Source: Sneathiella glossodoripedis JCM 23214
Lineage (GTDB): Bacteria > Pseudomonadota > Alphaproteobacteria > Sneathiellales > Sneathiellaceae
Assembly (NCBI RefSeq): GCF_000616095.1
Contig: NZ_BAMS01000004.1
Coordinates: 124,001 to 188,000 of the forward strand
DNA: 64,000 nt
Direction: 5' to 3'
Shown here: positions 1 to 64,000 of the stretch, one piece after another
Layout of the letters: every line of letters begins with the position of its first letter
Position numbering within the stretch: the stretch's first letter is position 1
Translations under genes and position numbers: made by a program
Notes under the pieces: generated by a model
Seen by the model: the letters and a program-made list of their open reading frames with translations, nothing else
The model's database searches: none
Told to the model about the DNA's origin: nothing

Positions 1-135
1 GCTAGTCGCCTACAGTTGCGGGGACAGTCACGGACTAGAGCCAGGCTCGCACCGTGTTCCCTTTTAATCCCGAACCAAAATGTTCTGGAACCATCGGCAC
101 AGACGCTACGTGCCTCAGGGGCTTCTGTCAATTCT
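1..135 (-). ncRNA. Cobalamin (B12) riboswitch, partial at left edge
   Basis: Read on the minus strand, positions 66-50 give AAAAGGGAACACGGTG and positions 23-10 give the B12 box CCCCGCAACTGTAG, spaced as in the alphaproteobacterial cobalamin riboswitch core. An upstream element (GTGCCGATGGTTCC, about 100-87) fits the entry helix. The element points left, so it controls a gene outside the window, probably cobalamin transport or synthesis. It ends at the window edge, so the expression platform cannot be seen. The 3' boundary of the upstream arm (about 135) is approximate. Confidence 0.85.
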
Positions 136-199
136 TTAAGTGACAGCAACGTTCATGAACGGTATTTTACTGGCTTTGAAATAAAAATCGGACGTCATC

Positions 200-616
200 A
201 TGCCCCCATTCCATCTCGCCTTTCCTGTGAAAAATATTGAGGACACTCGACGTTTTTTTGTGAATATATTGGGCTGCACAGTTGGCCGCGAAGCGGAAAA
301 GTGGATTGATTTCAACTTTTTCGGCCATCAGATTTCAGCCCATGTCAAACCGGAAGAGTGTGAAATAGCAAAAACCAATGAGGTAGATGGTGACAATGTT
401 CCTGTCCGGCATTTTGGTGCTGTGCTTGAATGGTCTGAATGGGAAGCGTTGCGCGATAAAATTGCGGCTTCTGAAATTGAGTTCCTGATTTCCCCAAGGA
501 TTAGATTCGAAGGGGAAGCCGGTGAACAGGGAATATTTTTTCTGCGTGATCCATCGGGTAATGGTATGGAATTCAAGACGTTCAGGAATATGGAAGACCT
601 TTTTGCGACCGATTAA
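200..616 (+). CDS. VOC (glyoxalase/bleomycin-resistance) family protein
   Basis: 138 residues, the length of a single VOC-fold protein made of two beta-alpha-beta-beta-beta modules. His5 near the N-terminus (PFHLAFPV), the FFGHQISAH segment near residue 45 and the C-terminal Glu in GNGMEFKTF are where the fold usually places metal ligands. The pattern resembles putative dioxygenase or glyoxalase-like proteins, but the substrate cannot be told. The ATG at 200 has only a weak upstream ribosome site. It is transcribed away from the cobalamin riboswitch and converges on cobC, with stop codons overlapping by a few bases. No functional link to either neighbour is evident. Confidence 0.8.
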   Translation: MPPFHLAFPVKNIEDTRRFFVNILGCTVGREAEKWIDFNFFGHQISAHVKPEECEIAKTNEVDGDNVPVRHFGAVLEWSEWEALRDKIAASEIEFLISPRIRFEGEAGEQGIFFLRDPSGNGMEFKTFRNMEDLFATD

Positions 617-1625
617 GCATCTTTGAGCGCGTTTTGCAGCCGATCCCATTCGGCTTCTGTCGCGGGATGTCCAAACCGAAGCTTTTCAGGTGAATGCTCG
701 AAAGGTCTCGTTAAAATATGCGCGCGGCACAGCAGATTGAAAATCTGTTCCGCTTGTGGATGTTGGGCATATGTAAATAAGCTGGTACCGCCTGCTATAT
801 TGAAGCCTGACTGGATCAGCAACTGTTCCAAACGTGCGCGATTGTTTGCTAAGGTTTTACGGGTGGAGCTTATCCATTGAGTATCACAAAATGCTTTAAT
901 TGCGACTTCCATTGGAATGCCACTAACAGCCCAAGGGCCAAGTGCCGCGTGTAGTTTTGTGATGATTTCCGTATCACCTATTGCGAAACCAAGCCGTAAG
1001 CCTGCAAGACCAAAGAACTTTCCAAAAGATTTCAAGGCGACGATACCTTCCAGGCGAAGTCCTGTGGTTGGAGTAGTCTGATCACTCACATCACCAAAGG
1101 CCTCATCTAAAACCAGAAAACCATTTCGCGCTTTTAAGTTTTTGGCAAGCCTCAGCAAATCGGTTTTGTCATATTCTTTACCTGTTGGGTTGTTAGGTGA
1201 CACAACCACGGCAATATCGGTAGTGGAAGGAATTTTATCCAGATCTGATACCTCTATAATTTTATGCCCGTGGTCAGACCAACATTTGGCGTGTTCAGCA
1301 TAGGTCGGACAAATGATAGCGACTTCAGCACAGTCAATTAGCAGGGGAAGTAACTGAATGATGCTTGTGTTCCAGAAGCTGCCACAAGCGGGGTTTCGCT
1401 TGAAATGCCATAGTAGAGGCGGGCGGCATCATGAAGCCTTTTCTCAAGACTGGCTGAAGGAAGTCGCACCCAGGCTTCTGTTGACAGTTCAGGTATCGGG
1501 TAGGGATGGGGATTAATGCCTGTACTGAGATCTATCCAGGTGGGCCCGCCACTTCCATAAACACTCATTGCGTGGTCCAGATCACCACCATGAAAGACTT
1601 CTCTATTGTAGCTGCCGTTGTTCAT
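613..1625 (-). CDS. cobC: Threonine-phosphate decarboxylase CobC/CobD (frameshifted)
   Basis: PLP-dependent aminotransferase-fold enzyme that makes (R)-1-amino-2-propanol phosphate for the cobalamin nucleotide loop. The N-terminal part (1625-1338) has the family opening HGGDL and STGINPHPYPIP. The C-terminal part has the VVSPNNPTG motif, an LDEAF aspartate and the PLP-lysine motif SFGKFFGLAGLRLG. The two halves are in different frames. Near 1362 one missing base separates SGTQA from IIQLLPLLIDCAEV; restoring it gives a continuous protein of about 337 residues, the normal length. A genuine pseudogene is possible but a sequencing deletion is more likely given the many similar breaks here. The nearby cobalamin riboswitch supports a B12 context. 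Confidence 0.85.
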
Positions 1626-1705
1626 TAGCTGGATCCGCGCAAAATTTTTATCAATAGAGCCTGTTTAATAGAATGGCGTTTGAAATTTCAAGTTGATCCT
1701 GTAGG

Positions 1706-2521
1706 TTGTTTAAAAATAACGACGAGACCCAAAACGTGACACAGGCGAACCTAAAGATACGCGTGAGAGAGCTGAACAAAAGTTTCTCTGGCAAACGAGC
1801 ACTCGACAAAATGTCGCTCGATGTAAGAGACGGAGAGATATTAACTCTGATCGGTCCATCAGGTGCTGGTAAAAGCCTGTTGTTGAAAACCATTTTGGGA
1901 CTTGTAAAAGCTGACTCTGGTGGCATTTTGGTCAATGGAGAAGATGCTCGCGATTTATCCGGTGAAGAGTATGACACCTATCTGAATCAATTCGGCGTCT
2001 CTTATCAGCGTTCAGGTTTGTTTGATGGCTTGCCTGTATGGGAAAATATCGGCTTCAGGTTACTTCAGTTGCCCGGCAATACACGGAAAATTGTACGCGA
2101 TTTAGCAGCGGATAAGTTGCGGGCTGTGGGGTTGTCTGCCGATTTGGTTGATCATTTCCCGTCCGAATTGTCCGGTGGCATGCAGAAACGGGTTGGGATC
2201 GCCCGTGCGCTTGTCGGAGAGCCGTCTATTTTGTTTCTTGACGAGCCTACCGCTGGTCTGGACCCCATCATGAGTAACGTGATTAACGAATTGATTGTCC
2301 GCAACGTCAGAGAACTCGGATCAACTGCCATTGTCATTACGAGCAATTTGGTCACAGCGCGTTTTGTCTCTGACCGAATAGCGATGATGCATGAAGGGCG
2401 GCAGATTTGGTGTGGTGATACAGACGAAGTATCCCAAACGGATGACCCATATGTGTATCAGTTCTGGCACAAGAAAAAAGATGGTCCTATTCGTATGCCT
2501 GTCGCGTCAATGACCGTCTAG
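1706..2521 (+). CDS. ABC transporter ATP-binding protein, MlaF-like, atypical H-loop
   Basis: Single nucleotide-binding domain with Walker A (GPSGAGKS), Q-loop region, signature LSGGMQKRVGIARAL and Walker B ILFLDEPTAGLDP. The Met in the signature and overall pattern resemble the MlaF/Ttg2A/Mkl group, ATPases of phospholipid-trafficking MCE systems. The H-loop, normally ITHD, reads ITSNL here, so the switch histidine is absent. No permease or MCE partner gene lies nearby; the next gene is an unknown 237-residue protein. The start is either TTG at 1706 or GTG at 1736, in the same frame; neither has a strong ribosome site. ATPase class is secure, transport role is not. Confidence 0.8.
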   Translation: MFKNNDETQNVTQANLKIRVRELNKSFSGKRALDKMSLDVRDGEILTLIGPSGAGKSLLLKTILGLVKADSGGILVNGEDARDLSGEEYDTYLNQFGVSYQRSGLFDGLPVWENIGFRLLQLPGNTRKIVRDLAADKLRAVGLSADLVDHFPSELSGGMQKRVGIARALVGEPSILFLDEPTAGLDPIMSNVINELIVRNVRELGSTAIVITSNLVTARFVSDRIAMMHEGRQIWCGDTDEVSQTDDPYVYQFWHKKKDGPIRMPVASMTV

Positions 2522-2560
2522 AAAACTCCCTCACAAATTGCAGGTAACTCGCGTCCAATC

Positions 2561-2580
2561 CCACAGTATTCAGACTGTGG
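2561..2580 (+). promoter_or_regulatory. Perfect 7-bp hairpin overlapping a ribosome-binding site
   Basis: CCACAGT (2561-2567) and ACTGTGG (2574-2580) pair exactly around a six-base loop. The last two G residues of the stem are the first two bases of the GGAG ribosome site (2579-2582) for the GTG start at 2591. Pairing would hide part of that site. No T-run follows, so it is not a normal terminator. Regulatory meaning is inference. Confidence 0.4.
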
Positions 2581-2590
2581 AGTTAATGGT

Positions 2591-3304
2591 GTGCTTGAAG
2601 CGGAAAAGACTGAAATAGAATCGATTTTTAATCCGCGCAAAAATATAGACTGGATAGAAGAGAAAAGTCTGAAATCGGTCTGGAGCGGAATTTATGTAAT
2701 CGAAAATCCGGCATCTCGATCCTTCTGGCAGGATATCTATGACCGTGAAGCGAAAGAACGGCGTCTGCTCCGCGAGGCCGTGGAGGATCTAATTCGGGGC
2801 TATCCATCGCAACGATATAGATCATGGATGTCAGATTTCGATTTTATGGCAAAGCTGTTGCGGGCAGAGCAGTTGATGATTTATGCGCCATATTTTTACA
2901 GATTAAGTCGTGTGATGCCATTGGAGTTAAAAACTTCTCGTCGCAAAGTTGTTGGAAAGTATATTGAAAACAGACTGTCTTTGGATACACCTTATTTGCG
3001 GCGACAGTTTCGTAAATTTGTAAGGAGTAGCGTTATCTTGTACCCGGCAACCGAACTTTTTGAACTGTCGGATGCCTTTATTCGGTTGATAAATATGCAT
3101 CGGGATCAGTCAGTTGCTAAAACCCGTGAACGGGTCAGATTAATGGTTCGGTATTTACTGATGATGAGTGATGATGATCTGGTTCGTCATTATCAAAGCT
3201 ATCGAAATTATTGTGAGCATCTCACCTTTTTGCAAGGGCAATGTGAGTATTTACGCTTGTCAGAGAGTGATATTCTGACGTCAAAAATTCCGGACGAAGA
3301 ATAA
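2591..3304 (+). CDS. Hypothetical protein, 237 aa
   Basis: I do not recognise this family. The protein is soluble-looking with no signal peptide or membrane span. It is rich in Arg, Leu, Tyr and Phe and predicted mostly helical, with an acidic C-terminus (KIPDEE). The GTG start at 2591 follows GGAG with an 8-base spacer, a good ribosome site. It lies 70 bp downstream of the ABC ATPase on the same strand, with a hairpin between them, so co-transcription is possible. A cytoplasmic partner of the ATPase is one option, but nothing in the sequence proves it. Confidence 0.6.
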   Translation: MLEAEKTEIESIFNPRKNIDWIEEKSLKSVWSGIYVIENPASRSFWQDIYDREAKERRLLREAVEDLIRGYPSQRYRSWMSDFDFMAKLLRAEQLMIYAPYFYRLSRVMPLELKTSRRKVVGKYIENRLSLDTPYLRRQFRKFVRSSVILYPATELFELSDAFIRLINMHRDQSVAKTRERVRLMVRYLLMMSDDDLVRHYQSYRNYCEHLTFLQGQCEYLRLSESDILTSKIPDEE

Positions 3305-3311
3305 GAAATTT

Positions 3312-3875
3312 TTAAAAGGAGGAACCAGGCGTTTTCAGAAATTCAATCTCCTCCGGAGTGCTTTCGCGACCCAGAGCCGCATTGCGGTGTGGAAAACGCC
3401 CAAATTTTTCAATAATGTCCAGATGTTTCTGTGCATATTCTATTTGCAGCTCCGTTCCAAATTGTTTGAACAGCATCAGGGATTGCTGTTGATCCTGCAG
3501 ATTTTCACTATGCTCAAGAGGAAGTGCGGCAAATGTTTTTTCAAAATCCTTTAATTGATCGAAGAAGCCGCGATCCAGCATGTGACGTGTGATTTCGCGG
3601 GCCTTACCGTCCGTTTCAAACGCTTTTTTTGACGCGCGAAACATATTTCGTGGAAATTGATCCAGAAGGATTATCAGGGCAAGTGAACCTTCTTTGTGTT
3701 CCGTCCAACTCAAAAGTTCACCAGCGCGTGCCTTTTCATATATCTCAAGAAAACGGGACTTGATTTCGGCGTCAAAGTCGTCATTTTTCTGAAACCACTC
3801 ATCGCGATTGGTTCCGTAATCGGGATGTGATTTTGGGAAAAACCAAAAATCCAGAATAGCTGCGTGGTCAGTCAT
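3312..3875 (-). CDS. DUF924 family protein
   Basis: 187 residues with the typical DUF924 (PF06041) opening, ILDFWF near the N-terminus followed by a WF motif (DEWFQKND). The central ALIILLDQFPRNMFR block and the C-terminal GRFPHRNAALGRESTPEE block are the family hallmarks. The fold is all-helical, related to TPR-like proteins; the biochemical role is unknown. The protein ends in FLKTPGSSF. The ATG start at 3875 has a poor ribosome site. It converges with the unknown gene on its left, stops 7 bp apart, and nothing in the neighbourhood suggests a pathway. Confidence 0.9.
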   Translation of the reverse strand: MTDHAAILDFWFFPKSHPDYGTNRDEWFQKNDDFDAEIKSRFLEIYEKARAGELLSWTEHKEGSLALIILLDQFPRNMFRASKKAFETDGKAREITRHMLDRGFFDQLKDFEKTFAALPLEHSENLQDQQQSLMLFKQFGTELQIEYAQKHLDIIEKFGRFPHRNAALGRESTPEEIEFLKTPGSSF

Positions 3876-3989
3876 ATTTCTAACAAATTCATTTATATGG
3901 TTAAGGGCTCCTCAATCATATTTGGTTAGGGTAGGTCCAGTCCAGAACTAGTTATTTGTATAGACCTTACATTTGAGAAAGCCGCAGTT

Positions 3990-4250
3990 ATGTTTAGCCG
4001 CAGGATTACATATATAGGTGGATTGTTTTTTTGCCTTCTTCTGGGCGGGTGTTTCGACCCCGCGCAAAATGAACTGTTGGAAAAAGTACGCGGTGCCAAC
4101 ACACCGTCGGAGATCGAAACAGCTATCGGTAAGCCTGATGAAATTCATGAGCGAGGGGCATTGAAAATATGGCGCTACTACGCGAGTGGCGGTGATATAT
4201 GCTTCTCGGCTGTCGGTTCAATTGCATTGAGAATGGTCTGCCCCCAATAA
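3990..4250 (+). CDS. Small lipoprotein
   Basis: 86 residues. A short charged N-terminus (MFSRR), a hydrophobic stretch and the lipobox LLGGC predict lipidation at Cys21. The mature part contains TPSEIETAIGKPDEIHERG, which resembles the turn of SmpA/OmlA (BamE-like) domains that read a structure as Gx-P; it is too short for a confident family call. It lies 21 bp upstream of the secreted serine protease gene on the same strand, so the two are probably co-transcribed. Location is inferred to be the periplasmic face of a membrane. Confidence 0.75.
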   Translation: MFSRRITYIGGLFFCLLLGGCFDPAQNELLEKVRGANTPSEIETAIGKPDEIHERGALKIWRYYASGGDICFSAVGSIALRMVCPQ

Positions 4251-4271
4251 CGAATTCAGAAAGTAAAAAGT

Positions 4272-5084
4272 ATGTTCGGAAGTAATTGGAAGCGTGTCAC
4301 AAGATTGACCGTTACTGCTTTTTTTGTTCTTGCAAGTGCGACTGCTGTGGCGACTGCAAGTCCACAGGATAATAGTGTCAAGCGTGGGATTAAGGGAGTT
4401 GACGATCGCTCTCGCATAGATATCACTGCCTATCCATGGCGTGCTATTGGCCGGGTCAATAATGATGGGCGTTTCTGTACAGGTGTACTTGTCGGTGAAA
4501 ACAAGGTGCTGACGGCCGCACATTGTCTTTGGAACAATCGCACCAATCGCTGGTCCAAAGCGCGCTTTTTTCATTTTGTTCTCGGCTATGAAAAAGGTGA
4601 ATATGCTGCTCACGCAAAAGGATTGGCATATTTAACGGCTCATGGTAGAAACCCGAAAACCCCTTTTCCGGAGTTCGAGCGCTCAGAAGATTGGGCAATC
4701 TTGACAATTGATAAGCCGCTTGGGAAGGAATTTGGTGTCATTCCCGTGGTCAGCGGCCTTGGAGTTCGCACTGATCTGGCGCGGGACCGAAAATCACAGA
4801 TTTTTCAGGCTGGATATAGTGGGGACTTCGCGCATGTTCTGACGGTCCACAAGAATTGTGAAATAACAGCTCAGGTTCGCTTGGGCAGTTCGCGTGACCC
4901 GCTATATACACATCAGTGTGATGCGACCCGTGGGGATTCAGGATCACCATTGTTTTTACGTAAAGGTCGACAATTTGGTCTGGTGGCGATTCATTCAACA
5001 ACTAACAGAATGATCAATGGTAAAGCTATCGGGGTGGCAATTCCCAGCGAACTTTTTGAAAAAGCAGTCAAGGCGGTTTTTTAG
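4272..5084 (+). CDS. Secreted trypsin-like serine protease (S1 family)
   Basis: 270 residues with an N-terminal signal peptide (hydrophobic residues about 12-29, possible cleavage after ATA or TAS). The S1 catalytic triad is complete: His84 in LTAAHC, Asp140 in SEDWAILTID and Ser223 in RGDSGSP. Cys pairs around His84 and before the serine loop (HQCDATRGDSG) fit disulphides of an exported enzyme. The pattern is closer to glutamyl-endopeptidase-like bacterial S1 proteases than to DegP, as there is no PDZ domain. Substrates are unknown. The gene follows the lipoprotein gene closely and is followed by about 200 bp of AT-rich DNA with no gene. Confidence 0.9.
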   Translation: MFGSNWKRVTRLTVTAFFVLASATAVATASPQDNSVKRGIKGVDDRSRIDITAYPWRAIGRVNNDGRFCTGVLVGENKVLTAAHCLWNNRTNRWSKARFFHFVLGYEKGEYAAHAKGLAYLTAHGRNPKTPFPEFERSEDWAILTIDKPLGKEFGVIPVVSGLGVRTDLARDRKSQIFQAGYSGDFAHVLTVHKNCEITAQVRLGSSRDPLYTHQCDATRGDSGSPLFLRKGRQFGLVAIHSTTNRMINGKAIGVAIPSELFEKAVKAVF

Positions 5085-5292
5085 CGCTTTGCTCCTAATG
5101 AGTGAGTAATTGCCCAAAAAATTAGCTAAAATTTTAGTAAAAACATCAGAAAATTGATTTTAGTACCTCATTTGGGGGATGTTTTTTTTAATTTTGGTCT
5201 CTAACTTAGTAATCATGATGAGTTCACCTTTACCGGCGGCAAGCTTAGTGAATGGGTATACATGTCGGTAAAAGAAAAGCAGGTTGGCTATA

Positions 5293-5679
5293 ATGGCAGG
5301 ATCAAACGAGCATGAGAAGAGCTCGGTGGAAGATGCGGTAACCTCCTCTTCACGTGAAGTGGAAGAAATTCTGCGCGCGGCCACAGAGGGAAGTTCCGAC
5401 TCGAAAACATCCTCGGCCGCCAACACAATAGAGAGTGTTGATTTTATGATTGATGACCAGAACGAATTGGTCGATTTGGATGCACTTTTTGACGCCTTGA
5501 ACGTGGCGGCAAAAGATGGTGTGGATGCGATGAGCTACATTGAAGACCAATCCGGAACCAGCATCCTTACTGTTCCTAGCGAGGCACTTGCGAGCGCTGG
5601 TGTCACACCAGCAATGGATGACCTTGGAAAGTCTGGAGAGGATTTGATCGTCGATCCTCTGGTTTCTGACGAATCATAA
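5293..5679 (+). CDS. Small acidic protein, candidate type I secretion target domain
   Basis: 128 residues, strongly acidic, Ser- and Ala-rich in the first 50. No signal peptide, no Cys. From about residue 46 the order resembles the C-terminal target domain of VC_A0849-type RTX proteins: LVDLDALFDAL (like the LDLSDLL block), then SYIEDQSGTSILTV, then the closing DLIVD followed by eight residues. It carries no calcium-binding repeats. The ATG at 5293 follows an AGG ribosome site; a TTG at 5284 is in frame but less likely. It is followed by its own terminator and faces a type I secretion operon, so a miniature secreted substrate is a reasonable guess. The family match is by eye only. Confidence 0.5.
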   Translation: MAGSNEHEKSSVEDAVTSSSREVEEILRAATEGSSDSKTSSAANTIESVDFMIDDQNELVDLDALFDALNVAAKDGVDAMSYIEDQSGTSILTVPSEALASAGVTPAMDDLGKSGEDLIVDPLVSDES

Positions 5680-5706
5680 TCAGACACAATTGACTGGAAT
5701 GAATCA

Positions 5707-5734
5707 GGGCCCCGCATAGCGAGGCCCTTTTTTT
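5707..5734 (+). terminator. Rho-independent terminator after the small acidic protein
   Basis: A 9-bp GC-rich stem with one mismatch (5707-5715 with 5719-5727), a three-base loop and a run of seven T. The T-run overlaps the stop codon of the convergent HD-GYP gene. Confidence 0.85.
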
Positions 5735-7805
5735 ATTGCTTTGCATTTTTGGCGGCTTCTTCCAGCCTGTCCCTGAAAGACAAACCTTCAGGTGACTGCA
5801 AGAAGCTATCAAATGCTTCCACAACCGCAGGGTCATATTTTTCAGGATTGGTGCGAAACACCTCCATCGCTTCTTCAACGCTAATGGCCTGCCGGTATGA
5901 TCTGGGGGATACACGCGCGACCAAAATGTCAGCCATGCCGAGCACGCGAGCCGAAAGATCAATTTCCTCGTCTTTGAGCTGTCTTGGATATCCAGACCCA
6001 TCGCGGCGTTCATACATCTGGCCAACCGCTGTAATGACAGCCTGATCAATTTCCATTTCGCTCAGCAGGTTTTCTGCCTTGCTGACATGCCCTTGCATAA
6101 TCTCCATTTCCTTTTTCGTCAGGCGACTTTCTTTCGTTCTGATCTTGGAAGGAATTGAAATTTTTCCGATTTGCGAAAGGTTGGCCCCTGTCAGCAAGGT
6201 CTGCTTTGTTTGCTGAGGTAACTTGAGGATGTCTGCGACATTGCCGGCAATCTCGCTCATATGGTGGGAATGGCCCGCCAGATGTGGGTCATTTTCTTCC
6301 ATCATACGAACCAGAATTGATATGGTCTTACGACCTAATTCATCCTTTTGGCGCTGATTGATTATGTAATCCGTAATGTCACCGCAGACGGTTACAATTC
6401 CCATGAATATACCGTCATCATCCAGTAGCCGGGTCTTTTCAACACGCAGAAATTTCTCAATCCCGCCTTTGTCAACTTCAACGATTTCGCTGGTCTTCTG
6501 ACCGCTGTTCAGCACGCGTTCATCCATTTCTGCGAATTTTCGAGCGACCTTGTCACCAAACAACTCGCGGTCAGATTTGCCCGGAATTGACTGTTCTGGA
6601 AGACTAACGAACTCTGCCAGGGATGGATTGGCGTAAACATACTTGCCTGAAACGTCTTTAAGACTGATCAGGTCATGAACTGTATTGTTAATACTGCCAA
6701 GGAGGCGTCGCTGAGCATTTATCTGAGTTGCCAGATCCTTGTACTGACCAGCCATATCCTTTGCACTTTGAGTCCGCAATGCGAACCAAATCCCGCTGAC
6801 TACGCTAACAATTACGATAAACGCACTGGCGGCAAGCCCAAAAACTACATAGCGGTAGGTTTCAAGTTCTTGCAATGCGACATTAACCGGAACAGTTCGC
6901 AACAATGTTAGGGCAGTGTTTTCGACATCTGCACCCACTGAAAAAACAGCGAGAGATTGCCCGGGTAGAGTGCGGGCGCCAAATTCCTTGATCCCCTCAA
7001 GCGGTAACGCTTCTTCTTCACTGGCGAAATAGGGAGCGTAGTTGGTATTAATTCGAATGAGCTTGTCATTCTGACGCTGATAAAGATGTGTTTGTTCTCC
7101 CGGCTCAGACAGTTTTGAATTTCTCGTAAATTCAGATAGCTTTTCAGCCGCAGAAACTGTCATCAGAAAAACACCTACATTCTGCATCTGTGAAGATCCG
7201 TTGATTTGAGCGGACCGGACGGGAATTAGAAAGTCAAAAACCAACTCACCATTGGTTTCGCGCAGTGGCGTTGTCCCAACTGTAGCGGCGTCATAACCTT
7301 CTTGAGCCAGACGTCGTTGATCATCCGTAAGAGCAGGAGAGCCGGAGGATGCGAGATACGCCCGTCCGTCTTTGCCCACCATATAGGCGGCGACCAGATT
7401 ATTTTCCTGAACAAATCGCGTGATTGCATTTTGCATGTAAGGAAGCTGTTCCTGTAGCGGAGCTGACAGGTTGTCGCCGTCCAAGCTATTGATTTCGGTG
7501 GCAAAAAGTTGAATTAGTGGGTTGCTGGTCAGCACATTGGCTTGCTGGCCGGTTTGTTCAACCCATGTGTTAATGACATCGGCCTTACCATTTATGGTAA
7601 GTTCCTGTCTCGTCTGTAATTCTCCGACAATTTCCTGTTGTTTTTCGGAAATTAAAACGCTGGATACCCAATAACAGACAACAAGCAATGCAATCGCCAG
7701 AATGCCAGCCGCAATTTTGGATTTTTTGTGTTTCGGGCTTTCCTGTTCAGGAATATCTTTGCCCATATACGTGTTCAGGTTCAGGTTTGACATTGCTTCT
7801 GTCAT
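5733..7805 (-). CDS. Membrane sensor with PAS and degenerate HD-GYP domain
   Basis: 690 residues. Membrane spans at about 30-52 and 325-347 enclose a periplasmic Cache-like sensor domain, followed by a PAS domain (about 370-480) and an HD-GYP domain (about 497-665). HD-GYP enzymes hydrolyse cyclic di-GMP, but here the metal-binding HD pair is Ser544-Gln545 (ANLSQIGKI), the HHE motif reads MYE, and only DGSGYP survives. It is therefore predicted to bind or sense rather than cut. Its ATG overlaps the stop of the upstream BTLCP gene (ATGA), so the two are translationally coupled at the end of the type I secretion operon. I infer a LapD-like receptor role, controlling the protease from the inner membrane. 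Confidence 0.85.
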   Translation of the reverse strand: MTEAMSNLNLNTYMGKDIPEQESPKHKKSKIAAGILAIALLVVCYWVSSVLISEKQQEIVGELQTRQELTINGKADVINTWVEQTGQQANVLTSNPLIQLFATEINSLDGDNLSAPLQEQLPYMQNAITRFVQENNLVAAYMVGKDGRAYLASSGSPALTDDQRRLAQEGYDAATVGTTPLRETNGELVFDFLIPVRSAQINGSSQMQNVGVFLMTVSAAEKLSEFTRNSKLSEPGEQTHLYQRQNDKLIRINTNYAPYFASEEEALPLEGIKEFGARTLPGQSLAVFSVGADVENTALTLLRTVPVNVALQELETYRYVVFGLAASAFIVIVSVVSGIWFALRTQSAKDMAGQYKDLATQINAQRRLLGSINNTVHDLISLKDVSGKYVYANPSLAEFVSLPEQSIPGKSDRELFGDKVARKFAEMDERVLNSGQKTSEIVEVDKGGIEKFLRVEKTRLLDDDGIFMGIVTVCGDITDYIINQRQKDELGRKTISILVRMMEENDPHLAGHSHHMSEIAGNVADILKLPQQTKQTLLTGANLSQIGKISIPSKIRTKESRLTKKEMEIMQGHVSKAENLLSEMEIDQAVITAVGQMYERRDGSGYPRQLKDEEIDLSARVLGMADILVARVSPRSYRQAISVEEAMEVFRTNPEKYDPAVVEAFDSFLQSPEGLSFRDRLEEAAKNAKQ

Positions 7806-8488
7806 TGTTTTGCCCCCGCTGCGTCACCCAGTTGAGAAAACTGGCTGGGGATATGTGCCCAGCGAGTATTTTCATTTACGGAATAATAGGGGACGTAATA
7901 ATTGACGAACTCTTCTCTTAGAACTGTGTCGTTCTGAGAATCCAGAATATAGGATTTAGAGCTCAGTTTGACGCTCAATACGGTATGCGTCACTCCGCGT
8001 AAAACATCATTTGTGACAACAATCCGCATCTGATCGGCGGAAAAGCCTAATTCACGAAGACTTACATATTTCATGATTGCAAAATCTTCGGAATCTCCTC
8101 CATTGGTAATAAATTCCAGTGGGGTTGCCCAGTAATCAGACTGTTTGTACAGATCCTGATCTGCAATATGTTGCCATTTGTTGATGAAACTGTTGATTTG
8201 CCTCATCGCGATTGATCTGTCGCTATGTTCCAGTTCCTGAATCTTGGTACGCCAAAGGGTCATCTGTTGGGAGTCGCACTTCAGAATATCCTCATCGCAT
8301 CGTTTGGACGCTTCGCGCAGTTTGTCGAAACCGGCGAGTGAGCGCTGCCACTGGGGAAGAGCCGACAGATTTCCGGAGGCAATTTCCAGCGAACCAAAGA
8401 GACCAGGCTCCTGAGGTGATGCGGTTGATTGGGCCGGAGCTGATAGAATTACAGTTATGCCAAGGGCGGTGATAAAGGCTTTCATCAT
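7802..8488 (-). CDS. LapG-like transglutaminase-like cysteine peptidase homologue (BTLCP), Cys-to-Ser
   Basis: 228 residues with a signal peptide (cleavage near ASA/TAS, residue about 24). The BTLCP (COG3672, LapG) family uses a Cys-His-Asp triad to clip adhesins at the cell surface. Here the usual GDCEDYA block reads GGDSEDFA, so the nucleophile is Ser (codon TCC) while His (VTHTVLSV) and Asp (ILDSQND) remain. It is thus probably inactive or altered. Start ATG overlaps the end of the HlyD gene and its stop overlaps the HD-GYP gene, both as ATGA-type junctions. Its intact paralogue lies at 14.4-15.1 kb. A decoy or regulatory role is inference. Confidence 0.85.
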   Translation of the reverse strand: MMKAFITALGITVILSAPAQSTASPQEPGLFGSLEIASGNLSALPQWQRSLAGFDKLREASKRCDEDILKCDSQQMTLWRTKIQELEHSDRSIAMRQINSFINKWQHIADQDLYKQSDYWATPLEFITNGGDSEDFAIMKYVSLRELGFSADQMRIVVTNDVLRGVTHTVLSVKLSSKSYILDSQNDTVLREEFVNYYVPYYSVNENTRWAHIPSQFSQLGDAAGAKQ

Positions 8489-9827
8489 CTCTCCCTCAGC
8501 GCGTTATTTTTGGTTTTCAGAATTGGTTTGAGAATATAATCCAATACTGATTTATGGCCCGTTAGGGTATCCACCGTTGCAATCATACCAGGTTTGATAG
8601 GATAAACCTGATCACCACGACGAAGTGAATTCTCTTCAGTACGAACAATGATTTTGTAAAATGTCTCACCCGTTTGTTCATCAACTATAGTATCCGGCTG
8701 ATTCGCTCCAAAGTTGCAGGTAAACCGCCATAGATGGAAAAGTCATAAGCCGTGATCTTCACTGTTGCCTTTTGTCCAGGCCGAAGGAAGGCAATGTCCG
8801 AAGGTCGAATTTTGGCCTCAACTAACAGGCTATCCTCAATCGGAACAATCTCCACAATATCCTGACCCGGGCGAACAACACCTCCAATTGTCTGAATTTT
8901 CAGCTCTTTGACCTCACCTTTGAGGGGAGAGCGGACATCGGTTCGTGTAACCCGGTCTTTCGCCGCGAGGATTGATTGGCGCACGCCTTCAAATTCGGCA
9001 CGTGTTGCACTTAGCTCCTGTGAAGCCAGACTTCTGAAATTCAGGATTTTCTCTTCAATGCGCTGGTTAGCTTCCTGCAATGCACCCTTTGCTCTGGGCA
9101 ATGCCAGCTCGGACGCTGAAATCTGCCCCTCTAAGTCGTTAATCTCTCTTTTGAGCTGCAGAAGTTGTACTTTTGGAACAATACCTTTTTCGGCCAGCGG
9201 TTCCGTAATCGCCAGTTCTTCATTGACGAGCGCTATGCTCGATTTCAGTTGTTTCAGGCGTCCGTTGATTTCCGCAATTTCCTGTTTTCTCTGTTGTGCC
9301 TGCTGACGCAGGATTGCAATTTGTGACTGCAATTCGGCCTGCCGTGCATTGAACAGGTTTTGCTCACGGATCGTAATATGCTGCCCTTCCGCGAGAAGTT
9401 CAGGCGGAAACTCGATGCCCTTACCTTCACTTTCAGCTTTTAGGCGGGCAATACGCCCGAGAAGATTTAGATAATTTGCTTCGATTTCACCAAAGCGTGC
9501 CGCAAATCCTGTATCGTCAATCCTCAATAGAATTTGACCTTTTTCGACGACCTCACCTTCACGCACCATCAACTCTTTCAGGATACCACCTTCCAAATTC
9601 TGTATGACCTGAACTTGTGACGATGGAATAACTTTGCCATCTCCGCGTGTCACCTCATCAAGAATTGCATTGTCAGCCCAAATATAAGCTGCGACAAAAA
9701 AGGCGATAACACCGAACAGGAGCAGCATGGATTTAGGGTTCGGCCCCTGCATTTTTGCGGCTACCACATCGGATGCAAAATCGGTATCGCTCCACTCTGT
9801 TTGACTAGACATTTTATTTCCTGCCAT
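8485..9827 (-). CDS. Type I secretion HlyD/LapC-family membrane fusion protein (frameshifted)
   Basis: Periplasmic adaptor linking the ABC exporter to TolC. Membrane span at residues 33-51, then the first lipoyl half (IQNLEGGILKELMVREGEVV), a long coiled coil of about 200 residues, the second lipoyl half and a beta-barrel. The frame breaks near 8696: one missing base after ERIS ends the reading frame early. Restoring it continues through DTIVDEQTGETFYK to a stop at 8485, giving about 447 residues, the family norm. Starts at 9827 and 9812 both have an A/G-rich site. It lies 28 bp after the exporter gene and is coupled to the downstream BTLCP gene. Confidence 0.9.
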
Positions 9828-9855
9828 TTTCTATCCGTTAGACTTTGTGGTGCAA

Positions 9856-12162
9856 TTAAGCTGATTTAGTTTTCTTGGAGGGGCGCTGCCCGACCTTGAG
9901 GACTTCATCGCGTGGACCATCTGCAACAATTTTGCCATGTCCCAAGACGATAATTCGATCAACAACCGAGAAAAGTGACGTGCGGTGTGTAACGAGCACA
10001 AGCGTCTTGTTCTGTGCATAGGTTTTCAAGCGCGTAATGAACTGCCGTTCCGAATTTAGATCCATGGAACTCGTGGGCTCATCAAACATCAGAATAGGAG
10101 GGTTGGGCAGTAAAGCTCTCGCAATACCAAGTGATTGACGTTGACCGCCAGAGAGGGTTGCTCCTTTTTCACCAACCTGCAGGTCATACCCATGAGGGTG
10201 GCGACTGACGAATTCATGGACGCCCGCAAGTTTGGACGCTTGCAAAATCATTTCGTCATCTGCTTGAGGATGGCCCATAGTAATGTTCTGACGGACTGTT
10301 CCGTGAAACAGGGTCACATCCTGCATGACACTACCAACTGCACGACGAATATCCGACGGATCAATCTGACGAATATCTGTGCCATCGATTAGGACCGCAC
10401 CTTCGTCCGGTTCATATAAGTTGATAAGCAGTCTTGATACTGTTGTTTTACCGGACCCTACCGGGCCGATAATAGCAACCTTCTCGCCTGGACGAATTTT
10501 AAAGGAAACATTGGAAAGCGCTGGTAACTCCGTTCCCGGATATTTGAAAGTGACATCTTTAAACTCAATCTCACCTTTAACATTTGGCCGGCTCAGTTGT
10601 CGCTTGTCAGCAGAGCGTTCAACCGGTAATGCCATAATTTCGTTCAGGCCTTTCAAGGCCACAATGGCCTGATTAAGACGAGTGAGTAACGCTGCAATCT
10701 GACCAAGTGGCGCCATTGTCCGTCCAGTCAGAATTGTTGAAGCAATCAGTGCACCGATGGTCATGGTGGAATCGGGTTGTGACATCAAATAAACACCATA
10801 GACCACGACAAATACTGTCACCAATTGCATTGCAGCGGCAGACAGATTGATGCCCAATCCAGCAAAGAAACGGGATTTAACACTTGTTTGAGCGGTCTGC
10901 CCTACGAAACGTTCCCATTCTTTTTGCATGTGGCCTTCAACACCGAGGCTTTTTACCGTGTCCAACGCCGAAATGGTTTCGATTATCACACCATGTTTTT
11001 GTGAGCTTTCCTCTGTGTTCTTGGCAACAGTTCTGCGCATTGGCAGTTGCAGAAACAGGCCAATACCAATAACCACTGGGATGGCAATGGCAGGGACAAT
11101 CGCAATTGGTCCTCCGATCATATAGATGATCAGCAAAAAGATACCCAAGAAAGGAAGATCTACAATCGCGGTAACTGTGGCGGACGTGAAGAAGTCACGC
11201 AAGGTTTCAAATTCCCGCAAATGGTTTGCAAACGCACCTGAAGAAGAGGGGCGTGCTTTAACCTGAATGTTGAGGACTTGCTCAAAAATGCGACTGGATA
11301 AAAGTACATCAGCCCTTTTTCCTGCATTATCAACAAAATAGGATCGCAGCGTTTTTAGAATCAAGTCGAAACAGATCACCGTAATGACACCGAATGCCAA
11401 AACAGATAGGGTCTCAAGTGCTTTATTGGGTACGACGCGATCATATACGTTCATTATGAATAGCGGACTGGCGATCGCAAAGCTGTTGATCAGGAATGCC
11501 GCAATTATGACCTGCGAATATGTCGGCCAGAATTTCCACATGGTTCCCCAGAACCACGACCCTTGCCGTTGTTCGAGTTCTTCATCTCTATCGACGCGGA
11601 ATTGAAAGTTGGGCCGAACAAAAATAGCGTATCCCGCGTAAAGCTCTTGCAATTCGGCAAGTGCAATACTCTGAGAACCTTCACCTGTTTCCGGGAAAAT
11701 AACTTCTGCGCTATTGGCATTTCTTTTTAATAGAATGCAGGCCTTTTTCTCTTTGAGCATGAGTACTGTCGGCAGAACGACATCTGGGATTTTTTCGAGT
11801 TTTCTGTTTGTTATTCTGGCGCTGATTCTAACCCGTTCCGCGGCTCGTACGAACAGATTTGGCGTGAGGCGGTTATCCTCCAACGGCAAACCATAGATCA
11901 GCGCATCCGGTGTACGGGGGTCTTCGAAAATTTTTGTAAGTGCGACCAGACAACCGAGCAACGGGTCATGATCCGTTCTTGAAACTTCTGACAGGCGAAT
12001 GTCCCAGCTGGCGGGTTGGGTGTTGTCTTCTGACTTGCGTTGACCGTCAGCCAGGCTATCTTCAATTGTGCCGGCTGCGTTGCGAAGATGTTCGCTGGTT
12101 TTCAGATCTATTGCGCTGGTTTGCTCTGAAACCGTGTCCGCATCACTGCGTTTATCTGTCAT
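9856..12162 (-). CDS. Type I secretion ABC transporter, LapB/LssB-like
   Basis: 768 residues. An N-terminal C39-like domain (about 50-180) lacks the peptidase cysteine, as in exporters of RTX proteins and large adhesins. Then come about six membrane spans (210-480) and a nucleotide-binding domain with Walker A GPVGSGKTT, signature LSGGQRQSLG, Walker B ILMFDEP and H-loop VTHRTS, all intact. The first 50 residues are acidic and low complexity. The pattern fits the LapB/LssB group that exports adhesins. It is the first gene of an operon with HlyD, a BTLCP and a degenerate HD-GYP sensor, and is divergent from tolC across an 834-bp spacer. Confidence 0.93.
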   Translation of the reverse strand: MTDKRSDADTVSEQTSAIDLKTSEHLRNAAGTIEDSLADGQRKSEDNTQPASWDIRLSEVSRTDHDPLLGCLVALTKIFEDPRTPDALIYGLPLEDNRLTPNLFVRAAERVRISARITNRKLEKIPDVVLPTVLMLKEKKACILLKRNANSAEVIFPETGEGSQSIALAELQELYAGYAIFVRPNFQFRVDRDEELEQRQGSWFWGTMWKFWPTYSQVIIAAFLINSFAIASPLFIMNVYDRVVPNKALETLSVLAFGVITVICFDLILKTLRSYFVDNAGKRADVLLSSRIFEQVLNIQVKARPSSSGAFANHLREFETLRDFFTSATVTAIVDLPFLGIFLLIIYMIGGPIAIVPAIAIPVVIGIGLFLQLPMRRTVAKNTEESSQKHGVIIETISALDTVKSLGVEGHMQKEWERFVGQTAQTSVKSRFFAGLGINLSAAAMQLVTVFVVVYGVYLMSQPDSTMTIGALIASTILTGRTMAPLGQIAALLTRLNQAIVALKGLNEIMALPVERSADKRQLSRPNVKGEIEFKDVTFKYPGTELPALSNVSFKIRPGEKVAIIGPVGSGKTTVSRLLINLYEPDEGAVLIDGTDIRQIDPSDIRRAVGSVMQDVTLFHGTVRQNITMGHPQADDEMILQASKLAGVHEFVSRHPHGYDLQVGEKGATLSGGQRQSLGIARALLPNPPILMFDEPTSSMDLNSERQFITRLKTYAQNKTLVLVTHRTSLFSVVDRIIVLGHGKIVADGPRDEVLKVGQRPSKKTKSA

Positions 12163-12996
12163 TATATATTTTCCTGCTGGAAAGCATCTTCATCTGTGAA
12201 AGAACACACTGTTCCTTCTTGATGGAGCCCCCTCTTAAACTGCTCTTCTACAAGTTATACAAGCTCACCTCTGACGTGGTGAGTTGTCCCCAAATTTGTT
12301 TGTTACCTGTTACTGAACTGATGCATTCATTATTGCGTCCACATCTGCATTGAAGTTCCATTTGATGAAAAACATGTTAATAAAATTCATTCAGATAAAA
12401 GATCCCCCCGTTAACCAAGGTTTCGCCAGGTTTTACCAGGCGTTTTCATCGCAGTTTGCTTCCAAAATCCATCAATTGGATCCAAAACAACGCCGTCTGG
12501 TCAGAATCACCTGCATTTATCTATCTTGGAAAAAAAATTAACCATATTTATCCGCAGTTTTCCAGCACTCTATATAGCGCTTCATAAAATAAAGACAGAG
12601 ACGTTGAGCTAATGGCGTGATTTTGAGGCTTCGAATAAACTCCGAAAATTTCGAATCATTTAAGTCATACTTTTATAAAATTTTATGCATGTGAAGATAA
12701 ACCCAACTGGAAATGACAAAAAGCTGTGGGTTTTGTGTTGAAATTTTATTAGTTTACCTGAAGCTGATAAAAACGTTGCATAAACGACACAAAATTATGG
12801 GGGAGCCGAAAATCTGACGCCACTGCCGTATAAATCTTGCTTGTTTGCGGAAAATACAGTTATTTTGTTTATGAAATTTTGATCATTTGCGTTCAAACCC
12901 TGTTTGACATAAAACACAGAAACAGGTACTCGGTCTGCAAAATGATTATCAAGTACAAGTACCTTTGAGACATTAAACTTGAATTGGGAGAGGGGC
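12163..12996. other. 834-bp divergent control region between exporter operon and tolC
   Basis: No convincing gene is seen in either strand. The DNA is AT-rich, especially 12530-12800. It holds an inverted repeat at 12259-12287 and an imperfect one at 12424-12442 (CGCCAGG and CCAGGCG around TTTTA). Promoters for both directions must lie here, and the length leaves room for several regulator sites or a long leader. A short minus-strand frame at 12795-13007 overlaps tolC and looks spurious. Confidence 0.6.
12259..12287. promoter_or_regulatory. Inverted repeat, candidate operator
   Basis: CTCACC (12264-12269) and GGTGAG (12278-12283) are exact complements around an eight-base spacer, extended outward by ACAA and TTGT with one unpaired base. 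It sits about 100 bp upstream of the exporter start codon. No T-run follows. A dimeric regulator site is plausible; the LuxR-type regulator at 17.4-18.4 kb is one candidate binder. Confidence 0.4.
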
Positions 12997-14334
12997 ATGA
13001 AGTCCAAGTTGAGCTCGCTTAGTGCTCGTAAGCTTATTACAACGAGTGTTATTGCGACTGTTTTCGGCAGTGTTGCGGCAATGCCGGTTCACGCTGGATC
13101 GCTCGCGGAAGCCGTTCAGGCAACTGTAACTAATTATCCGGAAATCGGCGAAGCATCTGCTAACCGCCGGGCTATTGATCAGGAGCTGGAGCAGGCTCAC
13201 GGTCTTTATTATCCTTCAGTCGATCTGGCGCTAGGTGCTGGTAAAGAATGGACCGATACGGTTTCCATCGACGACGAATGGTTGACACGCACAGAAAGCA
13301 GCATCTCACTGTCGCAGACATTGTTTGATGGTGGTGCACGCTCAGCCGAGGTTGATCGTCAGGAAAATCGCGTTGACGGTGCCGCCTACCGTGTCCGCGA
13401 ACGTGCGGAAGCAATCGGTCTGGATGTAGTTCAGGCTTACCTTGATGTTCTACGGAACCTGGAAGTTGTTAATCTGGCTGCAGAAAACGTGGAAATTCAC
13501 AAGCGGACGTTGAAAGAAATTCAGGATCGTGTAGATGCTGGCCAAAGCGGTGTCGGTGACGTACAGCAGACTGAAGCTCGGGTTTCAGCGGCTGAAGCTG
13601 CACTTGTTGAAACACTTCGTCAGCTTGATGCATCTGAAATTGCTTACCGCCGCCTTGTCGGTGAAGCTCCTGTGAATCTGACATTGCCAGAATTTAACGA
13701 CGGCGTACTTCCTGATACTTTGGAAGACATCATCGCAATTGGCATGGAAAGCAACCCGGATATTCGTTTTGCAAAAGCAGACGTCAGAACTTCTGATGCA
13801 GAAATCAAAGCAGCGGAAGCTAACTTCTATCCAACTGTCGCTCTTGAGCTGGACGCAAGTTCTGATCATGACACGGATGGTGTTGAAGGTCACAATGACG
13901 ACTTCACTGCAATGGTTCGTCTCCGCTATAACCTGTATCGTGGTGGTATTGACATTGGTCGCCAGCAGGAAGCCGTTGAGCGTGCTTCTGAAAGCAAGCA
14001 GCGCCAGATGCGTTTTGAGCGTCTAGTTGAAGAAGAAATCCGCGAAAGCTGGAGTATTCTTGCAAGGTCAAAAGCGCGTGCAGCAGCACTGAGCGATCAG
14101 GTTGTTGCGAACGGACAGGTTGCAGCAACTTACCGTCAGGAATTTGAAATTGGACAGCGTGATCTTCTGGATATGCTGGACTCAGACAATGAACTGTTCA
14201 ACTCACGTACAGCGCTGGCAACTGTTGAATATGCAGTTCTGTTCGCCAAGTACCGCCTGTTGGCTACAATGGGTCGTTTGAACAGCACTCTTGGAGTTAC
14301 ACTTCCTGAAGAAGCTTTACCAACTAACGGTTAA
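12997..14334 (+). CDS. TolC-family outer-membrane channel, LapE-like
   Basis: About 445 residues. The ATG at 12997 follows a strong GGGAGAGGGG site and opens a clear signal peptide ending near VHAGS; the in-frame TTG at 12979 would disrupt both. Two repeats of the outer-membrane efflux protein domain alternate long helices and short beta segments (for example the YPSVDLALGAG and YPTVALELDASS strands), as in TolC. It completes the type I secretion channel with the divergent ABC-HlyD pair. It has its own terminator just downstream, so it is a single-gene unit. Confidence 0.93.
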   Translation: MKSKLSSLSARKLITTSVIATVFGSVAAMPVHAGSLAEAVQATVTNYPEIGEASANRRAIDQELEQAHGLYYPSVDLALGAGKEWTDTVSIDDEWLTRTESSISLSQTLFDGGARSAEVDRQENRVDGAAYRVRERAEAIGLDVVQAYLDVLRNLEVVNLAAENVEIHKRTLKEIQDRVDAGQSGVGDVQQTEARVSAAEAALVETLRQLDASEIAYRRLVGEAPVNLTLPEFNDGVLPDTLEDIIAIGMESNPDIRFAKADVRTSDAEIKAAEANFYPTVALELDASSDHDTDGVEGHNDDFTAMVRLRYNLYRGGIDIGRQQEAVERASESKQRQMRFERLVEEEIRESWSILARSKARAAALSDQVVANGQVAATYRQEFEIGQRDLLDMLDSDNELFNSRTALATVEYAVLFAKYRLLATMGRLNSTLGVTLPEEALPTNG

Positions 14335-14352
14335 GCGTTTCCATCGAAAATT

Positions 14353-14385
14353 AAAAGCCTCGCTAGTTTTAGCGAGGCTTTTTTG
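14353..14385 (+). terminator. Rho-independent terminator after tolC
   Basis: A perfect 13-bp stem (14353-14365 with 14370-14382) with loop GTTT followed by a T-run. The A-run on the left arm makes it usable in the other direction, where it would end the BTLCP gene stopping at 14414. Confidence 0.95.
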
Positions 14386-14413
14386 TTCTGTAGACTGATT
14401 GCTTCAAAATTTA

Positions 14414-15064
14414 TTATCTGGGTTTGTAACGCCACCAGCCATTTTCGTTGACGGCATAGATTGGGCGATAGTGTCGAATTCGTTTTGAATCGATAACCAA
14501 ACCAATCTGGTTATCCAAAACCATTTTTTTGTTTTCAAACTCAACTGTTAAAATTGCATGTGCAATACGAAGGTTCATATCCTGCAGAACTAGAATCTGC
14601 ATTTCCTCTGCTTTCCATCCGAGTGCACGCAACGTGAAATATTTCACAATGGCATAATCTTCACAGTCACCGAATTTCGCAAAAAACTCTTTAGGAATGG
14701 CCCAATAGTCTTTTACCCCCCAGTTTATGGGATCCAGAATGTAGCGATAAAGATTGATATAGGAATTGACTTTCGCCAACTGAAATTTCTTGGGCTTATC
14801 TTTAAGTTCATCAACCAGTTCCTGCCATTTTTTATAGGCGCAGGCATTTAACTGACCGTTGCCACAGGCCCCAGGTTGGTCCTTGTAGGTATCCAGAACC
14901 TTGCGCCATTTTGGAAATGGTTTGAGATCCTTATGCTCATACGCCTTGAAGCCGAAAATACCAACGGCTTCCGCTGAAGGAATATGTGGCACAGCTAACA
15001 GCCCGACCGCCAATACGGACGCCTTTAGGAATTTCTGACTACAAACTAGGGTTTTCAATTTCAT
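14414..15064 (-). CDS. LapG-like periplasmic cysteine protease (BTLCP), intact triad
   Basis: About 216 residues from the ATG at 15064, which opens a signal peptide ending near SAEA; a longer frame from 15121 would bury it. The catalytic Cys is in FGDCEDYAIVKY, His in IAHAILTV and Asp in MVLDNQIG, so all three residues of the LapG-type triad are present. Family members cleave the N-terminal retention module of type I secreted adhesins in the periplasm and are held by an inner-membrane receptor. It converges on tolC and is divergent from the second degenerate HD-GYP sensor. It is clearly a paralogue of the Ser-substituted protein at 7.8-8.5 kb (shared DYWA-P-EF and YY-VNEN blocks). Confidence 0.9.
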   Translation of the reverse strand: MKLKTLVCSQKFLKASVLAVGLLAVPHIPSAEAVGIFGFKAYEHKDLKPFPKWRKVLDTYKDQPGACGNGQLNACAYKKWQELVDELKDKPKKFQLAKVNSYINLYRYILDPINWGVKDYWAIPKEFFAKFGDCEDYAIVKYFTLRALGWKAEEMQILVLQDMNLRIAHAILTVEFENKKMVLDNQIGLVIDSKRIRHYRPIYAVNENGWWRYKPR

Positions 15065-15248
15065 TGACTGTGTTTGTCTCTGCAATAATCCAGTTTCTAA
15101 CAGTGTGCCAATATCCCACAAGATGGCTTAAGAACTATTAAATATATAATCAACTGACTATGAATTTATTGTGAGATAAATGCTAAATAGTTACAATAAA
15201 TAAATTATTTGCCCCGATACTGCCCAAAAACCAGCAGGGAAAACCAGT

Positions 15249-17364
15249 ATGACTGACATTGATCAAGAACTTGGTAATAGCAAAAAAACGCATCGCTTTA
15301 TCTGGCTTGCAGCGATCACGCTGTTCATTGTCGTGATTGCCGGTATTTGGGGTACGGTTTCATTTGTTGAGCAACAGCGCGAGCGCGATATCCGTGCGTG
15401 GGAAATTCAGCTTGGAATTGTTGCGGACAGTCGCCTTGCAAGTGTTGAAGAATGGCTTCGCGAACAGAAAGAAGCAATTGTTGCCCTTGCAGAAAATGAA
15501 AGCCTTCAGGTTTATTTGACACAGCTTGTTATTGATACAGGTGAGAATGGTAGCAAAATAACAGAAGTCCCTGAAGCAGGGTATTTGATAAACCTGCTGA
15601 ATAATCACGCCGTAATTAGCGGTTTTTGGGAGCCACCAGAGCCTGAAATCAGAGCAAATGTAGCTCGGCCTGGTCGGGCAGGGATTGCCTTGACGGACGC
15701 GACTGGGCAATTACTGGTTTCCAGTGGAAATATGCCCCCGATGAACCCTGCCATTCGCGCAGGCATGGCGGCTGCAGACAGCGGCGTTTCTGCGGTGATT
15801 GATATTTATGAAGGCCTTGACGGTGAGCCTATAATGGGGTTCGTACATCCAGTCTATGCCGTTCAGCAGGATGGAAATGCAGATGAAATTATCGGTTTCA
15901 TCGTTGGCATCAGAACAGTGTCCAAATCGCTGTTTCCAAGGTTGATGCAGCCGGGGTCAACGCATCAGACCGGTGAGACTTATCTCGTCAGACAAAACGG
16001 CAATCTTACCGAATATATTTCGCCACTTGCTGATGGTACACCGCCTTTGAAGCGAAAATTAAGTGCCGATGACGAACGGGCAGGAAGTTTTGTGATCAAA
16101 AAACCGGGGCTCTTCGGTCGAAAAATTAATTATATGGGGGATGAGGTTCTGGTGACTGGGCGCGCCGTGACTGGCGCACCATGGTACCTTGTTCGAAGCA
16201 TAACAACACTTGAGGCGTTATCTGAATCCCAGCAGCGTTTAAATACCATGCTCGGTGTGTTTCTTCTATTAATTCTGGGGGTTACCGGAACAGTCATTGC
16301 GGTCTGGCGCCATGGAACTTCCATTCGCGCAGCCGAACTCGCCACCAAATATAAAAAGGCAGCTGAAGACTTACGTCAGAAATCCGAATTCCTCAAAGTG
16401 GTAACTGATCGCCAGCCGACAGCAATTGCAGTCTTTGACAAAGAAGATAAATTTACGTTTGCAAACAAGGTTGCTGCTGATAATGCAGAGATGGATCAGG
16501 ACGAGATTATTGGCCGCCGATTGTCAAATGTCTTTGACCAGGATGTTTCTAAAAATCTGACGACCCTGTTTCATCAGACGCGCAGTGATAACAGCATCCA
16601 TTCGCAATTGGTAACTGTGCATCAAGAGGGACAGGACAAAATCTGGAAGTCTGACATCATTCCACTTGTTCGGCCCAATGAACAGAGAAGTGATTTGCTG
16701 GCGGTATTTCAGGATATAACTGATGTGGTGACGGAGCGCGAACAGCGTGAGATGGTGCTGAGAAATCTGGTATCCACTTGTTGCCTTTTTGGACCGGCGG
16801 GATCCATACTCGGCGAACCAGTCCGCTCGGGTTGCCGAGGTAGGGGTCGCAATCGCTGAAGAACTGCAATCTTCTGACAAGGTCATCAGAACCGTTGATA
16901 TTGCCGGTAATTTGATGAATTTGGGTAAAATTCTGGTTCCTCCCGAAATTCTGACCAAAGCAGGTAATCTGACAGAGGAAGAAAAAACCATTGTAAGAGA
17001 CAGTCTTTTCGCCAGTGCTGACCTGTTGGAAGGAGTGAAGTTCAATCTTCCCGTGGCCGAAACACTAAGACAATTACAAGAACATTGGGATGGAAGCGGG
17101 CAACCTCGTGGTCTGTCTGGAACCGCAATTAATGAAGCTGCCCGCATAATTATGGTGGCAAATGCTTTTGTTGGAATGGTTAGTCCACGTGCTTATCGGG
17201 CCGCGCTCGACATGAATAAGGCCATCAGCATTCTTATGGAAGATGCCGATAAGAAATATGACCGCAAGCCCATCAGCGCGCTGGTTAATTTTCTTGATAA
17301 TCGCGGCGGACGTGAACAATGGGCGCATTTCAGCGATGACCTGGATAACCAGAGCGAACGCTAA
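15249..17364 (+). CDS. Membrane sensor with PAS and degenerate HD-GYP domain (frameshifted)
   Basis: About 705 residues once joined. Membrane spans at about 17-38 and 333-353 flank a periplasmic Cache-like domain; a PAS domain follows (about 385-500), then HD-GYP. The frame changes near 16776, between NLVST and LVAFLDRRDPYSANQ, by one extra or two missing bases. In the HD-GYP part the HD pair is Met-Asn (NLMNLGKI), HHE reads LQE, and GYP reads GQP, so cyclic di-GMP hydrolysis is not expected. It resembles the sensor at 5.7-7.8 kb in layout and in the VSPRAYR block. It is divergent from the intact BTLCP gene, forming a second sensor-protease pair. Confidence 0.83.
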
Positions 17365-17376
17365 ATAGTAATTGGA

Positions 17377-18399
17377 TTAGATTATCGGTGCCGCTTTCAG
17401 GGCGGCGGGCCCCGTCAAAATGAGCTTCACCAGTTCACTTTGGCGGCTGGTATCCGTTTTTCTGAATATTTGACGAAGCTGAGAGCGAACAGTGTGCATG
17501 CTGACCCCCCACTCCTCCGCGAGGTCATCAAGTTTACTGCCATTGGTCAGGCCAAGTGCCAAACGGCCCTCAGCCGGGGTTAGTCCATAAAGCCTGCAAA
17601 TGGCATCAATGGAAAGTTCCACCGGTTCTACCGGATCTGAAACAAAGAGGACGGCGCCTTTGCCCGCAACGCCAGTACCGATAGGTGCCACCATTACAGT
17701 AAGTGGGGCGTCACTATCCTCGCGCGAGACGGACATGGCAAAATCCCCTTCCTGCTTTTCTGTTTTGGAAGGGGTTAAGGCATTTTCCAGAAGTTCACCC
17801 AGTTGCTTGTTTTCAGCTGGATTTACGGCACGGCAATATCGATTTGTATCCAGCACCAACCCATCCTTCTTTTCCAGAAAACTCTTGGCTTTTCCATTAA
17901 AGAACAGCACTTGTGAAGAAGCGGTCACCAGGATCACGCCCATGGGTAATCTGTTCAGAACCGCAGTTGCAGATTCCAGCAGTGGCGCTGTATCCGCTGG
18001 GACTTGTTGGCCTTGTTGGCGCTCAATCGCGCTTATGAGACTGCGCCCAAGACCAGTGGCTGTCAATTGGCTGCGGATAATGTAATCCTGCGCTCCATTG
18101 CGAATGGCAAATTGTCCGATATTATCTTCATCGTCCGTTAGCAGGACGACAGGCAGTTCGGGAAAAGTTGCACGTAATGCTTTCAGCGTTTCAAAGTCCG
18201 CATCTCCAGTGCTGTCAGCATCCAACAGGATTATGTTGGCATCTGCTGTGCTTCGCTGATTGAGTATGGCTTCAGAATCCGGAACATGCATGACCTCCAT
18301 CTCCGGCTTTTTAATATTGGAAGTAAGCCACAGCAGTTGCTGGGCGTCACTTTCATTTCTGCCAATAAACAGTATTTTACAAGCCAGTATCTGGTTCAT
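17377..18399 (-). CDS. LuxR-type regulator with degenerate receiver and PAS domains
   Basis: About 340 residues. The N-terminal receiver-like domain keeps the central Asp (IILLDADS) and the NGAQDYI block, but the acidic pocket is replaced (ILFIGRNE) and the conserved Lys is Arg (DYIIRSQL), so normal phosphorylation is doubtful. A PAS-like domain lies at about 140-255 and a LuxR/GerE helix-turn-helix at about 275-335 (LTPAEGRLALGLTNG, then VSMHTVRSQLRQIFRKT). The ATG at 18399 follows AAGG; a TTG at 18432 is in frame. It converges on the second HD-GYP gene with a 12-bp gap. Control of the secretion cluster is inferred from position only. Confidence 0.8.
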   Translation of the reverse strand: MNQILACKILFIGRNESDAQQLLWLTSNIKKPEMEVMHVPDSEAILNQRSTADANIILLDADSTGDADFETLKALRATFPELPVVLLTDDEDNIGQFAIRNGAQDYIIRSQLTATGLGRSLISAIERQQGQQVPADTAPLLESATAVLNRLPMGVILVTASSQVLFFNGKAKSFLEKKDGLVLDTNRYCRAVNPAENKQLGELLENALTPSKTEKQEGDFAMSVSREDSDAPLTVMVAPIGTGVAGKGAVLFVSDPVEPVELSIDAICRLYGLTPAEGRLALGLTNGSKLDDLAEEWGVSMHTVRSQLRQIFRKTDTSRQSELVKLILTGPAALKAAPII

Positions 18400-18659
18400 G
18401 TAGCCTTGTTGCTCCAATAACGGTACTCTCAAGCTGGAAATAAAATCGCTTTGAGTGCCGTAAATTTAAACTTCGCATTTTGTTGGTCAGCCAATCCCTG
18501 TTATTTGAGCGTCAAAACCATATGCCTGCGAACTGTGTTTTGTTGGACTTTAAACTAATGGATTAATAGTAACAAAATCGTTTCTTTTCTGGATGCAAAT
18601 TTTCATAAAATTTTACGCTGTGTCTTATTCGCAATAGAGCCTTTAGCTTAGACTTGAAA

Positions 18660-19271
18660 ATGTCAAAAAAATCTAAATATGTCGCGTTTCATAAGCCCTA
18701 CGGGGTTCTTAGCCAATTCACCAGTGAAGGTGGGCATCAGGCTTTATCGGAATTTTCGTTGCCCAAGGAAGTGTATCCCGTTGGCCGGCTGGATCGAGAT
18801 AGCGAGGGGTTGTTGCTTTTGAGCAATGATGGACCTTTTATCAAACGACTGCTTGACCCTAAATTCGAACATCCCCGAACCTATTGGGTGCAGGTCGAAG
18901 GGGAGCCTCAAGACGCGGATCTGCAAAATCTTGCGCGGGGAGTTACGATAAAAGGGTATCGTACAAAGCGCTGCAAAGCTCACTTACTGGTGCCGCAGCC
19001 ACTGATAGAGGAGCGCGACCCACCTGTTCGCTTTCGAAAAAACATTCCGACAACTTGGATTGAAATGACATTGACTGAGGGGAAAAATCGTCAGGTAAGG
19101 CGGATGACGGCGGCAATAGGTTTTCCTACGTTACGTCTGATCCGCAAGTCCATCGGGAAGCTGCAGTTGGGCGATCTTGCTGCGGGGGAATTTAAATTCG
19201 TGCGAAAAGAGGATATCCTGCCAGGGCGATGGATGGAGTGGAGATTGGAGGATACCCTCTTTCACGAATGA
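18660..19271 (+). CDS. RluE-like 23S rRNA pseudouridine synthase
   Basis: About 203 residues of the RsuA/RluB/E/F group. The catalytic Asp is in VGRLDRDSEGLLLL; the KPYGVLSQF opening and the GKNRQVRRMTAAIGFPTLRLIR block are family hallmarks. There is no N-terminal S4 RNA-binding domain, which favours RluE (23S rRNA U2457) over RluB, RluF or RsuA. ATG at 18660 is preferred to the in-frame TTG at 18654. It stands alone between a regulator on its left and a convergent stress protein on its right, with an upstream AT-rich gap of about 260 bp. Confidence 0.88.
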   Translation: MSKKSKYVAFHKPYGVLSQFTSEGGHQALSEFSLPKEVYPVGRLDRDSEGLLLLSNDGPFIKRLLDPKFEHPRTYWVQVEGEPQDADLQNLARGVTIKGYRTKRCKAHLLVPQPLIEERDPPVRFRKNIPTTWIEMTLTEGKNRQVRRMTAAIGFPTLRLIRKSIGKLQLGDLAAGEFKFVRKEDILPGRWMEWRLEDTLFHE

Positions 19272-19285
19272 GGCCTATGCCTCAA

Positions 19286-20110
19286 TTAGTGAGCAAATAG
19301 GACCGGCGCGGTCATTTGCTCCAGAACTTCTTTTGTCGCCCCGCCAAGGATCATTTCGCGAATGCGGCTATGTCCGTAAGCCCCCATCACAATCATGTCA
19401 GCGCTTAAATCCACCAGAGAATCCAGGAGCGCGCTGCCCACGCTAATATCTTTCCAATGTCCGGATTTCAGATCTGCTTTGACCCCATGCCGGTCCAGGA
19501 ATTGCAAAATCCGGGCATTTTCATTGGTTAGATCGCTTTGTGGATTGATATTTAACAGGGTCACCTTTTCAGCTTTCGTCAGAAAAGGGATCGCAACTTG
19601 AATAGCACGTGCAGCTTCGCGTGTGTTATTCCATCCAACCAATACATGACGTCCAAAATCGCGGAAACTTCCAGCGTAAGGGATGACAAGTACCGGAGTA
19701 GGGGAAGCTACCACAAGTTCGTCATTCAGATACAAATAGGGTGAGTCAGAAACTTCATCCGCATCCATTTGTGACACGACAACAAGGTCCGAAGACAGGG
19801 CGTACTGGCTCAGAATATCAATTGCATATCCCTCTTCAATGATTGTGCTACAGGAAATGTCAGCTCTTTCCACCAGTTCTTTGAAGAGTTTTATCGTTGT
19901 ATCGGCGGATTTCTTTTCCTGCTCGCGTGTCTGTTCAACAAACTCTGGGGGAATATATCCCATGAAGGATGTGGATGGTTTCATAGGGGCGATCGTGTAT
20001 ACCGCTGTGATATGGGCGCCATGTTCATTGGCAAGACCCATTGCAGCCTCGATAGATTTTGCTAGAGTGGGGCTGTTTGTTAAGTGCAATAATATTGATT
20101 TAATAGTCAT
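19286..20110 (-). CDS. Universal stress protein, two tandem UspA domains
   Basis: 274 residues made of two UspA folds (about 1-140 and 150-274). The second carries the ATP-binding loop pattern GAYGHSRIREMILGGAT followed by APVLFAH, as in nucleotide-binding Usp proteins; the first is more diverged. Tandem Usp proteins are common in bacteria living with changing oxygen. A palindrome resembling an FNR/FixK site lies 67-80 bp upstream of the start codon, which would fit induction under low oxygen. The gene is alone between convergent RluE and divergent nitroreductase. Confidence 0.9.
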   Translation of the reverse strand: MTIKSILLHLTNSPTLAKSIEAAMGLANEHGAHITAVYTIAPMKPSTSFMGYIPPEFVEQTREQEKKSADTTIKLFKELVERADISCSTIIEEGYAIDILSQYALSSDLVVVSQMDADEVSDSPYLYLNDELVVASPTPVLVIPYAGSFRDFGRHVLVGWNNTREAARAIQVAIPFLTKAEKVTLLNINPQSDLTNENARILQFLDRHGVKADLKSGHWKDISVGSALLDSLVDLSADMIVMGAYGHSRIREMILGGATKEVLEQMTAPVLFAH

Positions 20111-20176
20111 GTATCACCCGATTTCCAATCACCATAGTTGATGTATTATCTTTATCCGTTATTTGAATAGGGCGAA

Positions 20177-20190
20177 TTGATTTGCCTCAA
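20177..20190 (-). promoter_or_regulatory. Possible FNR/FixK box upstream of the Usp gene
   Basis: TTGAT-TTGC-CTCAA matches the FNR/FixK consensus TTGAT-N4-ATCAA at nine of ten fixed positions. It is 67 bp upstream of the Usp start codon, a distance suited to activation. It could also serve the divergent nitroreductase gene. Single-site match, not tested against background. Confidence 0.4.
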
Positions 20191-20394
20191 TTGATTTTCA
20201 CTTTAACAACCCTGACCTGATGTTGGGTCGTCATATTCTCACCTCAATACGCCATTATTTACCAACAGATCTCTCCTGTTGAATTGGAGGCCTTTTGATT
20301 TGAAATCAACGGGTCAGTCCCTTATTGTGCTGAGAAACAATATGCGAGTTGAACTCGCTTACGTCGTTAATTTTGTGGTGGAAAGCCTGTTAAT

Positions 20395-20970
20395 ATGGAT
20401 GCATTGGACGCTTTGCTTAATCGGAAATCGGTGCCACGCCTTATGGAACCGGGGCCGGATGAGCAACAACTGGAAATCCTGTTCAAGGCAGCATTGCGCG
20501 CGCCAGACCACGCGGCACTCCGTCCCTGGCAATTCATCGTTTTTGAGGGGGAGAGCAGGGCTGAGTTGGGCGATATTTTCGCGGATGCTCTGGCAGCTCG
20601 TGAACCCGGTACTTCCGAAGCCGCTCTGGAAAAGGCTAAAGGTAAAGCCTTGCGCGCGCCTGTGGTAATAGCGGTGATTGCGAAAGTGAGCGAGCATCCA
20701 AAAGTTCCTGCAATTGAACAGAAACTTTCCGCAGGTGCCGCTGCACAGAATATCCTGATCGCGGCTCATGCCATGGGGCTCGCTGGAATTTGGCGAACTG
20801 GTGCAGCCTGTTTTGACCCATATGTCAGAAAGAAACTCGGTGCCGTGAATGAAGACGAAATTGTCGCGTTCCTGTATATCGGAACATCAAATGGGACACC
20901 ACCGCTGCCAGAACTCGAAATTTCTGACTATGTTTCACGGTGGGAGCATTTTTCTGGTCCCGAAAATTAA
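20395..20970 (+). CDS. Nitroreductase family protein, YdjA-like
   Basis: 191 residues, the short form of the FMN-dependent nitroreductase fold. The N-terminal RKSVPRL replaces the usual RRSxR, followed by the APDHAALRPWQF block typical of YdjA-type minimal nitroreductases, which bind FMN at a dimer interface. The central GAAAQNILIAAHAMGLAGIWRTG block is the second flavin-contact segment. The natural substrate of this group is not known. ATG at 20395 lies in a weak ribosome context. It is followed about 100 bp downstream by the Skp-like gene on the same strand. Confidence 0.88.
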   Translation: MDALDALLNRKSVPRLMEPGPDEQQLEILFKAALRAPDHAALRPWQFIVFEGESRAELGDIFADALAAREPGTSEAALEKAKGKALRAPVVIAVIAKVSEHPKVPAIEQKLSAGAAAQNILIAAHAMGLAGIWRTGAACFDPYVRKKLGAVNEDEIVAFLYIGTSNGTPPLPELEISDYVSRWEHFSGPEN

Positions 20971-21070
20971 AGTGGCACGGGTAATTGTTGCGAAAAACCT
21001 CGCGCATTTGATATTGTATGCCTCAAATTAGCTGACGATGTCAGTTGACCATTATTAACTGGAGCTTTGT

Positions 21071-21658
21071 GTGACTATCTTTCTCAACCGTTTGAGCCTT
21101 TTTTCCGTATTTTTTGGGCTGATGGCAGCCATTTCAACTGTTTCGTTTCAGGCAATTGATGCGCATGCGCAAGAGCAGATCCCGGTCGCAACTGCAGCTG
21201 TTGTTGATGTGAACAAGGTTCTCTTGTCTTCAACGCATTGGAAACAGGCGGATAGCACTATGAAGGCTCAAATTCAGAATGTGAACGATCAGATAGAGTT
21301 GCGGAACAATGCGCTCAAAGAAAAAGCTGATGAGCTGAAACGCCAGCAGGCTATATTGGCTCCTAATGTATTCCAGCAAAAAGCAGCGCAATTACAGCAG
21401 GAACAACGCGATCTGCAACGTGAAATGCAGGTAACGAACGCAAAACTGAATGAAACGCTGCAAAGTGTCAGGGGCCGCCTTAAAAATATTATTGTGGAAA
21501 TTTCGGCGTCGGTTGCGCGTGACAAAGGGATGAATATCGGATTTGATCGCCCAAATGTTATCTTTTTCAAAGACGCAATTGATATCACTGACGCGGTACT
21601 TGAGCGTTTTAATGCTGCTAAAATTGAAATTTCAAGCGAGCCTGCAAAGCAGAATTAA
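21071..21658 (+). CDS. OmpH/Skp-family periplasmic chaperone
   Basis: 195 residues from GTG at 21071, preceded by GGAG. A signal peptide ends near AHAQ, followed by a beta segment (VAVVDVNKVL type: ATAAVVDVNKVLLSS) and a long coiled coil (about residues 60-150) rich in Gln, Lys and Glu, then a C-terminal strand. This is the Skp/OmpH layout, in which trimers form tentacles that hold unfolded outer-membrane proteins. It is not beside bamA or lpx genes, where the main skp usually sits, so it may be a paralogue. Its stop overlaps that of the convergent add gene. Confidence 0.85.
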   Translation: MTIFLNRLSLFSVFFGLMAAISTVSFQAIDAHAQEQIPVATAAVVDVNKVLLSSTHWKQADSTMKAQIQNVNDQIELRNNALKEKADELKRQQAILAPNVFQQKAAQLQQEQRDLQREMQVTNAKLNETLQSVRGRLKNIIVEISASVARDKGMNIGFDRPNVIFFKDAIDITDAVLERFNAAKIEISSEPAKQN

Positions 21659-22620
21659 AGCTGCGCCAATAACTGCTCTTTCAAACCTTCATCACAGAAT
21701 GCTGCTTCTATTGCGTTCTGTGTAATCTGCTGCATTGTGGCTTCATTCCATCCGAAAGCCTTTGCTGTCTGCTCATATTCACGGCCAACCGAAGTTGCAA
21801 AAAACGGTGGGTCGTCGGAACTGATGGTGACCCTGCACCCTTTTTCCATTAATCGATTGATTGGGTGTGATTTGTAGTTTTCATAAAGGCCGGTTGCAAT
21901 ATTGCTGCCCGGACAAAGTTCGAGTGTAATGGCTTTTTCCGCGAGTTCTTCAACCAGCTGATCGTCTTCGATAGCGCGGACACCGTGCCCTAAGCGAACA
22001 ACAGGTAAATGTTCAAGCGTTGCCCGTATACTATCTGGTCCGCCAAATTCACCTGCATGGTTGGTCGTGGGGAGCCCAGCTTCATGTACAATATTAAAGG
22101 CGGGTGCAAAATCAGCAGGGTGATGCATGGCCTCATCCCCTCCCATTCCAAAGCCAACAACATATGGATGGGGATTTTGGGCAACCTGCCGGGCAACCTG
22201 GGTTGCACTCGAGGCTCCTAAATGGCGCACGCAGGTCACAATAATTCTGCATTCTATTCCAAAGTCACGGCGGGCATCATCAATCCCCGCGCTGATGCCT
22301 TCCAAATGATCCACATAGGACATACCAGCGGCAGCGGCATGATCTGGCGATGAAAATGTTTCAACGTAAATTACATCTTCCTCTGCGCACCGCCTGAGAT
22401 AGTCATAAGTTACAGCTCTGTAGTCATCGATTGACTTGATGGCAGCTGCAGCCTTGTCATAACATTTTAAAAAATCCCAAAAATCATCCCAGCGAAACTC
22501 CCCGTCTGAGGCAAAAGTCGTGGGATCCAGCTCTGCACCATTTCGCCCTGCCAATTCGCGGACCAACGCCGGGGTTGCAGTTCCTTCCAGATGCACATGT
22601 AGCTCTGCTTTTTTGACCAT
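21655..22620 (-). CDS. add: Adenosine deaminase
   Basis: 321 residues. Zn ligands and catalytic residues are visible: HVHLEG near the N-terminus, the NHAGE block (TTNHAGEFGG) with the third His and catalytic Glu, RLGHGVRA, and the SSDDPPFF aspartates. It converts adenosine or deoxyadenosine to inosine or deoxyinosine, feeding the purine nucleoside phosphorylase of the same operon. It is the last gene of the ten-gene nucleoside operon, 4 bp after deoB. The length is near that of the family, and the closing EEAFCDEGLK-type helix is present (EAAFCDEGLKEQL). Confidence 0.95.
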   Translation of the reverse strand: MVKKAELHVHLEGTATPALVRELAGRNGAELDPTTFASDGEFRWDDFWDFLKCYDKAAAAIKSIDDYRAVTYDYLRRCAEEDVIYVETFSSPDHAAAAGMSYVDHLEGISAGIDDARRDFGIECRIIVTCVRHLGASSATQVARQVAQNPHPYVVGFGMGGDEAMHHPADFAPAFNIVHEAGLPTTNHAGEFGGPDSIRATLEHLPVVRLGHGVRAIEDDQLVEELAEKAITLELCPGSNIATGLYENYKSHPINRLMEKGCRVTISSDDPPFFATSVGREYEQTAKAFGWNEATMQQITQNAIEAAFCDEGLKEQLLAQL

Positions 22621-22624
22621 GCCT

Positions 22625-23829
22625 CTACCTTAGAAATGAAGTTCCATGTTTGAGTGGTGAAATTTCAAGATGAGCGGCAATCGTTTGCCCGATATCTGCA
22701 AAGGTATCTCTCTCGCCAATGTTGCCGGGCGTTATGTTAGGTGAATAGCCTATCACTGGTACAACTTCGCGAGTATGATCGCTTCCCGGCCATGTGGGAT
22801 CACATCCATGATCTGCACTCAGAATAAGCAAATCATCGTCTTTCATAGCTCCCATGATTTCCGGCAACCGGGCATCAAACTCTTCCAGTGCAGCTGCATA
22901 TCCACCTACATCACGTCGATGACCATAAGACTGATCGAAATCCACCAGATTGGTAAAGATTAAGCACCGTCTTCAGCCCTTTTCATTGCGTTAAGCGTTT
23001 CATCCACTAACGCCATGTTTCCAGCAGCTTTAACAATCTCACCCGTACCTTGATGAGCGAAGATATCGCCAATTTTGCCAACTGATATAACCTGCCGCTT
23101 TTCTTCCTGCAGCTTTACGAGCAGTGTGGGCTCCGATGGCGGGACTGCAAGATCTTTTCGGTTGCTGGTTCGGCTATAGTTACCATCTGCGCCAACAAAG
23201 GGGCGGGCAATCACGCGGCCGATTTCCAAGTCGTCGACCAGTTCGCGGGCAACAGCGCAGAGGTCATAAAGCCTTTCCAACCCAAAGCTTTCCTCATGGG
23301 CAGCGATCTGTAATACACTATCGGCTGATGTATAGAAAATGGGTTTGCCACGCGCTACATGCTCATCACCATGCAGGGCAATAATCTCAGTTCCCGACGC
23401 ATGACAGTTTCCCAAGATGCCGGGAAGGTCACAACGCTCAATCAGTGTGTCTGTCAGCTCTTTTGGAAAGCAGGGAACTGTTTTGGGAAAATATCCCCAG
23501 TCAAACATTACTGGGTAGCCCGCCATTTCCCAGTGACCTGACGGTGTATCTTTGCCTCGGCTTTTTTCCTGTGCATAGCCATATAAGCCCGTAAATTCCC
23601 CGCCCGGGACTAGTCCCGTTGTGTTTTGCTTGTGAGCTGCGAGCAGGCCTAGACGTTCCATATTGGGAATTCGAAGTGGGCCTTCTCGATTGTTGGTGTT
23701 TGCTTTTCCTTGACTGGCCGCTTCTAAAATATGGCCAAGCGTGTCAGCACCTACGTCGCCAAATTTATCTGCATCCTTTGCAGCACCAAGGCCAAAACTG
23801 TCCAATACAATCAGGATTGCACGGCTCAT
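22625..23829 (-). CDS. deoB: Phosphopentomutase DeoB (frameshifted)
   Basis: Interconverts (deoxy)ribose-1-phosphate and -5-phosphate, linking the phosphorylases to DeoC. Alkaline-phosphatase-superfamily metal motifs are present: [20 protein letters not shown] at the N-terminus, DTPSGHWE in the middle, and [11 protein letters not shown] plus [18 protein letters not shown] near the C-terminus. The frame breaks near 22967: one missing base after KRAEDG. Restored, it reads on as [12 protein letters not shown] and gives about 401 residues, the normal length. Start ATG overlaps the deoA stop by 4 bases. Confidence 0.93.
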
Positions 23830-25163
23830 ACATCCTCCAGTGTTAATTTGCGCCGGACAATGGGACGGCTCGCTGGGGCTTCATCCACGATTGCGATAGC
23901 TGAGAGTATCCGTTTCTGTACAAGATTTGCCGTCTCCTCGTCCCGGGCATAAATTGTTGCGACAGGATTTCGTGGTCCAACCTTGTCGCCAATTCCTTTG
24001 ATATGGGATAGGCCAACACTGTAATCAATATTATCACTGGCCTTGTGCCTGCCACCACCTAAATCCATTACCGCAACACCCATAGCACGTGTATCCATCG
24101 CCCCGATATATCCGCGCCGCGGGGCTATGACATCTTTTCGGACCGGGGCAAGCGGCAGGTATTTATCCGGATTACTCATCAGATCTGAAGGGCCACCTAA
24201 AGCGACAACCATCTGTGCAAACCGTTCCGCCGCTGTGCCACTGTTCAGGGCGCCCATAACGGCCATGGGCGCAGTCGTCGTGTCGGCAATTCCGGAAATG
24301 ATCAACATTTCAGCACAAAGCTCTGTCACGACTTTTAAAAGTCTTGGCTCTTGATAATTTCCCAGCAGGAAATCGATGGTTTCCCGGACTTCGATGGCGT
24401 TGCCAGCAGTTGATCCAAGGACCTGATTCATGTCTGTCAGTAGTGCGGTTGTCGGCATACCGGCGCCATTTGCGACACTCACAATACTTTTTGCCAGTTC
24501 CTCCGCCTCTTCATAATCCTGTTTGAAAGCACCTGTCCCGTATTTGACATCCATAACCAGTGCATCAAGACCCGCGGATAACTTCTTGGACAGAATTGAG
24601 GCTGTTATCAATGCAATGCTTTCCACAGTGGCAGTGACGTCCCTTGTGGCATAAAAACGTTTGTCGGCGGGTGCAAGATCAGCCGTTTGACCAATGATGG
24701 CGCATCCAACAGATTTCACCACTTTGCGCAGTAATTCTGGATCGGGTGCTGTATTGTATCCGGGCACGCTGTCCAGTTTGTCCAATGTTCCTCCCGTATG
24801 GCCAAGTCCCCGGCCTGAGATCATCGGCACCGCTCCGCCGCAGGCAGCAACAATGGGGGCGAGCATTAAGCTGACCTTGTCGCCAACGCCGCCTGTTGAA
24901 TGTTTATCAACAACAGGACCCTTAAGGTCCGCCTTCGACCAATCCATGACTTCGCCTGAATGAACCATGGCCTTGGTCAGCCATACCCGTTCCTGCATTG
25001 GCATATCACGAAAGAATACCGCCATTGCAAAGGCGGCAATCTGACCTTCGCTAATGCTGTTATCCGTAATGCCTTTGACCATGAAATTAATCTCTGCTTC
25101 GGTCAATGGCTGGCCATCCCGCTTTTTACGGATGATTTCCTGGGGGAAGAAATGCTCAGTCAT
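23826..25163 (-). CDS. deoA: Thymidine phosphorylase DeoA
   Basis: 445 residues, normal for the bacterial enzyme. It cleaves thymidine (and deoxyuridine) with phosphate to the base and deoxyribose-1-phosphate. The family signature [13 protein letters not shown] is near residue 85, with [17 protein letters not shown] following, and the C-terminal [11 protein letters not shown] block. Six bases separate its start from the aldehyde dehydrogenase stop, and its end overlaps deoB, so it is in the middle of the operon. Confidence 0.97.
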
Positions 25164-25168
25164 CAGTT

Positions 25169-27547
25169 TTATTCACCGTACGGAATCCAGATATTTTTTA
25201 CCTGGGTTGCATGTCTTAGAAACTCACGGCCCTCTGCCTGTTTGGCATCGAACCAGTCATAGGCCCTGCCATGGTTTGTCCAGGTTCGTTTCATATTTCC
25301 AGCGGAGGCACGCTCGACAAGTTCACTTCCTGCTTCAGGGCCAAAATACCATACGGACTTTACGTCATCATGTTCGGCCAGTGTTTTGGCAAGCTCGTCT
25401 CTGATCCCGGTAACAATGTTGAAGGCTCCAGCAGGCACGTCTGACGTTTCCAGAACCTGATAGAAATCTGTCGCTGATAAAGGATGCGTTGGTGATGGAA
25501 CAAGCACGATCCGGTTCCCCATGGCAAGTGCAGGCGCTGCCAGTGAAATCATTGATAATAGCGGGTTTTCATCAGGGCACAGAATACCGATTGTCCCGAT
25601 AGCTTCCTTCATTGCAAGAGTGACCCCTCGCATGGGAGGGGAGTGAACCTGACTTTCATATTTGTCAGCCCATGCACCATAGGAAAACAGGCGGGAGATG
25701 GAGAGTTTCACTTCCTCGGCGGCTTTCGCCTTGCTGACGCCAGTGGTCTCAATCAGCCGTGCAGTAAATTCATCCTCTCTGGCTTCCAGATTTTCGGCAA
25801 TATAGTATAGAACTTGTGCTCGACCATGAGCGGAGTTCTGTGTCCACGCCAAATTTTTACGGGCAGCTTCTACTGCGTTACGAATATCCTTGCGATTGCC
25901 GTGACCAACTTCTGCAATTTTTTCACCTTTGGCATTCAAGACTGGCAGGCTGTATCCACTATCTGGACGAGCTTGCTTGCCCCCAATATAGAGTTTTGCC
26001 GTCCGATCGAGTGCCGTTTTGAGTCCGGTATTTTCTTTTGCTTTAACAGGTTTTGCATCTTTGTATTTGGCAAGTTTGGAAATAAATTTGGGCCTCAATA
26101 CCTCATACATTCCTTCAAGGCCGCCTTCACGGCCATACCCGGATTCCCTGTTTCCGCCAAATCCGCAAGCAGCGTCAAACTGATTGGTGGAATTGATCCA
26201 GACAACACCACAGTCAAGTTTGGGAGCGACATCCAGAGCCAAATTTATATTTTCACTCCATACAGAAGCTGCGAGACCATACCGGGTGTTGTTGGCGATT
26301 TGAACAGCTTCACCTGGCGTGCGGAATGTCATGGTGACAACAACGGGGCCAAAAATTTCTTCCTGTGCGATGGTGCAGGCTGGCTGTACATCTGTAAACA
26401 GCGTTGGTGGATAGAAACTGCCATTCTTCGGTTTGGCCCAGTCCGGTTGCCAAAGATTGGCACCTTCTTCTTGCCCTGTTTTAACCAGCGCTTCAATTCG
26501 ATCCAGCTGCATTGGGGAGACAATTGCGCCCATATCAACGCATTTATCCAGCGGATCACCTAATCGAAGTTTTTCCATTCGGGCTTTTAAGCGACTGATA
26601 AACCTGTCATGGATCCCTTCTTGCAGCAAGAGTCGAGATCCTGCACAGCAGACCTGCCCCTGATTAAACCAGATGGCATCAACAACCCCTTCAATGGCAC
26701 TGTCAATATCGGCATCATCAAACACGATAAAAGGCGATTTACCGCCAAGCTCCAGTGTGAGATGTTTCCCTGATCCCGCTGTGATTTCCCGAATTCTGCG
26801 ACCCACTCCCGTAGATCCGGTAAAGGCTATTTTATCAATGTCACTATGTTTTACGATCAATTCTCCCGTGCTGCCATCACCTGTGACGATATTGATCACA
26901 CCATCGGGTAACCCCGCGTCGCGGCAGATTTCAGCAAAGCATAAGGCGCTTAGTGACGTATATTCTGCTGGTTTCAATACAACAGTATTTCCGGCGGCAA
27001 TTGCAGGAGCGATTTTCCAGGCCAGCATTAACATTGGAAAATTCCACGGAATAACCTGACCAATGACACCCATTGGTTCGAAATCGGTAAATTCAGTTTC
27101 CTGAAGCTGCGCCCAACCGGCATGGTGATAGAAATGCCGTGCGACCAACGGAATATCTATGTCTCTGGTCTCGCGGACAGATTTGCCATTATCAAGCGTC
27201 TCAAGCACAGCCAGTAATCTGGAATTTCGTTGGACGGCACGGGCAAGCGCATAGAGATGGCGAGCCCGCTGATGTCCTGTAAGTGATCCCCAGCTTTTCT
27301 GCGCTTTGCGTGCAGCTATTACGGCCTTGTCCACATCTTGGGCAGATCCTTTAGCAAGAGTTGCCAGTTTTTCGCCTGTTGCAGGGTTTATGGTATCAAA
27401 AAAACCGTCGCTTGCCGGGGCGTTCCATTTTCCGTCAATGAAGTGAGCTAAGTGACCTTCATGAGCAGCAATCCAATTGAGTGCCTCCGCTTTGCTTTCC
27501 GGAGCCGGGCCATAGTCCATAGTGTCAAAAATCTCTGCAATGTTCAT
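25169..27547 (-). CDS. Two-domain aldehyde dehydrogenase, ALDH16-like
   Basis: 792 residues from the ATG at 27547, which follows AAGGAG; a longer frame to 27679 runs back into deoC and is rejected. The first ALDH domain (about 30-510) has the catalytic Glu in LELGGKSP and Cys in [10 protein letters not shown] second, shorter ALDH-like domain (about 540-792) keeps the fold ([28 protein letters not shown]) but has no catalytic Cys motif. This matches the ALDH16 class. Lying between deoC and deoA, it probably oxidises the acetaldehyde released by DeoC to acetate. That assignment rests on context. Confidence 0.88.
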
Positions 27548-27558
27548 TGGTTGACTCC

Positions 27559-28544
27559 TTAAGCCATCGGGTGGCGGAAATCGGCTGAGTAGCGTCCGGT
27601 CACAAAATGTTCCAGCTGTCGTTCGATATCTCCAAGCAGGCTGGAGGCACCGATACGGAACAAATCCGGCTGCAGCCAATCATTGCCCAATTCCTCTTTC
27701 ATCAGAATCTGATACCCCAATATGTCTTTGGCGGCGCTGATACCGCCCGCAGGTTTATAACCGATTTTGTACCCGGTCATTTCTTCATAGGCGCGAATGG
27801 CTCTGATCATAACAAGGCTCACCGGCAGGGTTGCATTTACACTTTCCTTGCCAGTGGAAGTCTTGATGAAATCAGCTCCAGCCATCATGGCGATCATGCT
27901 CGCCTTCGCCACATTGCGAAGTGTAACCAGCTCACCAGTTCCCAAAATGGCTTTCAGATGAGCTTCCCCGCAGGCTTCCCGAAATGCCTTTACCTCGTCA
28001 TACAGGGCCTGCCAGTTCCCGCTAAGCACATGCCCGCGAGTAATCACAATATCAATTTCCTTGGCGCCAGCCGCGACCGAGGCTTCAATTTCTTTGACCC
28101 TAAGTTCAAAAGGGCTAAGACCAGCAGGAAATCCGGTGGATACAGCAGCAACGGGTATATTTGTCCCCTCCAGTGCTTCAACAGCGGTTTCTACCATTGT
28201 GTGATAGACACAAACGGCACCTGTGCTCAAATGCCGATCGGACATTCCGAGTGCTTCAAGAATATCCGGGCGTACCGGTTGGCGGGCTTTGGCGCATAAC
28301 CGTTTGACACGGCCCGGCGTATCATCCCGCTCAGTGTCGTCAGATCGATACAGGAGATCGCTTTTAAGAGCCAGGCAGCCTGATACTCCTTTTTCACAGT
28401 ACGTCTTCCGCCCAGTGTTTTTGCCCTGCGCTCCACAGCACTTAAATTGACATGGGTATCTTCAACAGCATCCAGTGAAAATTTCAGACCCGGGTTTCGG
28501 GCATGGGCATGGCTGTCGGGGGTCAGCTTGCTAATTGTCGCCAT
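27559..28544 (-). CDS. deoC: Deoxyribose-phosphate aldolase DeoC (frameshifted)
   Basis: Splits deoxyribose-5-phosphate into glyceraldehyde-3-phosphate and acetaldehyde through a Schiff base. The active-site Lys is in DFIKTSTGK, with the second Lys in GYKPAGGI. The N-terminal extension before CIDLTTLSG is typical of the longer eukaryote-like DeoC. The frame breaks near 28327, in a run of three G (read on the minus strand): one missing base after TLSG. Restored, it continues DDTPGRVKRLCAKAR and gives about 328 residues. The start overlaps the PNP stop by 14 bases. Confidence 0.93.
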
Positions 28545-29397
28545 CGGCTTCCTCTTTCATGTGGGCTTTAAGAAGCTCACGTTTCAAGGTTTCCAGAAAA
28601 ATAATGACCAGCTTTTCAAGGTCATTGGCAGCCAGTTTTGCACATTCCAGTGTTTGCTCATGGCTAAGAGCTGTTTTGCTTAAGCCTGCAACCAGATTGG
28701 TGATATTTGAAATGGCTGCAACCCTCATCCCGCAGTGGCGGGCGACGAGAACCTCAGGTGTGGTTGACATGCCAACCGCATCGGCGCCCAGTGTTTTAAA
28801 GGCTCGGATTTCTGCCGGAGTTTCAAAATTAGGGCCGGGATAATGCAAGTATACACCTTCGCTCAGATCAATGCTGAGCTCTTTTGCCACTGCTTTCAAA
28901 TGTTCTCGCAAAATCGGATCATAGGCATCTTCCATTGAGAAAAACCTTGGACCAAATCGCTCATCATTTTCACCAATTAGCGGATTGCGTGATGTGAAAT
29001 TGATATGATCACTTATCAGCATCAAGCGGCCGGGGCCGACCTCTTCGTGAAAACTTCCTGCTGCGTTGGTTACGAGCAGTATTTCCACGCCAAGCAATTT
29101 CATGACCCGGACCGGAACCGCCAGATCTTGGGGGTCGACACCCTCATACAGATGAATACGGCCTTGCATACAAATAACGGGCATTCCGCCAAGGCGCCCC
29201 AAAACCAGTTTTCCTTGATGCCCCTCGACCGAAGAGCGGGGAAAGTCTGGAATATCCGTAAAATTCAGACTGGCAACTGCGTCGATTTTGTCCGCAAGAC
29301 CACCAAGGCCGGAACCCAGTACGATGCCGACACGGGGCATGAAACCGGGAGCTTGCTCTTTTATGAAATCGGCTGCTTTTTGAGGATCTAGAGGCAT
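28531..29397 (-). CDS. punA: Purine nucleoside phosphorylase (trimeric type)
   Basis: 288 residues of the PNP/MTAP family, the high-molecular-weight-independent trimeric class (PunA/XapA). Hallmarks: GIVLGSGLGGL, the EGHQGKLVLGRLGG block with the phosphate His, GRIHLYEG, LLVTNAAGS and the base-binding GPNFETPAEIRAFK. It cleaves (deoxy)inosine and (deoxy)guanosine with phosphate, producing sugar-1-phosphate for DeoB. It follows the transporter genes with a 1-base overlap, and takes product from adenosine deaminase in the same operon. Confidence 0.95.
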   Translation of the reverse strand: MPLDPQKAADFIKEQAPGFMPRVGIVLGSGLGGLADKIDAVASLNFTDIPDFPRSSVEGHQGKLVLGRLGGMPVICMQGRIHLYEGVDPQDLAVPVRVMKLLGVEILLVTNAAGSFHEEVGPGRLMLISDHINFTSRNPLIGENDERFGPRFFSMEDAYDPILREHLKAVAKELSIDLSEGVYLHYPGPNFETPAEIRAFKTLGADAVGMSTTPEVLVARHCGMRVAAISNITNLVAGLSKTALSHEQTLECAKLAANDLEKLVIIFLETLKRELLKAHMKEEADGDN

Positions 29398-30367
29398 TAC
29401 TTTTCCTTGATATAGGGTTGGCCGATCGCTTTTGGAGGCATAGCCCGCCCAACAAACCCAGCCAGCAAAATAACAGTCAGAATATAAGGCAGCGCCTGAA
29501 TGAACTGCACTGGGATCACACCGACGACAGGTAATTCAACACCCTGAAGTCTCGCCTGTACCGCGTCGGTAAAGGCAAAGAGCAAACAGGCCAGCAAAGT
29601 TGGGACTGGCTTCCATTTTCCGAATATGAGGCAGCAAGTGCCAGATACCCTTTACCTGCAGTCATGTCGCGAATGAAACCGGCACCGTGAGCGGTCGAAA
29701 GGTATGTTCCAGCAATGCCGCATAGAAAACCTGTGACAGCCAAAGCTTTATAGCGGAGAATTTCAACTGAAATACCCGCAGTATCAACAGCATGTGGGTT
29801 TTCACCGACTGCTCGCACACGTAGCCCGAAACGGGTTCTGAAAAGGACATAAGCCACAATTGGTACCGCAGCGGCGGCCATATAAACGATTATATTGTGA
29901 CCAGAAATAAGCTCTGCATAAATATAGCCGATAACGGGGATATTTCCGATTGCATCCGCAAAAGGCAGGGTAATGGAGGAAAAGCGCTCATCTCCATTCA
30001 GCGCCGGTGTACGCCCACCAAGTTTGAACCAGGCAAATCCCAGCGTTGGGGTAAGTCCAGCAACCACAATATTAATCGCCATTCCAGACACAACCTGATT
30101 TCCATTATGTGTAACGCAGGCATATGCATGCAATGACGACAGGGCGAGGGAGGCGGCAATTCCCGCCATCAGTCCCAGCCAGGCTGAACCGGTTGTGGTC
30201 GCAACAGCCGCCGCCGCAAACGCAGCGCCCAGCATTTTTCCTTCAAGTCCAATATCAACGACCCCTGCACGCTCTGAAAACATGCCGGCAAGTGCTGCCA
30301 GCACAAGTGGTGTCGCTACTCGAAATGTTGCATCAAGCAAGAGGATTGTGACTTCAAAAATTTCCAT
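29397..30367 (-). CDS. Nucleoside ABC transporter permease, second subunit (frameshifted)
   Basis: BPD_transp_2 family permease like NupQ/YufQ and the ribose/BMP transporter permeases. About eight to nine membrane spans; the family EAA-like loop region GRTPALNGDERFSS and the RAVGENPHAVDTAGI segment are present. The frame breaks near 29630, where one base is missing after KGYLALAA; restored, LIFGKWKPVPT follows and the protein reaches about 323 residues. It pairs with the permease just upstream, 3 bp apart, to form the channel. Confidence 0.9.
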
Positions 30368-30370
30368 CAG

Positions 30371-31492
30371 TTATACCTCCGCCGTTGAAAGAGACTGTCG
30401 CTTCTTGAAAAAGCCTTCAATTTTTGGGCGGAACATATTCTCCAGAGCACCGGAGAACAGAATAATAAGTCCTTGAATGACAATAACCATTTCCTTGTTG
30501 ATATTGCTCATTTCGAAGGAAAGTTCTGTACCTCCTTGATAGATAGCTCCAAATAGCAATGCGGCCATAAAAATACCAATTGGGTGGTTTCTTCCCATAA
30601 GAGCGACCGCAATACCAACAAATCCATATCCACCGGTGAAGTCCATCAAGACACGGTGATGCACACCCAGCAGTTCATTCACTGCAACGAACCCAGCAAG
30701 GCCGCCTGAGATTATCATTGCAAGAATTATGTTTTTTGAGGGAGAGATTCCCGCATATCTGGCTGCAGATTCGTTTTGCCCAACAACGCGAATTTCATAC
30801 CCCCAACGTGTATGCCAGACGAAGTAATAAAATACGCCACTTAACAAAAGGGCGAGTATGAAACTAAAATTAAGGGGGCTGTCCGCCATTCCGGTAAATT
30901 CTGGCGCGCGGGCAAGCCAGGTGTGATCAGAAAATTCTCTCGTCTCGGGAGAGCCGCCAGCACTGGGGTTAATCATCACTTCAACCAGCAAATAGGTCAT
31001 GACGGAAAAAGCAATGAAATTAAACATGATCGTGGTAATCACGATATGACTGCCCCGTTTCGCCTGCAGATATGCAGGCACATATGCCCATCCTGCGCCA
31101 AATACTGCGCCTAGCATGATTGCGAGCGGGATTACGGCCCAAAAGGGCAGAAAATCAAAGTAAAGCGCAGCTATTCCAACGCCAAGGCCACCTATGAAAG
31201 CCTGACCTTCCGCTCCAATATTGAACAGCCCGCAATGAAAGGCGATGGCAACCGCAAGCCCGGTGAAGATGAAATTTGTTGTGTAGTATAACGTATAACC
31301 AACGGCTTCGGGGTAGCCGAAAGCTCCGTAAACAAGAACTTCAAGTGCTTTAATCGGATCATCACCAACGATTAAAATTACCACCCCGGAAATCAGGAAG
31401 GCGGCAACAAGGTTTATCAGGGGAATAAGCCCCAGACTTACCCATGCAGGCACCTTTGACGGGGCACCGAATTTTGATTTTGTCTCAGACAT
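30371..31492 (-). CDS. Nucleoside ABC transporter permease, first subunit
   Basis: 373 residues with about nine membrane spans, BPD_transp_2 family, like NupP/YufP. The FHCGLFNIGAEGQ motif and RVVGQNESAARYAGI segment are typical of BMP-type nucleoside transporters. The start overlaps the ATPase stop by 1 base. The N-terminus before the first span carries basic residues (SKFGAPSKVP), as expected for a cytoplasmic end. Together with the ATPase and BMP protein it imports nucleosides; specificity is inferred from the downstream catabolic genes. Confidence 0.93.
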   Translation of the reverse strand: MSETKSKFGAPSKVPAWVSLGLIPLINLVAAFLISGVVILIVGDDPIKALEVLVYGAFGYPEAVGYTLYYTTNFIFTGLAVAIAFHCGLFNIGAEGQAFIGGLGVGIAALYFDFLPFWAVIPLAIMLGAVFGAGWAYVPAYLQAKRGSHIVITTIMFNFIAFSVMTYLLVEVMINPSAGGSPETREFSDHTWLARAPEFTGMADSPLNFSFILALLLSGVFYYFVWHTRWGYEIRVVGQNESAARYAGISPSKNIILAMIISGGLAGFVAVNELLGVHHRVLMDFTGGYGFVGIAVALMGRNHPIGIFMAALLFGAIYQGGTELSFEMSNINKEMVIVIQGLIILFSGALENMFRPKIEGFFKKRQSLSTAEV

Positions 31493-33069
31493 TAAGATAC
31501 TGCCTCACCCTCAGGATCCGATACATGCAACTCCTGATCGGAAATGCCTGCCATCATCAGACCAAGCCTTTGCTCAGTTGCTTCACTGGCATCCAGCTCA
31601 CCAACGATCGCACCATCGAACATGACGGCAATCCGGTCAGCCAACGACATTACTTCATCAATCTCTACAGAAACGACCAAAATTGCTTTGCCCTGATCGC
31701 GCATGTGAATGAGCTGTTTGTGAATGAACTCAATAGCACCAATGTCAACACCACGGGTTGGTTGTCCAACCAAAAGCACATCCGGGTCTTGTTCCATTTC
31801 TCGCGCTAGTACAAGTTTCTGCTGGTTTCCACCGGAAAAACCTGATGCTTTCAATGTGGCATCTGGCGGGCGAACATCGAACTTTTCGATATAGGTTTCA
31901 CAAGCCGACACCATTTTGGTGCGATCCAGCGTAGCACCTTTGTTAAACATGGGCAGATCGTGATAGCCAAGAGCCGTATTTTCATTGGCGCTAAAACTCA
32001 GGACCAGTCCTGCTTTATGGCGATCTTCGGGAACATGCCCCAGACCAATTTTACGAAGATCACGGGCGTTGAATTTGGGGTTCTTGACCAATTCTTCCCC
32101 TTTATATCGAATGCTCCCTGACGTGGGTGAAATTATACCGCCCAAGACTTCAAGCAATTCGGACTGCCCATTTCCCGATACGCCAGCGATACCGAGTATC
32201 TCTCCTGCACGTAAGGTGAGGCCAATATTTTTCAGGCGAGCAACCCCATCCTCATCAATATAATTGAGGCCTTCAATGGTCATTAAATCTGCGCCAGGTG
32301 TCGCTTTTTCCTTCTCCACTCTAAGAAGGACACTTCTGCCAACCATCAGTTCTGCGAGTTTTTCCCGGTCGGTATCTTTCGTCGCGACATGAGCGACCAT
32401 CTCGCCTCTGCGCATAACGGATACATGATCTGTGATGGCCATTATTTCGCGCAATTTATGGGTAATCAGGATCACCGTCTTACCCTGTTCACGCAACGTA
32501 TTTAAAATTCGAAACAGGTGGTCCGCTTCCTGCGGTGTCAGAACCCCGGTGGGCTCATCGAGAATAAGTATCTCCGCGCCGCGATACAGGGCTTTTAGAA
32601 TTTCAACCCGCTGGCGAAGTCCAACGGGTAAATCACCGACCAGTGCATCTACATCCACTTCCAGTGTGTATTCCCGCTCCAGCCTTTCAAGTTCAATTCG
32701 GGCTTTTTCAATACCGCCGGCCAAGCGATTCCCGCCTTCAACTCCGAGGATAATATTTTCAAGTACCGTGAAGGTATCCACAAGCATGAAATGCTGATGG
32801 ACCATTCCGATACCGGCTTCGATGGAGGCTTGCGGATTGTCAATGTCACACAAGGCGCCATTCACATAAATTTCGCCTTCATCCGCCTCATAGAAGCCAT
32901 ATACGATACTCATCAACGTGGATTTACCAGCTCCATTTTCGCCGATAATACCGTGAATTGTGCCGCGGCCCACGGACAGGGAAATATCCCTGTTTGCGTG
33001 GACCGCGCCAAACCACTTGTTGACTCGGCGCAATTCAAGCGCCGGGGCATTAGTCGTCATATCAGTCAA
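31492..33069 (-). CDS. Nucleoside ABC transporter ATP-binding protein, duplicated domain
   Basis: 525 residues with two nucleotide-binding domains, the layout of RbsA/NupO. The first domain has Walker A GENGAGKSTLM, Q-loop, and Walker B EILILDEPTGVLTPQEA with ITHK. The second has GVSGNGQSELL in place of Walker A, a known degenerate form of this class, and SGGNQQKLVLAREMEQDPDVLLVGQPTRGVD. It energises the BMP-type importer. It follows the substrate-binding gene by 5 bp and overlaps the permease gene by 1 base. Confidence 0.95.
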   Translation of the reverse strand: MTDMTTNAPALELRRVNKWFGAVHANRDISLSVGRGTIHGIIGENGAGKSTLMSIVYGFYEADEGEIYVNGALCDIDNPQASIEAGIGMVHQHFMLVDTFTVLENIILGVEGGNRLAGGIEKARIELERLEREYTLEVDVDALVGDLPVGLRQRVEILKALYRGAEILILDEPTGVLTPQEADHLFRILNTLREQGKTVILITHKLREIMAITDHVSVMRRGEMVAHVATKDTDREKLAELMVGRSVLLRVEKEKATPGADLMTIEGLNYIDEDGVARLKNIGLTLRAGEILGIAGVSGNGQSELLEVLGGIISPTSGSIRYKGEELVKNPKFNARDLRKIGLGHVPEDRHKAGLVLSFSANENTALGYHDLPMFNKGATLDRTKMVSACETYIEKFDVRPPDATLKASGFSGGNQQKLVLAREMEQDPDVLLVGQPTRGVDIGAIEFIHKQLIHMRDQGKAILVVSVEIDEVMSLADRIAVMFDGAIVGELDASEATEQRLGLMMAGISDQELHVSDPEGEAVS

Positions 33070-33074
33070 TCAAA

Positions 33075-34055
33075 TTACTTGTATTCAGTGACTTTGATTT
33101 TACCGGAAATAATATCTGCTTTGGCAGCTTCCAGTTTTTCAATCATTTCAGCAGTCAGCAGACCTTTGTTATGCTCATCGACAGCATATCCAACACCACC
33201 TTCTTTCAGGCCAAGGACTTTAATGCCTGGTTTCCAAGTGCCGTTTTTAGCTGATGTAAAAGCGTCTTCTACAGCGACATCAACCCGTTTGAGCATAGAT
33301 GTCAGCATAGTGCCTGGCTGTAAATGGTTCTGGTTGCTATCAACACCAATTGCAAGCTTTCCGCTGTCCTTTGCTGCTTGGTAAACACCCATTCCTGTAC
33401 CGCCAGCGGCTGCATAGACAACATCTGCACCGCGGTCAAACTGGCTTTTTGCAAGCTCACCACCTTTTGTTGGATCATTCCAGGCAGCAGGTGTTGTTCC
33501 AGTCATGTTTTCAAAAACTTCAGCATTAGGATTGGCAAATTTTGCACCTTCCTTGTAACCCAGTGCAAATTTGCGGATGAGGGGAATATCCATTCCGCCC
33601 ACAAATCCGACTTTACCTGTTTTGGATGCCATGGCTGCGGCCATTCCAACAAGGAATGAGCCTTCATGTTCTTTAAAGACTACAGACTGAACATTTGGCA
33701 GATCCACAACCATATCAATGATGGTGAATTTTGTGTCCGGATTTGCTTTTGCAGCTTTTTCAACCGCAGCTGCCTGTGCAAATCCCATGGCAACCACAAT
33801 ATCTGCTCCTTTGCGGGCCATGCGTTTTGTCGCCTGCTCGCGCTGGGATACTTGAGTTACTTCAAACTCCATATATTCAATGCCAGTCTTTTTCTTGAAA
33901 GCCTCGGCTCCGTTATAGCCAGCTTCGTTAAAAGACTTGTCAAACTTGCCGCCCATATCAAAAATGATGGCTGGTTTGAAATCGTCAGCCTTGGCGATGC
34001 CAGTGACGGCGACTACAGCTGCCGCAATGGCAGTCAGCTTAAGTTGTTTGAACAT
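33075..34055 (-). CDS. BMP-family nucleoside-binding protein of ABC transporter
   Basis: About 326 residues from ATG at 34055, preceded by GGGAGAAG; a longer frame from 34139 lacks a ribosome site. A signal peptide ends near GIAKA. The mature protein has the BMP (basic membrane protein, PnrA-like) fold: IIFDMGGKFDKSFNEAGYNGAEAF at the N-terminus and the VYAAAGGTGMGVYQAAK and GVDSNQNHL segments that line the nucleoside site. No lipobox, so it is a free periplasmic protein. It is the first gene of the ten-gene operon and follows a RutR-type operator. Confidence 0.94.
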   Translation of the reverse strand: MFKQLKLTAIAAAVVAVTGIAKADDFKPAIIFDMGGKFDKSFNEAGYNGAEAFKKKTGIEYMEFEVTQVSQREQATKRMARKGADIVVAMGFAQAAAVEKAAKANPDTKFTIIDMVVDLPNVQSVVFKEHEGSFLVGMAAAMASKTGKVGFVGGMDIPLIRKFALGYKEGAKFANPNAEVFENMTGTTPAAWNDPTKGGELAKSQFDRGADVVYAAAGGTGMGVYQAAKDSGKLAIGVDSNQNHLQPGTMLTSMLKRVDVAVEDAFTSAKNGTWKPGIKVLGLKEGGVGYAVDEHNKGLLTAEMIEKLEAAKADIISGKIKVTEYK

Positions 34056-34123
34056 TCTTGACTTCTCCCTGTCATGTTTCGAACGCTTACAGATAATTCC
34101 CTCTAACAGAACTAACGCAAATA

Positions 34124-34139
34124 CTGACCAAATGGTCAA
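34124..34139 (-). promoter_or_regulatory. RutR-type operator upstream of the nucleoside operon
   Basis: On the minus strand the site reads TTGACCATTTGGTCAG, matching the RutR consensus TTGACCA-N2-TGGTCAA at 13 of 14 fixed positions; TGACCA and TGGTCA are exact complements. RutR is a TetR-family regulator that senses uracil and thymine. The site is about 70-85 bp upstream of the BMP gene start. The TTGACC at its 5' end could also serve as a -35 hexamer, so a bound repressor would block the promoter. Confidence 0.7.
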
Positions 34140-34280
34140 GTCTTGTTACAAGGGAGCCTAAAGTATAAAACCCTGTTGCAGAATTATACAGTTTTTTGCA
34201 CGACACGTTTGTGTACCGACTGTATTTATGCTGCTAATTTCGCTAAAATTGGAAAATTCGGGAATGAGAAGAGGTGTTTA

Positions 34281-34469
34281 ATGTCCAAAAGCGGTGAAAA
34301 AACAGTCAATTTGAAGGAGCTGGTTGCAGAAAACCTCAATGGTAAAAGGGGATTCGCAAATACTAAGAAGCTTCGTCGGCTTGGCTATGACGCTTATTGT
34401 CAGTGGCTGGAAGGTGAACTGGCAAAAAGAGAAGCGGCGAAAGCGGAAAAAAGCGCCAAGTCTGCATGA
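34281..34469 (+). CDS. Small hypothetical protein, 62 aa
   Basis: 62 residues, highly basic and Lys/Ala-rich at the C-terminus (GELAKREAAKAEKSAKSA), with a short central segment NTKKLRRLGYDAYCQWL. The ATG at 34281 follows AGAGG. I do not recognise a family. Basic tails of this kind occur in small nucleic-acid- or ribosome-associated proteins, but this is only an impression. It overlaps the next gene by 4 bases (ATGA), so the two are translationally coupled. It is divergent from the nucleoside operon. Confidence 0.55.
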   Translation: MSKSGEKTVNLKELVAENLNGKRGFANTKKLRRLGYDAYCQWLEGELAKREAAKAEKSAKSA

Positions 34470-35074
34470 ATAGAGTTCTTTGTATTTTCAATGTTTTGCT
34501 GGTTGCAGTTTTTGTGACTGTTATAGGGGGCGGAGTAAAGGCGCAGACCAGCACTGAAGCGCCACCCCAAAAATCGGCTTTACCTGAAACCGTTTTAATT
34601 GTGCAGTTGGATGACGGCGTGAAGAATTCTGTATCCGCCGAACTATACAAAACAGTTGTTGCTCGCATTGCGGACCATTTGCAGGCTGCCGGTTTTGAAA
34701 CCATTCGCTCCAGCGGTAAAACCACTACCGGAGAAAGTGACAGTCAGGCAGATCAACGCCTTTTACAATCTCTTCAGAACGGGGCCCTTCAACAAAATGG
34801 AATCGCTGCAGATTTTGTAGCAGTTGTTCAGATACTTGCCGATATGAGCCTTTTGAACGAAGGCACGGAAATCACGGTGGAGATCCGTGGTCGAATGATC
34901 AATGTCGCAAGTCGCGACATTCTGGCAAAATTTGATTTGTCGCTACCGCAAACACTCGTAGCCCCAAGCGATTGCGATAGAAACTGCATCATTGGTCTTT
35001 TGCAAGCCAACACGGAGCAAATCGCCGATGGTCTCGGCGCTGTGCTGGGGGAGCGGCTCAGAGCAATTGACTAG
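34466..35074 (+). CDS. Secreted hypothetical protein
   Basis: 202 residues. A signal peptide with hydrophobic residues about 5-20 ends near VKAQ. The mature part shows a beta-alpha pattern (TVLIVQLDDGVKNSV, then AADFVAVVQILADMS) like small periplasmic proteins with a DUF2380/FlgO-type fold that store a TolB-N-like strand order. A Cys pair (DCDRNCI) near the C-terminus could form a disulphide. Family assignment is uncertain. Coupled to the small basic protein by an ATGA overlap. Confidence 0.6.
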   Translation: MNRVLCIFNVLLVAVFVTVIGGGVKAQTSTEAPPQKSALPETVLIVQLDDGVKNSVSAELYKTVVARIADHLQAAGFETIRSSGKTTTGESDSQADQRLLQSLQNGALQQNGIAADFVAVVQILADMSLLNEGTEITVEIRGRMINVASRDILAKFDLSLPQTLVAPSDCDRNCIIGLLQANTEQIADGLGAVLGERLRAID

Positions 35075-35086
35075 TCACACCTGACC

Positions 35087-36190
35087 TTAGCCAAATAACT
35101 CATATCGGACATATGGATTTGTATCTGGTGCCCCATCGCTGATTTCCATCGCCCGCTCATCCAGATCCATGATCACGGAGGTTACTGTCATGGTGCGTAT
35201 TGGTTCTGGATCAGCGGGATTGGGATAGCGGCAAATTGCTTTTGGCTTTCCAAAGCCATCTTTAAGGCAGGCTTTGAAATGATCCATGTCCCATTTTTGA
35301 CTGTTCTGCCTGATTAGTCTTTCCAGTCTTGGGGTCCGATAAAGGCTGCAAGGTGCGATACGCTCAAACTCAGTCTGAATACCTGTCCGGTTGATAAAAT
35401 GATTCCCATGTGTGATCAGGCCATCTTCGGGATAGAGGGTATGCGCGACTTTGGCGCTCGTTTCGATATCAAGGACTTCACCGCCCGATTGGGCAATGAC
35501 CCAATTGGTTGAGCAGACCCGATCAGTTCCGTAGATGGTCTTCAAAGCATCATTGTAAAGGGAGGCTTTCATTATGTCGCGAACACGTATGTGAAAGGGG
35601 CGGTGATGCAATTCGGATCCGTCGCCTACAGCAGAAAGGCCATTTACACAAAGGCCAATTCCATGTTCGTTCAGTCCAAACATTCCGGAAACGATCCCCG
35701 CCTGGGTCAGTACCATATGATTTGGCCCTTTTTCAGAGTGAACACGAAGCAAATTTACATTTCCGAGCAATCCCTCCAGCCAGTCCCAGTTTTGGCCAAT
35801 GATGGTGTGACCATTTGCAGTATATTCAGGCTGAGCACCAAAAGATGTACAGCCTTCAGGCTCTAGTGACGGCATGTCATTGGCTGCCGCCGCTTCGGTT
35901 GTGTAAAGCGAATAAGCGATTTCATAGCGGGCATTCAAGAGGGCAATGTCAGTGATATTGATCCCCGAGCCTTCAGCAATCCCCTGCATTTCTTCGTAAT
36001 ATTCCGCATCATGCTGCCTGAAACGGTTCAGCCACACCCGCGCCTGTTCGGATATGTCATCGGCGCTTGCCCCGCCAGCCAGAAAACGGCTACGATAGGT
36101 TTCAATATTGGCGCGAATACTGGTAGCCATCTCTTCACCATGGTGACGGCCACGGTCGGTTGCATTTCCCTTCAGGTCGAGTAATTTCAT
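35087..36190 (-). CDS. C45-family autoprocessing acyltransferase/amidohydrolase
   Basis: About 367 residues from ATG at 36190 (AAGGTG site upstream). The pattern matches the acyl-CoA:6-aminopenicillanate acyltransferase (AAT) family of Ntn hydrolases. The nucleophile is the Cys of EGCTSF at about residue 115, exposed by self-cleavage just before it. GQNWDW, GMFGLNEHGIGLCVNGL and THGNHF are the other family blocks. Bacterial members include amidases and transferases of unknown substrate; production of penicillin is not implied. Converges with the secreted hypothetical gene on the left. Confidence 0.85.
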   Translation of the reverse strand: MKLLDLKGNATDRGRHHGEEMATSIRANIETYRSRFLAGGASADDISEQARVWLNRFRQHDAEYYEEMQGIAEGSGINITDIALLNARYEIAYSLYTTEAAAANDMPSLEPEGCTSFGAQPEYTANGHTIIGQNWDWLEGLLGNVNLLRVHSEKGPNHMVLTQAGIVSGMFGLNEHGIGLCVNGLSAVGDGSELHHRPFHIRVRDIMKASLYNDALKTIYGTDRVCSTNWVIAQSGGEVLDIETSAKVAHTLYPEDGLITHGNHFINRTGIQTEFERIAPCSLYRTPRLERLIRQNSQKWDMDHFKACLKDGFGKPKAICRYPNPADPEPIRTMTVTSVIMDLDERAMEISDGAPDTNPYVRYELFG

Positions 36191-36340
36191 GATCAACACC
36201 TTTTGTTTTTGTTTTCTTGCATCTTAATCCAGTGGCGGGTCTTTGTATCCAATAATTTCGCTTTCGGGCGTAATGAAATCTTGCCCGTATGGTCAGGCTG
36301 GCTATATTCTGTGCCAAACTCAAACGGCAGGTAGTTACAC

Positions 36341-36991
36341 ATGGCAATAGATCCCAGATTTCCCAATTTGCATATTCTCGATCACCCTTTAATTGTTCAC
36401 AAGCTCAGTCATATGCGGATGAAAAAAACATCCACCAAGACTTTCAGGCAGCTTTTGAAAGAGATTGCGTTGTTGATGGGGTATGAAATTACCCGCAATC
36501 TGCCGATGGTAAACGAGGATATTGAAACTCCGATCTGTCCCATGAAAGCTCCGGTTCTGGAGGGCAAGAAAGCGGCGATTGTTCCTATCCTGCGCGCCGG
36601 TCTGGGTATGGCAGATGGATTGTTGGAACTCATGCCATCAGCCCGTGTTGGCCATATTGGTATGTATCGTGACCCGGAAACCAAGCGCCCGGTTGAGTAT
36701 CTGAATAAACTGCCAACAGCCAGTGATCGTCTTTTCATTGCAGTCGACCCTATGCTCGCCACAGGTTATACCGCAGCGGCTGGCATTGATATCCTTCTGA
36801 AACACGGGGTTAAGGAAGAAAATATCAGTTTTATGGCACTCGTGGCTGCTCCTGAAGGAGTGCAGGTTATGCTTGATGCACATCCCAAGGTGAAGGTTTA
36901 CGTGGCTGGACTGGATGAGAAGCTGAACGAGAAAGCTTATATTGTACCTGGTCTTGGTGATGCAGGCGATCGACTTTACGGAACTCTTTGA
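36341..36991 (+). CDS. upp: Uracil phosphoribosyltransferase
   Basis: 216 residues. Converts uracil and PRPP to UMP. The PRPP-binding region is [15 protein letters not shown], the flexible loop [15 protein letters not shown], and the C-terminal uracil-binding segment is [16 protein letters not shown]. Close to the pyrimidine-base-releasing operon at 21.7-34.1 kb, it salvages uracil released from uridine-type nucleosides. It has its own strong terminator downstream. The start ATG at 36341 has only a weak ribosome site. Confidence 0.97.
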
Positions 36992-37011
36992 TTTCCAAAA
37001 TTTCACATTAA

Positions 37012-37044
37012 AAAACCTCCCTGTTCATGCAGGGAGGTTTTTTT
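37012..37044 (+). terminator. Rho-independent terminator after upp
   Basis: Twelve-base stem built on AACCTCCCTG and CAGGGAGGTT around loop TTCATG, followed by a run of seven T. Well placed 20 bp after the upp stop. Confidence 0.95.
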
Positions 37045-37049
37045 GAAAG

Positions 37050-37217
37050 TTATTCGGGGGAGAAACCGATTAGCTTCCGGGACAATTGCAGCCGTGGCAA
37101 GGTTTGATCATCATCATACGGTGCCGCTTTTCCATAAGCGTCTCGATCAGTAACACTGAAAGATTTAGCAAACTGTATCTGAACCGTATCATGACGAACC
37201 TCATTTTTGGCTTTCAT
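37050..37217 (-). CDS. Possible small ORF, 55 aa
   Basis: An ATG-initiated frame too short for usual calling, in an otherwise empty stretch between the upp and hemF terminators. It encodes a hydrophilic peptide with KAKNEVRHDTVQIQFAKSF near the start and LSRKLIGFSPE at the end. There is no clear ribosome site upstream and no family is recognised. It may be chance. The rest of 37218-37593 holds only the hemF terminator at 37327-37357. Confidence 0.25.
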   Translation of the reverse strand: MKAKNEVRHDTVQIQFAKSFSVTDRDAYGKAAPYDDDQTLPRLQLSRKLIGFSPE

Positions 37218-37326
37218 CGTTTATTTCGAGACTGACGTTACGCCTTTTTGCTTCGCGTGGCTGTGCGCCCAGTCACGTTGCTGTTTTATCGAATGGGTTT
37301 TGCAATGCGGTAGAGTGGAAAAAAGA

Positions 37327-37357
37327 AAAAGGCCCCGATTGGGGGCGGGGCCTTTTA
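37327..37357 (-). terminator. Rho-independent terminator after hemF
   Basis: Perfect 11-bp stem AAAAGGCCCCG with CGGGGCCTTTT. On the minus strand it is followed by TTTTTCTTTT-like DNA, so it ends the leftward hemF transcript about 240 bp after the stop. Confidence 0.85.
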
Positions 37358-37593
37358 AGAAGTGAGTTGGCAGCCGTATTGAGGGGGATGACTGCCAACA
37401 GAAAATTTGAAAACTCCTTTGATTATCAGGTGTTGAGGCAATTGGGGGACCTCAGCACGGGGAGGGGAATTGATAATCCGGAGCTTTTCAAATTGTCAGA
37501 CGTCTTTAACGTCTTCCCGACACATAATGTGCTGCGCCGCAAAATCCAATAGTTAGTTTTGTGAGCTAAATCACAAATGAAAGACCGCTCCAA

Positions 37594-38442
37594 TTATGGC
37601 CATTTCACCTCCGGTGGAAGGGACATCAAAATTGCTTCGGTATTACCACCGGTTTTGAGGCCAAATGTAGTACCGCGGTCGTACAGCAGATTAAATTCTA
37701 CATATCTGCCGCGTTTTACAAGCTGGGCTTCTCTTTGTTCATCCGTCCAGGGTTTGTTCATATGCTCACGCACAATTTTCGGATAAATATCGGCGAATGC
37801 ACGTCCGACATCTTGCGTAAAAGCGAAATCGGCCTCCCAGTCCGTTTTGAGCTTGTCGTAAAAAATACCGCCCACACCACGGGCTTCCTCGCGATGGGGT
37901 AAATAAAAATACTCATCACACCATTTTTTATATTTCGCGTAATATTCAGGATTATGCCGATCACAAGCTTCTTTCAGCGCGCCATGAAATTTCTCCGTAT
38001 CAGAATCACGGGGAATCATGGGGGTTAAATCGGCGCCGCCACCGAACCAGGCCTCACCTGTGACAATATGCCGCGTATTCATATGGACTGCAGGAACCAG
38101 AGGTGATCGCATATGCGCGACAAGGGAAATGCCACTAGCCCAAAACTGGCCGGAATTTTCTGTTCCGGGGATGGCTTTTCGAAATTCTTCTGAAAATTCC
38201 CCAAATACAGTTGAAATATTCACCCCGACTTTTTCAAATACACGGCCTTTCATGATGGACATTTCTCCGCCACCACCGCCGGGCCTCTCCCAGGTTTTCA
38301 CCTCAAATTTTCCAGCAGGAAGATCACTGAATGTGCCTTCAAGTTCCTCTTCAATAGCCTCAAAACTGGTCCTGATCTGGTCCCTTAGCTGTTGGAACCA
38401 ATCTCTGGCCTGTTCTTTGCGGTTATCTGTTATTGCATTCAT
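37594..38442 (-). CDS. hemF: Oxygen-dependent coproporphyrinogen III oxidase
   Basis: 282 residues from the ATG at 38442. Decarboxylates two propionates of coproporphyrinogen III using O2 in haem synthesis. Family blocks: [24 protein letters not shown] split over residues about 55-80, [17 protein letters not shown], and the C-terminal [20 protein letters not shown]. As given, the frame runs on unbroken from trmL to make a 441-residue fusion. This is an artefact: restoring one base in trmL ends that gene 25 bp before this start. Location is cytoplasmic; the dimer is typical. Confidence 0.95.
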
Positions 38443-38467
38443 GGGAAATATTCCTGCTTTCCGTAAA

Positions 38468-38919
38468 TTACGAGGGGAATGAGTTGGTTTGGCGCAGCCT
38501 TCGGAGAGTACCATTGCCGCAGAAACTGCGACATTGATGGATCTTGCGCTCTTGTGCATGGGAATGGTAACGCGGGCATCTACTTGCTCGTGAACTTCTT
38601 CAGGAACACCAGAGCTTTCCCGCCCGAGAAGAAGAATATCCGTCTTCGAAAACGTAAAATCGGTGAAGCGATCCGTAGTTTTAGTGGTCAGTAGCACCAC
38701 CCTCTTGTTTTCGGAATCAGCGAGGAAATGGTTCCAGGACAGATGCCGCCTTACATCAGCGATGTCGGCATAATCCATTACAGCCCGGCGCATATCTTTT
38801 GTTCCAAAGGGAAAACCGCAGGGTTCGATAATATGTACCGGTATCGAGAGGCAGGCCCCAAGACGCATGAGTGTTCCGGCATTTTGGGCAATATCAGGCT
38901 GATAAAGTGCTAGTTCCAT
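38468..38919 (-). CDS. trmL: tRNA (cytidine(34)-2'-O)-methyltransferase TrmL (frameshifted at 3' end)
   Basis: SPOUT-class methyltransferase modifying the wobble base of leucine tRNAs. Motifs: [32 protein letters not shown], and the knot motif [22 protein letters not shown]. The expected C-terminus LRQT-x-x-FP appears only in another frame: adding one base near 38499, next to GG, gives [11 protein letters not shown] and stop at 38468, about 151 residues, the normal TrmL length. Without it the frame fuses with hemF. The close spacing to hemF implies a shared transcript. Confidence 0.9.
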
Positions 38920-39065
38920 AAGGTTTTTTAACGGTTTCTGTGTGACATTTATAGGGCAATTCAGCCGTCTTTTGACATATTTCGCACCTTGGGACTAGAC
39001 ATTGTGTGAATATGGTGACAAAAAGCGGTCGCTAGAGATTTTTTTAAGAAAGCTGGGGAAGTTTA

Positions 39066-39592
39066 ATGACTACTACCACCCCTGTAGAAGAAGACGGCGT
39101 AAAGCGCCGCGATTTTCTATATGTCGCCGCAGGCGGCGTTGGTGCCGTAGGCACTGCAATGGCAATCTGGCCGTTTGTGGACCAGATGAATCCCTCTGCC
39201 GATGTTTTGGCTCTGTCCTCAACTGAAGTGGATCTGAGCGCCATCGACGAAGGGTCTGAAATTACCGCTGTTTGGCAGGGTAAACCGGTTTTTATTCGGC
39301 ACCGTACGGAAGCCGAGATTGCGGATGCTGTAAATGTTGATGTAACAGCGCTTCCCGATCCTCAGGCAGACGAAGATCGTGCTGAACGGCCTGAATGGCT
39401 GATCATGATCGGTGTTTGTACCCATCTTGGCTGTGTTCCGCTCAAAGAAGCGGGTGATTTTAACGGCTGGTTCTGTCCGTGCCACGGATCCCATTATGAT
39501 ACGTCAGGTCGTATCCGTAAGGTCCTGCACCGACCAATCTGGCTGTACCGCCATATGTTTTCCTTGACGAAAACACTGTGAAGATCGGCTAA
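39066..39592 (+). CDS. petA: Cytochrome bc1 Rieske iron-sulphur subunit (frameshifted)
   Basis: About 175 residues. [12 protein letters not shown] at the N-terminus is a Tat-type signal-anchor. The 2Fe-2S ligands are in CTHLGC and CPCHGSHYD. The frame breaks near 39521 in a G run after GRIRK; adding one G gives [23 protein letters not shown], the canonical C-terminus, stopping at 39592. As written the C-terminus is altered. It is the first gene of petABC and passes electrons from quinol to cytochrome c1. Confidence 0.95.
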
Positions 39593-39605
39593 GGGGGATA
39601 TAGAT

Positions 39606-40945
39606 ATGTCGTTTGAACCGAAAAGTCCGGTTGTAAAATGGGTTGATAGCAGACTGCCGATCATCGGTATGATGCATCACGCTCTATATGACTACCCGAC
39701 TCCAAAAAATCTGAGCTACTGGTGGACATTTGGCTCACTTGCCGGATTTATGCTGGTTGTGCAGATCGTAACAGGTATCGTCCTGTCCATGCATTACACA
39801 CCGCATGTGGATTTGGCGTTTAACAGTGTCGAGCATATCATGCGCGATGTGAACTATGGCTGGCTAATTCGCTACATGCATGCGAACGGTGCTCAATGTT
39901 CTTTATTGTCGTGTATTTGCATATTTTCCGGGGCCTTTACTATGGCTCCTACAAGGCACCACGTGAATTGTTGTGGTGGCTGGGTTTGGTCATCTTCCTT
40001 CTGATGATGGCAACAGCCTTTATGGGCTATGTGCTTCCTTGGGGCCAGATGAGCTTCTGGGGTGCGACAGTGATTACCAACCTGTTCGGTGCAATTCCGG
40101 TTGTTGGTGATCCGATCGTAACATGGCTGTGGGGTGGTTTCTCTGTTGATAACCCAACACTGAACCGTTTCTTCAGCTTGCATTACCTGCTGCCATTTGT
40201 CATCGTTGGCGTCGTGATCCTGCATATCTGGGCGCTGCATACAAATGGGTCCAACAACCCAACAGGTATCGAAATCAAAGACAAACAGGACAGCATTCCG
40301 TTCCATCCTTATTACACAATCAAGGATCTGTTCGGTTTGGGCGTGTTCCTGATTTTCTTCTCAGCATTCCTGTTCTATGCACCAAATTATCTGGGGCATC
40401 CGGACAACTACATTCCGGCCAATCCTTTGGTCACACCTGCACATATTGTTCCTGAATGGTACTTCCTGCCTTTCTACGCAATCTTGCGGGCTGTTCCGGA
40501 CAAGCTGGGCGGAGTTCTGTTGATGTTCGGTGCGATCGCTGTTCTCTTTGCGTTGCCATGGCTTGATAAGAGCCGGGTTCGCTCCGCACGCTATCGCCCA
40601 ACCTTCAAGCAGTTATTCTGGATTTTCGTTCTTGTTTGTATTGGTTTGACGTATTTTGGTGCGCAAAGTACAGACGGGTGGGTGATTAAATACGTTGAGA
40701 TGGTACCATCCTTGGATAAAAATGGGGAGCAGATCGTCAAAGACGGTAAAGTCGTAATGGAAGAAAGTATCATTGGCTTGTCAAATGTATGGGCTAGTAG
40801 AATTTTGACCTTCTATTACTTCTTCCATCTTCTAATCCTGCTGCCACTGGTGGGACTGTTTGAGAAACACAAACCGTTACCGTCGAGTATTTCTGAAGCG
40901 GTTCTGGATAAAAAATCTGGCGCAGAGGAGGCAGGCAATGCTTAA
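39606..40945 (+). CDS. petB: Cytochrome b of the bc1 complex (frameshifted)
   Basis: About 447 residues with eight membrane spans. Haem-ligand His pairs lie in the second and fourth spans (MHYTPHVD precedes the first; [16 protein letters not shown] and [21 protein letters not shown]). The [13 protein letters not shown] motif marks the Qo site. The frame breaks near 39893: one missing base between HANGA and [14 protein letters not shown]. Long loop of about 40 residues between the last two spans is typical of alphaproteobacteria. Ends overlapping petC by 8 bases. Confidence 0.96.
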
Positions 40946-41705
40946 ATTAATTAAGTCTTTAGGCGCTGCCGCATTATTCTCGGTAGCAATCGTCTCCGGC
41001 GCGTCTGCCGCCGGTAGCGCGGTCGAGCTGAAATCAGCAACTTGGCAGCATACAGGTCTGTTTGGCACATATGATCGTGCCGCAGCTCAGCGTGGGCTTC
41101 AGGTGTACCGTGAAGTTTGTGCCGGCTGCCATGGTTTGAATCAGGTTGCTTTCCGCACTCTGGCTGATCTTGGCTTCACCGAAGACGAAGTTAAAGCTCT
41201 GGCCAAGGAATACACTTTTGAGGATGGACCAAATGATGACGGGGATATGTTTGAACGCCCCGGTAAGCCATTTGATAAATTCCCTGATCCTTTCCCGAAT
41301 GAGAAAGCGGCTCGGGCCTCAAATGGGGGTGCATACCCTGTGGATCTGTCTTTGATCGTCAAAGCGCGTCCTGGGTTTGAAAACTACCTTTATTCATTGA
41401 TGGTCGGTTATACGGACGCACCGGAAGGTTTCGAAATGAACGAAGGCATGAACTACAATGCCTACTTCCCGGGCCACCAGATCGCCATGCCAGCACCTTT
41501 GTCAGAAGATGCAGTTGAATATGCGGATGGTACTCCGGCAACTGTTGACCAGATGGCTAAGGATGTAACGGTGTTCTTGGCATGGGCCGCAGAGCCGAAA
41601 CTGGAAGATCGCAAGCATATGGGACTTCGGGTTATCCTGTTCCTGCTTTTGATGACCGGTATCTTCTATGCCGCCAAGCGCAAAATCTGGTCAGACGTAC
41701 ATTGA
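40938..41705 (+). CDS. petC: Cytochrome c1 of the bc1 complex
   Basis: About 255 residues from the ATG at 40938. A signal peptide ends near GASAAG. Haem attachment is CAGCH (about residue 58), the Met ligand lies in the later part (HQIAMPAPL), and a C-terminal membrane anchor ([20 protein letters not shown]) holds it in the inner membrane. It accepts electrons from the Rieske protein and gives them to soluble cytochrome c. The start overlaps petB, and the operon ends at a strong terminator. Confidence 0.97.
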
Positions 41706-41723
41706 TTGACCAAAAAATGACTG

Positions 41724-41755
41724 AAAAGGGCGCCTGAACAGGGCGCCCTTTTTTA
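41724..41755 (+). terminator. Rho-independent terminator after petABC
   Basis: AAGGGCGCC and GGCGCCCTT pair around loop TGAACAG-type bases, followed by six T. It lies about 20 bp after the petC stop. Confidence 0.95.
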
Positions 41756-41833
41756 ATGTGGAAAATCTGCTCAATTTGATGCTGACCGACAATAATCAAC
41801 TTGGTATTGTAGTCCCCTTGGGAGGCTAATAGT

Positions 41834-42708
41834 ATGAGTAAAACCGTAATTGGAATAATTGGTGGCAGCGGCATCTACGATCTGGAAGGGCTGGAAAATC
41901 AGGAGTGGCGAAAAGTCTCTTCTCCCTTCGGGGAGCCGTCCGATGAAGTTCTTTGTGGGACTTTGGGTGATGCTGAACTGGTGTTTTTACCCCGTCATGG
42001 TCGCGGGCATAAAATAACGCCTTCTGAAATTAACTATCGTGCCAATATTGATGTGTTGAAACGCTTGGGCGTCACAGAAATTATTTCCGTAAGTGCATGT
42101 GGCTCGCTCGATGAAGAGTTAGAGCCGGGAACCTTTGTTCTGGTTGATCAGTTTGTTGATAGAACCGTGGCCCGTGAAAAAAGTTTCTTCACAAGTGGGA
42201 TGGTTGCGCATGTGAGTATGGCTGATCCTGTCTGCCTGCGGCTTTCGGACAGGCTCGCTCTGGCCGGGGAAGCTGCGGGAATAAACATTGTTCGCGGCGG
42301 TACTTATCTGGCGATGGAGGGGCCGCAATTTTCCTCTCGTGCGGAATCGGAAATGTATCGTAAATGGGGCTGTCAGGTTATCGGCATGACAAATATGCCC
42401 GAAGCCAAACTCGCTCGCGAAGCTGAAATCTGTTACGCGACAGTGGCCATGGTGACCGATTATGACTGCTGGCATCCCGATCATGACAATGTGGATGTCT
42501 CGGCCGTTATTGCAGTTTTGATGGAAAATAGTGCCAAAGCGAAATCCCTGATTGTCGAGCTGTGCCGTATCTGGACATTATGAAACGCCCTTGCCCTCAA
42601 GGGTGTCACCATGCGCTTGATAATGCCTTAATTACATCACCTGATGCTCGGGACCCGAAAGTGCTTGCAAAGCTGGATGCTGTAGCGGGTCGAGTATTAT
42701 CAAATTAG
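41834..42708 (+). CDS. mtnP: S-methyl-5'-thioadenosine phosphorylase (frameshifted near 3' end)
   Basis: Cleaves methylthioadenosine to adenine and methylthioribose-1-phosphate. Motifs: [35 protein letters not shown], the [11 protein letters not shown] block and [19 protein letters not shown] typical of MTAP rather than PNP. The frame breaks near 42568: one missing base after VELCR. Restored, it continues [21 protein letters not shown] and stops at 42708, about 291 residues, the usual length. The adenine product is used by Apt encoded 14 bp downstream. Confidence 0.93.
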
Positions 42709-42722
42709 AAACGGAACTTATT

Positions 42723-43250
42723 GTGGATATTAAACAGTTTATCAGAACCATCCCCGACTACCCTAAAAAGGGGATCATGTTTCGCGATATCACCACCCTC
42801 TGGCAGGATGCAACCGGTTTACGCACTGCTATTGACCAGTTGGTCTGGCCATATGCGGGGGTTCGAATTGACAAGGTTGCAGGGATCGAGGCGAGAGGCT
42901 TTGTTTTAGGAGGAGCGATAGCCCACCAATTAAGTGTTGGGTTTGTACCGGTTCGAAAGAAGGGGAAGCTTCCCTATGATGTCATCGGTGAAGAATACGA
43001 ACTTGAATATGGCACCGATACTGTCGAGATTCATACAGATGCCATAAACGAAGGCGATAATATCTTGCTCGTTGATGACTTGATTGCCACTGGCGGCACG
43101 GCTGAGGCGGCGATCAAGCTGATCCGCCGGGCAAAAGGAACGGTCATAGGGGCCGCATTTGTGATCGATTTGCCGGATATTGGTGGACGAAAGCGAGTGG
43201 AAGATTTGGGCGTCAATGTACGCACCCTGTGTGAATTTGAAGGCGACTGA
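42723..43250 (+). CDS. apt: Adenine phosphoribosyltransferase
   Basis: 175 residues from GTG at 42723. It turns adenine and PRPP into AMP. Motifs: [31 protein letters not shown], and the PRPP loop [17 protein letters not shown]. Directly after MTA phosphorylase, so together they recycle the adenine of polyamine- or AHL-derived methylthioadenosine. The GTG start has a weak AG-rich site (ACGGAACTT). Length matches the family. Confidence 0.96.
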
Positions 43251-43265
43251 TAATAAGGAAGACCA

Positions 43266-44128
43266 ATGCCACATAGCATAACCGGGCTCGATCATACACT
43301 TGTCGCGTTGCCGATCTTGAACAAGCGCGCAAAACATACGAAAAACTCGGTTTTACGACGACACCTCGTGGGTCTCATATCGGCTGGGGAACAGCCAACT
43401 ACTGCATCATGTTTGATGAGGATTACATCGAACTGCTCGGGATTGTGGATGAAAACAAAGAGACCAATGGTTTGGATACTCTGCTTGCTCAAAGGGGGGA
43501 AGGGATGCTTGGCCTTGCATTTTCTTGCTCCGATCCAGACCATACCGTTGAATCTCTTCGCTCTGTGGGTATTCAGGCGACGGGTCCACACGAACTGAAA
43601 CGTAAGCTGGAATTGCCAGAAGGTGATGTGATTCCGGAATTTAAGCTGATCCGTTTTCCTACAGAAGGGGTGTCAAAACAGGGACTGTTCATTTGTCACC
43701 ATTTGACGCCCGAGTTGATCCGACGCCCGGAATGGTTGGTCCATAAAAATGGCGTGAAATATATCCAGTCCATGGTTGTTCTGGTTGAAGATCCCAAATC
43801 GCTGGTTGAGCATTATGAAAGGCTCTGTGGTCGTCTGAACGTGACCGTCACGGATGCGACCGTATCGGTTCGGGCAGGGCGCATGTCATTGATTTTTGTT
43901 GCTGAAAAAGACCTGGACCTGCTTTTCCCCGGCCTCTTTATTTCTGATGATTTTCCAGATCTGCCTCATATTCTTTCGATGACCATGGTTGTTGAAGATC
44001 TTAGCAAAACAGCAGGTTGCCTGTCTGACAATGACGTGCAATTTCAGAAAATTGCAGCTGGAAAATCACTGCGGATACAGCCCTCTAATGCGTGCGGTGT
44101 TCTGATTGAGTTCACTGACGCTATCTGA
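43266..44128 (+). CDS. Glyoxalase-like VOC protein (frameshifted)
   Basis: About 287 residues once joined. The N-terminus GLDHTLVA and the later MVVLVEDPKSLVEHYERLCG mark two halves of a Glyoxalase_3-like (PF13468) fold. The frame breaks near 43307: adding one base in the GCG-TTG junction gives VAVADLEQARKTYEKLGFTTTPRGSHIGWGTANYCIMF split over two blocks, a typical first VOC module. Without it, only the part from 43409 is read. Substrate unknown. It follows apt by 15 bp and may be co-transcribed. Confidence 0.8.
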
Positions 44129-44153
44129 GTCCAAATGCTCGTGAGGGGAGGCT

Positions 44154-44816
44154 TTAAGTTCCCTGAAGGAAGTCCAAACTGCGCTTCAGCGCAAGATCGG
44201 CGGCTTCCTTGTTGTAGCTTCCTCTTGCATCGCAATTAAAGCCATGGCCCGCAGAATATACGTGGACTTCCACCTCTGGGTGGCGCGCGATGATGGCTTC
44301 AACCTCACTCATCGGGATAGCGCTGTCTTGATCTCCAAAATGAAGTAAGGTTGGTATTTGTGGGTTTTGCTCCATAACGCCTACAATTCCGCCGCCATAA
44401 TAGCCAACCGCCTTGAACAGGTTCTTGATCTTTCCTGCAGCCAGATAAGCGAGTTTTCCGCCCCAACAATATCCGATGACAGAAACCTTCGGGCCGGTGT
44501 CCACATAATCAGCGGCAGCGGCAATGTCTTTAAGGGCAATCTCGTCGGCGATGCGATCCTTGAATTCTCTCCCCTTTGCGACTCCGTCTGCGTCATAAGC
44601 CAGCTCGACATTTGGCTCAAGGCGATCAAACAGGGCAGGGGCAATTGTCCTATATCCCAGTTCTGCAAACCGTTCAGCTACGCTTCTTATGTGGGAATTG
44701 ACGCCAAATATTTCCTGAACAAGCACAATGGCTCCTTTGCATTCTCCCTGTGCTTCGCATAAATAGGCATCCAGTTGATGCCCGTCTTCTGCTGTTAATC
44801 TGACTTTCTTGCCCAT
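44154..44816 (-). CDS. Dienelactone hydrolase family protein
   Basis: 220 residues, alpha/beta hydrolase fold. The nucleophile is Cys in IGYCWGGKLAYLAA, the acid is Asp in HFGDQDSAIP and the His is in YSAGHGFNCD, the Cys-Asp-His triad of dienelactone hydrolases. ALVQEIFGVNSHIRSVAERFAELGY-type wording (VLVQEIFGVNSHIRS) is the family N-terminus. Housekeeping members of this family are common outside aromatic catabolism and the substrate here is unknown. It converges on the VOC gene. Confidence 0.93.
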   Translation of the reverse strand: MGKKVRLTAEDGHQLDAYLCEAQGECKGAIVLVQEIFGVNSHIRSVAERFAELGYRTIAPALFDRLEPNVELAYDADGVAKGREFKDRIADEIALKDIAAAADYVDTGPKVSVIGYCWGGKLAYLAAGKIKNLFKAVGYYGGGIVGVMEQNPQIPTLLHFGDQDSAIPMSEVEAIIARHPEVEVHVYSAGHGFNCDARGSYNKEAADLALKRSLDFLQGT

Positions 44817-44844
44817 GATGCCCCCTCAGTTACCTATTTTGTAT

Positions 44845-45306
44845 CTATTTTGCCTTATCAACGATCAGTAACGTCCCGTCATGCCCGGTGACAGTTACCT
44901 TGGAGCCAGCGGGCAGCTCAGGGCCGCTTACAGTCCATTGGCTGTCATCTACGTGAATTTTACCGCGTCCGTTATCAATTGCTTCCACCAACGTGAACGT
45001 TCGCCCAACATATTGGGCTCCTCGCTGGTTCAGTTTGAAATTATCCTCAACACCCGGATTGCGTTTGAGGAACATTCTCGCCAGCAACAGACTGACAATT
45101 GAAAACAGCGCAAACAGACCCCACTGATACTCCCAGCTCATACTTGGGAAGAAGAGGACTGCGAAACCGACAAGAGCGGCAGCCACGCCCAGCCATAAAA
45201 GGAAAAAAGTGGGGGCAAAAATTTCCAGAATGACCAGAATTATGGCCAGCGTCCACCAGGACCAGTAACCCAATTCCGCGATCCAGGCGATAACATCATT
45301 TACCAT
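44845..45306 (-). CDS. NfeD-family membrane protein
   Basis: 153 residues. Two to three membrane spans in the first 80 residues (WWTLAIILVILEIFAPTFFLLWLG, split around the Phe-rich turn), then a C-terminal OB-fold domain ending GKIHVDDSQWTVSGPELPAGSKVTVTGHDG. This short form (NfeD1b-like) pairs with stomatin/SPFH proteins. It lies 5 bp after the SPFH gene on the same strand, so the two are an operon. The role is in membrane microdomain organisation or protein quality control by family inference. Confidence 0.92.
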   Translation of the reverse strand: MVNDVIAWIAELGYWSWWTLAIILVILEIFAPTFFLLWLGVAAALVGFAVLFFPSMSWEYQWGLFALFSIVSLLLARMFLKRNPGVEDNFKLNQRGAQYVGRTFTLVEAIDNGRGKIHVDDSQWTVSGPELPAGSKVTVTGHDGTLLIVDKAK

Positions 45307-45311
45307 TATAG

Positions 45312-46289
45312 CTACTCGCTTGTGGGCACAGTGCCGGTTGAAATCCTGGTGCGATTGCTTTCGCCTTCCTTATTGAAAACTTCCTTGGCAATTTCACCGA
45401 TGCCGCCAAGCGTTCCAATCAGCGAAGTTGCCTCCATTGGCATAAGTACGACTTTGGAATTCCGTGCGGAGCCAATTTCCTTCATCGCCTCTACATATTT
45501 CTGGGCGACAAAGTAGTTGATGGATTGCATATCACCTTTGGCAATGGCTTCAGATACGTCCTGCGTGGCTTTTGCTTCAGCTTGAGCAAGCCTTTCGCGG
45601 GCCTCTGCGTCCCGATATGCAGCTTCACGGCGGCCTTCCGCTTCAAGAATAGCGGACTTCTTCTCCCCTTCGGCTTTCAGAATTTCTGATTGGCGAACAC
45701 CTTCGGCTTCCAGAATGACGGCTCGTTTTTCGCGTTCCGCTTTCATTTGCCGGGCCATGGCCTCCACCAGATCAGCAGGTGGGGTGATGTCTTTGATTTC
45801 GACACGGGTGACCTTGATCCCCCAAGGGTTTGACGCCTGATCAATAACGGTAAGCAATCTGGTATTAATGCCATCGCGCTGACTTAGAGCCTCATCCAGA
45901 TCCATTGACCCCAGAACGGTTCTTAAGTTGGTTTGCGCCAGATTCTGGATCGCCCGCTGTAAATCCCGAACCTCATATGCGGACTTGGCTGCATCCAGTA
46001 CCTGAAAGAACAGCACGCCATCAACTTCGACCATGGCGTTGTCTTTGGAAATGACTTCCTGCGTTGGAATGTCGAGGACCTGCTCCATCATGTTGATCTT
46101 GGCGCCAATTCGGTCGATGAAGGGAATTAGAAAACCAAGCCCGGGTGTCAGGCTTTTGGTATATCTGCCGAATCTTTCGATAGTGTATTGATAGCCTTGC
46201 GGGACCACCGTAACCCCCATAAAGAGGACGACCACCGCAAAGATGACCAAAAAGATAACAAGGATAGCGAAGCCTGACAGCAAATCCAT
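45312..46289 (-). CDS. SPFH/stomatin-like membrane protein, QmcA-type
   Basis: About 325 residues from ATG at 46289 (a GG-rich site lies just before it; the TTG at 46301 is in frame). One N-terminal span, then the SPFH/band-7 domain ([20 protein letters not shown] to [18 protein letters not shown], in parts) and a long coiled coil rich in Glu, Ala and Arg (about 200-265). It forms large membrane rings with its NfeD partner. Matches QmcA/stomatin-like proteins rather than HflK/C, as there is no pair. Confidence 0.93.
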
Positions 46290-46375
46290 GGGACCCCCCA
46301 ATAGCGAAGTAGAATAGGAAACAACTTTAGCCTATTTTCGGGGGGAAATGAAAATACTTAAAATAATTAGCAGTT

Positions 46376-46834
46376 TTATTCAGGCTTATTTGTTCTTGCC
46401 AGCGTCATTCCGATTGAGTTGAAACTCATGACAACTTCGTCCTGCTGGTTAATCACTTCCAGTTTTCCAAAGATTGTCCCCATATTGGGGCGGGAGCGGG
46501 ATCGTTTCTTGTCGATCACTTCAGTTCGCACGCGAAGCGTATCTCCTGGACGAACGGGTTTGTGCCATCGCAGATTATCCACACCCGGTGAGCCCAGTGA
46601 CGCTTTCGTGTCGATCATGTTGTCAACCATCATGCGCATGGTTACCGCAGCCGTATGCCATCCAGACGCAATAATATCGCCGTAAATGGAACTTTTGGCA
46701 GCTTCTTCATCGATGTGAAAAGGCTGCGGATCATATTTTTTTGCAAAAGCGATTATTTCTTCACGGCTAAGCGTTTTGCTTCCAAACTCAGCCGTATCGC
46801 CGATTTTGACATCTTCAAAGTAACGCGTTGCCAT
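46376..46834 (-). CDS. MaoC-family dehydratase, copy 1
   Basis: 152 residues, single hot-dog fold. The hydratase 2 catalytic motif is present as Asp in YDPQPFHID and His in IIASGWHTA. Family members hydrate enoyl-CoA, but small stand-alone ones act on various acyl-CoAs. It overlaps by 1 base with a second, clearly related MaoC gene upstream. The two share RYFEDV-type openings and the YDPQPFHID block. Natural substrate not deducible. Confidence 0.9.
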   Translation of the reverse strand: MATRYFEDVKIGDTAEFGSKTLSREEIIAFAKKYDPQPFHIDEEAAKSSIYGDIIASGWHTAAVTMRMMVDNMIDTKASLGSPGVDNLRWHKPVRPGDTLRVRTEVIDKKRSRSRPNMGTIFGKLEVINQQDEVVMSFNSIGMTLARTNKPE

Positions 46835-47295
46835 CAGACGCCCTCCGCAACTGGTTTACAGCCAAAGAGAATGCTGGAGATCATAGTCATTTTAATTTCA
46901 CCTTCTGCCGTCAAAACGGTGTGGCGAAATTTCACGAACCCGCGATCGCTTTTATATTTGTGAGGCGTCACTTCCAGCACTTCGCTTTTCGCTTTAAGAT
47001 TTTCTTCAGGGCGAACAGGGCTTATCCAACGTAATTCGTCGATACCCGGTGATCCCATGGATGCTGAATTTCCGATCTGGTGATCTACAATCATTCGCAT
47101 CAGCATGGAACCCGTATGCCAGCCTGACGCAATAATCCCGCCAAAAAAATGGTCCTTGGCCGCATCTGGGTCGATATGAAAGGGCTGGGGATCAAATTCA
47201 GTAGCAAATTCGATAATTTCTTCCTCTGAAGGGACGTGGCAGCCAAACTCCTCCACGTCGCCGACTGAGAAATCCTCGAAATAGCGTTTCGTCAT
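46834..47295 (-). CDS. MaoC-family dehydratase, copy 2
   Basis: 153 residues, paralogue of the next gene and immediately upstream of it. The motif Asp is in FDPQPFHIDPDAA and the His in IIASGWHTGSM. The pair probably arose by tandem duplication and could form a heterodimer, since hot-dog hydratases are dimers. ATG at 47295 follows GGAG (CCGGAGTATAAT). It is 44 bp from ychF. Function remains general. Confidence 0.9.
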   Translation of the reverse strand: MTKRYFEDFSVGDVEEFGCHVPSEEEIIEFATEFDPQPFHIDPDAAKDHFFGGIIASGWHTGSMLMRMIVDHQIGNSASMGSPGIDELRWISPVRPEENLKAKSEVLEVTPHKYKSDRGFVKFRHTVLTAEGEIKMTMISSILFGCKPVAEGV

Positions 47296-47339
47296 ATTAT
47301 ACTCCGGCCTTATGGATGGCGCGTTTGATTTTGATAGAA

Positions 47340-48436
47340 TTAGTTGGCAAATCTAAAATGCAGAACATCTCCGTCCTGCACAACATATTCTTTACCCTCC
47401 AGACGCATCTGACCGGCTTCCTTGGCTCCGTTTTCTCCTTTATGCGCTACATAAGCGTCATAAGAGATGGTTTCTGCCCGGATAAATCCCTTTTCGAAAT
47501 CGGTATGAATTACGCCCGCGGCCTGAGGCGCCTTGGTTCCCTTGGTGATGGTCCAGGCCCGGCATTCTTTGGGGCCAACAGTGAAATAGGTCACCAGGTC
47601 CAGCAGGTCATATCCGGCGCGAATAATCCGGCCAAGACCGGTTTCCGAAAGACCCAATTCGTCTAAAAATTCCTGCCGTTCTTCATCGTCAAGCTGTGCA
47701 ACCTCCGCTTCGATCGCGGCTGAGATGATGACAACCCCGGCATTCTCTGCTGCGGCCTTTTCCTCAATCAGACGCGAATAGGCGTTACCGGTCGCAGCGC
47801 TGTCTTCATCCACGTTGCACACATACAGAACCGGCTTTGATGTCAATAACTGAAGCCCTTTGAAGGCTTTGATTTCTTCATCTGCCAGCTCAACCACACG
47901 GGCTGGCTTGCCGTCTTTAAGAACGGCCAGTGCCCTGTCGATCAGAGCTGATTGCAAGATGGCTTCTTTATCACCACCGCGCACTTTTTTAACAATGGAT
48001 TCCGCCCGCTTTTCAAGCTTTCAAGGTCCGCCAGCATCAATTCGGTTTCGATTGTCTCAATATCGGATACCGGATCAACCTTCCCGTCAACATGCGTAAT
48101 GTCGTCATCCTCAAAACAGCGGATCACCTGTATAATGGCGTCTACTTCCCTGATATGGGCCAGAAACTTGTTGCCAAGCCCTTCACCACTGGCGGCACCG
48201 CGAACAAGTCCGGCGATATCAACAAAAGTCAACTGTGTCGGGATCAGCTCCTTCGACTTTGCCAGATCTGCCAAGGCTGTCATGCGCGGATCTGGAACAG
48301 GAACCTGACCAAGGTTGGGCTCGATAGTGCAAAACGGATAGTTTTCCGCGGCAGCCTGCGCTGTTTGCGTAAGTGCATTAAACAACGTGGATTTACCAAC
48401 ATTGGGCAAGCCAACAATTCCACACTTAAAGCCCAT
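47340..48436 (-). CDS. ychF: Redox-regulated ATPase YchF/OLA1 (frameshifted)
   Basis: About 366 residues. Obg-family P-loop protein that prefers ATP and binds ribosomes. G1 motif [16 protein letters not shown]3 [24 protein letters not shown] (in two parts), and NVDE in the NKxD position, as in YchF. A TGS domain closes the protein ([14 protein letters not shown] to [16 protein letters not shown]). The frame breaks near 48018, one missing base after LESL next to CTT. It lies 3 bp after pth. Confidence 0.95.
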
Positions 48437-48438
48437 GT

Positions 48439-49047
48439 TTAGTCTCCTTTATCCGCTTTCGCCGGTTTTTTGGGTTTTGGCGGCGCCAGATCCAGTGCGA
48501 CCTTGTTCATAAAGCCGGAACTGTCACCGCGAATAATAAGTTCAATATGTCTGGCAACGCTGTCGGTGATTTGCTCAACCTGCTTTTTCTCGTCTTTTGA
48601 AAAATCTTTCAGCACATAGGAAGAGACAAGGCTCTTGTCACCCGGATGCCCAATTCCCAGACGGATGCGGTTGAACTCTTTACCCATATGGGCATCGATA
48701 GAGCGAATACCGTTATTGCCCCCATGACCACCGCCTTTTTTGACCCGAACCTTACCGAGCGGCAGATCAAGTTCGTCATGCAGGACAATGATGTTTTCCA
48801 AGGGGATTTTGAAAAATCGGGCAGCTTCGCCAACAGCGCGCCCGGATTCGTTCATATATGTATTGGGTTTTAGGGTAATAACTTTTTCACCCGCTATCTG
48901 CGCGTCTGCAGTTAGTCCCTGAAATCGAATGCGTTCAGGCGAAAAGGAATGGCGGCGGATGATCTCATCCACCGCCATGAAACCAAAATTGTGCCGATTT
49001 TCAGCATACCCTTTTCCAGGATTGCCAAGCCCAACCAGCAAAATCAT
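48439..49047 (-). CDS. pth: Peptidyl-tRNA hydrolase
   Basis: 202 residues. Releases tRNA from prematurely dropped peptidyl-tRNA. Family motifs: [24 protein letters not shown], in which Asn and His are catalytic, [19 protein letters not shown], and [27 protein letters not shown]. The C-terminal tail is basic ([14 protein letters not shown]). Placed between rplY and ychF as in many alphaproteobacteria, so it is likely part of one transcript with both. Confidence 0.97.
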
Positions 49048-49064
49048 TGGACGTTCCTAATCTG

Positions 49065-49712
49065 TTACTCGCTGTCGTCAGAAGCAGCAGGTGCTTCACC
49101 TTCCGCAGCTTCTTCACCTTCGCCTTCTTCACCATCACCAACGCCACCGCTTGGTGCAGCAATTGTCGCAACTGTAAAGTCACGATCGGTAATAGTTGGC
49201 TCAACATCATTTGGCAGCGTGAAGTCTGAAATATGGATACTGTCACCAATGTCGAATTTGGCCAGATCAACTTCAATGGCTTCCGGAATATGTGTTGCAG
49301 GAACCAGCAGCTCAACTTCATAACGAACAACGTTCAGAACGCCGCCGCGCTTGATACCAGCACATTCGTCTTCGTTGAGGAAGTTCACAGGAACATTAAC
49401 TGCGATTTTTGATTTCGCAGAAACGCGCAGGAAGTCAACATGCACTGGGCTGTCTTTGACAGGGTGAAGCTGAATATCACGTGGCAGAACCTGATGTTTG
49501 TCTTTTCCGACTTCAACGGTGAAGATCTGGGAAAGGAAAGCACCTTTGTTGATGGCTTTGATCAGTTCTTTTGTTTCGATGGAAACAGAAACCGGATCTT
49601 TTTTGTCACCATAAATTACCGCAGGGGTGCGGCCTTCACGACGCAATGCACGGGAGGTCCCCTTTCCAACCCGGTCGCGCTTTTCAGCAATCAGTATTGC
49701 ATTTTCGCTCAT
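49065..49712 (-). CDS. rplY: Ribosomal protein bL25, Ctc/TL5 long form
   Basis: 215 residues from the ATG at 49712, which follows AGGAG; a longer frame to 49748 is rejected. The N-terminal 5S-rRNA-binding domain (AEKRDRVGKGTSRALRREGRTPAVIYG) is followed by the C-terminal beta domain (about 95-190) of the general stress form, and an acidic Glu/Ala tail. It is 17 bp upstream of pth. Upstream lies a 9-bp hairpin. Confidence 0.96.
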   Translation of the reverse strand: MSENAILIAEKRDRVGKGTSRALRREGRTPAVIYGDKKDPVSVSIETKELIKAINKGAFLSQIFTVEVGKDKHQVLPRDIQLHPVKDSPVHVDFLRVSAKSKIAVNVPVNFLNEDECAGIKRGGVLNVVRYEVELLVPATHIPEAIEVDLAKFDIGDSIHISDFTLPNDVEPTITDRDFTVATIAAPSGGVGDGEEGEGEEAAEGEAPAASDDSE

Positions 49713-49734
49713 TACTTTTCTCCTATTAACGAGC

Positions 49735-49757
49735 AACACCGGGAACATCCCGGTGTT
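49735..49757 (-). promoter_or_regulatory. Perfect 9-bp hairpin in the prs-rplY gap
   Basis: AACACCGGG and CCCGGTGTT pair exactly around AACAT. It lies 22 bases before the rplY start, with no T-run on either side, so it is not a simple terminator. It may be a leader structure for bL25 or a processing site between prs and rplY. Purely structural observation. Confidence 0.4.
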
Positions 49758-49806
49758 AGTGATGGCGCTTGCCTCCAGGGGTGCCCGCGCCGACTGACCT
49801 GAACGA

Positions 49807-50742
49807 TTAATCGAACAGGCTGGAAACCGAAGTTTCCTGTGAAATTCGTTTCATCGCCTCACCGATTAAGGGGGCAATCGAAATCTGACGCATCTTCTCA
49901 GAAACCTTGAATGTTTCCGTTGCCAGAATACTGTCAGTTGCAACCATCTCTTCAAGAGCCGAATCCGCAATTCGGGAAATAGCGCCGCCAGACAACACCC
50001 CATGGGTAACATATCCGGCAACGCGCTTTGCACCCTTGTCCATCAGGGCACCTGCCGCATTGCAAAGGGTTCCCGCGCTGTCAACAATGTCGTCAACCAG
50101 AATACAGGTCTGACCCTTGACATCACCGATGATATTCATCACCTCGGAAACACCGGCTCTCTCCCGGCGCTTATCAACGATTGCGAGGTTCGCGTCAAGC
50201 CTTTTGGCAAATGCACGCGCGCGAACAACACCGCCAACATCAGGCGATACAATGGTAATGTCACCACCACGTCCATAATGCTCTTCTATATCTGGTACGA
50301 TAACAGGTGCGGAAAACAAATTATCGGTGGGAATATCAAAGAAACCCTGAATTTGCCCTGCATGCAGATCCATCGTCAGAACCCGGTCGGCACCGGCAGT
50401 CGTAATCAGATTGGCAACTAGTTTCGCTGAAATCGGAGTTCTGGGTCCGGGTTTACGATCCTGCCGCGCATATCCGTAATAGGGAATAACCGCTGTGATT
50501 CGTTTTGCAGATGCTCGGCGCAACGCGTCAATACAAACCAGCAGTTCCATCAAATGGTCGTTTGCCGGATATGATGTCGGCTGAATAACAAAGACATCCT
50601 CGCCGCGCACATTCTCGTGGATTTCCACAAAAATTTCATTATCTGAGAAACGTCGAACTGCCGCTTTTGTCAAAGGGAGTTCCAGGTAGTTAGCCACGGC
50701 ATCTGCAAGAGGCAGATTGCTGTTACCGGATAGGATTTTCAT
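49807..50742 (-). CDS. prs: Ribose-phosphate pyrophosphokinase
   Basis: 311 residues. Makes PRPP from ribose-5-phosphate and ATP, used by the upp and apt products seen elsewhere in this window. Motifs: [24 protein letters not shown], the ATP loop [22 protein letters not shown], and the PRPP-binding segment [20 protein letters not shown]. Start ATG 50742 with a CTAGAGGACC site. The 158 bp upstream to the next gene holds no gene that I can see. Confidence 0.97.
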
Positions 50743-50900
50743 ATGAACGGTCCTCTAGCCAAAAGGGCTCAGTTCAGTCAATTTTACACATACTTGTAAC
50801 GGGATCATGATAACCGCGTGACCAAGCGGTGCGGAACTTACCAAGGCCGTTGCATCCTGTAAACGCTTTAAACACCAAAAAATGCATCCAGCGCCGGGAA

Positions 50901-51784
50901 CTAGCTTCTTTTATGGCGGAAGTAGCTTTCTTCGACCTGACGAAGCAGTTTTAAAATGCCTTGAGCGCCCCCTCGGGCCGCTGCAACAGCTACTGCACCC
51001 CATGGTCCATTTAAAGTGCCAGCCCTGATTCTGTTTTTTTGTTCGATCTTGCCGACATATTCGCCATTTTGGCGTTCAAGTTGCCATAAGATTGTGACAA
51101 CCTGAGTGCCGCCCATTGGTTGGGTGAGGGAAACCTCTCCTTTGAGGATATATCCCGCTTGCCACATCTCCGGCAGCACTTCAATTCCAAGTGCCGCGAT
51201 TTGGTCCTGCATCGCGGCCGCCAGTGTTTCCGATCCATCACCCGGTGCGCCTTTGACGACTGGAACAAATACGGTCGGTTTTTTCAATGTCTCGAAATTG
51301 ACACCTGACCCCCCTAAAAGGATGTCAATTTCACTGGCACTGCGGATGGTTGCTTCATCAAGGGATATACCAAAAATGCCCGGACCTTCATGAATTTCTC
51401 CAAGTTTTTGCTTGGATACAAGCCCTGTGTCGCGGCCTGCCGGGTCTAAAATACGCCAATTTACGTAGGCGATGTTGTTTTCAAGTATAATATTACTTTC
51501 AACGCTGTAGCGGTTTGCGACCGGGTCACCAGTGAAGGCAGCGATCCCAAGATCTTGAAGTTTTTTTGCGACATCTTCCCTGAGTTTCTGTGTCCATTTT
51601 CAATGGGAGCAACATAAAGGGAAGCGCGTGGGCCGGGTGCTGACTTGTAACTTACTTTTTGCGTTGGCTGAAAAGGACGCTCTAACGGCTGACAACCCGC
51701 GAGCGTGAATGCGCCGAATAAGAAAGCAGCTATGGTCAGTTTATAAAGCACAGGTCGCAAGCAATCCAAGTAAGCAAAGAGCAA
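50901..51784 (-). CDS. Envelope lipoprotein (frameshifted)
   Basis: About 294 residues once joined. A signal peptide with lipobox LAGC ends near residue 31. The frame breaks near 51598 within a run of A/T: adding one base links YVAPIEK to WTQKLREDVAKKLQDLGI. Then come LDEATIRSASEIDILLGGSG and VFVPVVKGAPGDGSETLAAAM. I do not recognise the family. The start could be TTG 51784 or an in-frame GTG nearer the hydrophobic stretch; neither has a strong ribosome site. C-terminal part could be read alone from 51287, which would hide the lipobox. Confidence 0.65.
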
Positions 51785-51855
51785 TGAATATAATCAAATG
51801 AGGCATTCTTTCGTACCAAAATCAGTCAGGTTTTTAACGACAAACTCAAAGCGTG

Positions 51856-52617
51856 TCATCCTTGCAATGCAATTGCTGATATTTGCCGCCCATAGTCATC
51901 CTCATTCCGATGGCACATCCGTCGGTAACTGAAAAAATCCTGTTCATTGGCATAGGTGTCGCGGGCAATTAAATCGACCTGCTTTATTCCAAGATCAAGC
52001 AATTGATCACGCACCAGAGCTGTCAGATCAAACAGAAAATGCCCCTCTTTGGGTGACGGCCTGAAATACTGCTCGCTGCTCTGATTTTTTTCAAGAAAGG
52101 GCGCAGGAAATTCCGGGCCCACCTCGTAGGATTGCTGTTGGATCGCAGGACCAATCGCCGCGCAAATCGAAGTCTTCTTCGCACCTAATTCCAGCATGTT
52201 CTCAATGACATTGGCCGCGATATTACTAAGGGTGCCTTTCCAACCTGAATGCGCAGCCCCGATTACTCTATGGTCAGTATCCGCAAAAAGAATGGGAACA
52301 CAATCTGCGGTCAGAACCCCAAGCGCAATGCCGGGATCACGGGTAACCATTGCATCCGCCTTTTCGCGCAAAAGGACATCAGATTGCTGTGTGATGATTT
52401 CAACTCGGTTGCTGTGAATTTGATACAGCGTCTTGAGTTTGTCCGCATTCAGTTTTTCACAGACGATTTTTTTGTTTTTCTGAACATTCTCTGGTAAATC
52501 GTCCGAGCCTGCCCCGCAGTTCAGCCCCGCATAGACGCCATTTGAAACGCCACCGCGCCGAGTGAAAAACCCATGTGTGACACATGGATCTTTGAGAATT
52601 TCAGACTGGATGATCAT
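51856..52617 (-). CDS. pgeF: Peptidoglycan editing factor / polyphenol oxidase family PgeF
   Basis: 253 residues of the YfiH/PgeF (Cu-oxidase_4, COG1496) family. Metal-binding and catalytic blocks: TRRGGVSNGVYAGLNCG, LTADCVPILFAD, and GAAHSGWKGTLSNI. Members of this group have been linked both to removing misplaced L-Ser in peptidoglycan and to purine nucleoside phosphorolysis; the sequence does not decide. Start ATG overlaps the methyltransferase stop by 4 bases, so it belongs to the lgt operon. Confidence 0.94.
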   Translation of the reverse strand: MIIQSEILKDPCVTHGFFTRRGGVSNGVYAGLNCGAGSDDLPENVQKNKKIVCEKLNADKLKTLYQIHSNRVEIITQQSDVLLREKADAMVTRDPGIALGVLTADCVPILFADTDHRVIGAAHSGWKGTLSNIAANVIENMLELGAKKTSICAAIGPAIQQQSYEVGPEFPAPFLEKNQSSEQYFRPSPKEGHFLFDLTALVRDQLLDLGIKQVDLIARDTYANEQDFFSYRRMCHRNEDDYGRQISAIALQG

Positions 52618-53699
52618 TCCGCAAATCCCGCTGGCTGGACAAGGTTTTTTGAATAAAACGCAAATGCTTTAAACAAAGTACCCATTTCATCACTGCTAAC
52701 CAAGCGCTTTAAATCAGCAGCAATTTTCTGTTTCTGGTTTTCATTGGCGTTTCGCGAAAGGATCATCGCCCGCGCCTCAATTCCAAGCCGCTCCAAAAAC
52801 CGCCCTTGGGAGGAAAGTGCGCTGGATAGTTCACCGCTTTCTTCAACATACTTGCCGAGTTGGCCAAATCTGACATGGGCTGTCAAATCGTTTGCACCGG
52901 GGTTCTGAAGAGGGTCTGTAAAATTGTGATTTCTGACAGCTTGAAAACTGTCGCCAGTATTCGTCTCTTCCGGTCCGTAATCAACGAACAGGGCATATCC
53001 ACCCTGATTTTCTATTCGCTTCGAAAGCTTTTCTACAATCTCCTGTACGGGGGCACTCCACTCAATGATCGTACCGCTCTCATGTTCTTTTGGCGACGGT
53101 AATAGGTTTAGAACTTTCGGCTCCACGGTATCCGCCGTACAAAATTCGAGGGTGTCATCTTTACGAGTGATCCGCCGCTCCTGCCAGCCGCCTTGCATTG
53201 AAATGAACTGGCGGATCGGCAGAGCATCCAGAAATTCATTCCCGATGATGATGAGCGGGGAGTTTTTCGGCAATTCATCAACGGTTTTAAGCCAGGTTAT
53301 GGGATAATCCTTTAACGTCTCTTCCTGCTTTTTGCTGAGTATCTCGCTCTGCTCAATCAGATATATGTCGGCAGCGTCCTGAAATTCCGGCACCAGTTTG
53401 GAACTTCTCAGCGCATCCATCATCAATGTCCCGCGTCCCGGGCCAGTCTCACACAGAATGAATTTCTGCGGGCATCCCAACTTGCTCCAGCTATCTACGC
53501 ACCATAAACCGATCAGTTCGCCAAACATCTGGCTAATCTCTGGTGCGGTTACAAAATCGCCACCGGCACCAAATGGATCAGACTTCTGGTAATAGCCATA
53601 TTGTGGATGCAGCAGCGACAGCTCCATAAACCGATCAAGGGGGAGGGGGCCCTTCTCATCGATTTCATCACATATGATCTGCAGGAGAGCTGAACTCAT
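52614..53699 (-). CDS. SAM-dependent methyltransferase, MidA/NDUFAF7-like
   Basis: 361 residues (COG1565). Family blocks: DRFMELSLLHPQYGYY, FVTAPEISQMFGELIGLW, LCETGPGRGTLMMD as the SAM site, and IIGNEFLDALPIRQF. Mitochondrial NDUFAF7 dimethylates an Arg in complex I; bacterial function is less clear. It sits between lgt and pgeF with 4-base overlaps on both sides, an arrangement seen in many alphaproteobacteria. Confidence 0.95.
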   Translation of the reverse strand: MSSALLQIICDEIDEKGPLPLDRFMELSLLHPQYGYYQKSDPFGAGGDFVTAPEISQMFGELIGLWCVDSWSKLGCPQKFILCETGPGRGTLMMDALRSSKLVPEFQDAADIYLIEQSEILSKKQEETLKDYPITWLKTVDELPKNSPLIIIGNEFLDALPIRQFISMQGGWQERRITRKDDTLEFCTADTVEPKVLNLLPSPKEHESGTIIEWSAPVQEIVEKLSKRIENQGGYALFVDYGPEETNTGDSFQAVRNHNFTDPLQNPGANDLTAHVRFGQLGKYVEESGELSSALSSQGRFLERLGIEARAMILSRNANENQKQKIAADLKRLVSSDEMGTLFKAFAFYSKNLVQPAGFAE

Positions 53700-54502
53700 T
53701 TATTTGCCATCGTCCTTGAAATCAGCCACGCCCCAATGACAATCATCGGCAGGGACAGTAATTGTCCCATCGTTGCACCAGCAAATAAAAACCCAAGATG
53801 AGCATCGGGCTCTCTGAAAAACTCAACAAAGCCGCGTGCAAGGGCGTATCCGATTAAGAATACTCCGGTCAGGAATCCCGGTTTTTGTCCAATTTGTGTA
53901 TTGCGCAGAAACATCATTACAATAAACAGTACGAGTCCCTCGAGCAGGGCTTCATAGATCTGGCTGGGATGGCGGGCCATCGGACCGCCGTTGGGAAAGA
54001 CCATGGCCCAAGGAACGTCCGTTGGCCGCCCAAAAAGTTCAGCGTTAATGAAATTTGCAATCCGGCCAAAAAACAATCCGATGGGTGCGACCGTTGCCAG
54101 CATGTCTGCAAGCTCGAATGTGGGAAGCTTGTGCTTTCGTGCGAACAGCAAGGCGGCAGCGACAACTCCGATAAATCCGCCGTGAAATGACATTCCACCT
54201 TGCCAGACCATCAAAATCTGTGCGGGGTTTTCCAGATAAAATTCGGGTTTGTAAAATAGAACATAGCCCAAGCGGCCACCAAAAATAACACCCAGCGTCG
54301 CCCAGACAAGAAAGTCATCAACCTGTTCGGGCTGAATTGCAGATTCCTTGCTTCGGGCAAAGCGCACCATAAGGCGCCACCCAATCACCAATCCCGCAAT
54401 ATAGGCAAGTGCATACCAGCGGATGGCAAACGGCCCGATGCTGAAAAGGATCGGGTCAATCTCGGGGAAGGACAGGGCTGAAAAATAGGTAAGTAAATTC
54501 AT
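53696..54502 (-). CDS. lgt: Prolipoprotein diacylglyceryl transferase
   Basis: About 268 residues, seven membrane spans. Transfers diacylglycerol to the lipobox Cys of prolipoproteins. Signature: GGLVLFIGRIANFINAELFGRPTD-like segment reads GLFFGRIANFINAELFGRPTD. Also FHGGFIGVV with catalytic His, and HPSQIYEALLEG. Start ATG 54502 or GTG 54511; both are weak sites. The two lipoproteins in this window are its possible substrates. Confidence 0.97.
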   Translation of the reverse strand: MNLLTYFSALSFPEIDPILFSIGPFAIRWYALAYIAGLVIGWRLMVRFARSKESAIQPEQVDDFLVWATLGVIFGGRLGYVLFYKPEFYLENPAQILMVWQGGMSFHGGFIGVVAAALLFARKHKLPTFELADMLATVAPIGLFFGRIANFINAELFGRPTDVPWAMVFPNGGPMARHPSQIYEALLEGLVLFIVMMFLRNTQIGQKPGFLTGVFLIGYALARGFVEFFREPDAHLGFLFAGATMGQLLSLPMIVIGAWLISRTMANK

Positions 54503-54640
54503 GATGTTCACTTTATAGAGGCTGGCGAAAAATCTGCAACAGGAACAGTCGCTGACACCTCTTCAATGTAAAGACTGGTTTCGCAGTTGCAATCAGTTAA
54601 CAGCGGGCCCATATTAGGCTCATCAGTAAAGGACATTGAA

Positions 54641-54931
54641 ATGCAGACAAATTCGAAAATATTTGACGATTTTGCCAGACTGGCTTCGGGTGCTTTGGGA
54701 ACAGCGCAAGGCATGAAAAGTGAGATCGACAATCTTGTTCATCAGCGGATGGAAAAGATCATCGCCAAAATGGATCTTGTGCCGCGTGAAGAATTTGATG
54801 CTTTAAAGGCAATGGTAGTGTCATTGTCGGAAACGGTAGAAGCTCAGGCTGCCGAAATTGAAGCACTGAAGAAATCCGGTGCCAGTAAATCGGCTAAGGC
54901 GAAAACGAGCCGCTCTTCAGCTAAAAAATAG
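54641..54931 (+). CDS. ubiK: Ubiquinone synthesis accessory factor UbiK
   Basis: About 96 residues from ATG at 54641, which follows AAAGGAC. The BMFP (YqiC) domain covers FDDFARLASGALGTAQGMKSE and the coiled coil (VPREEFDALKAMVVSLSETVEA). UbiK trimers with UbiJ support aerobic ubiquinone synthesis. The C-terminal Lys/Ser/Ala tail is typical. Divergent from lgt, and followed by a YbjN-type gene on the same strand. Confidence 0.9.
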   Translation: MQTNSKIFDDFARLASGALGTAQGMKSEIDNLVHQRMEKIIAKMDLVPREEFDALKAMVVSLSETVEAQAAEIEALKKSGASKSAKAKTSRSSAKK

Positions 54932-55165
54932 CACTTATTAAAGCGGCAATTTGATTTTTGCGGCTGAAATGAAATTTATCCACAAGAAATTTCGGTTTTT
55001 GTGTGCTTTAGGCTTGCACCTGTTTTATGGGTTCAGTACGCTACATATATGGATGCTTCAGGTGTGATGCACCACATATGGCCCGAAGCAAAATCCTGTG
55101 CACTGCAGAAAGCCGCTTCTGGCTTGCACTGCAACTGGCGGGATTTTGAAAGAAGGAGAACCGCC

Positions 55166-55672
55166 ATGACGACACTACTTCTCTCCTCCGAAGAAACGGA
55201 TGAACGCAATCCTCTTGATCTTGTTGAAACACTGATTGATCGTAATGACTGGTCTTTTGATCGGCAGGGATCAAATGAATTGACCGTTGGTGTTGAAGGT
55301 AGCTGGTGTCAGTATCATTTGTGGTTTTCATGGCGATCTGACATTCGCTCCATTCATTTTTCCTGCGCCTATGATGTGAAAATCCCGAACAAGGCATATG
55401 ATGTCATCTATGAGCTGTTGGCCATGATGAACGAAAGAATGTTTGTCGGGCATTTTGATACCTGGCGTGAAGAAGGGCTTGTCATGTTCCGGCACGCCTT
55501 GATATTAAACAAGCACGGTGACCTCGCAGACGAACAGGTTCAAACTCTGGTCGAAACAGGGATGAAGGAGCTGGAGAGATTTTATCCAGCCATTCAGTTC
55601 TGCATCTGGGGCGGAAAAACACCGGAAGAAGCGCTGGATGCGGCAATGCTTGAAACAGTAGGTGAAGCCTAG
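55166..55672 (+). CDS. YbjN-domain protein
   Basis: 168 residues from ATG at 55166, preceded by AAGGAGAA; the longer frame from 55001 has no ribosome site and is rejected. The YbjN domain (PF10722) is seen in NPLDLVETLIDRNDWSFDR, the WCQYHLWFSWR segment and the IYELLAMMNERMFVGHFDTW block. YbjN-like proteins are related to type III secretion chaperone folds; in E. coli YbjN affects motility and stress genes. It is 3 bp upstream of proC and likely co-transcribed. Confidence 0.88.
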   Translation: MTTLLLSSEETDERNPLDLVETLIDRNDWSFDRQGSNELTVGVEGSWCQYHLWFSWRSDIRSIHFSCAYDVKIPNKAYDVIYELLAMMNERMFVGHFDTWREEGLVMFRHALILNKHGDLADEQVQTLVETGMKELERFYPAIQFCIWGGKTPEEALDAAMLETVGEA

Positions 55673-55675
55673 AAA

Positions 55676-56485
55676 ATGACAATTTCAATAATGTTGATCG
55701 GCTGCGGCAATATGGGCCGCGCCATGCTTGGTGGCTGGATTGAACAAGGAACTAAGCCCAATGACGTTGTTGTCATTGATCCATCACCGGAAAATCAGGA
55801 AAAAGCAGCGAAAATGGGCTGCCGGGCGTTTTCATCCCCGCTTCTGGTGGAAGAGAATTATCAGCCCAATGTCATTCTGTTAGCTGTGAAACCGCAAATC
55901 ATTGCGGATGTGATAGATAGCTACAAAAAATACACCGATGCGGGTGCGTTGGTGATTTCCATTGCGGCGGGGACGCGGATTAACCGCTTTGAAGACAGTT
56001 TTGGCTCTTCGGCCGCTATTATCCGGACCATGCCTAATACGCCAGCGGCAATTCGCAAGGGAATGATGGTTTCGGTTGGAAATGGCAATGTTCAGGAAAA
56101 GCACCGTAAAATCTGTGATGATCTGATGCGGGCGATTGGGACAACCGCTTGGGTCGAAGATGAGGGGCTAATGGATGCTGTGACAGGGTTATCCGGATCT
56201 GGCCCTGCTTATGTATTCTATATGGTTGAGGCAATGCAAAAAGCGGGTGTGGCAGCGGGACTACCTGAAGATCTGGCGTTGCTTTTGGCCAAAACGACTG
56301 TGGCAGGCGCTGGCGCGCTTGCTTTGGATGCGGCAGAGTCTGTTGAGCAATTGCGGGTAAATGTCACCAGTCCCAATGGGACGACTGCAGCCGGTCTCTC
56401 GGTCCTTATGGCAGAAGATGGTTTGGCTCCCCTTATGGAAAAAACAGTAGCCGCTGCAACTAAAAGATCAAAAGAACTCGGTTAA
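55676..56485 (+). CDS. proC: Pyrroline-5-carboxylate reductase, copy 1
   Basis: 269 residues. Reduces pyrroline-5-carboxylate to proline with NAD(P)H. Rossmann motif LIGCGNMGRAMLGGW, AVKPQIIADV, and the C-terminal signature NVTSPNGTTAAGLSVL. The active-site region TGLSGSGPAYVFYMVEAM is intact. The next gene is a related but diverged copy. It follows the YbjN gene by 3 bp. Confidence 0.96.
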   Translation: MTISIMLIGCGNMGRAMLGGWIEQGTKPNDVVVIDPSPENQEKAAKMGCRAFSSPLLVEENYQPNVILLAVKPQIIADVIDSYKKYTDAGALVISIAAGTRINRFEDSFGSSAAIIRTMPNTPAAIRKGMMVSVGNGNVQEKHRKICDDLMRAIGTTAWVEDEGLMDAVTGLSGSGPAYVFYMVEAMQKAGVAAGLPEDLALLLAKTTVAGAGALALDAAESVEQLRVNVTSPNGTTAAGLSVLMAEDGLAPLMEKTVAAATKRSKELG

Positions 56486-56532
56486 ATCTATTTAAAATTG
56501 AAAATCTAATACCATATACACCTTTTTATAGT

Positions 56533-57364
56533 ATGAGGTGTGGTATGAAGTTCTCTGTTTTATTGGTTGGTTGCGGCAATATGGGCCGCGCAATGCTGAA
56601 CGGTTGGCTGACAAAAGGGCTCAAAGGCGCTTCCGTCTGTGTGGTCAATCGCAGACTGGACGGTTTTGACGAATTTCGCGATCAAGGTTGCCGTTTCTTT
56701 CAGGCCAGTCACGAACTGCCCCGGGAATTCCGCCCCGATGCGGTTATTCTTGCAGTTAAACCCCAAATGATTGTGCCGGTCGCGCGCGATTATTCGGGAT
56801 TTGTTAAGGGAGGGTCATCCTTTCTTTCAGTCGCTGCAGGGACCAAACTTTCTGTACTTGAAGGCGCGCTTGGAGGATGCGGCAGTTATTCGGGCGATGC
56901 CCAATACGCCTGCCGCAATTGGGCGCGGGGTAACCGTATCGGTTCCCAATAAAAACGTAACTCCAGCACAGCGGGAAATGAGTGAAAAACTTCTCTCGGC
57001 CATTGGTAGTACTGCCTGGGTTGAGGATGAAGATCAGATGGATGCGGTTACGGGGGTATCCGGCTCCGGTCCTGCATATGTTTTTTATATGATCGAGGCG
57101 CTTACCGAAGCAGGCGTTAAAAACGGATTACCTCGTGAATTGGCCAATCAGCTTGCCCGCGAAACGGTTGCCGGTGCAGGTGAACTTGCGCGCGTTCAGG
57201 ACACTCCGGTTCGTCAATTGCGTGAAAATGTAACTAGCCCTCATGGAACAACTGCAGCCGGGCTTGAAAAGCTGATGAATCCTGATCATGGGTTGGAACC
57301 GCTTATGGAAGCAACGGTGAAAGCCGCGGCTGATCGCTCCCGAGAGCTCGCTAAAAACGCGTAA
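56533..57364 (+). CDS. proC: Pyrroline-5-carboxylate reductase, copy 2 (frameshifted)
   Basis: About 277 residues when joined. Start ATG 56533, or an in-frame ATG 12 bases later. The same motifs as copy 1 are seen: VGCGNMGRAMLNGW, AVKPQMIVPV, TGVSGSGPAYVFYMIEAL and NVTSPHGTTAAGLEKL. The frame changes between 56862 and 56875 by one extra or two missing bases, between SVLEGAL and DAAVIRAMPNTPAAIGRG. Tandem duplication of proC with about half the residues changed. Either real loss or sequence error; the rest is intact. Confidence 0.9.
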
Positions 57365-57382
57365 TTTCAGGAGGAGGAATTC

Positions 57383-57799
57383 ATGATTTCAAAATCTGAA
57401 GAAGCGGCCCCTACCAAAATGGGAAAACTGATTGTGCCTGATGTATCCGTCTTAAAAGCAGATCAGTTGGCAAATATGCAGCAGATGATCAAAGCGACCC
57501 AATCTGCCGCAGGCACAATGGATGCTGTCATCGCAGCACAACGCAAGTTATTTGAAAGTTTGCAACAGCAGCTAGTTTCACCACTAGCTGCGGATCCGGC
57601 GACGGCGGCATCTGCCGATAATTTCTCTGAAAATCTGACAAAATTGTCTGAGAATATGCAAAAAGCCATTGGCCAGTTCTCAAAATCTTCTGAAGCAACT
57701 GTTGAGGGGACGACAGATGCCGTGGTTGAAATGAACAAGGCGTTTGAACAGTCTTTGAAGAAAGTGGAACAGACGGCCATCAAATTTTCAGGTGGTTAG
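57383..57799 (+). CDS. Helical hypothetical protein, phasin-like
   Basis: 138 residues with a strong AGGAGGA site. Gln-, Ala- and Ser-rich and predicted all-helical: ADQLANMQQMIKATQSAAGTM, then AAQRKLFESLQQQL, then SENLTKLSENMQKAIGQFSK. The amphipathic helices resemble phasins that coat polyhydroxyalkanoate granules, but no polymer genes are nearby. Listed as phasin-like only by helical pattern. A second protein of similar look lies at 58226-58570 on the other side of the CsaA-like gene. Confidence 0.55.
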   Translation: MISKSEEAAPTKMGKLIVPDVSVLKADQLANMQQMIKATQSAAGTMDAVIAAQRKLFESLQQQLVSPLAADPATAASADNFSENLTKLSENMQKAIGQFSKSSEATVEGTTDAVVEMNKAFEQSLKKVEQTAIKFSGG

Positions 57800-57858
57800 C
57801 CGGTTAAGGATGGAATAGGGTGCAGTAAAACAGATCAGATACGGGTAAAGGGCAGCTT

Positions 57859-58209
57859 ATGGCCAGTGACATTCCTCAAATTGAATTTGACGATTTTCTC
57901 AAAGTCGATATTCGCGTTGGTAAAATTGTCGAGGTTGAAGATTTTCCACAGGCTCGAAAGCCAGCTTACAAGCTGAAAATTGATTTTGGGCCAGAAATTG
58001 GGGTCAAAAAAAGTTCTGCTCAGATTACAGCTCTCTATTCAAAAGACGATCTATTGGCGCGGCGGGTGGCAGCCGTTGTGAATTTTCCGCCCCGCCAGAT
58101 TGGCCCGTTCATGTCAGAAGTTCTTGTTCTTGGCTTTAGTGATGAAAATGGCGCTATTTCCCTGATCCGTCCTGATCACGATGTCCCTCTTGGCAATCGT
58201 CTTCACTAA
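57859..58209 (+). CDS. csaA: CsaA-like tRNA-binding-domain protein
   Basis: 116 residues, an OB-fold tRNA_bind domain as in CsaA and the C-terminus of MetRS. Motifs: FLKVDIRVGKIVEVEDFPQARKP, KKSSAQITALYSKDDL, and VVNFPPRQIGPFMSEVLVLGF. CsaA is a small chaperone-like dimer with an export-related role in Bacillus; the bacterial role is not settled. Its flanking genes are two helical small proteins of unknown function. Confidence 0.92.
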   Translation: MASDIPQIEFDDFLKVDIRVGKIVEVEDFPQARKPAYKLKIDFGPEIGVKKSSAQITALYSKDDLLARRVAAVVNFPPRQIGPFMSEVLVLGFSDENGAISLIRPDHDVPLGNRLH

Positions 58210-58225
58210 GGAGATCACTTAAACC

Positions 58226-58570
58226 ATGGCTGAAAGCGAAGACCAATCAGCTATTATGACACCACCCGATTTTACGGATCTGTTTGAAAAACAGACCGCA
58301 GCATTAGCCGACGCCGCCAAGGCATCCAATGCCTGTTTTGAGGCTATTCGCTCCCAGGATAAAATTCTTGAGACCCTGAGTTCTGCTTACAGCGCCGAAA
58401 TCGAACAGGTTTTTACAATCGCAAAAGCCGTTAAAAACCCGCCGATGGCAATTGCCTCGGTGCCGGTGGTCTTGACGCTTGCAAACACTACCTTTGCCAA
58501 AGCCTTTACCTCGCTAGCTGAACTGACAGCTTTGTTTGAAAAAGCAGTGGCAGAGATTGATTTGCCTTAA
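58226..58570 (+). CDS. Helical hypothetical protein, 114 aa
   Basis: 114 residues, starting 16 bp after csaA with an AGGAG site (AAGGAGATCACTTAAACC). Predicted helical throughout (FEKQTAALADAAKASNACFEAIR, then KILETLSSAYSAEIEQVF) with a weakly hydrophobic Ala/Val middle (NPPMAIASVPVVLTLA). It resembles the protein at 57383-57799 in composition but shares little sequence. No family recognised; phasin-like is the nearest guess. Confidence 0.55.
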   Translation: MAESEDQSAIMTPPDFTDLFEKQTAALADAAKASNACFEAIRSQDKILETLSSAYSAEIEQVFTIAKAVKNPPMAIASVPVVLTLANTTFAKAFTSLAELTALFEKAVAEIDLP

Positions 58571-58584
58571 AGAACCCAACTTAA

Positions 58585-59928
58585 TTACAGCGGAAGGCTG
58601 ACCTGAACACGAAGCCCGCCAAGCGGACTTGTCGCAAGAATAATCTGCCCCCCATGGCCGTGAACAACATCTCGGGCAATGGTCATGCCAAGACCGCTGC
58701 CACCTGTCTCGGTATTGCGGGACGTATCCAGTCGATGAAAGGGGCGAAATACATCCGCTCGTTTGTCTTCGGGAATTCCGGGTCCATCATCATCAATCAG
58801 GATAAACGCCTGATCATCCTCTATGACAAGTTGCACTTCAATTTTTTGGGCATGGCGGCGGGCATTTTCAATCAGATTGGTCAGGCATCTTTTCATGCCG
58901 TTGGGCCGCAGGTGAGCGAGCACATCCTCAGCGGCAGTGAGCGTGATATCCGCACCTTGGCGGGCGGCATTATCGCAAACTTCCTGCACGATTTCCTTCA
59001 GATTTACAGGGGCCACACTCTCCGCTTCCTGCCCCTTGGCAAAGGCAAGATACCCCTCCACCATATTTTTCATGTCCTCGACATCGCCGATCAGATTGCG
59101 ATTGGCATCATTGTCTTCCATCATGGCAAGCTGCAGCTTCATTCGGGTAAGCGGTGTTCGCAAATCGTGGCTCACACCGGCCAGCATTTCTGTGCGCTGT
59201 TTGATTTGCCGTAATATCCGGTGTTTCATTTCATGAAATGCGATTGAGGCCAGCCTGATTTCCTGTGCACCGGATGGTTTGAAATCCGCGACCTGCTGGC
59301 CCTTACCAAATTGCTCAGCTGCGTTGGCAAGCTGTCGGATCGGCCTCATTTGATTGCGTAGGAAAATGACAGCAATTGCAAGCAATGTGATCGAAATACC
59401 AATCATCCAGAGCACAAAGATATAGGTGGTGTTGGAAAACAGGCGTTTGTCTCTCACGGTAACGTTAAGCACCTTGTCGGCGAGCTGCACCCGAATGATC
59501 ACAATTTCCAGATTGTTATTGGTGGTAATGGTGAAATCACGCCCCGGCAGGCTGGAGCGAAGCTCCCGCGCCATGTGGCGTTCCAGAAATCCGAAATCAT
59601 CATCATCGTGATCAGCCGAATAGGGGGTAATATACCCATCCTCAAAGGTGACGGTTAGCCGCATTTGTGAGCGGGCGATGTTCAGGATACTCGCTTGGGC
59701 TTCCTCGCCCGGAAAGCGGTCGGTCAGGGAGATGACGCTGGCTATTTCCCCGGATACCCCTTGTGCGAGCCGTCGCGCTACGTTATTCCAGTGTCGTTCG
59801 TAGAAAATATAGGTCGCCAGAATCTGCAGCAACACTGTTGGCAGCACGACAATCAGCAGGGATCGCCCGAACAACGTCCGGGGCATAATTTTTTTTAACA
59901 GGCCCACATAGGGTGCGTTTAATTTCAT
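58585..59928 (-). CDS. Sensor histidine kinase, EnvZ-like
   Basis: 447 residues. Membrane spans at about 20-42 and 170-190, periplasmic domain between, HAMP (RNQMRPIRQLANAAEQFGKG), HisKA with phospho-His in GVSHDLRTPLTRMKL and HATPase_c (NLIENARRHAQ, DDDGPGIPEDKR, GGSGLGMTIA). This is an EnvZ-type two-component kinase. It starts 19 bp after the petR stop, so it is the third gene in petP-petR-kinase and the likely partner of PetR. Confidence 0.95.
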   Translation of the reverse strand: MKLNAPYVGLLKKIMPRTLFGRSLLIVVLPTVLLQILATYIFYERHWNNVARRLAQGVSGEIASVISLTDRFPGEEAQASILNIARSQMRLTVTFEDGYITPYSADHDDDDFGFLERHMARELRSSLPGRDFTITTNNNLEIVIIRVQLADKVLNVTVRDKRLFSNTTYIFVLWMIGISITLLAIAVIFLRNQMRPIRQLANAAEQFGKGQQVADFKPSGAQEIRLASIAFHEMKHRILRQIKQRTEMLAGVSHDLRTPLTRMKLQLAMMEDNDANRNLIGDVEDMKNMVEGYLAFAKGQEAESVAPVNLKEIVQEVCDNAARQGADITLTAAEDVLAHLRPNGMKRCLTNLIENARRHAQKIEVQLVIEDDQAFILIDDDGPGIPEDKRADVFRPFHRLDTSRNTETGGSGLGMTIARDVVHGHGGQIILATSPLGGLRVQVSLPL

Positions 59929-59947
59929 GCACCTAACCTATCACAGT

Positions 59948-60629
59948 TTAATCTGCCCAAAGCACATATCCTTCACCGCGAACTGTCTGAAGATATCGTG
60001 GCATTTTTGGGTCATCCTCGATTTTTCGGCGAAGCGGGTAATTTGGACGTCAACCGCTCGTCCTTGCGCGCCGCTATGGGCTGACAGTTCGTCTCTTGAA
60101 ATGGAAACTCCGGGCGAAGCGCCAATGATTTTAGCAGTATCTGTTCACTGGATGTCAAATTGATCACTTCCCCGTCCTTGGAGAGAATACCCCGAGGAAT
60201 ATTGAAAGTGAACGCGCCAAAGGAAATTTCCGAGTGGCTGGCTTCGTGGGATCTGCGCAAAATAGCTGATACCCGCAGTAACAGCTCTCTGGGCTCGAAC
60301 GGTTTGGTCAGGTAATCATCAACGCCAGCTTCCAGTCCGTCTATGCGGTCATCCGTCTCTGCCATTGCGGTCAACATCAAGATCGCCACATTTCTGTTAG
60401 GGCCCGCTGTATTCCGCAAGGATGCCGCGAAGCTCAAGCCGTCCTCACCGGGCATCATCCGATCCAGAACAATCAGGTCAAAGGAAAGGCCCGCCATCTT
60501 GCGCCGTGCATCTTCTGCGCTATTGGCAATCGTCGCCCTGTATTCGTTATCGGTCAGGTATTTCTTCAGCAGGGACGCAAGACGGCTATCGTCGTCCACA
60601 ACCAGAATATGAGGGGCGTTGTCGTGCAT
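59948..60629 (-). CDS. petR: OmpR-family response regulator PetR-like (two frameshifts)
   Basis: About 227 residues after repair. Receiver: acidic pair in LVVDDDSR, phospho-Asp in LIVLDRMMPGEDG, Lys in TKPFEPREL. The winged-helix output domain is broken twice, near 60110 and near 60034, each by one missing base. Restored, it reads VSISRDELSAHSG, VDVQITRLRRKIEDDP and LQTVRGEGYVLWAD with stop at 59948. The order MarR-like gene, OmpR-like gene, as in the Rhodobacter petP-petR pair that controls petABC, is the reason for the name. Confidence 0.88.
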
Positions 60630-60649
60630 GCTCTGCGAAACTCTTCCTG

Positions 60650-61144
60650 TTATTTTTTCATGATCCGGCTCAGGGCCTTGTCCCTATCAGCTTCATTTAT
60701 GAGCCCTTCAAGAACCTTTCGGTATCCCGCGACGGCCTCACCGCCTGCTTCGCGAAATGCTTTCGCAACCTGTTGCTGTTGCACATGACTGATTTTCCGC
60801 TCGAGCACTTTCCCTTCATCCGTCAGATATAACAACCTTTGACGGCGGTCCGATACACCAGCTTTCTGCTCGACAAACCCTCGTTCCACCAAGGCATTCA
60901 GCACTCGGCTCAGGCTCTGTTTGGTGATGCGCAGGATCTCCAGAAGCTCAGAGACTGTAATTCCGGGATTGCGTCCCACAAAGTGGATAACCCGGTGATG
61001 GGCGCGACCAAAATTATAGTCTTTAAGAATCTGATCAGGCCCATCTGTGAAGTCGCGATAGGCAAAAAACAGCAGTTCAATTGATTGTCTCAACTCTTCT
61101 TCGCGAAGGAAGAGCGGGTTTGTTCCAGATTTTACGTCAGCCAT
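60650..61144 (-). CDS. petP: MarR-family regulator, PetP-like
   Basis: 164 residues with a winged helix-turn-helix: VSELLEILRITKQSLSRVLNALVERGFVEQ, the wing AGVSDRRQRLLYLTDEG, then a dimerising C-terminal helix. It is directly upstream of the OmpR-type regulator (20 bp) as in the Rhodobacter petP-petR operon. It diverges from ilvE; the intervening 105 bp is AT-rich and could hold shared promoter elements. Ligand unknown. Confidence 0.88.
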   Translation of the reverse strand: MADVKSGTNPLFLREEELRQSIELLFFAYRDFTDGPDQILKDYNFGRAHHRVIHFVGRNPGITVSELLEILRITKQSLSRVLNALVERGFVEQKAGVSDRRQRLLYLTDEGKVLERKISHVQQQQVAKAFREAGGEAVAGYRKVLEGLINEADRDKALSRIMKK

Positions 61145-61249
61145 GTTGACTTAATTTTCTCATAATGTTACCAATTGAAAGCATGAAACGTAATTTTCAT
61201 ACTTATAACCTGTAAATAAACGACACATTATAACCCAAGGTTCAGAATA

Positions 61250-62134
61250 ATGGATACAACCTCATTTGCCGAACGCGATGGCTATATCTGGTTTAACGGA
61301 GAATTGACCAATTGGCGAGAGGCCAAAGTGCATGTTCTCACTCATGGACTGCATTATGCCAGTAGTGTCTTCGAAGGGGAACGGGTATATGACGGAGAAA
61401 TTTTCAAGCTCACGGAACATACTGAACGCCTGATCAAATCAGCACAAATTCTGGGCTTTGATCTGGGAATGAGCGTGGCCCAAATCAATCAGGCCTGTAT
61501 TGATACCATCAAAGCCAACAATATTGTCGATGGATATGTTCGTCCTGTTGCGTGGCGGGGTTCTGAAATGATGGGTGTGTCTGCGCAACAAAATAAAATA
61601 AATGTGGCTGTAGCCGCTTGGGTCTGGCCAAGTTATTTCGATCCGGAAGCCCGAATGAAAGGCATTCGATTGAAGCTATCGGACTGGAAACGTCCGTCAC
61701 CTGAAACCATCCCGACCCAGTCCAAGGCTGCGGGTCTGTATATGATCTGTACACTGAGCAAGCATCAGGCGGAAGCAGAAGGCTATGATGACGCCGTTAT
61801 GCTGGATTATCGGGGCCGGATCGCTGAAGCAACGGGTGCAAATATTTTCTTCACCAAAGAAGGAGTTTTGCATACACCGACACCTGATTGCTTTTTGGAC
61901 GGTATTACCAGAAGAACAGTGATTGATTTGGCGAAATCCCGCGGTATCGAAGTTGTCGAGCGGGCAATTCAGCCGGAAGAAATGGCGGAATTTGAAGAAT
62001 GTTTTCTGACAGGAACCGCAGCGGAAGTAACGCCGGTTCAATGCATTAACGACTACCAGTTTACTCCGGGCTCCATCTGCGAAACTCTGATCAGGGACTA
62101 TGATGCGCTCGTTAGGCGAAAACAGGCTGCCTGA
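61250..62134 (+). CDS. ilvE: Branched-chain amino acid aminotransferase
   Basis: 294 residues, PLP fold type IV. It moves amino groups between glutamate and Val, Leu or Ile. Hallmarks: YIWFNGELTNWREAKVHVLTHGLHYASSVFEGER (in parts), PLP-Lys in IPTQSKAAGLYM, and the IAEATGANIFF and ITRRTVIDLA blocks, ending in the FLTGTAAEVTPV phosphate loop. Placed beside petP, an arrangement known in several alphaproteobacteria. Own terminator downstream. Confidence 0.97.
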   Translation: MDTTSFAERDGYIWFNGELTNWREAKVHVLTHGLHYASSVFEGERVYDGEIFKLTEHTERLIKSAQILGFDLGMSVAQINQACIDTIKANNIVDGYVRPVAWRGSEMMGVSAQQNKINVAVAAWVWPSYFDPEARMKGIRLKLSDWKRPSPETIPTQSKAAGLYMICTLSKHQAEAEGYDDAVMLDYRGRIAEATGANIFFTKEGVLHTPTPDCFLDGITRRTVIDLAKSRGIEVVERAIQPEEMAEFEECFLTGTAAEVTPVQCINDYQFTPGSICETLIRDYDALVRRKQAA

Positions 62135-62154
62135 TTTCCAAAGCGTCTTTGATT

Positions 62155-62190
62155 GCAGCCGCCTGATTTTTGAGGCGGCTGTTCTTGTTT
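62155..62190 (+). terminator. Rho-independent terminator after ilvE
   Basis: CAGCCGCCT and AGGCGGCTG pair exactly around an eight-base loop, followed by a T-rich stretch (TTCTTGTTTTTG). Confidence 0.88.
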
Positions 62191-62285
62191 TTGCCCTTTT
62201 TATTTTGATAATAGGCGGCATAAAGGGTATTCATGAAGCCGGTGAACATCAGCGCATGTAAAGTTTGAATTGAACAGGTACCAAA

Positions 62286-63602
62286 ATGAAGCGTTTGGGA
62301 TTAATAGTTGCATTTTTTCTCTTCGGAACAACCCTGTCCCATGGGTCCTTTCAGGATGGCCTGAACGCATATAATGAAGGAAACTTTGGCAAAGCTGTCA
62401 CCATTTGGGAAGAACAGGCCAGCCGGGGTGATGTCAATTCGCAGTATAATCTTGGTCTGTTTTATGAGCGCGGTGTAGAAGGCTACCCTAAGGATCTTGC
62501 GGTCGCTTATGCGTGGTATCGGCTTGCGGCCGCCCAGAATGCGGCGCCTGCCATACAGGCAGTCAGCCGTCTGGAACCACTGCTGACCGCTGGACAGATT
62601 GAGGATGGAAATAAACTGGCAATTTCCATTTTAGGGCGCTGGTATCGTGAGAATGTTGGCCTGAAAGAAGATGATTACAAGAAAATCGTTGAGGAGAGGG
62701 CCCGCCTTGAAAAAGCAAAAATTGAAGCTGAAAAGCGCGCGGCTGAACAGCGACGCAAACAGCAACAGGCACTGATTGCTCAGCGCGATGCAGATGCGAA
62801 GCTGGCAGAGCGGTTGGAAGAAGAAAGCAGAGCCGCAGCCATTCGTGCTGCACGTGAACAGGCCGAAGAAGCCAAACGTCAAGCCTATCTTGCGCAAAAG
62901 CAGCGCGAAGAAGAGGAAAGACTAGCTCGTCTTCGGGCCGAACGGGAAGAGGAAATCGAACGTCAGGCGGCTCTTAAACGACTGCAGGAACTCAAAGCGA
63001 AACAACAGGGCACTGTGAGCGAACCGGTTGTGCTTTCAACGCCGCAAAAACCGGTAATCGCACCGCAAGCTCCTGCCGCGAATACGGCTGTTGCCACAAA
63101 GCCCTCACAACCTGTCAGTTCACAGCCCGCCAGTTCACAAGCTGTGCAGCCACAGAACTCACTGCAATCAACAGATACGCCGCAAAAACCGGCCAGCTCC
63201 GGTGAACAGACTGCAAGTCGTGCAAATGACCAGCTGTCTAACTCGAAACCGGTTGCACAGGAGCAAACGGTTGCATCCAAGCCTGCAACTCCGAACCCGG
63301 TCAAAGCGCAGCCAAAAACGACCTTGCCTGTGATTAACAATGGAATGGATCAGCAGATCGTTTCAAATATTCTGGAAGCTTCAAAAAGCGTCGATCTCTC
63401 AACACCGCAAGCGGTTGCAGAAATCAGTGCTGAAAATACCAATATTGAAGCGTTGAAATGGTCGTTGATTTCAGCTGCACGCGGCAAGGCAAGTGCTGTC
63501 AGGATGAATGAAATTCTAAAACGCAGCCTGTCGCCCGCTCAAGTTGCAGAAGCGAACCGGCGGGCCGCTGAATGGATACTCAAGCGCCAGAAACGCGGCT
63601 GA
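62286..63602 (+). CDS. Secreted Sel1-repeat protein with coiled coil and Pro/Gln-rich linker
   Basis: 438 residues. Signal peptide to about residue 20 (ending SHGS). Two Sel1 (TPR-like) repeats at about 25-95 (YNEGNFGKAVTIWEEQAS, then SQYNLGLFYERGVEGYPKDLAVAYAWYRLAA in two parts). A charged coiled coil runs from about 120 to 245. A low-complexity Gln/Pro/Ser/Ala segment (about 250-350) follows and a short helical C-terminal domain ends at RQKRG. Sel1 proteins act as scaffolds in signalling or the envelope. No partner gene is evident; moaE converges from the right. Confidence 0.85.
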   Translation: MKRLGLIVAFFLFGTTLSHGSFQDGLNAYNEGNFGKAVTIWEEQASRGDVNSQYNLGLFYERGVEGYPKDLAVAYAWYRLAAAQNAAPAIQAVSRLEPLLTAGQIEDGNKLAISILGRWYRENVGLKEDDYKKIVEERARLEKAKIEAEKRAAEQRRKQQQALIAQRDADAKLAERLEEESRAAAIRAAREQAEEAKRQAYLAQKQREEEERLARLRAEREEEIERQAALKRLQELKAKQQGTVSEPVVLSTPQKPVIAPQAPAANTAVATKPSQPVSSQPASSQAVQPQNSLQSTDTPQKPASSGEQTASRANDQLSNSKPVAQEQTVASKPATPNPVKAQPKTTLPVINNGMDQQIVSNILEASKSVDLSTPQAVAEISAENTNIEALKWSLISAARGKASAVRMNEILKRSLSPAQVAEANRRAAEWILKRQKRG

Positions 63603-63614
63603 TGGCGTAACCGC

Positions 63615-64000
63615 TCAGTCTTTCCATTTATTTGCAGCGTCCAGATCACTCTGACGCTCTTTCACCCAATTACGCTCACCCTGAGCAGTCTCTTCCAGCT
63701 TCCAAAACGGGGCTTTGGTTTTAAGCCAGTCCATCAGGAAGGCGGCCGCTTCAAATGCGTCCTGGCGATGTGCTGAGGCGGTGACGACCAGCACAATGGG
63801 TTCTCCCAATTCCATTGTTCCAAATCGGTGTATAATTCGGCAATCTGTCAGTTTCCAGCGGCTACGGGCTTCCTGTTCAATTTTCTCCAGCTGTTTTTCA
63901 GTCATGCCGGGGTAATGTTCAAGTGTCAGCGATTTGACAGGTGAGCCATCGTTGAAGTCGCGCACATATCCAGTAAAAGAGACAACAGCGCCAATATCTG
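63615..64000 (-). CDS. moaE: Molybdopterin synthase catalytic subunit MoaE, partial
   Basis: The 3' part of moaE; the frame is open to the window edge, where DIGAVVSFTGYVRDFNDG matches the family N-terminal block. Visible motifs: LTLEHYPGMTEKQLEKIE, IIHRFGTMELGEPIVLVVTASAHRQDAFEAA in two parts, and APFWKLEE with the C-terminal active-site Lys (APFWKLE). It inserts dithiolene sulphur into precursor Z with MoaD. The start lies right of the window, where moaD is likely. Confidence 0.95.
   Translation of the reverse strand, partial: DIGAVVSFTGYVRDFNDGSPVKSLTLEHYPGMTEKQLEKIEQEARSRWKLTDCRIIHRFGTMELGEPIVLVVTASAHRQDAFEAAAFLMDWLKTKAPFWKLEETAQGERNWVKERQSDLDAANKWKD

Follow-up and report, generated by a model that had tools for sequence, protein, structure and literature searches.

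A LapG/DvhG paralogue lacking its catalytic cysteine, conserved in a predicted duplicated Dvh-type adhesin-release system of Sneathiella

Within the 64-kb stretch of the Sneathiella glossodoripedis genome analysed here (the window), two genes encode LapG-type proteins, and one of them has serine where the family has its catalytic cysteine, which raises the question of whether this protein is damaged, cuts in another way, or is kept for something other than cutting. The initial annotation had described both genes, and upon re-reading the sequence we confirmed its account: the Cys-less gene, here called psG ("pseudo-DvhG"), carries the motif GGDSEDFA with the serine codon TCC and keeps His and Asp, while its paralogue, here called G2, has GDCEDYA together with His and Asp. 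All coordinates in that annotation were correct, and the strand, which it did not give, is minus for both genes (Table 1). In psG, Ser133 replaces the nucleophile and the Cys-His-Asp triad is incomplete; His168 and Asp183 are retained, as are the calcium ligands Asp132 and Glu134 that flank the Cys position. We found no report of a pseudoprotease in the LapG/DvhG family in the open-access literature, and the loss of the nucleophile throughout a clade that keeps the gene asks what LapG-type proteins do besides cutting, be it binding to the receptor, the adhesin or the pump.

Table 1. Features of the psG locus, in window positions
Feature	Position	Strand	Basis or remark
DvhD1 (receptor 1), dCache-PAS-degenerate HD-GYP, HD = SQ	5733..7805	-	PDB matches to DvhD
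ATGA overlap, psG stop and DvhD1 start	7802..7805	-	sequence; translational coupling
psG, Cys-less LapG/DvhG paralogue	7802..8488	-	228 aa, PF06035
Ser133 codon TCC at the catalytic Cys position	8090..8092	-	Ser/Asp/Gly/Pro across 27 orthologues
ATGA shared by the psG start and the HlyD stop, once the frameshift near 8699 is corrected for	8485..8488	-	sequence
HlyD/LapC-type T1SS adaptor	8485..9827	-	TIGR01843, 323.9 bits; ORF called to 8685
LssB/LapB-type T1SS ABC transporter	9856..12162	-	TIGR03375, 956 bits, cut-off 693
TolC/LapE-type outer membrane channel	12979..14334	+	TIGR01844, 305.7 bits, cut-off 225
G2, active-type DvhG/LapG paralogue, GDCEDYA	14414..15064 (ORF to 15121)	-	PF06035, 62.8 bits
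DvhD2 (receptor 2), dCache-PAS-degenerate HD-GYP, HD = MN	15249..17364	+	divergent from G2

The family assignment of psG is clear from both profile and structure comparisons. A profile search matched it to Peptidase_C93 (PF06035, MEROPS C93), a family with a transglutaminase-like fold, at 63.6 bits with a cut-off of 27, and its score against the NCBIfam LapG equivalog NF045674 (83.1 bits) lies under the cut-off of 320, as does that of the Cys-bearing G2 (87.6 bits). The AlphaFold model has a confident LapG fold (pLDDT 87.8), for which the closest structure is LapG 4fgq (Z 19.2, rmsd 3.1 over 157 residues, 31% identity), and the N-terminus, on inspection, shows residues 1-23 as a probable signal peptide. 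Judged by its sequence, psG is a LapG-fold protein that is catalytically dead.

Orthologues of psG were drawn from genome contigs and from all 25 family genomes analysed. The question of whether relatives share the loss, posed by the initial annotation, has a uniform answer: the cysteine is gone in all 27 genomes with a psG orthologue, replaced by Ser in 24 of them and by Pro in the sister genus (G001), Asp in one locus (L011) and Gly in another (L012). Within Sneathiella, whose psG carriers are marine bacteria, the serine is invariant, and every serine codon in the orthologues examined is TCN. That the window's TCC is one base from TGC, as had been pointed out, is true yet misleading, since the substitution is old and clade-wide. 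A sequencing error or a mutation of a single strain was rejected because the cysteine is absent from 27 genomes. Among 120 C93 proteins examined, 92 have the cysteine and the other 28 are the psG orthologue, with one genome counted twice; this survey covered the class-level C93 matches above the roughly 50 with the lowest scores, and further dead copies elsewhere are possible. Every G2 protein examined retains GDCEDYA. Of the 27 genomes with psG, 24 also have a Cys-bearing copy, which is G2 in 23 of them and a different active copy in the genome of the Asp form; in the other three (G013, G018 and G024) the contig stops at psG or just past it. In the genome with the Asp form (G192), the dead copy (locus L011, equivalent to L136) lies beside a receptor gene without T1SS genes nearby, and the active copy is found with a T1SS on a separate contig (L145).

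The assembly of the window contains several probable indels, which lends some initial support to the reading that psG is a relic in decay or that its serine comes from faulty sequencing. DvhD2 is split into two frames by a 2-base deletion, relative to every full-length relative, near 16764, just before the HD-GYP domain and outside any homopolymer (within the genus these relatives are 702-734 aa in a single frame); HlyD lacks one base near 8699 relative to its relatives, so that its last 60-odd residues lie in another frame, ending at the psG start codon; and a cytochrome b gene (39600-40940) appears frameshifted near 39890, with its N-terminus in a different frame. With three conserved genes affected within 64 kb, including one for core respiration, these indels point to assembly errors rather than decay, and none of them lies in psG. 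Against the relic or error reading, the serine is common to 24 genomes, the psG frame is open in all genomes that cover the gene, and dN/dS is low, which leaves this reading hardly credible. The Ser133 finding is independent of the assembly of the source strain.

Alternatively, psG could be an active serine protease that uses Ser133 as its nucleophile, as might be supposed from the invariance of the serine in Sneathiella and the retention of His and Asp in most copies. However, the same position holds Asp, Gly or Pro in sister lineages, the His is replaced in two copies (Gln in G006, Glu in L012), and both calcium ligands are missing in nine Sneathiella copies, with motifs such as GGGSRDFA and GGRSRDFA; the sister-genus protein reads DPL and has lost the calcium-ligand Glu. 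Mutational results from characterized homologs also argue against it: the C192S and C192A forms of the Caulobacter protein HvyA are non-functional (PMC4241560), and DvhG with its Cys or calcium ligands mutated is inactive (PMC13090378). We therefore consider serine protease activity very improbable. HvyA is likewise an alphaproteobacterial periplasmic BTLCP protein, but it requires its Cys and controls the capsule (PMC4241560), whereas psG is naturally without Cys.

Turning to the system in which psG would act, the best PDB matches of DvhD1 are to Desulfovibrio vulgaris DvhD, namely 9rc0 (5e-51), 9rbz and 9rc2 (dCache). DvhD is a dCache-PAS-HD-GYP receptor for c-di-GMP in which HD reads SQ; it does not hydrolyse c-di-GMP, and it controls the LapG-type protease DvhG (PMC13090378). 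In Sneathiella, every copy of receptor 1 carries SQ; receptor 2 has MN (LN in one copy) with further metal ligands also lost. The c-di-GMP contact residues of DvhD that are kept are L577, Y621, R650 and Y652 in receptor 1 and L577, M646, R650 and Y652 in receptor 2, the others being changed. A LapD-type receptor was rejected, as the search for the LapD output domain LapD_MoxY_N (PF16448) was negative in all 25 family genomes; among 80 genomes across the phylum, the same search was positive in 24. With DvhD as the nearest solved relative of the receptor, HD lost, and LapD not found in the family genomes, the system is, by sequence comparison, of a duplicated Dvh type rather than of LapD type, with a receptor homologous to DvhD. 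The initial annotation had suggested that psG might compete for the receptor; put in that way the suggestion finds no support, since each protease-like gene has a DvhD-type receptor gene of its own, and LapD was not found.

The resemblance to DvhG/DvhD (PMC13090378) extends to the pairing of a LapG-fold protein with a dCache-PAS-HD-GYP receptor bearing SQ, to the presence of a T1SS and an adhesin with a retention domain (in the present case a candidate adhesin with a putative retention domain), and to the lack of LapD. The differences are that the module is duplicated here, that the copy in the T1SS operon is Cys-less throughout the clade, and that the second receptor has MN in place of HD. 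With LapG/LapD of Pseudomonas fluorescens and CdgS9 of Legionella (PMC4359373), the shared features are the protease fold (Z 18-19) and the style of cleavage site, and the c-di-GMP-controlled inside-out logic of LapG/LapD is likewise predicted here, but the Sneathiella receptor is not a GGDEF-EAL LapD and psG is catalytically dead. The Dvh type was worked out in sulfate reducers; this locus places a duplicated adhesin system of that type, with HD-GYP receptors, in Alphaproteobacteria.

No giant adhesin was found within the window, and the candidate of the source genome lies elsewhere, on contig C10 near 131 kb. Candidates were present in 23 of the 25 family genomes, with the main matches being open frames of mostly 1000-2100 residues in which a FecR-like region is followed by Calx-beta or RTX repeats, in two architectural types. 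The FecR-like region aligns with the LapA retention profile (Retention_LapA) over profile positions 4-68, and because these matches are weak, partial and under the cut-off, we refer to the proteins as candidate adhesins. Between this region and the repeats, most have a helix-like stretch, DP and then P[EQ]AG, with PAAG in one candidate of the second type; this LapG-like site compares with helix-DP-[TAP]AAG in the Dvh type.

A survey of 386 alphaproteobacterial genomes, with about 80 loci examined, shows two old C93 paralogues. The first belongs to the T1SS operon, where a receptor-1-like gene accompanies it, and the second is divergent from a receptor-2-like gene. The first (G1, the orthologue of psG) occupies the psG slot of the operon and is Cys-bearing except in the Sneathiella lineage and in two related metagenome genomes, so that Cys-bearing and Cys-less orthologues in one slot offer a natural comparison. 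G2-type proteins form a clade with 100% support, and a recent Sneathiella-specific duplication giving rise to psG and G2 was rejected (p 0.00025). When all Cys-less proteins were constrained to one clade, the likelihood was above that of the unconstrained quick tree (p-AU 0.895), and FastTree groups the Cys-less rows, including the Asp form, at a low support of 0.48. A single loss of the cysteine is the simplest reading of these sequences, with two losses possible. As a separate observation, a metagenome alphaproteobacterium has a tandem pair of LapG-type genes (L014, 10043-11456), both of which are Cys-bearing.

The dN/dS of psG since the loss of the nucleophile is roughly 0.04-0.24 in the closest genome pairs, the same range as for G2, although these values are rough, with synonymous sites near saturation; by these estimates, psG and the active G2 are under purifying selection of similar strength. 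Together with the clade-wide loss and the Cys-bearing copies in most psG genomes, this bears out the proposal of a pseudoenzyme maintained beside an active paralogue. In comparison with Cys-bearing relatives, constraint in psG is relaxed at the former active site (the YGxxDYWA stretch, the calcium ligands and the His strand). Residues 73-86 in helix 2 (SQQMTLWRxKIxEL), the most marked of the newly constrained stretches, are almost invariant in the dead copies and not in the Cys-bearing relatives, and RWAHIP at the C-terminus is newly invariant. Since the cysteine was lost long ago and the gene is under selection beside a working copy, its control of attachment probably works through binding and not through cutting. 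We consider it likely that psG is an ancient pseudoprotease conserved as a non-catalytic regulator of the duplicated Dvh-type switch for adhesin release. Conserved inactive relatives of proteases are retained as regulators beside active ones in the case of the iRhoms, which are of another fold and kingdom; the likeness lies in the retained inactive relative and does not imply a shared mechanism.

As to how such a regulator might work, psG would be exported to the periplasm, would still dock on its own receptor DvhD1, and could act without cutting through binding under the control of c-di-GMP, occupying the retention domain or the cleavage segment of the adhesin and thereby slowing or gating its release by G2. 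That psG binds the retention or cleavage region under the control of receptor 1 and so protects the adhesin from G2 is our tentative preference among specific mechanisms, at somewhat below even confidence. A bolder form of the proposal, in which a c-di-GMP receptor and psG would make up a second, non-proteolytic arm, with psG bound to the retention domain or cleavage segment and guarding it from G2 and the two receptors opposing each other in setting release, is to be held slightly more loosely. The suggestion of a decoy or shield role is plausible as a hypothesis. As a point against the favoured reading, the stretch ahead of the active site (YGxxDYWA in active forms) and the His strand are less conserved in the dead copies, which could mean weaker substrate contact.

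The neighbourhood of psG bears on two other readings. Gene order is identical in every complete family locus (LssB-HlyD-psG-DvhD1, with TolC on the opposite strand and G2 divergent from DvhD2), and psG adjoins the DvhD1 gene in every locus covering both. One alternative is a receptor-side partner or decoy, in which psG either has DvhD1 as its binding partner or is a competitor of G2 at DvhD2, altering the state of the receptor or the release of G2 and leaving the adhesin untouched. The constant neighbourhood and the 4-base overlap with the DvhD1 gene are in keeping with this, as is the site pattern of DvhD1, which is the same in lineages whose G1 retains its Cys, so that the receptor appears unchanged by the loss of catalysis; a change of the HD-GYP site concurrent with the loss of the cysteine was rejected on the same grounds. 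On the other hand, G2 has a receptor of its own, and in the published model the DvhD-binding and substrate surfaces of DvhG partly overlap (PMC13090378), for which reason receptor and substrate roles may be inseparable by sequence. We judge an exclusively receptor-side role to be rather unlikely.

The second alternative looks to the other flank of the gene. Because psG always lies directly downstream of HlyD, in one operon with the adhesin export pump (T1SS), it might be a T1SS accessory that serves in the periplasm as an assembly factor or a retention clamp, bound to HlyD or to the exported adhesin. The overlap of the HlyD stop with the psG start and the psG-specific invariant helix (SQQMTLWR) would fit such a role, but active G1 orthologues occupy the same slot, so the position of psG was inherited and can be explained without a new role, and we regard an accessory function of this kind as improbable.

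Follow-up and report, generated by a model that had tools for sequence, protein, structure and literature searches.

A predicted operator of a RutR-like regulator ahead of a ten-gene nucleoside operon in Sneathiella glossodoripedis

Which signal turns on the nucleoside operon of Sneathiella glossodoripedis? The stretch of DNA analysed here (64,000 nucleotides, called the window below) carries a palindrome just upstream of ten genes for nucleoside uptake and breakdown, and a preliminary description had read it as a RutR site. The sequences of the site and of related genomes suggest that a TetR-family repressor encoded elsewhere in the genome, RutR-like and responsive to uracil, uses this site as its operator; we put the probability of this at roughly 85%. 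The site and the promoter elements predicted around it are the following.

34124..34139, minus strand: predicted operator of the RutR-like regulator, reading TTGACCATTTGGTCAG toward the operon, with one mismatch to TTGACCANNTGGTCAA, an identical 16-mer at the regulator's locus, and conservation before bmpA in genomes of the same genus
34134..34139, minus strand: likely -35 hexamer TTGACC, also the left half-site, which the 5 regulator-less genomes of the genus all retain
34110..34115, minus strand: likely -10 hexamer TTAGTT, 18 nt past the -35, where an alignment of 15 promoters shows conserved columns downstream of the site

The plus strand letters at window positions 34124-34139 are CTGACCAAATGGTCAA. 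Compared with the 16-bp RutR consensus, reportedly TTGACCANNTGGTCAA and said to go back to Shimada in 2007, the site has a mismatch at one of the 14 specified positions, and the palindrome is real. It was the sole match with at most one mismatch within the 64-kb window; at up to three mismatches, 11 matches were found there against 3.95 expected. About 0.6 sites as good as this one are expected by chance in the whole genome, and the near-perfect match claimed at the outset is borne out. The start of the site is 84 nt away from the ATG of bmpA. In part of the genus the -10 hexamer has the variant form TTGGAT. A promoter scanner reported neither the -35 at 34134..34139 nor the -10 at 34110..34115.

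The genes downstream are read on the minus strand from about 34055 (the bmpA ATG) down to 21655 (the end of add). Their grouping into one operon is supported by gene content and spacing.

33075..34055, minus strand: bmpA, BMP/PnrA-type substrate-binding protein, first gene of the operon (Pfam PF02608, 4.6e-65, the query having one extra leading residue)
31492..33069, minus strand: ABC transporter ATPase (Pfam PF00005)
30371..31492, minus strand: ABC transporter permease 1 (Pfam PF02653)
29516..30367, minus strand: ABC transporter permease 2, its frame broken near the end in the assembly (Pfam PF02653; the remainder would fall in the 118-nt gap to punA)
28531..29397, minus strand: punA, purine-nucleoside phosphorylase (NF006054, 377.5 bits against a cut-off of 218)
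27559..28544, minus strand: deoC, deoxyribose-phosphate aldolase, in two frames (second piece over the TIGR00126 cut-off; first piece without a Pfam match, joined by position and by eye)
25169..27547, minus strand: double-length aldehyde dehydrogenase (Pfam PF00171, two stretches)
23826..25163, minus strand: deoA, thymidine phosphorylase (TIGR02643, 679.1 bits against a cut-off of 570.7)
22625..23829, minus strand: deoB, phosphopentomutase, in two frames (NF003766 over its cut-off; second piece PF01676)
21655..22620, minus strand: add, adenosine deaminase, last gene of the operon (NF006848, 437.4 bits against a cut-off of 426)

The operon thus consists of a four-gene BMP-type ABC importer and of PunA, DeoC, an aldehyde dehydrogenase, DeoA, DeoB and Add, with gaps of at most 11 nt or overlaps between neighbours, except for the 118 nt after permease 2. 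Gene content, spacing and the 84 nt to the bmpA ATG all confirm that the site lies just ahead of a ten-gene nucleoside operon. Best matches of bmpA include a Sneathiellales bacterium (86%) and Sneathiella species (76-79%). The double-length aldehyde dehydrogenase (25169-27547) plausibly handles the acetaldehyde released by DeoC. Frameshifts break permease 2, deoC, deoB and, by eye, the Rieske/cytochrome b genes (window 29440-29516, 28227-28245, 22945-22960 and 39581-40004, respectively); these broken frames are perhaps assembly errors.

The preliminary description had named DeoA and uridine breakdown as the sources of the bases that RutR senses. DeoA is confirmed as a thymidine phosphorylase, its TIGR02643 score being over the cut-off. 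Uridine breakdown, on the other hand, had to be given up as an activity of the operon, because none of its ten genes is a uridine phosphorylase or a cytidine deaminase. A nucleoside hydrolase gene is present elsewhere (C10:9687), and no site with at most two mismatches was found near it among the matches listed (50 of 54, the other four falling at the end of contig C12).

A search of the genome for a RutR homologue returned a single TetR_C_3 protein (contig C11, at about 423 kb; PF08362, E-value 3.5e-50, 171 bits against a cut-off of 25). Its closest solved relatives are the E. coli RutR structures (1.6e-41), the next protein following at 1.7e-10. PMC10891134 describes the RutR box as a palindrome of about 16 bp, and gives W77, Y97, W167, Q171 and Q179 as the uracil contacts of E. 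coli RutR. All five are identical in the Sneathiella protein, and they are kept in 44 of 46 aligned rows, the exceptions being the second copy of genome G024 and a weak outlier from G032. The protein nevertheless scores below the NCBIfam cut-offs for RutR (186.5 of 368 bits for TIGR03613, 160.3 of 230 bits for NF011584), and in the tree of the 46 rows it falls in a clade of 38 (support 100/99) that excludes E. coli RutR and seven others. Three genomes, G045, G214 and G278, carry one copy on each side of the tree (both G214 rows being long branches), which makes the two lineages paralogues. By this tree, the regulator and E. coli RutR are not orthologues but members of paralogous sister lineages, and we call the former RutR-like. 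The proposal of RutR as the regulator is therefore upheld for a single RutR-type protein with its uracil pocket kept, and abandoned for an identity of the E. coli type.

The regulator gene has as neighbours genes for a PreT-like protein (scoring under the cut-offs of its models), PreA (a dihydropyrimidine dehydrogenase subunit), an amidase of the hydantoinase/carbamoylase family and a transporter, with a D-hydantoinase gene about 9 kb further on. No rutA-G genes were found among the genes adjoining it. A scan of the genome for further sites yielded six with at most one mismatch, against about 0.62 expected in 3.63 Mb at the base composition of the window (about 5e-5 per 300-nt upstream region), and four of these six lie upstream of pyrimidine or nucleoside genes. 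The exact core TGACCANNTGGTCA is found 4 times in the genome, compared to 0.2 expected and 0 for the reversed control. With up to two mismatches, 54 sites were found compared to 27 for the reversed control, so that most two-mismatch sites are background and only the best ones carry weight. Three sites outside the window are of interest here.

C11:423911: 16-mer identical to that of the window (TTGACCATTTGGTCAG), between the regulator gene and the PreT-like/PreA/amidase operon
C11:434357: site with at most one mismatch, between a D-hydantoinase/dihydropyrimidinase gene and a nitrilase-family amidohydrolase gene
C12:1096874 (L019, 10875-10890): RutR-type site with at most one mismatch, before a second BMP-type transporter operon that includes a cytosine deaminase piece

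In genomes G011, G022 and G023, exact-core sites are likewise placed, by coordinates, 147-270 nt before a second BMP-type gene. The left half TTGACC could be usable as a -35 hexamer at the rutR-preT, bmpA and second-BMP sites. Three other sites of the genome, C11:643139 and C12:856731 (one mismatch each) and C10:270091 (two mismatches, exact core), fall within frames predicted to be coding and were taken as chance occurrences. A three-mismatch site of the window, at 36281-36296 before upp, was considered as a second operator; it is missing before upp in the other congeners checked, apart from G001, G002 and G012, in which upp shares the bmpA site directly, and was also put down to chance.

An operator match with at most two mismatches was present at 20 of the 25 regulator loci examined (out of 43), in both lineages, where about 0.01 per locus is expected. 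Judging from these matches, both RutR lineages share the operator. In G024, a second RutR-like protein is encoded directly upstream of bmpA (G024:C110; L104 1300-1938, L064 726-1364). This copy differs at two of the five uracil contacts (C97, P179), and its own gene is preceded by two operators with two mismatches each. Among the bmpA loci, with flanks of 0.2-3 kb, a RutR-like gene beside bmpA was found solely in this genome.

Conservation before bmpA was followed in 24 genomes of the genus (G000-G023), 22 of which have bmpA (not G009 and G013), 17 of these having the regulator as well (in pieces in G016). The preliminary description looked to relatives with the same operon for the site, and there it is: in 14 of the 17 regulator-bearing genomes, this one included, a site with at most two mismatches stands 84-97 nt ahead of the ATG of bmpA (no mismatch in 3 genomes, one in 6 and two in 5). 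G007 has three mismatches, and in G017 and G021 no site can be recognised before bmpA, although the regulator is present. Five genomes have bmpA and lack the regulator: G003, G008, G015, G019 and G006 (66% complete). Only one of them, G015, has a site with two mismatches (1/5, versus 14/17 with the regulator); mismatches amount to three in G008, four in G006 and G019, and five in G003 at the homologous place. For G003 and G019, these numbers were counted by eye at the homologous places, the automatic best matches (3 and 4 mismatches, more than 360 nt upstream) being elsewhere. The Fisher p value for site versus regulator within the genus, 0.02, overstates the evidence, because the regulator-less genomes are few and mostly belong to one branch. 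In the bmpA tree, G003, G008 and G019 are found together with G017 and G021, and G015 is beside them. No TetR_C_3 match is present in G003, G008, G013, G015 and G019 (94-99% complete), suggesting that the regulator was lost in these genomes. In G021, which has the regulator, and in Sneathiella sedimenti (L212), another palindrome, TTAGACTAAAAGGTCTAA, is found in the operator's place before bmpA.

Could the conserved sequence be a promoter and nothing else, TTGACC being its -35 and the palindrome incidental, with no regulator acting? That TTGACC is kept in 5 of 5 same-genus genomes without the regulator agrees with it. The right half, however, has no promoter role, and its columns carry 1.74 bits each over 15 regulator-bearing promoters, compared to 0.53 for the flanks. 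Its GGTCA is intact in 13 of 17 genomes with the regulator versus 1 of 5 without, and the identical 16-mer recurs at the regulator's locus, so that a promoter alone appears very improbable. The retention of TTGACC in genomes without the regulator, together with damage to the right half in 4 of the 5, is what one would expect if selection still acted on the -35 hexamer and no longer on the operator.

Alternatively, the site might be read by a different transcription factor with a similar motif. G015 keeps its two-mismatch site without the regulator, and the TTAGACTAAAAGGTCTAA palindrome in place in G021 and S. sedimenti hints that this promoter can change hands. Against such a factor, the motif is found at 20 of the 25 regulator loci, and the exact cores in the regulator-less G003, G013, G015 and G019 include one inside the purL coding sequence. 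We consider another reader of the site very improbable. The exact core in question, TGACCATATGGTCA, had been examined as a sign of such a reader in these four genomes, and was discarded because it lies inside a long frame reading, by eye, as purL. This purL-like frame, of 733-735 codons, holds the core at L047, L050, L039, L040, L031, L048 and L044, from genomes with and without the regulator. Further exact cores are present in G013 and G015.

The operator predicted for the RutR-like protein might also have the divergent gene, and not the nucleoside operon, as its main target. In many congeners a TATACTTT stretch (window positions 34159-34166, approximate coordinates) recurs, by eye, 20-25 nt upstream of the site; in the divergent direction it is AAAGTATA, and it may serve as a -10 on that side. 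The neighbour varies, however, with upp directly sharing the bmpA site in G001, G002 and G012 and other genes there in G000 and G005, whereas the distance from the site to bmpA is nearly fixed. A main role in divergent expression is hardly credible, and control of the nucleoside operon by the RutR-like regulator remains the preferred reading.

Among 289 genomes of the class, a close bmpA homologue was found in 67 and a TetR_C_3 match in 52, 47 of them over the cut-off. The scan took in 67 of 77 bmpA places, four same-genus ones being counted apart and six excluded (second hits in G130, G038, G267 and G252, fragments in G214 and G213), and G144, whose TetR_C_3 match is weak (1.6e-6), was counted as lacking the regulator. 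Outside the genus, a site with at most two mismatches was found in 5 (G232, G063, G278, G241 and G045) of the 30 bmpA upstream regions whose genomes have a strong regulator, compared to 0 of the 37 others; such a site was not found in the remaining 25 of the 30. Exactly three mismatches were counted in one of the 30 regions and in two of the 37. The Fisher p value for at most two mismatches is 0.015, and as the regions are not independent it overstates the evidence.

In a set of titled bmpA loci (79 of 80 scanned, L213 starting inside the gene), which may overlap the class genomes, 11 had a site with at most two mismatches and 16 with at most three, the reversed control giving 0. Sneathiella chungangensis, Oceanibacterium hippocampi and Denitrobaculum tricleocarpae are among the site-bearing ones. 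No site with at most three mismatches was found in S. litorea (L205), S. sedimenti (L212) and Sneathiella HT1-7 (L216). Presence of TetR_C_3 was tested for 30 chosen loci, namely six site-bearing ones judged to be outside Sneathiella and 24 others, and a match was found in 6 of the 6 site-bearing and 17 of the 24 site-less genomes. By these counts, the link between site and regulator recurs in several lineages, and is not universal. The sequences CTGTCCAAAGGGTCAG, found before bmpA in G060 and G284, and CTGTCCGAAGGGTCAG, found in G187, were considered as a lineage variant; the regulator loci of these three genomes have no match with at most two mismatches, and imperfect TTGACC-type sites are present in two of the three.

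For a RutR-type protein with an operator overlapping the promoter, the natural reading is a repressor sitting on the -35 and spacer and lifted by uracil or thymine. That the protein binds here, which ligand it senses and in which direction it acts are inferred from the RutR family. When uracil and thymine are scarce, the dimer would occupy the operator and block RNA polymerase, the likely -35 hexamer being the operator's left half. As bases accumulate, be it thymine, or uracil from deoxyuridine, both by way of DeoA, or bases from outside, the repressor would leave the operator. Nucleoside use is thus probably turned on, if the family analogy holds, when free pyrimidine bases accumulate. Nucleoside import, breakdown of thymidine and purine nucleosides, use of deoxyribose-phosphate and base degradation would then form one regulon and be co-induced, and the second BMP-type transporter operon, with cytosine deaminase, which carries a similar site, may belong to it.

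A broader proposal, to which we give even odds, is that in Sneathiella and part of its relatives the RutR sister clade acts as the master switch for nucleoside use, coupling a free pyrimidine base to nucleoside import and breakdown (purine nucleosides included) and to base degradation by means of -35-based operators, the diverged copy of G024 being perhaps a sensor for another nucleoside product. If this is true, scavenging of both purine and pyrimidine nucleosides in an alphaproteobacterial group would be induced by free pyrimidine bases, and proteins filed as RutR in this group are predicted to comprise two paralogous lineages with one common operator. The predicted control of the nucleoside operon by a RutR-like protein adds, with good support, a further case to a kind of regulation already known. 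Among the papers that a literature search listed, none was found to state that RutR controls alphaproteobacterial nucleoside operons, and we make no claim of priority.

In E. coli, DeoR and CytR control deoC, deoA, deoB and the purine-nucleoside phosphorylase gene, the signals being deoxyribose-5-phosphate and cytidine, whereas the signal predicted in Sneathiella is a free pyrimidine base. The preliminary description opposed the latter signal to DeoR/CytR as a pair. As for CytR this agrees with the genome, in which its model NF008269 found no match, but the wording may not hold for DeoR, three strong DeoR-family (DeoRC) proteins being present. For pyrimidine catabolism, Leyn et al. 2016 (PMC5343134) predicted RutR regulons in 68 genomes of proteobacteria from 13 groups, with a mean of 10.9 target genes per genome, and the present case is similar in having a RutR-like protein as the predicted regulator of pyrimidine catabolism. 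With E. coli RutR itself (PDB 3LOC, 4JYK, 4X1E, 6Z1B), the Sneathiella regulator shares the TetR_C_3 domain, the five uracil contacts and a TTGACC-type palindrome of about 16 bp. Unlike E. coli RutR, it belongs to the paralogous lineage, adjoins genes of the reductive pathway with no rutA-G beside it, and has predicted targets that include a nucleoside operon.
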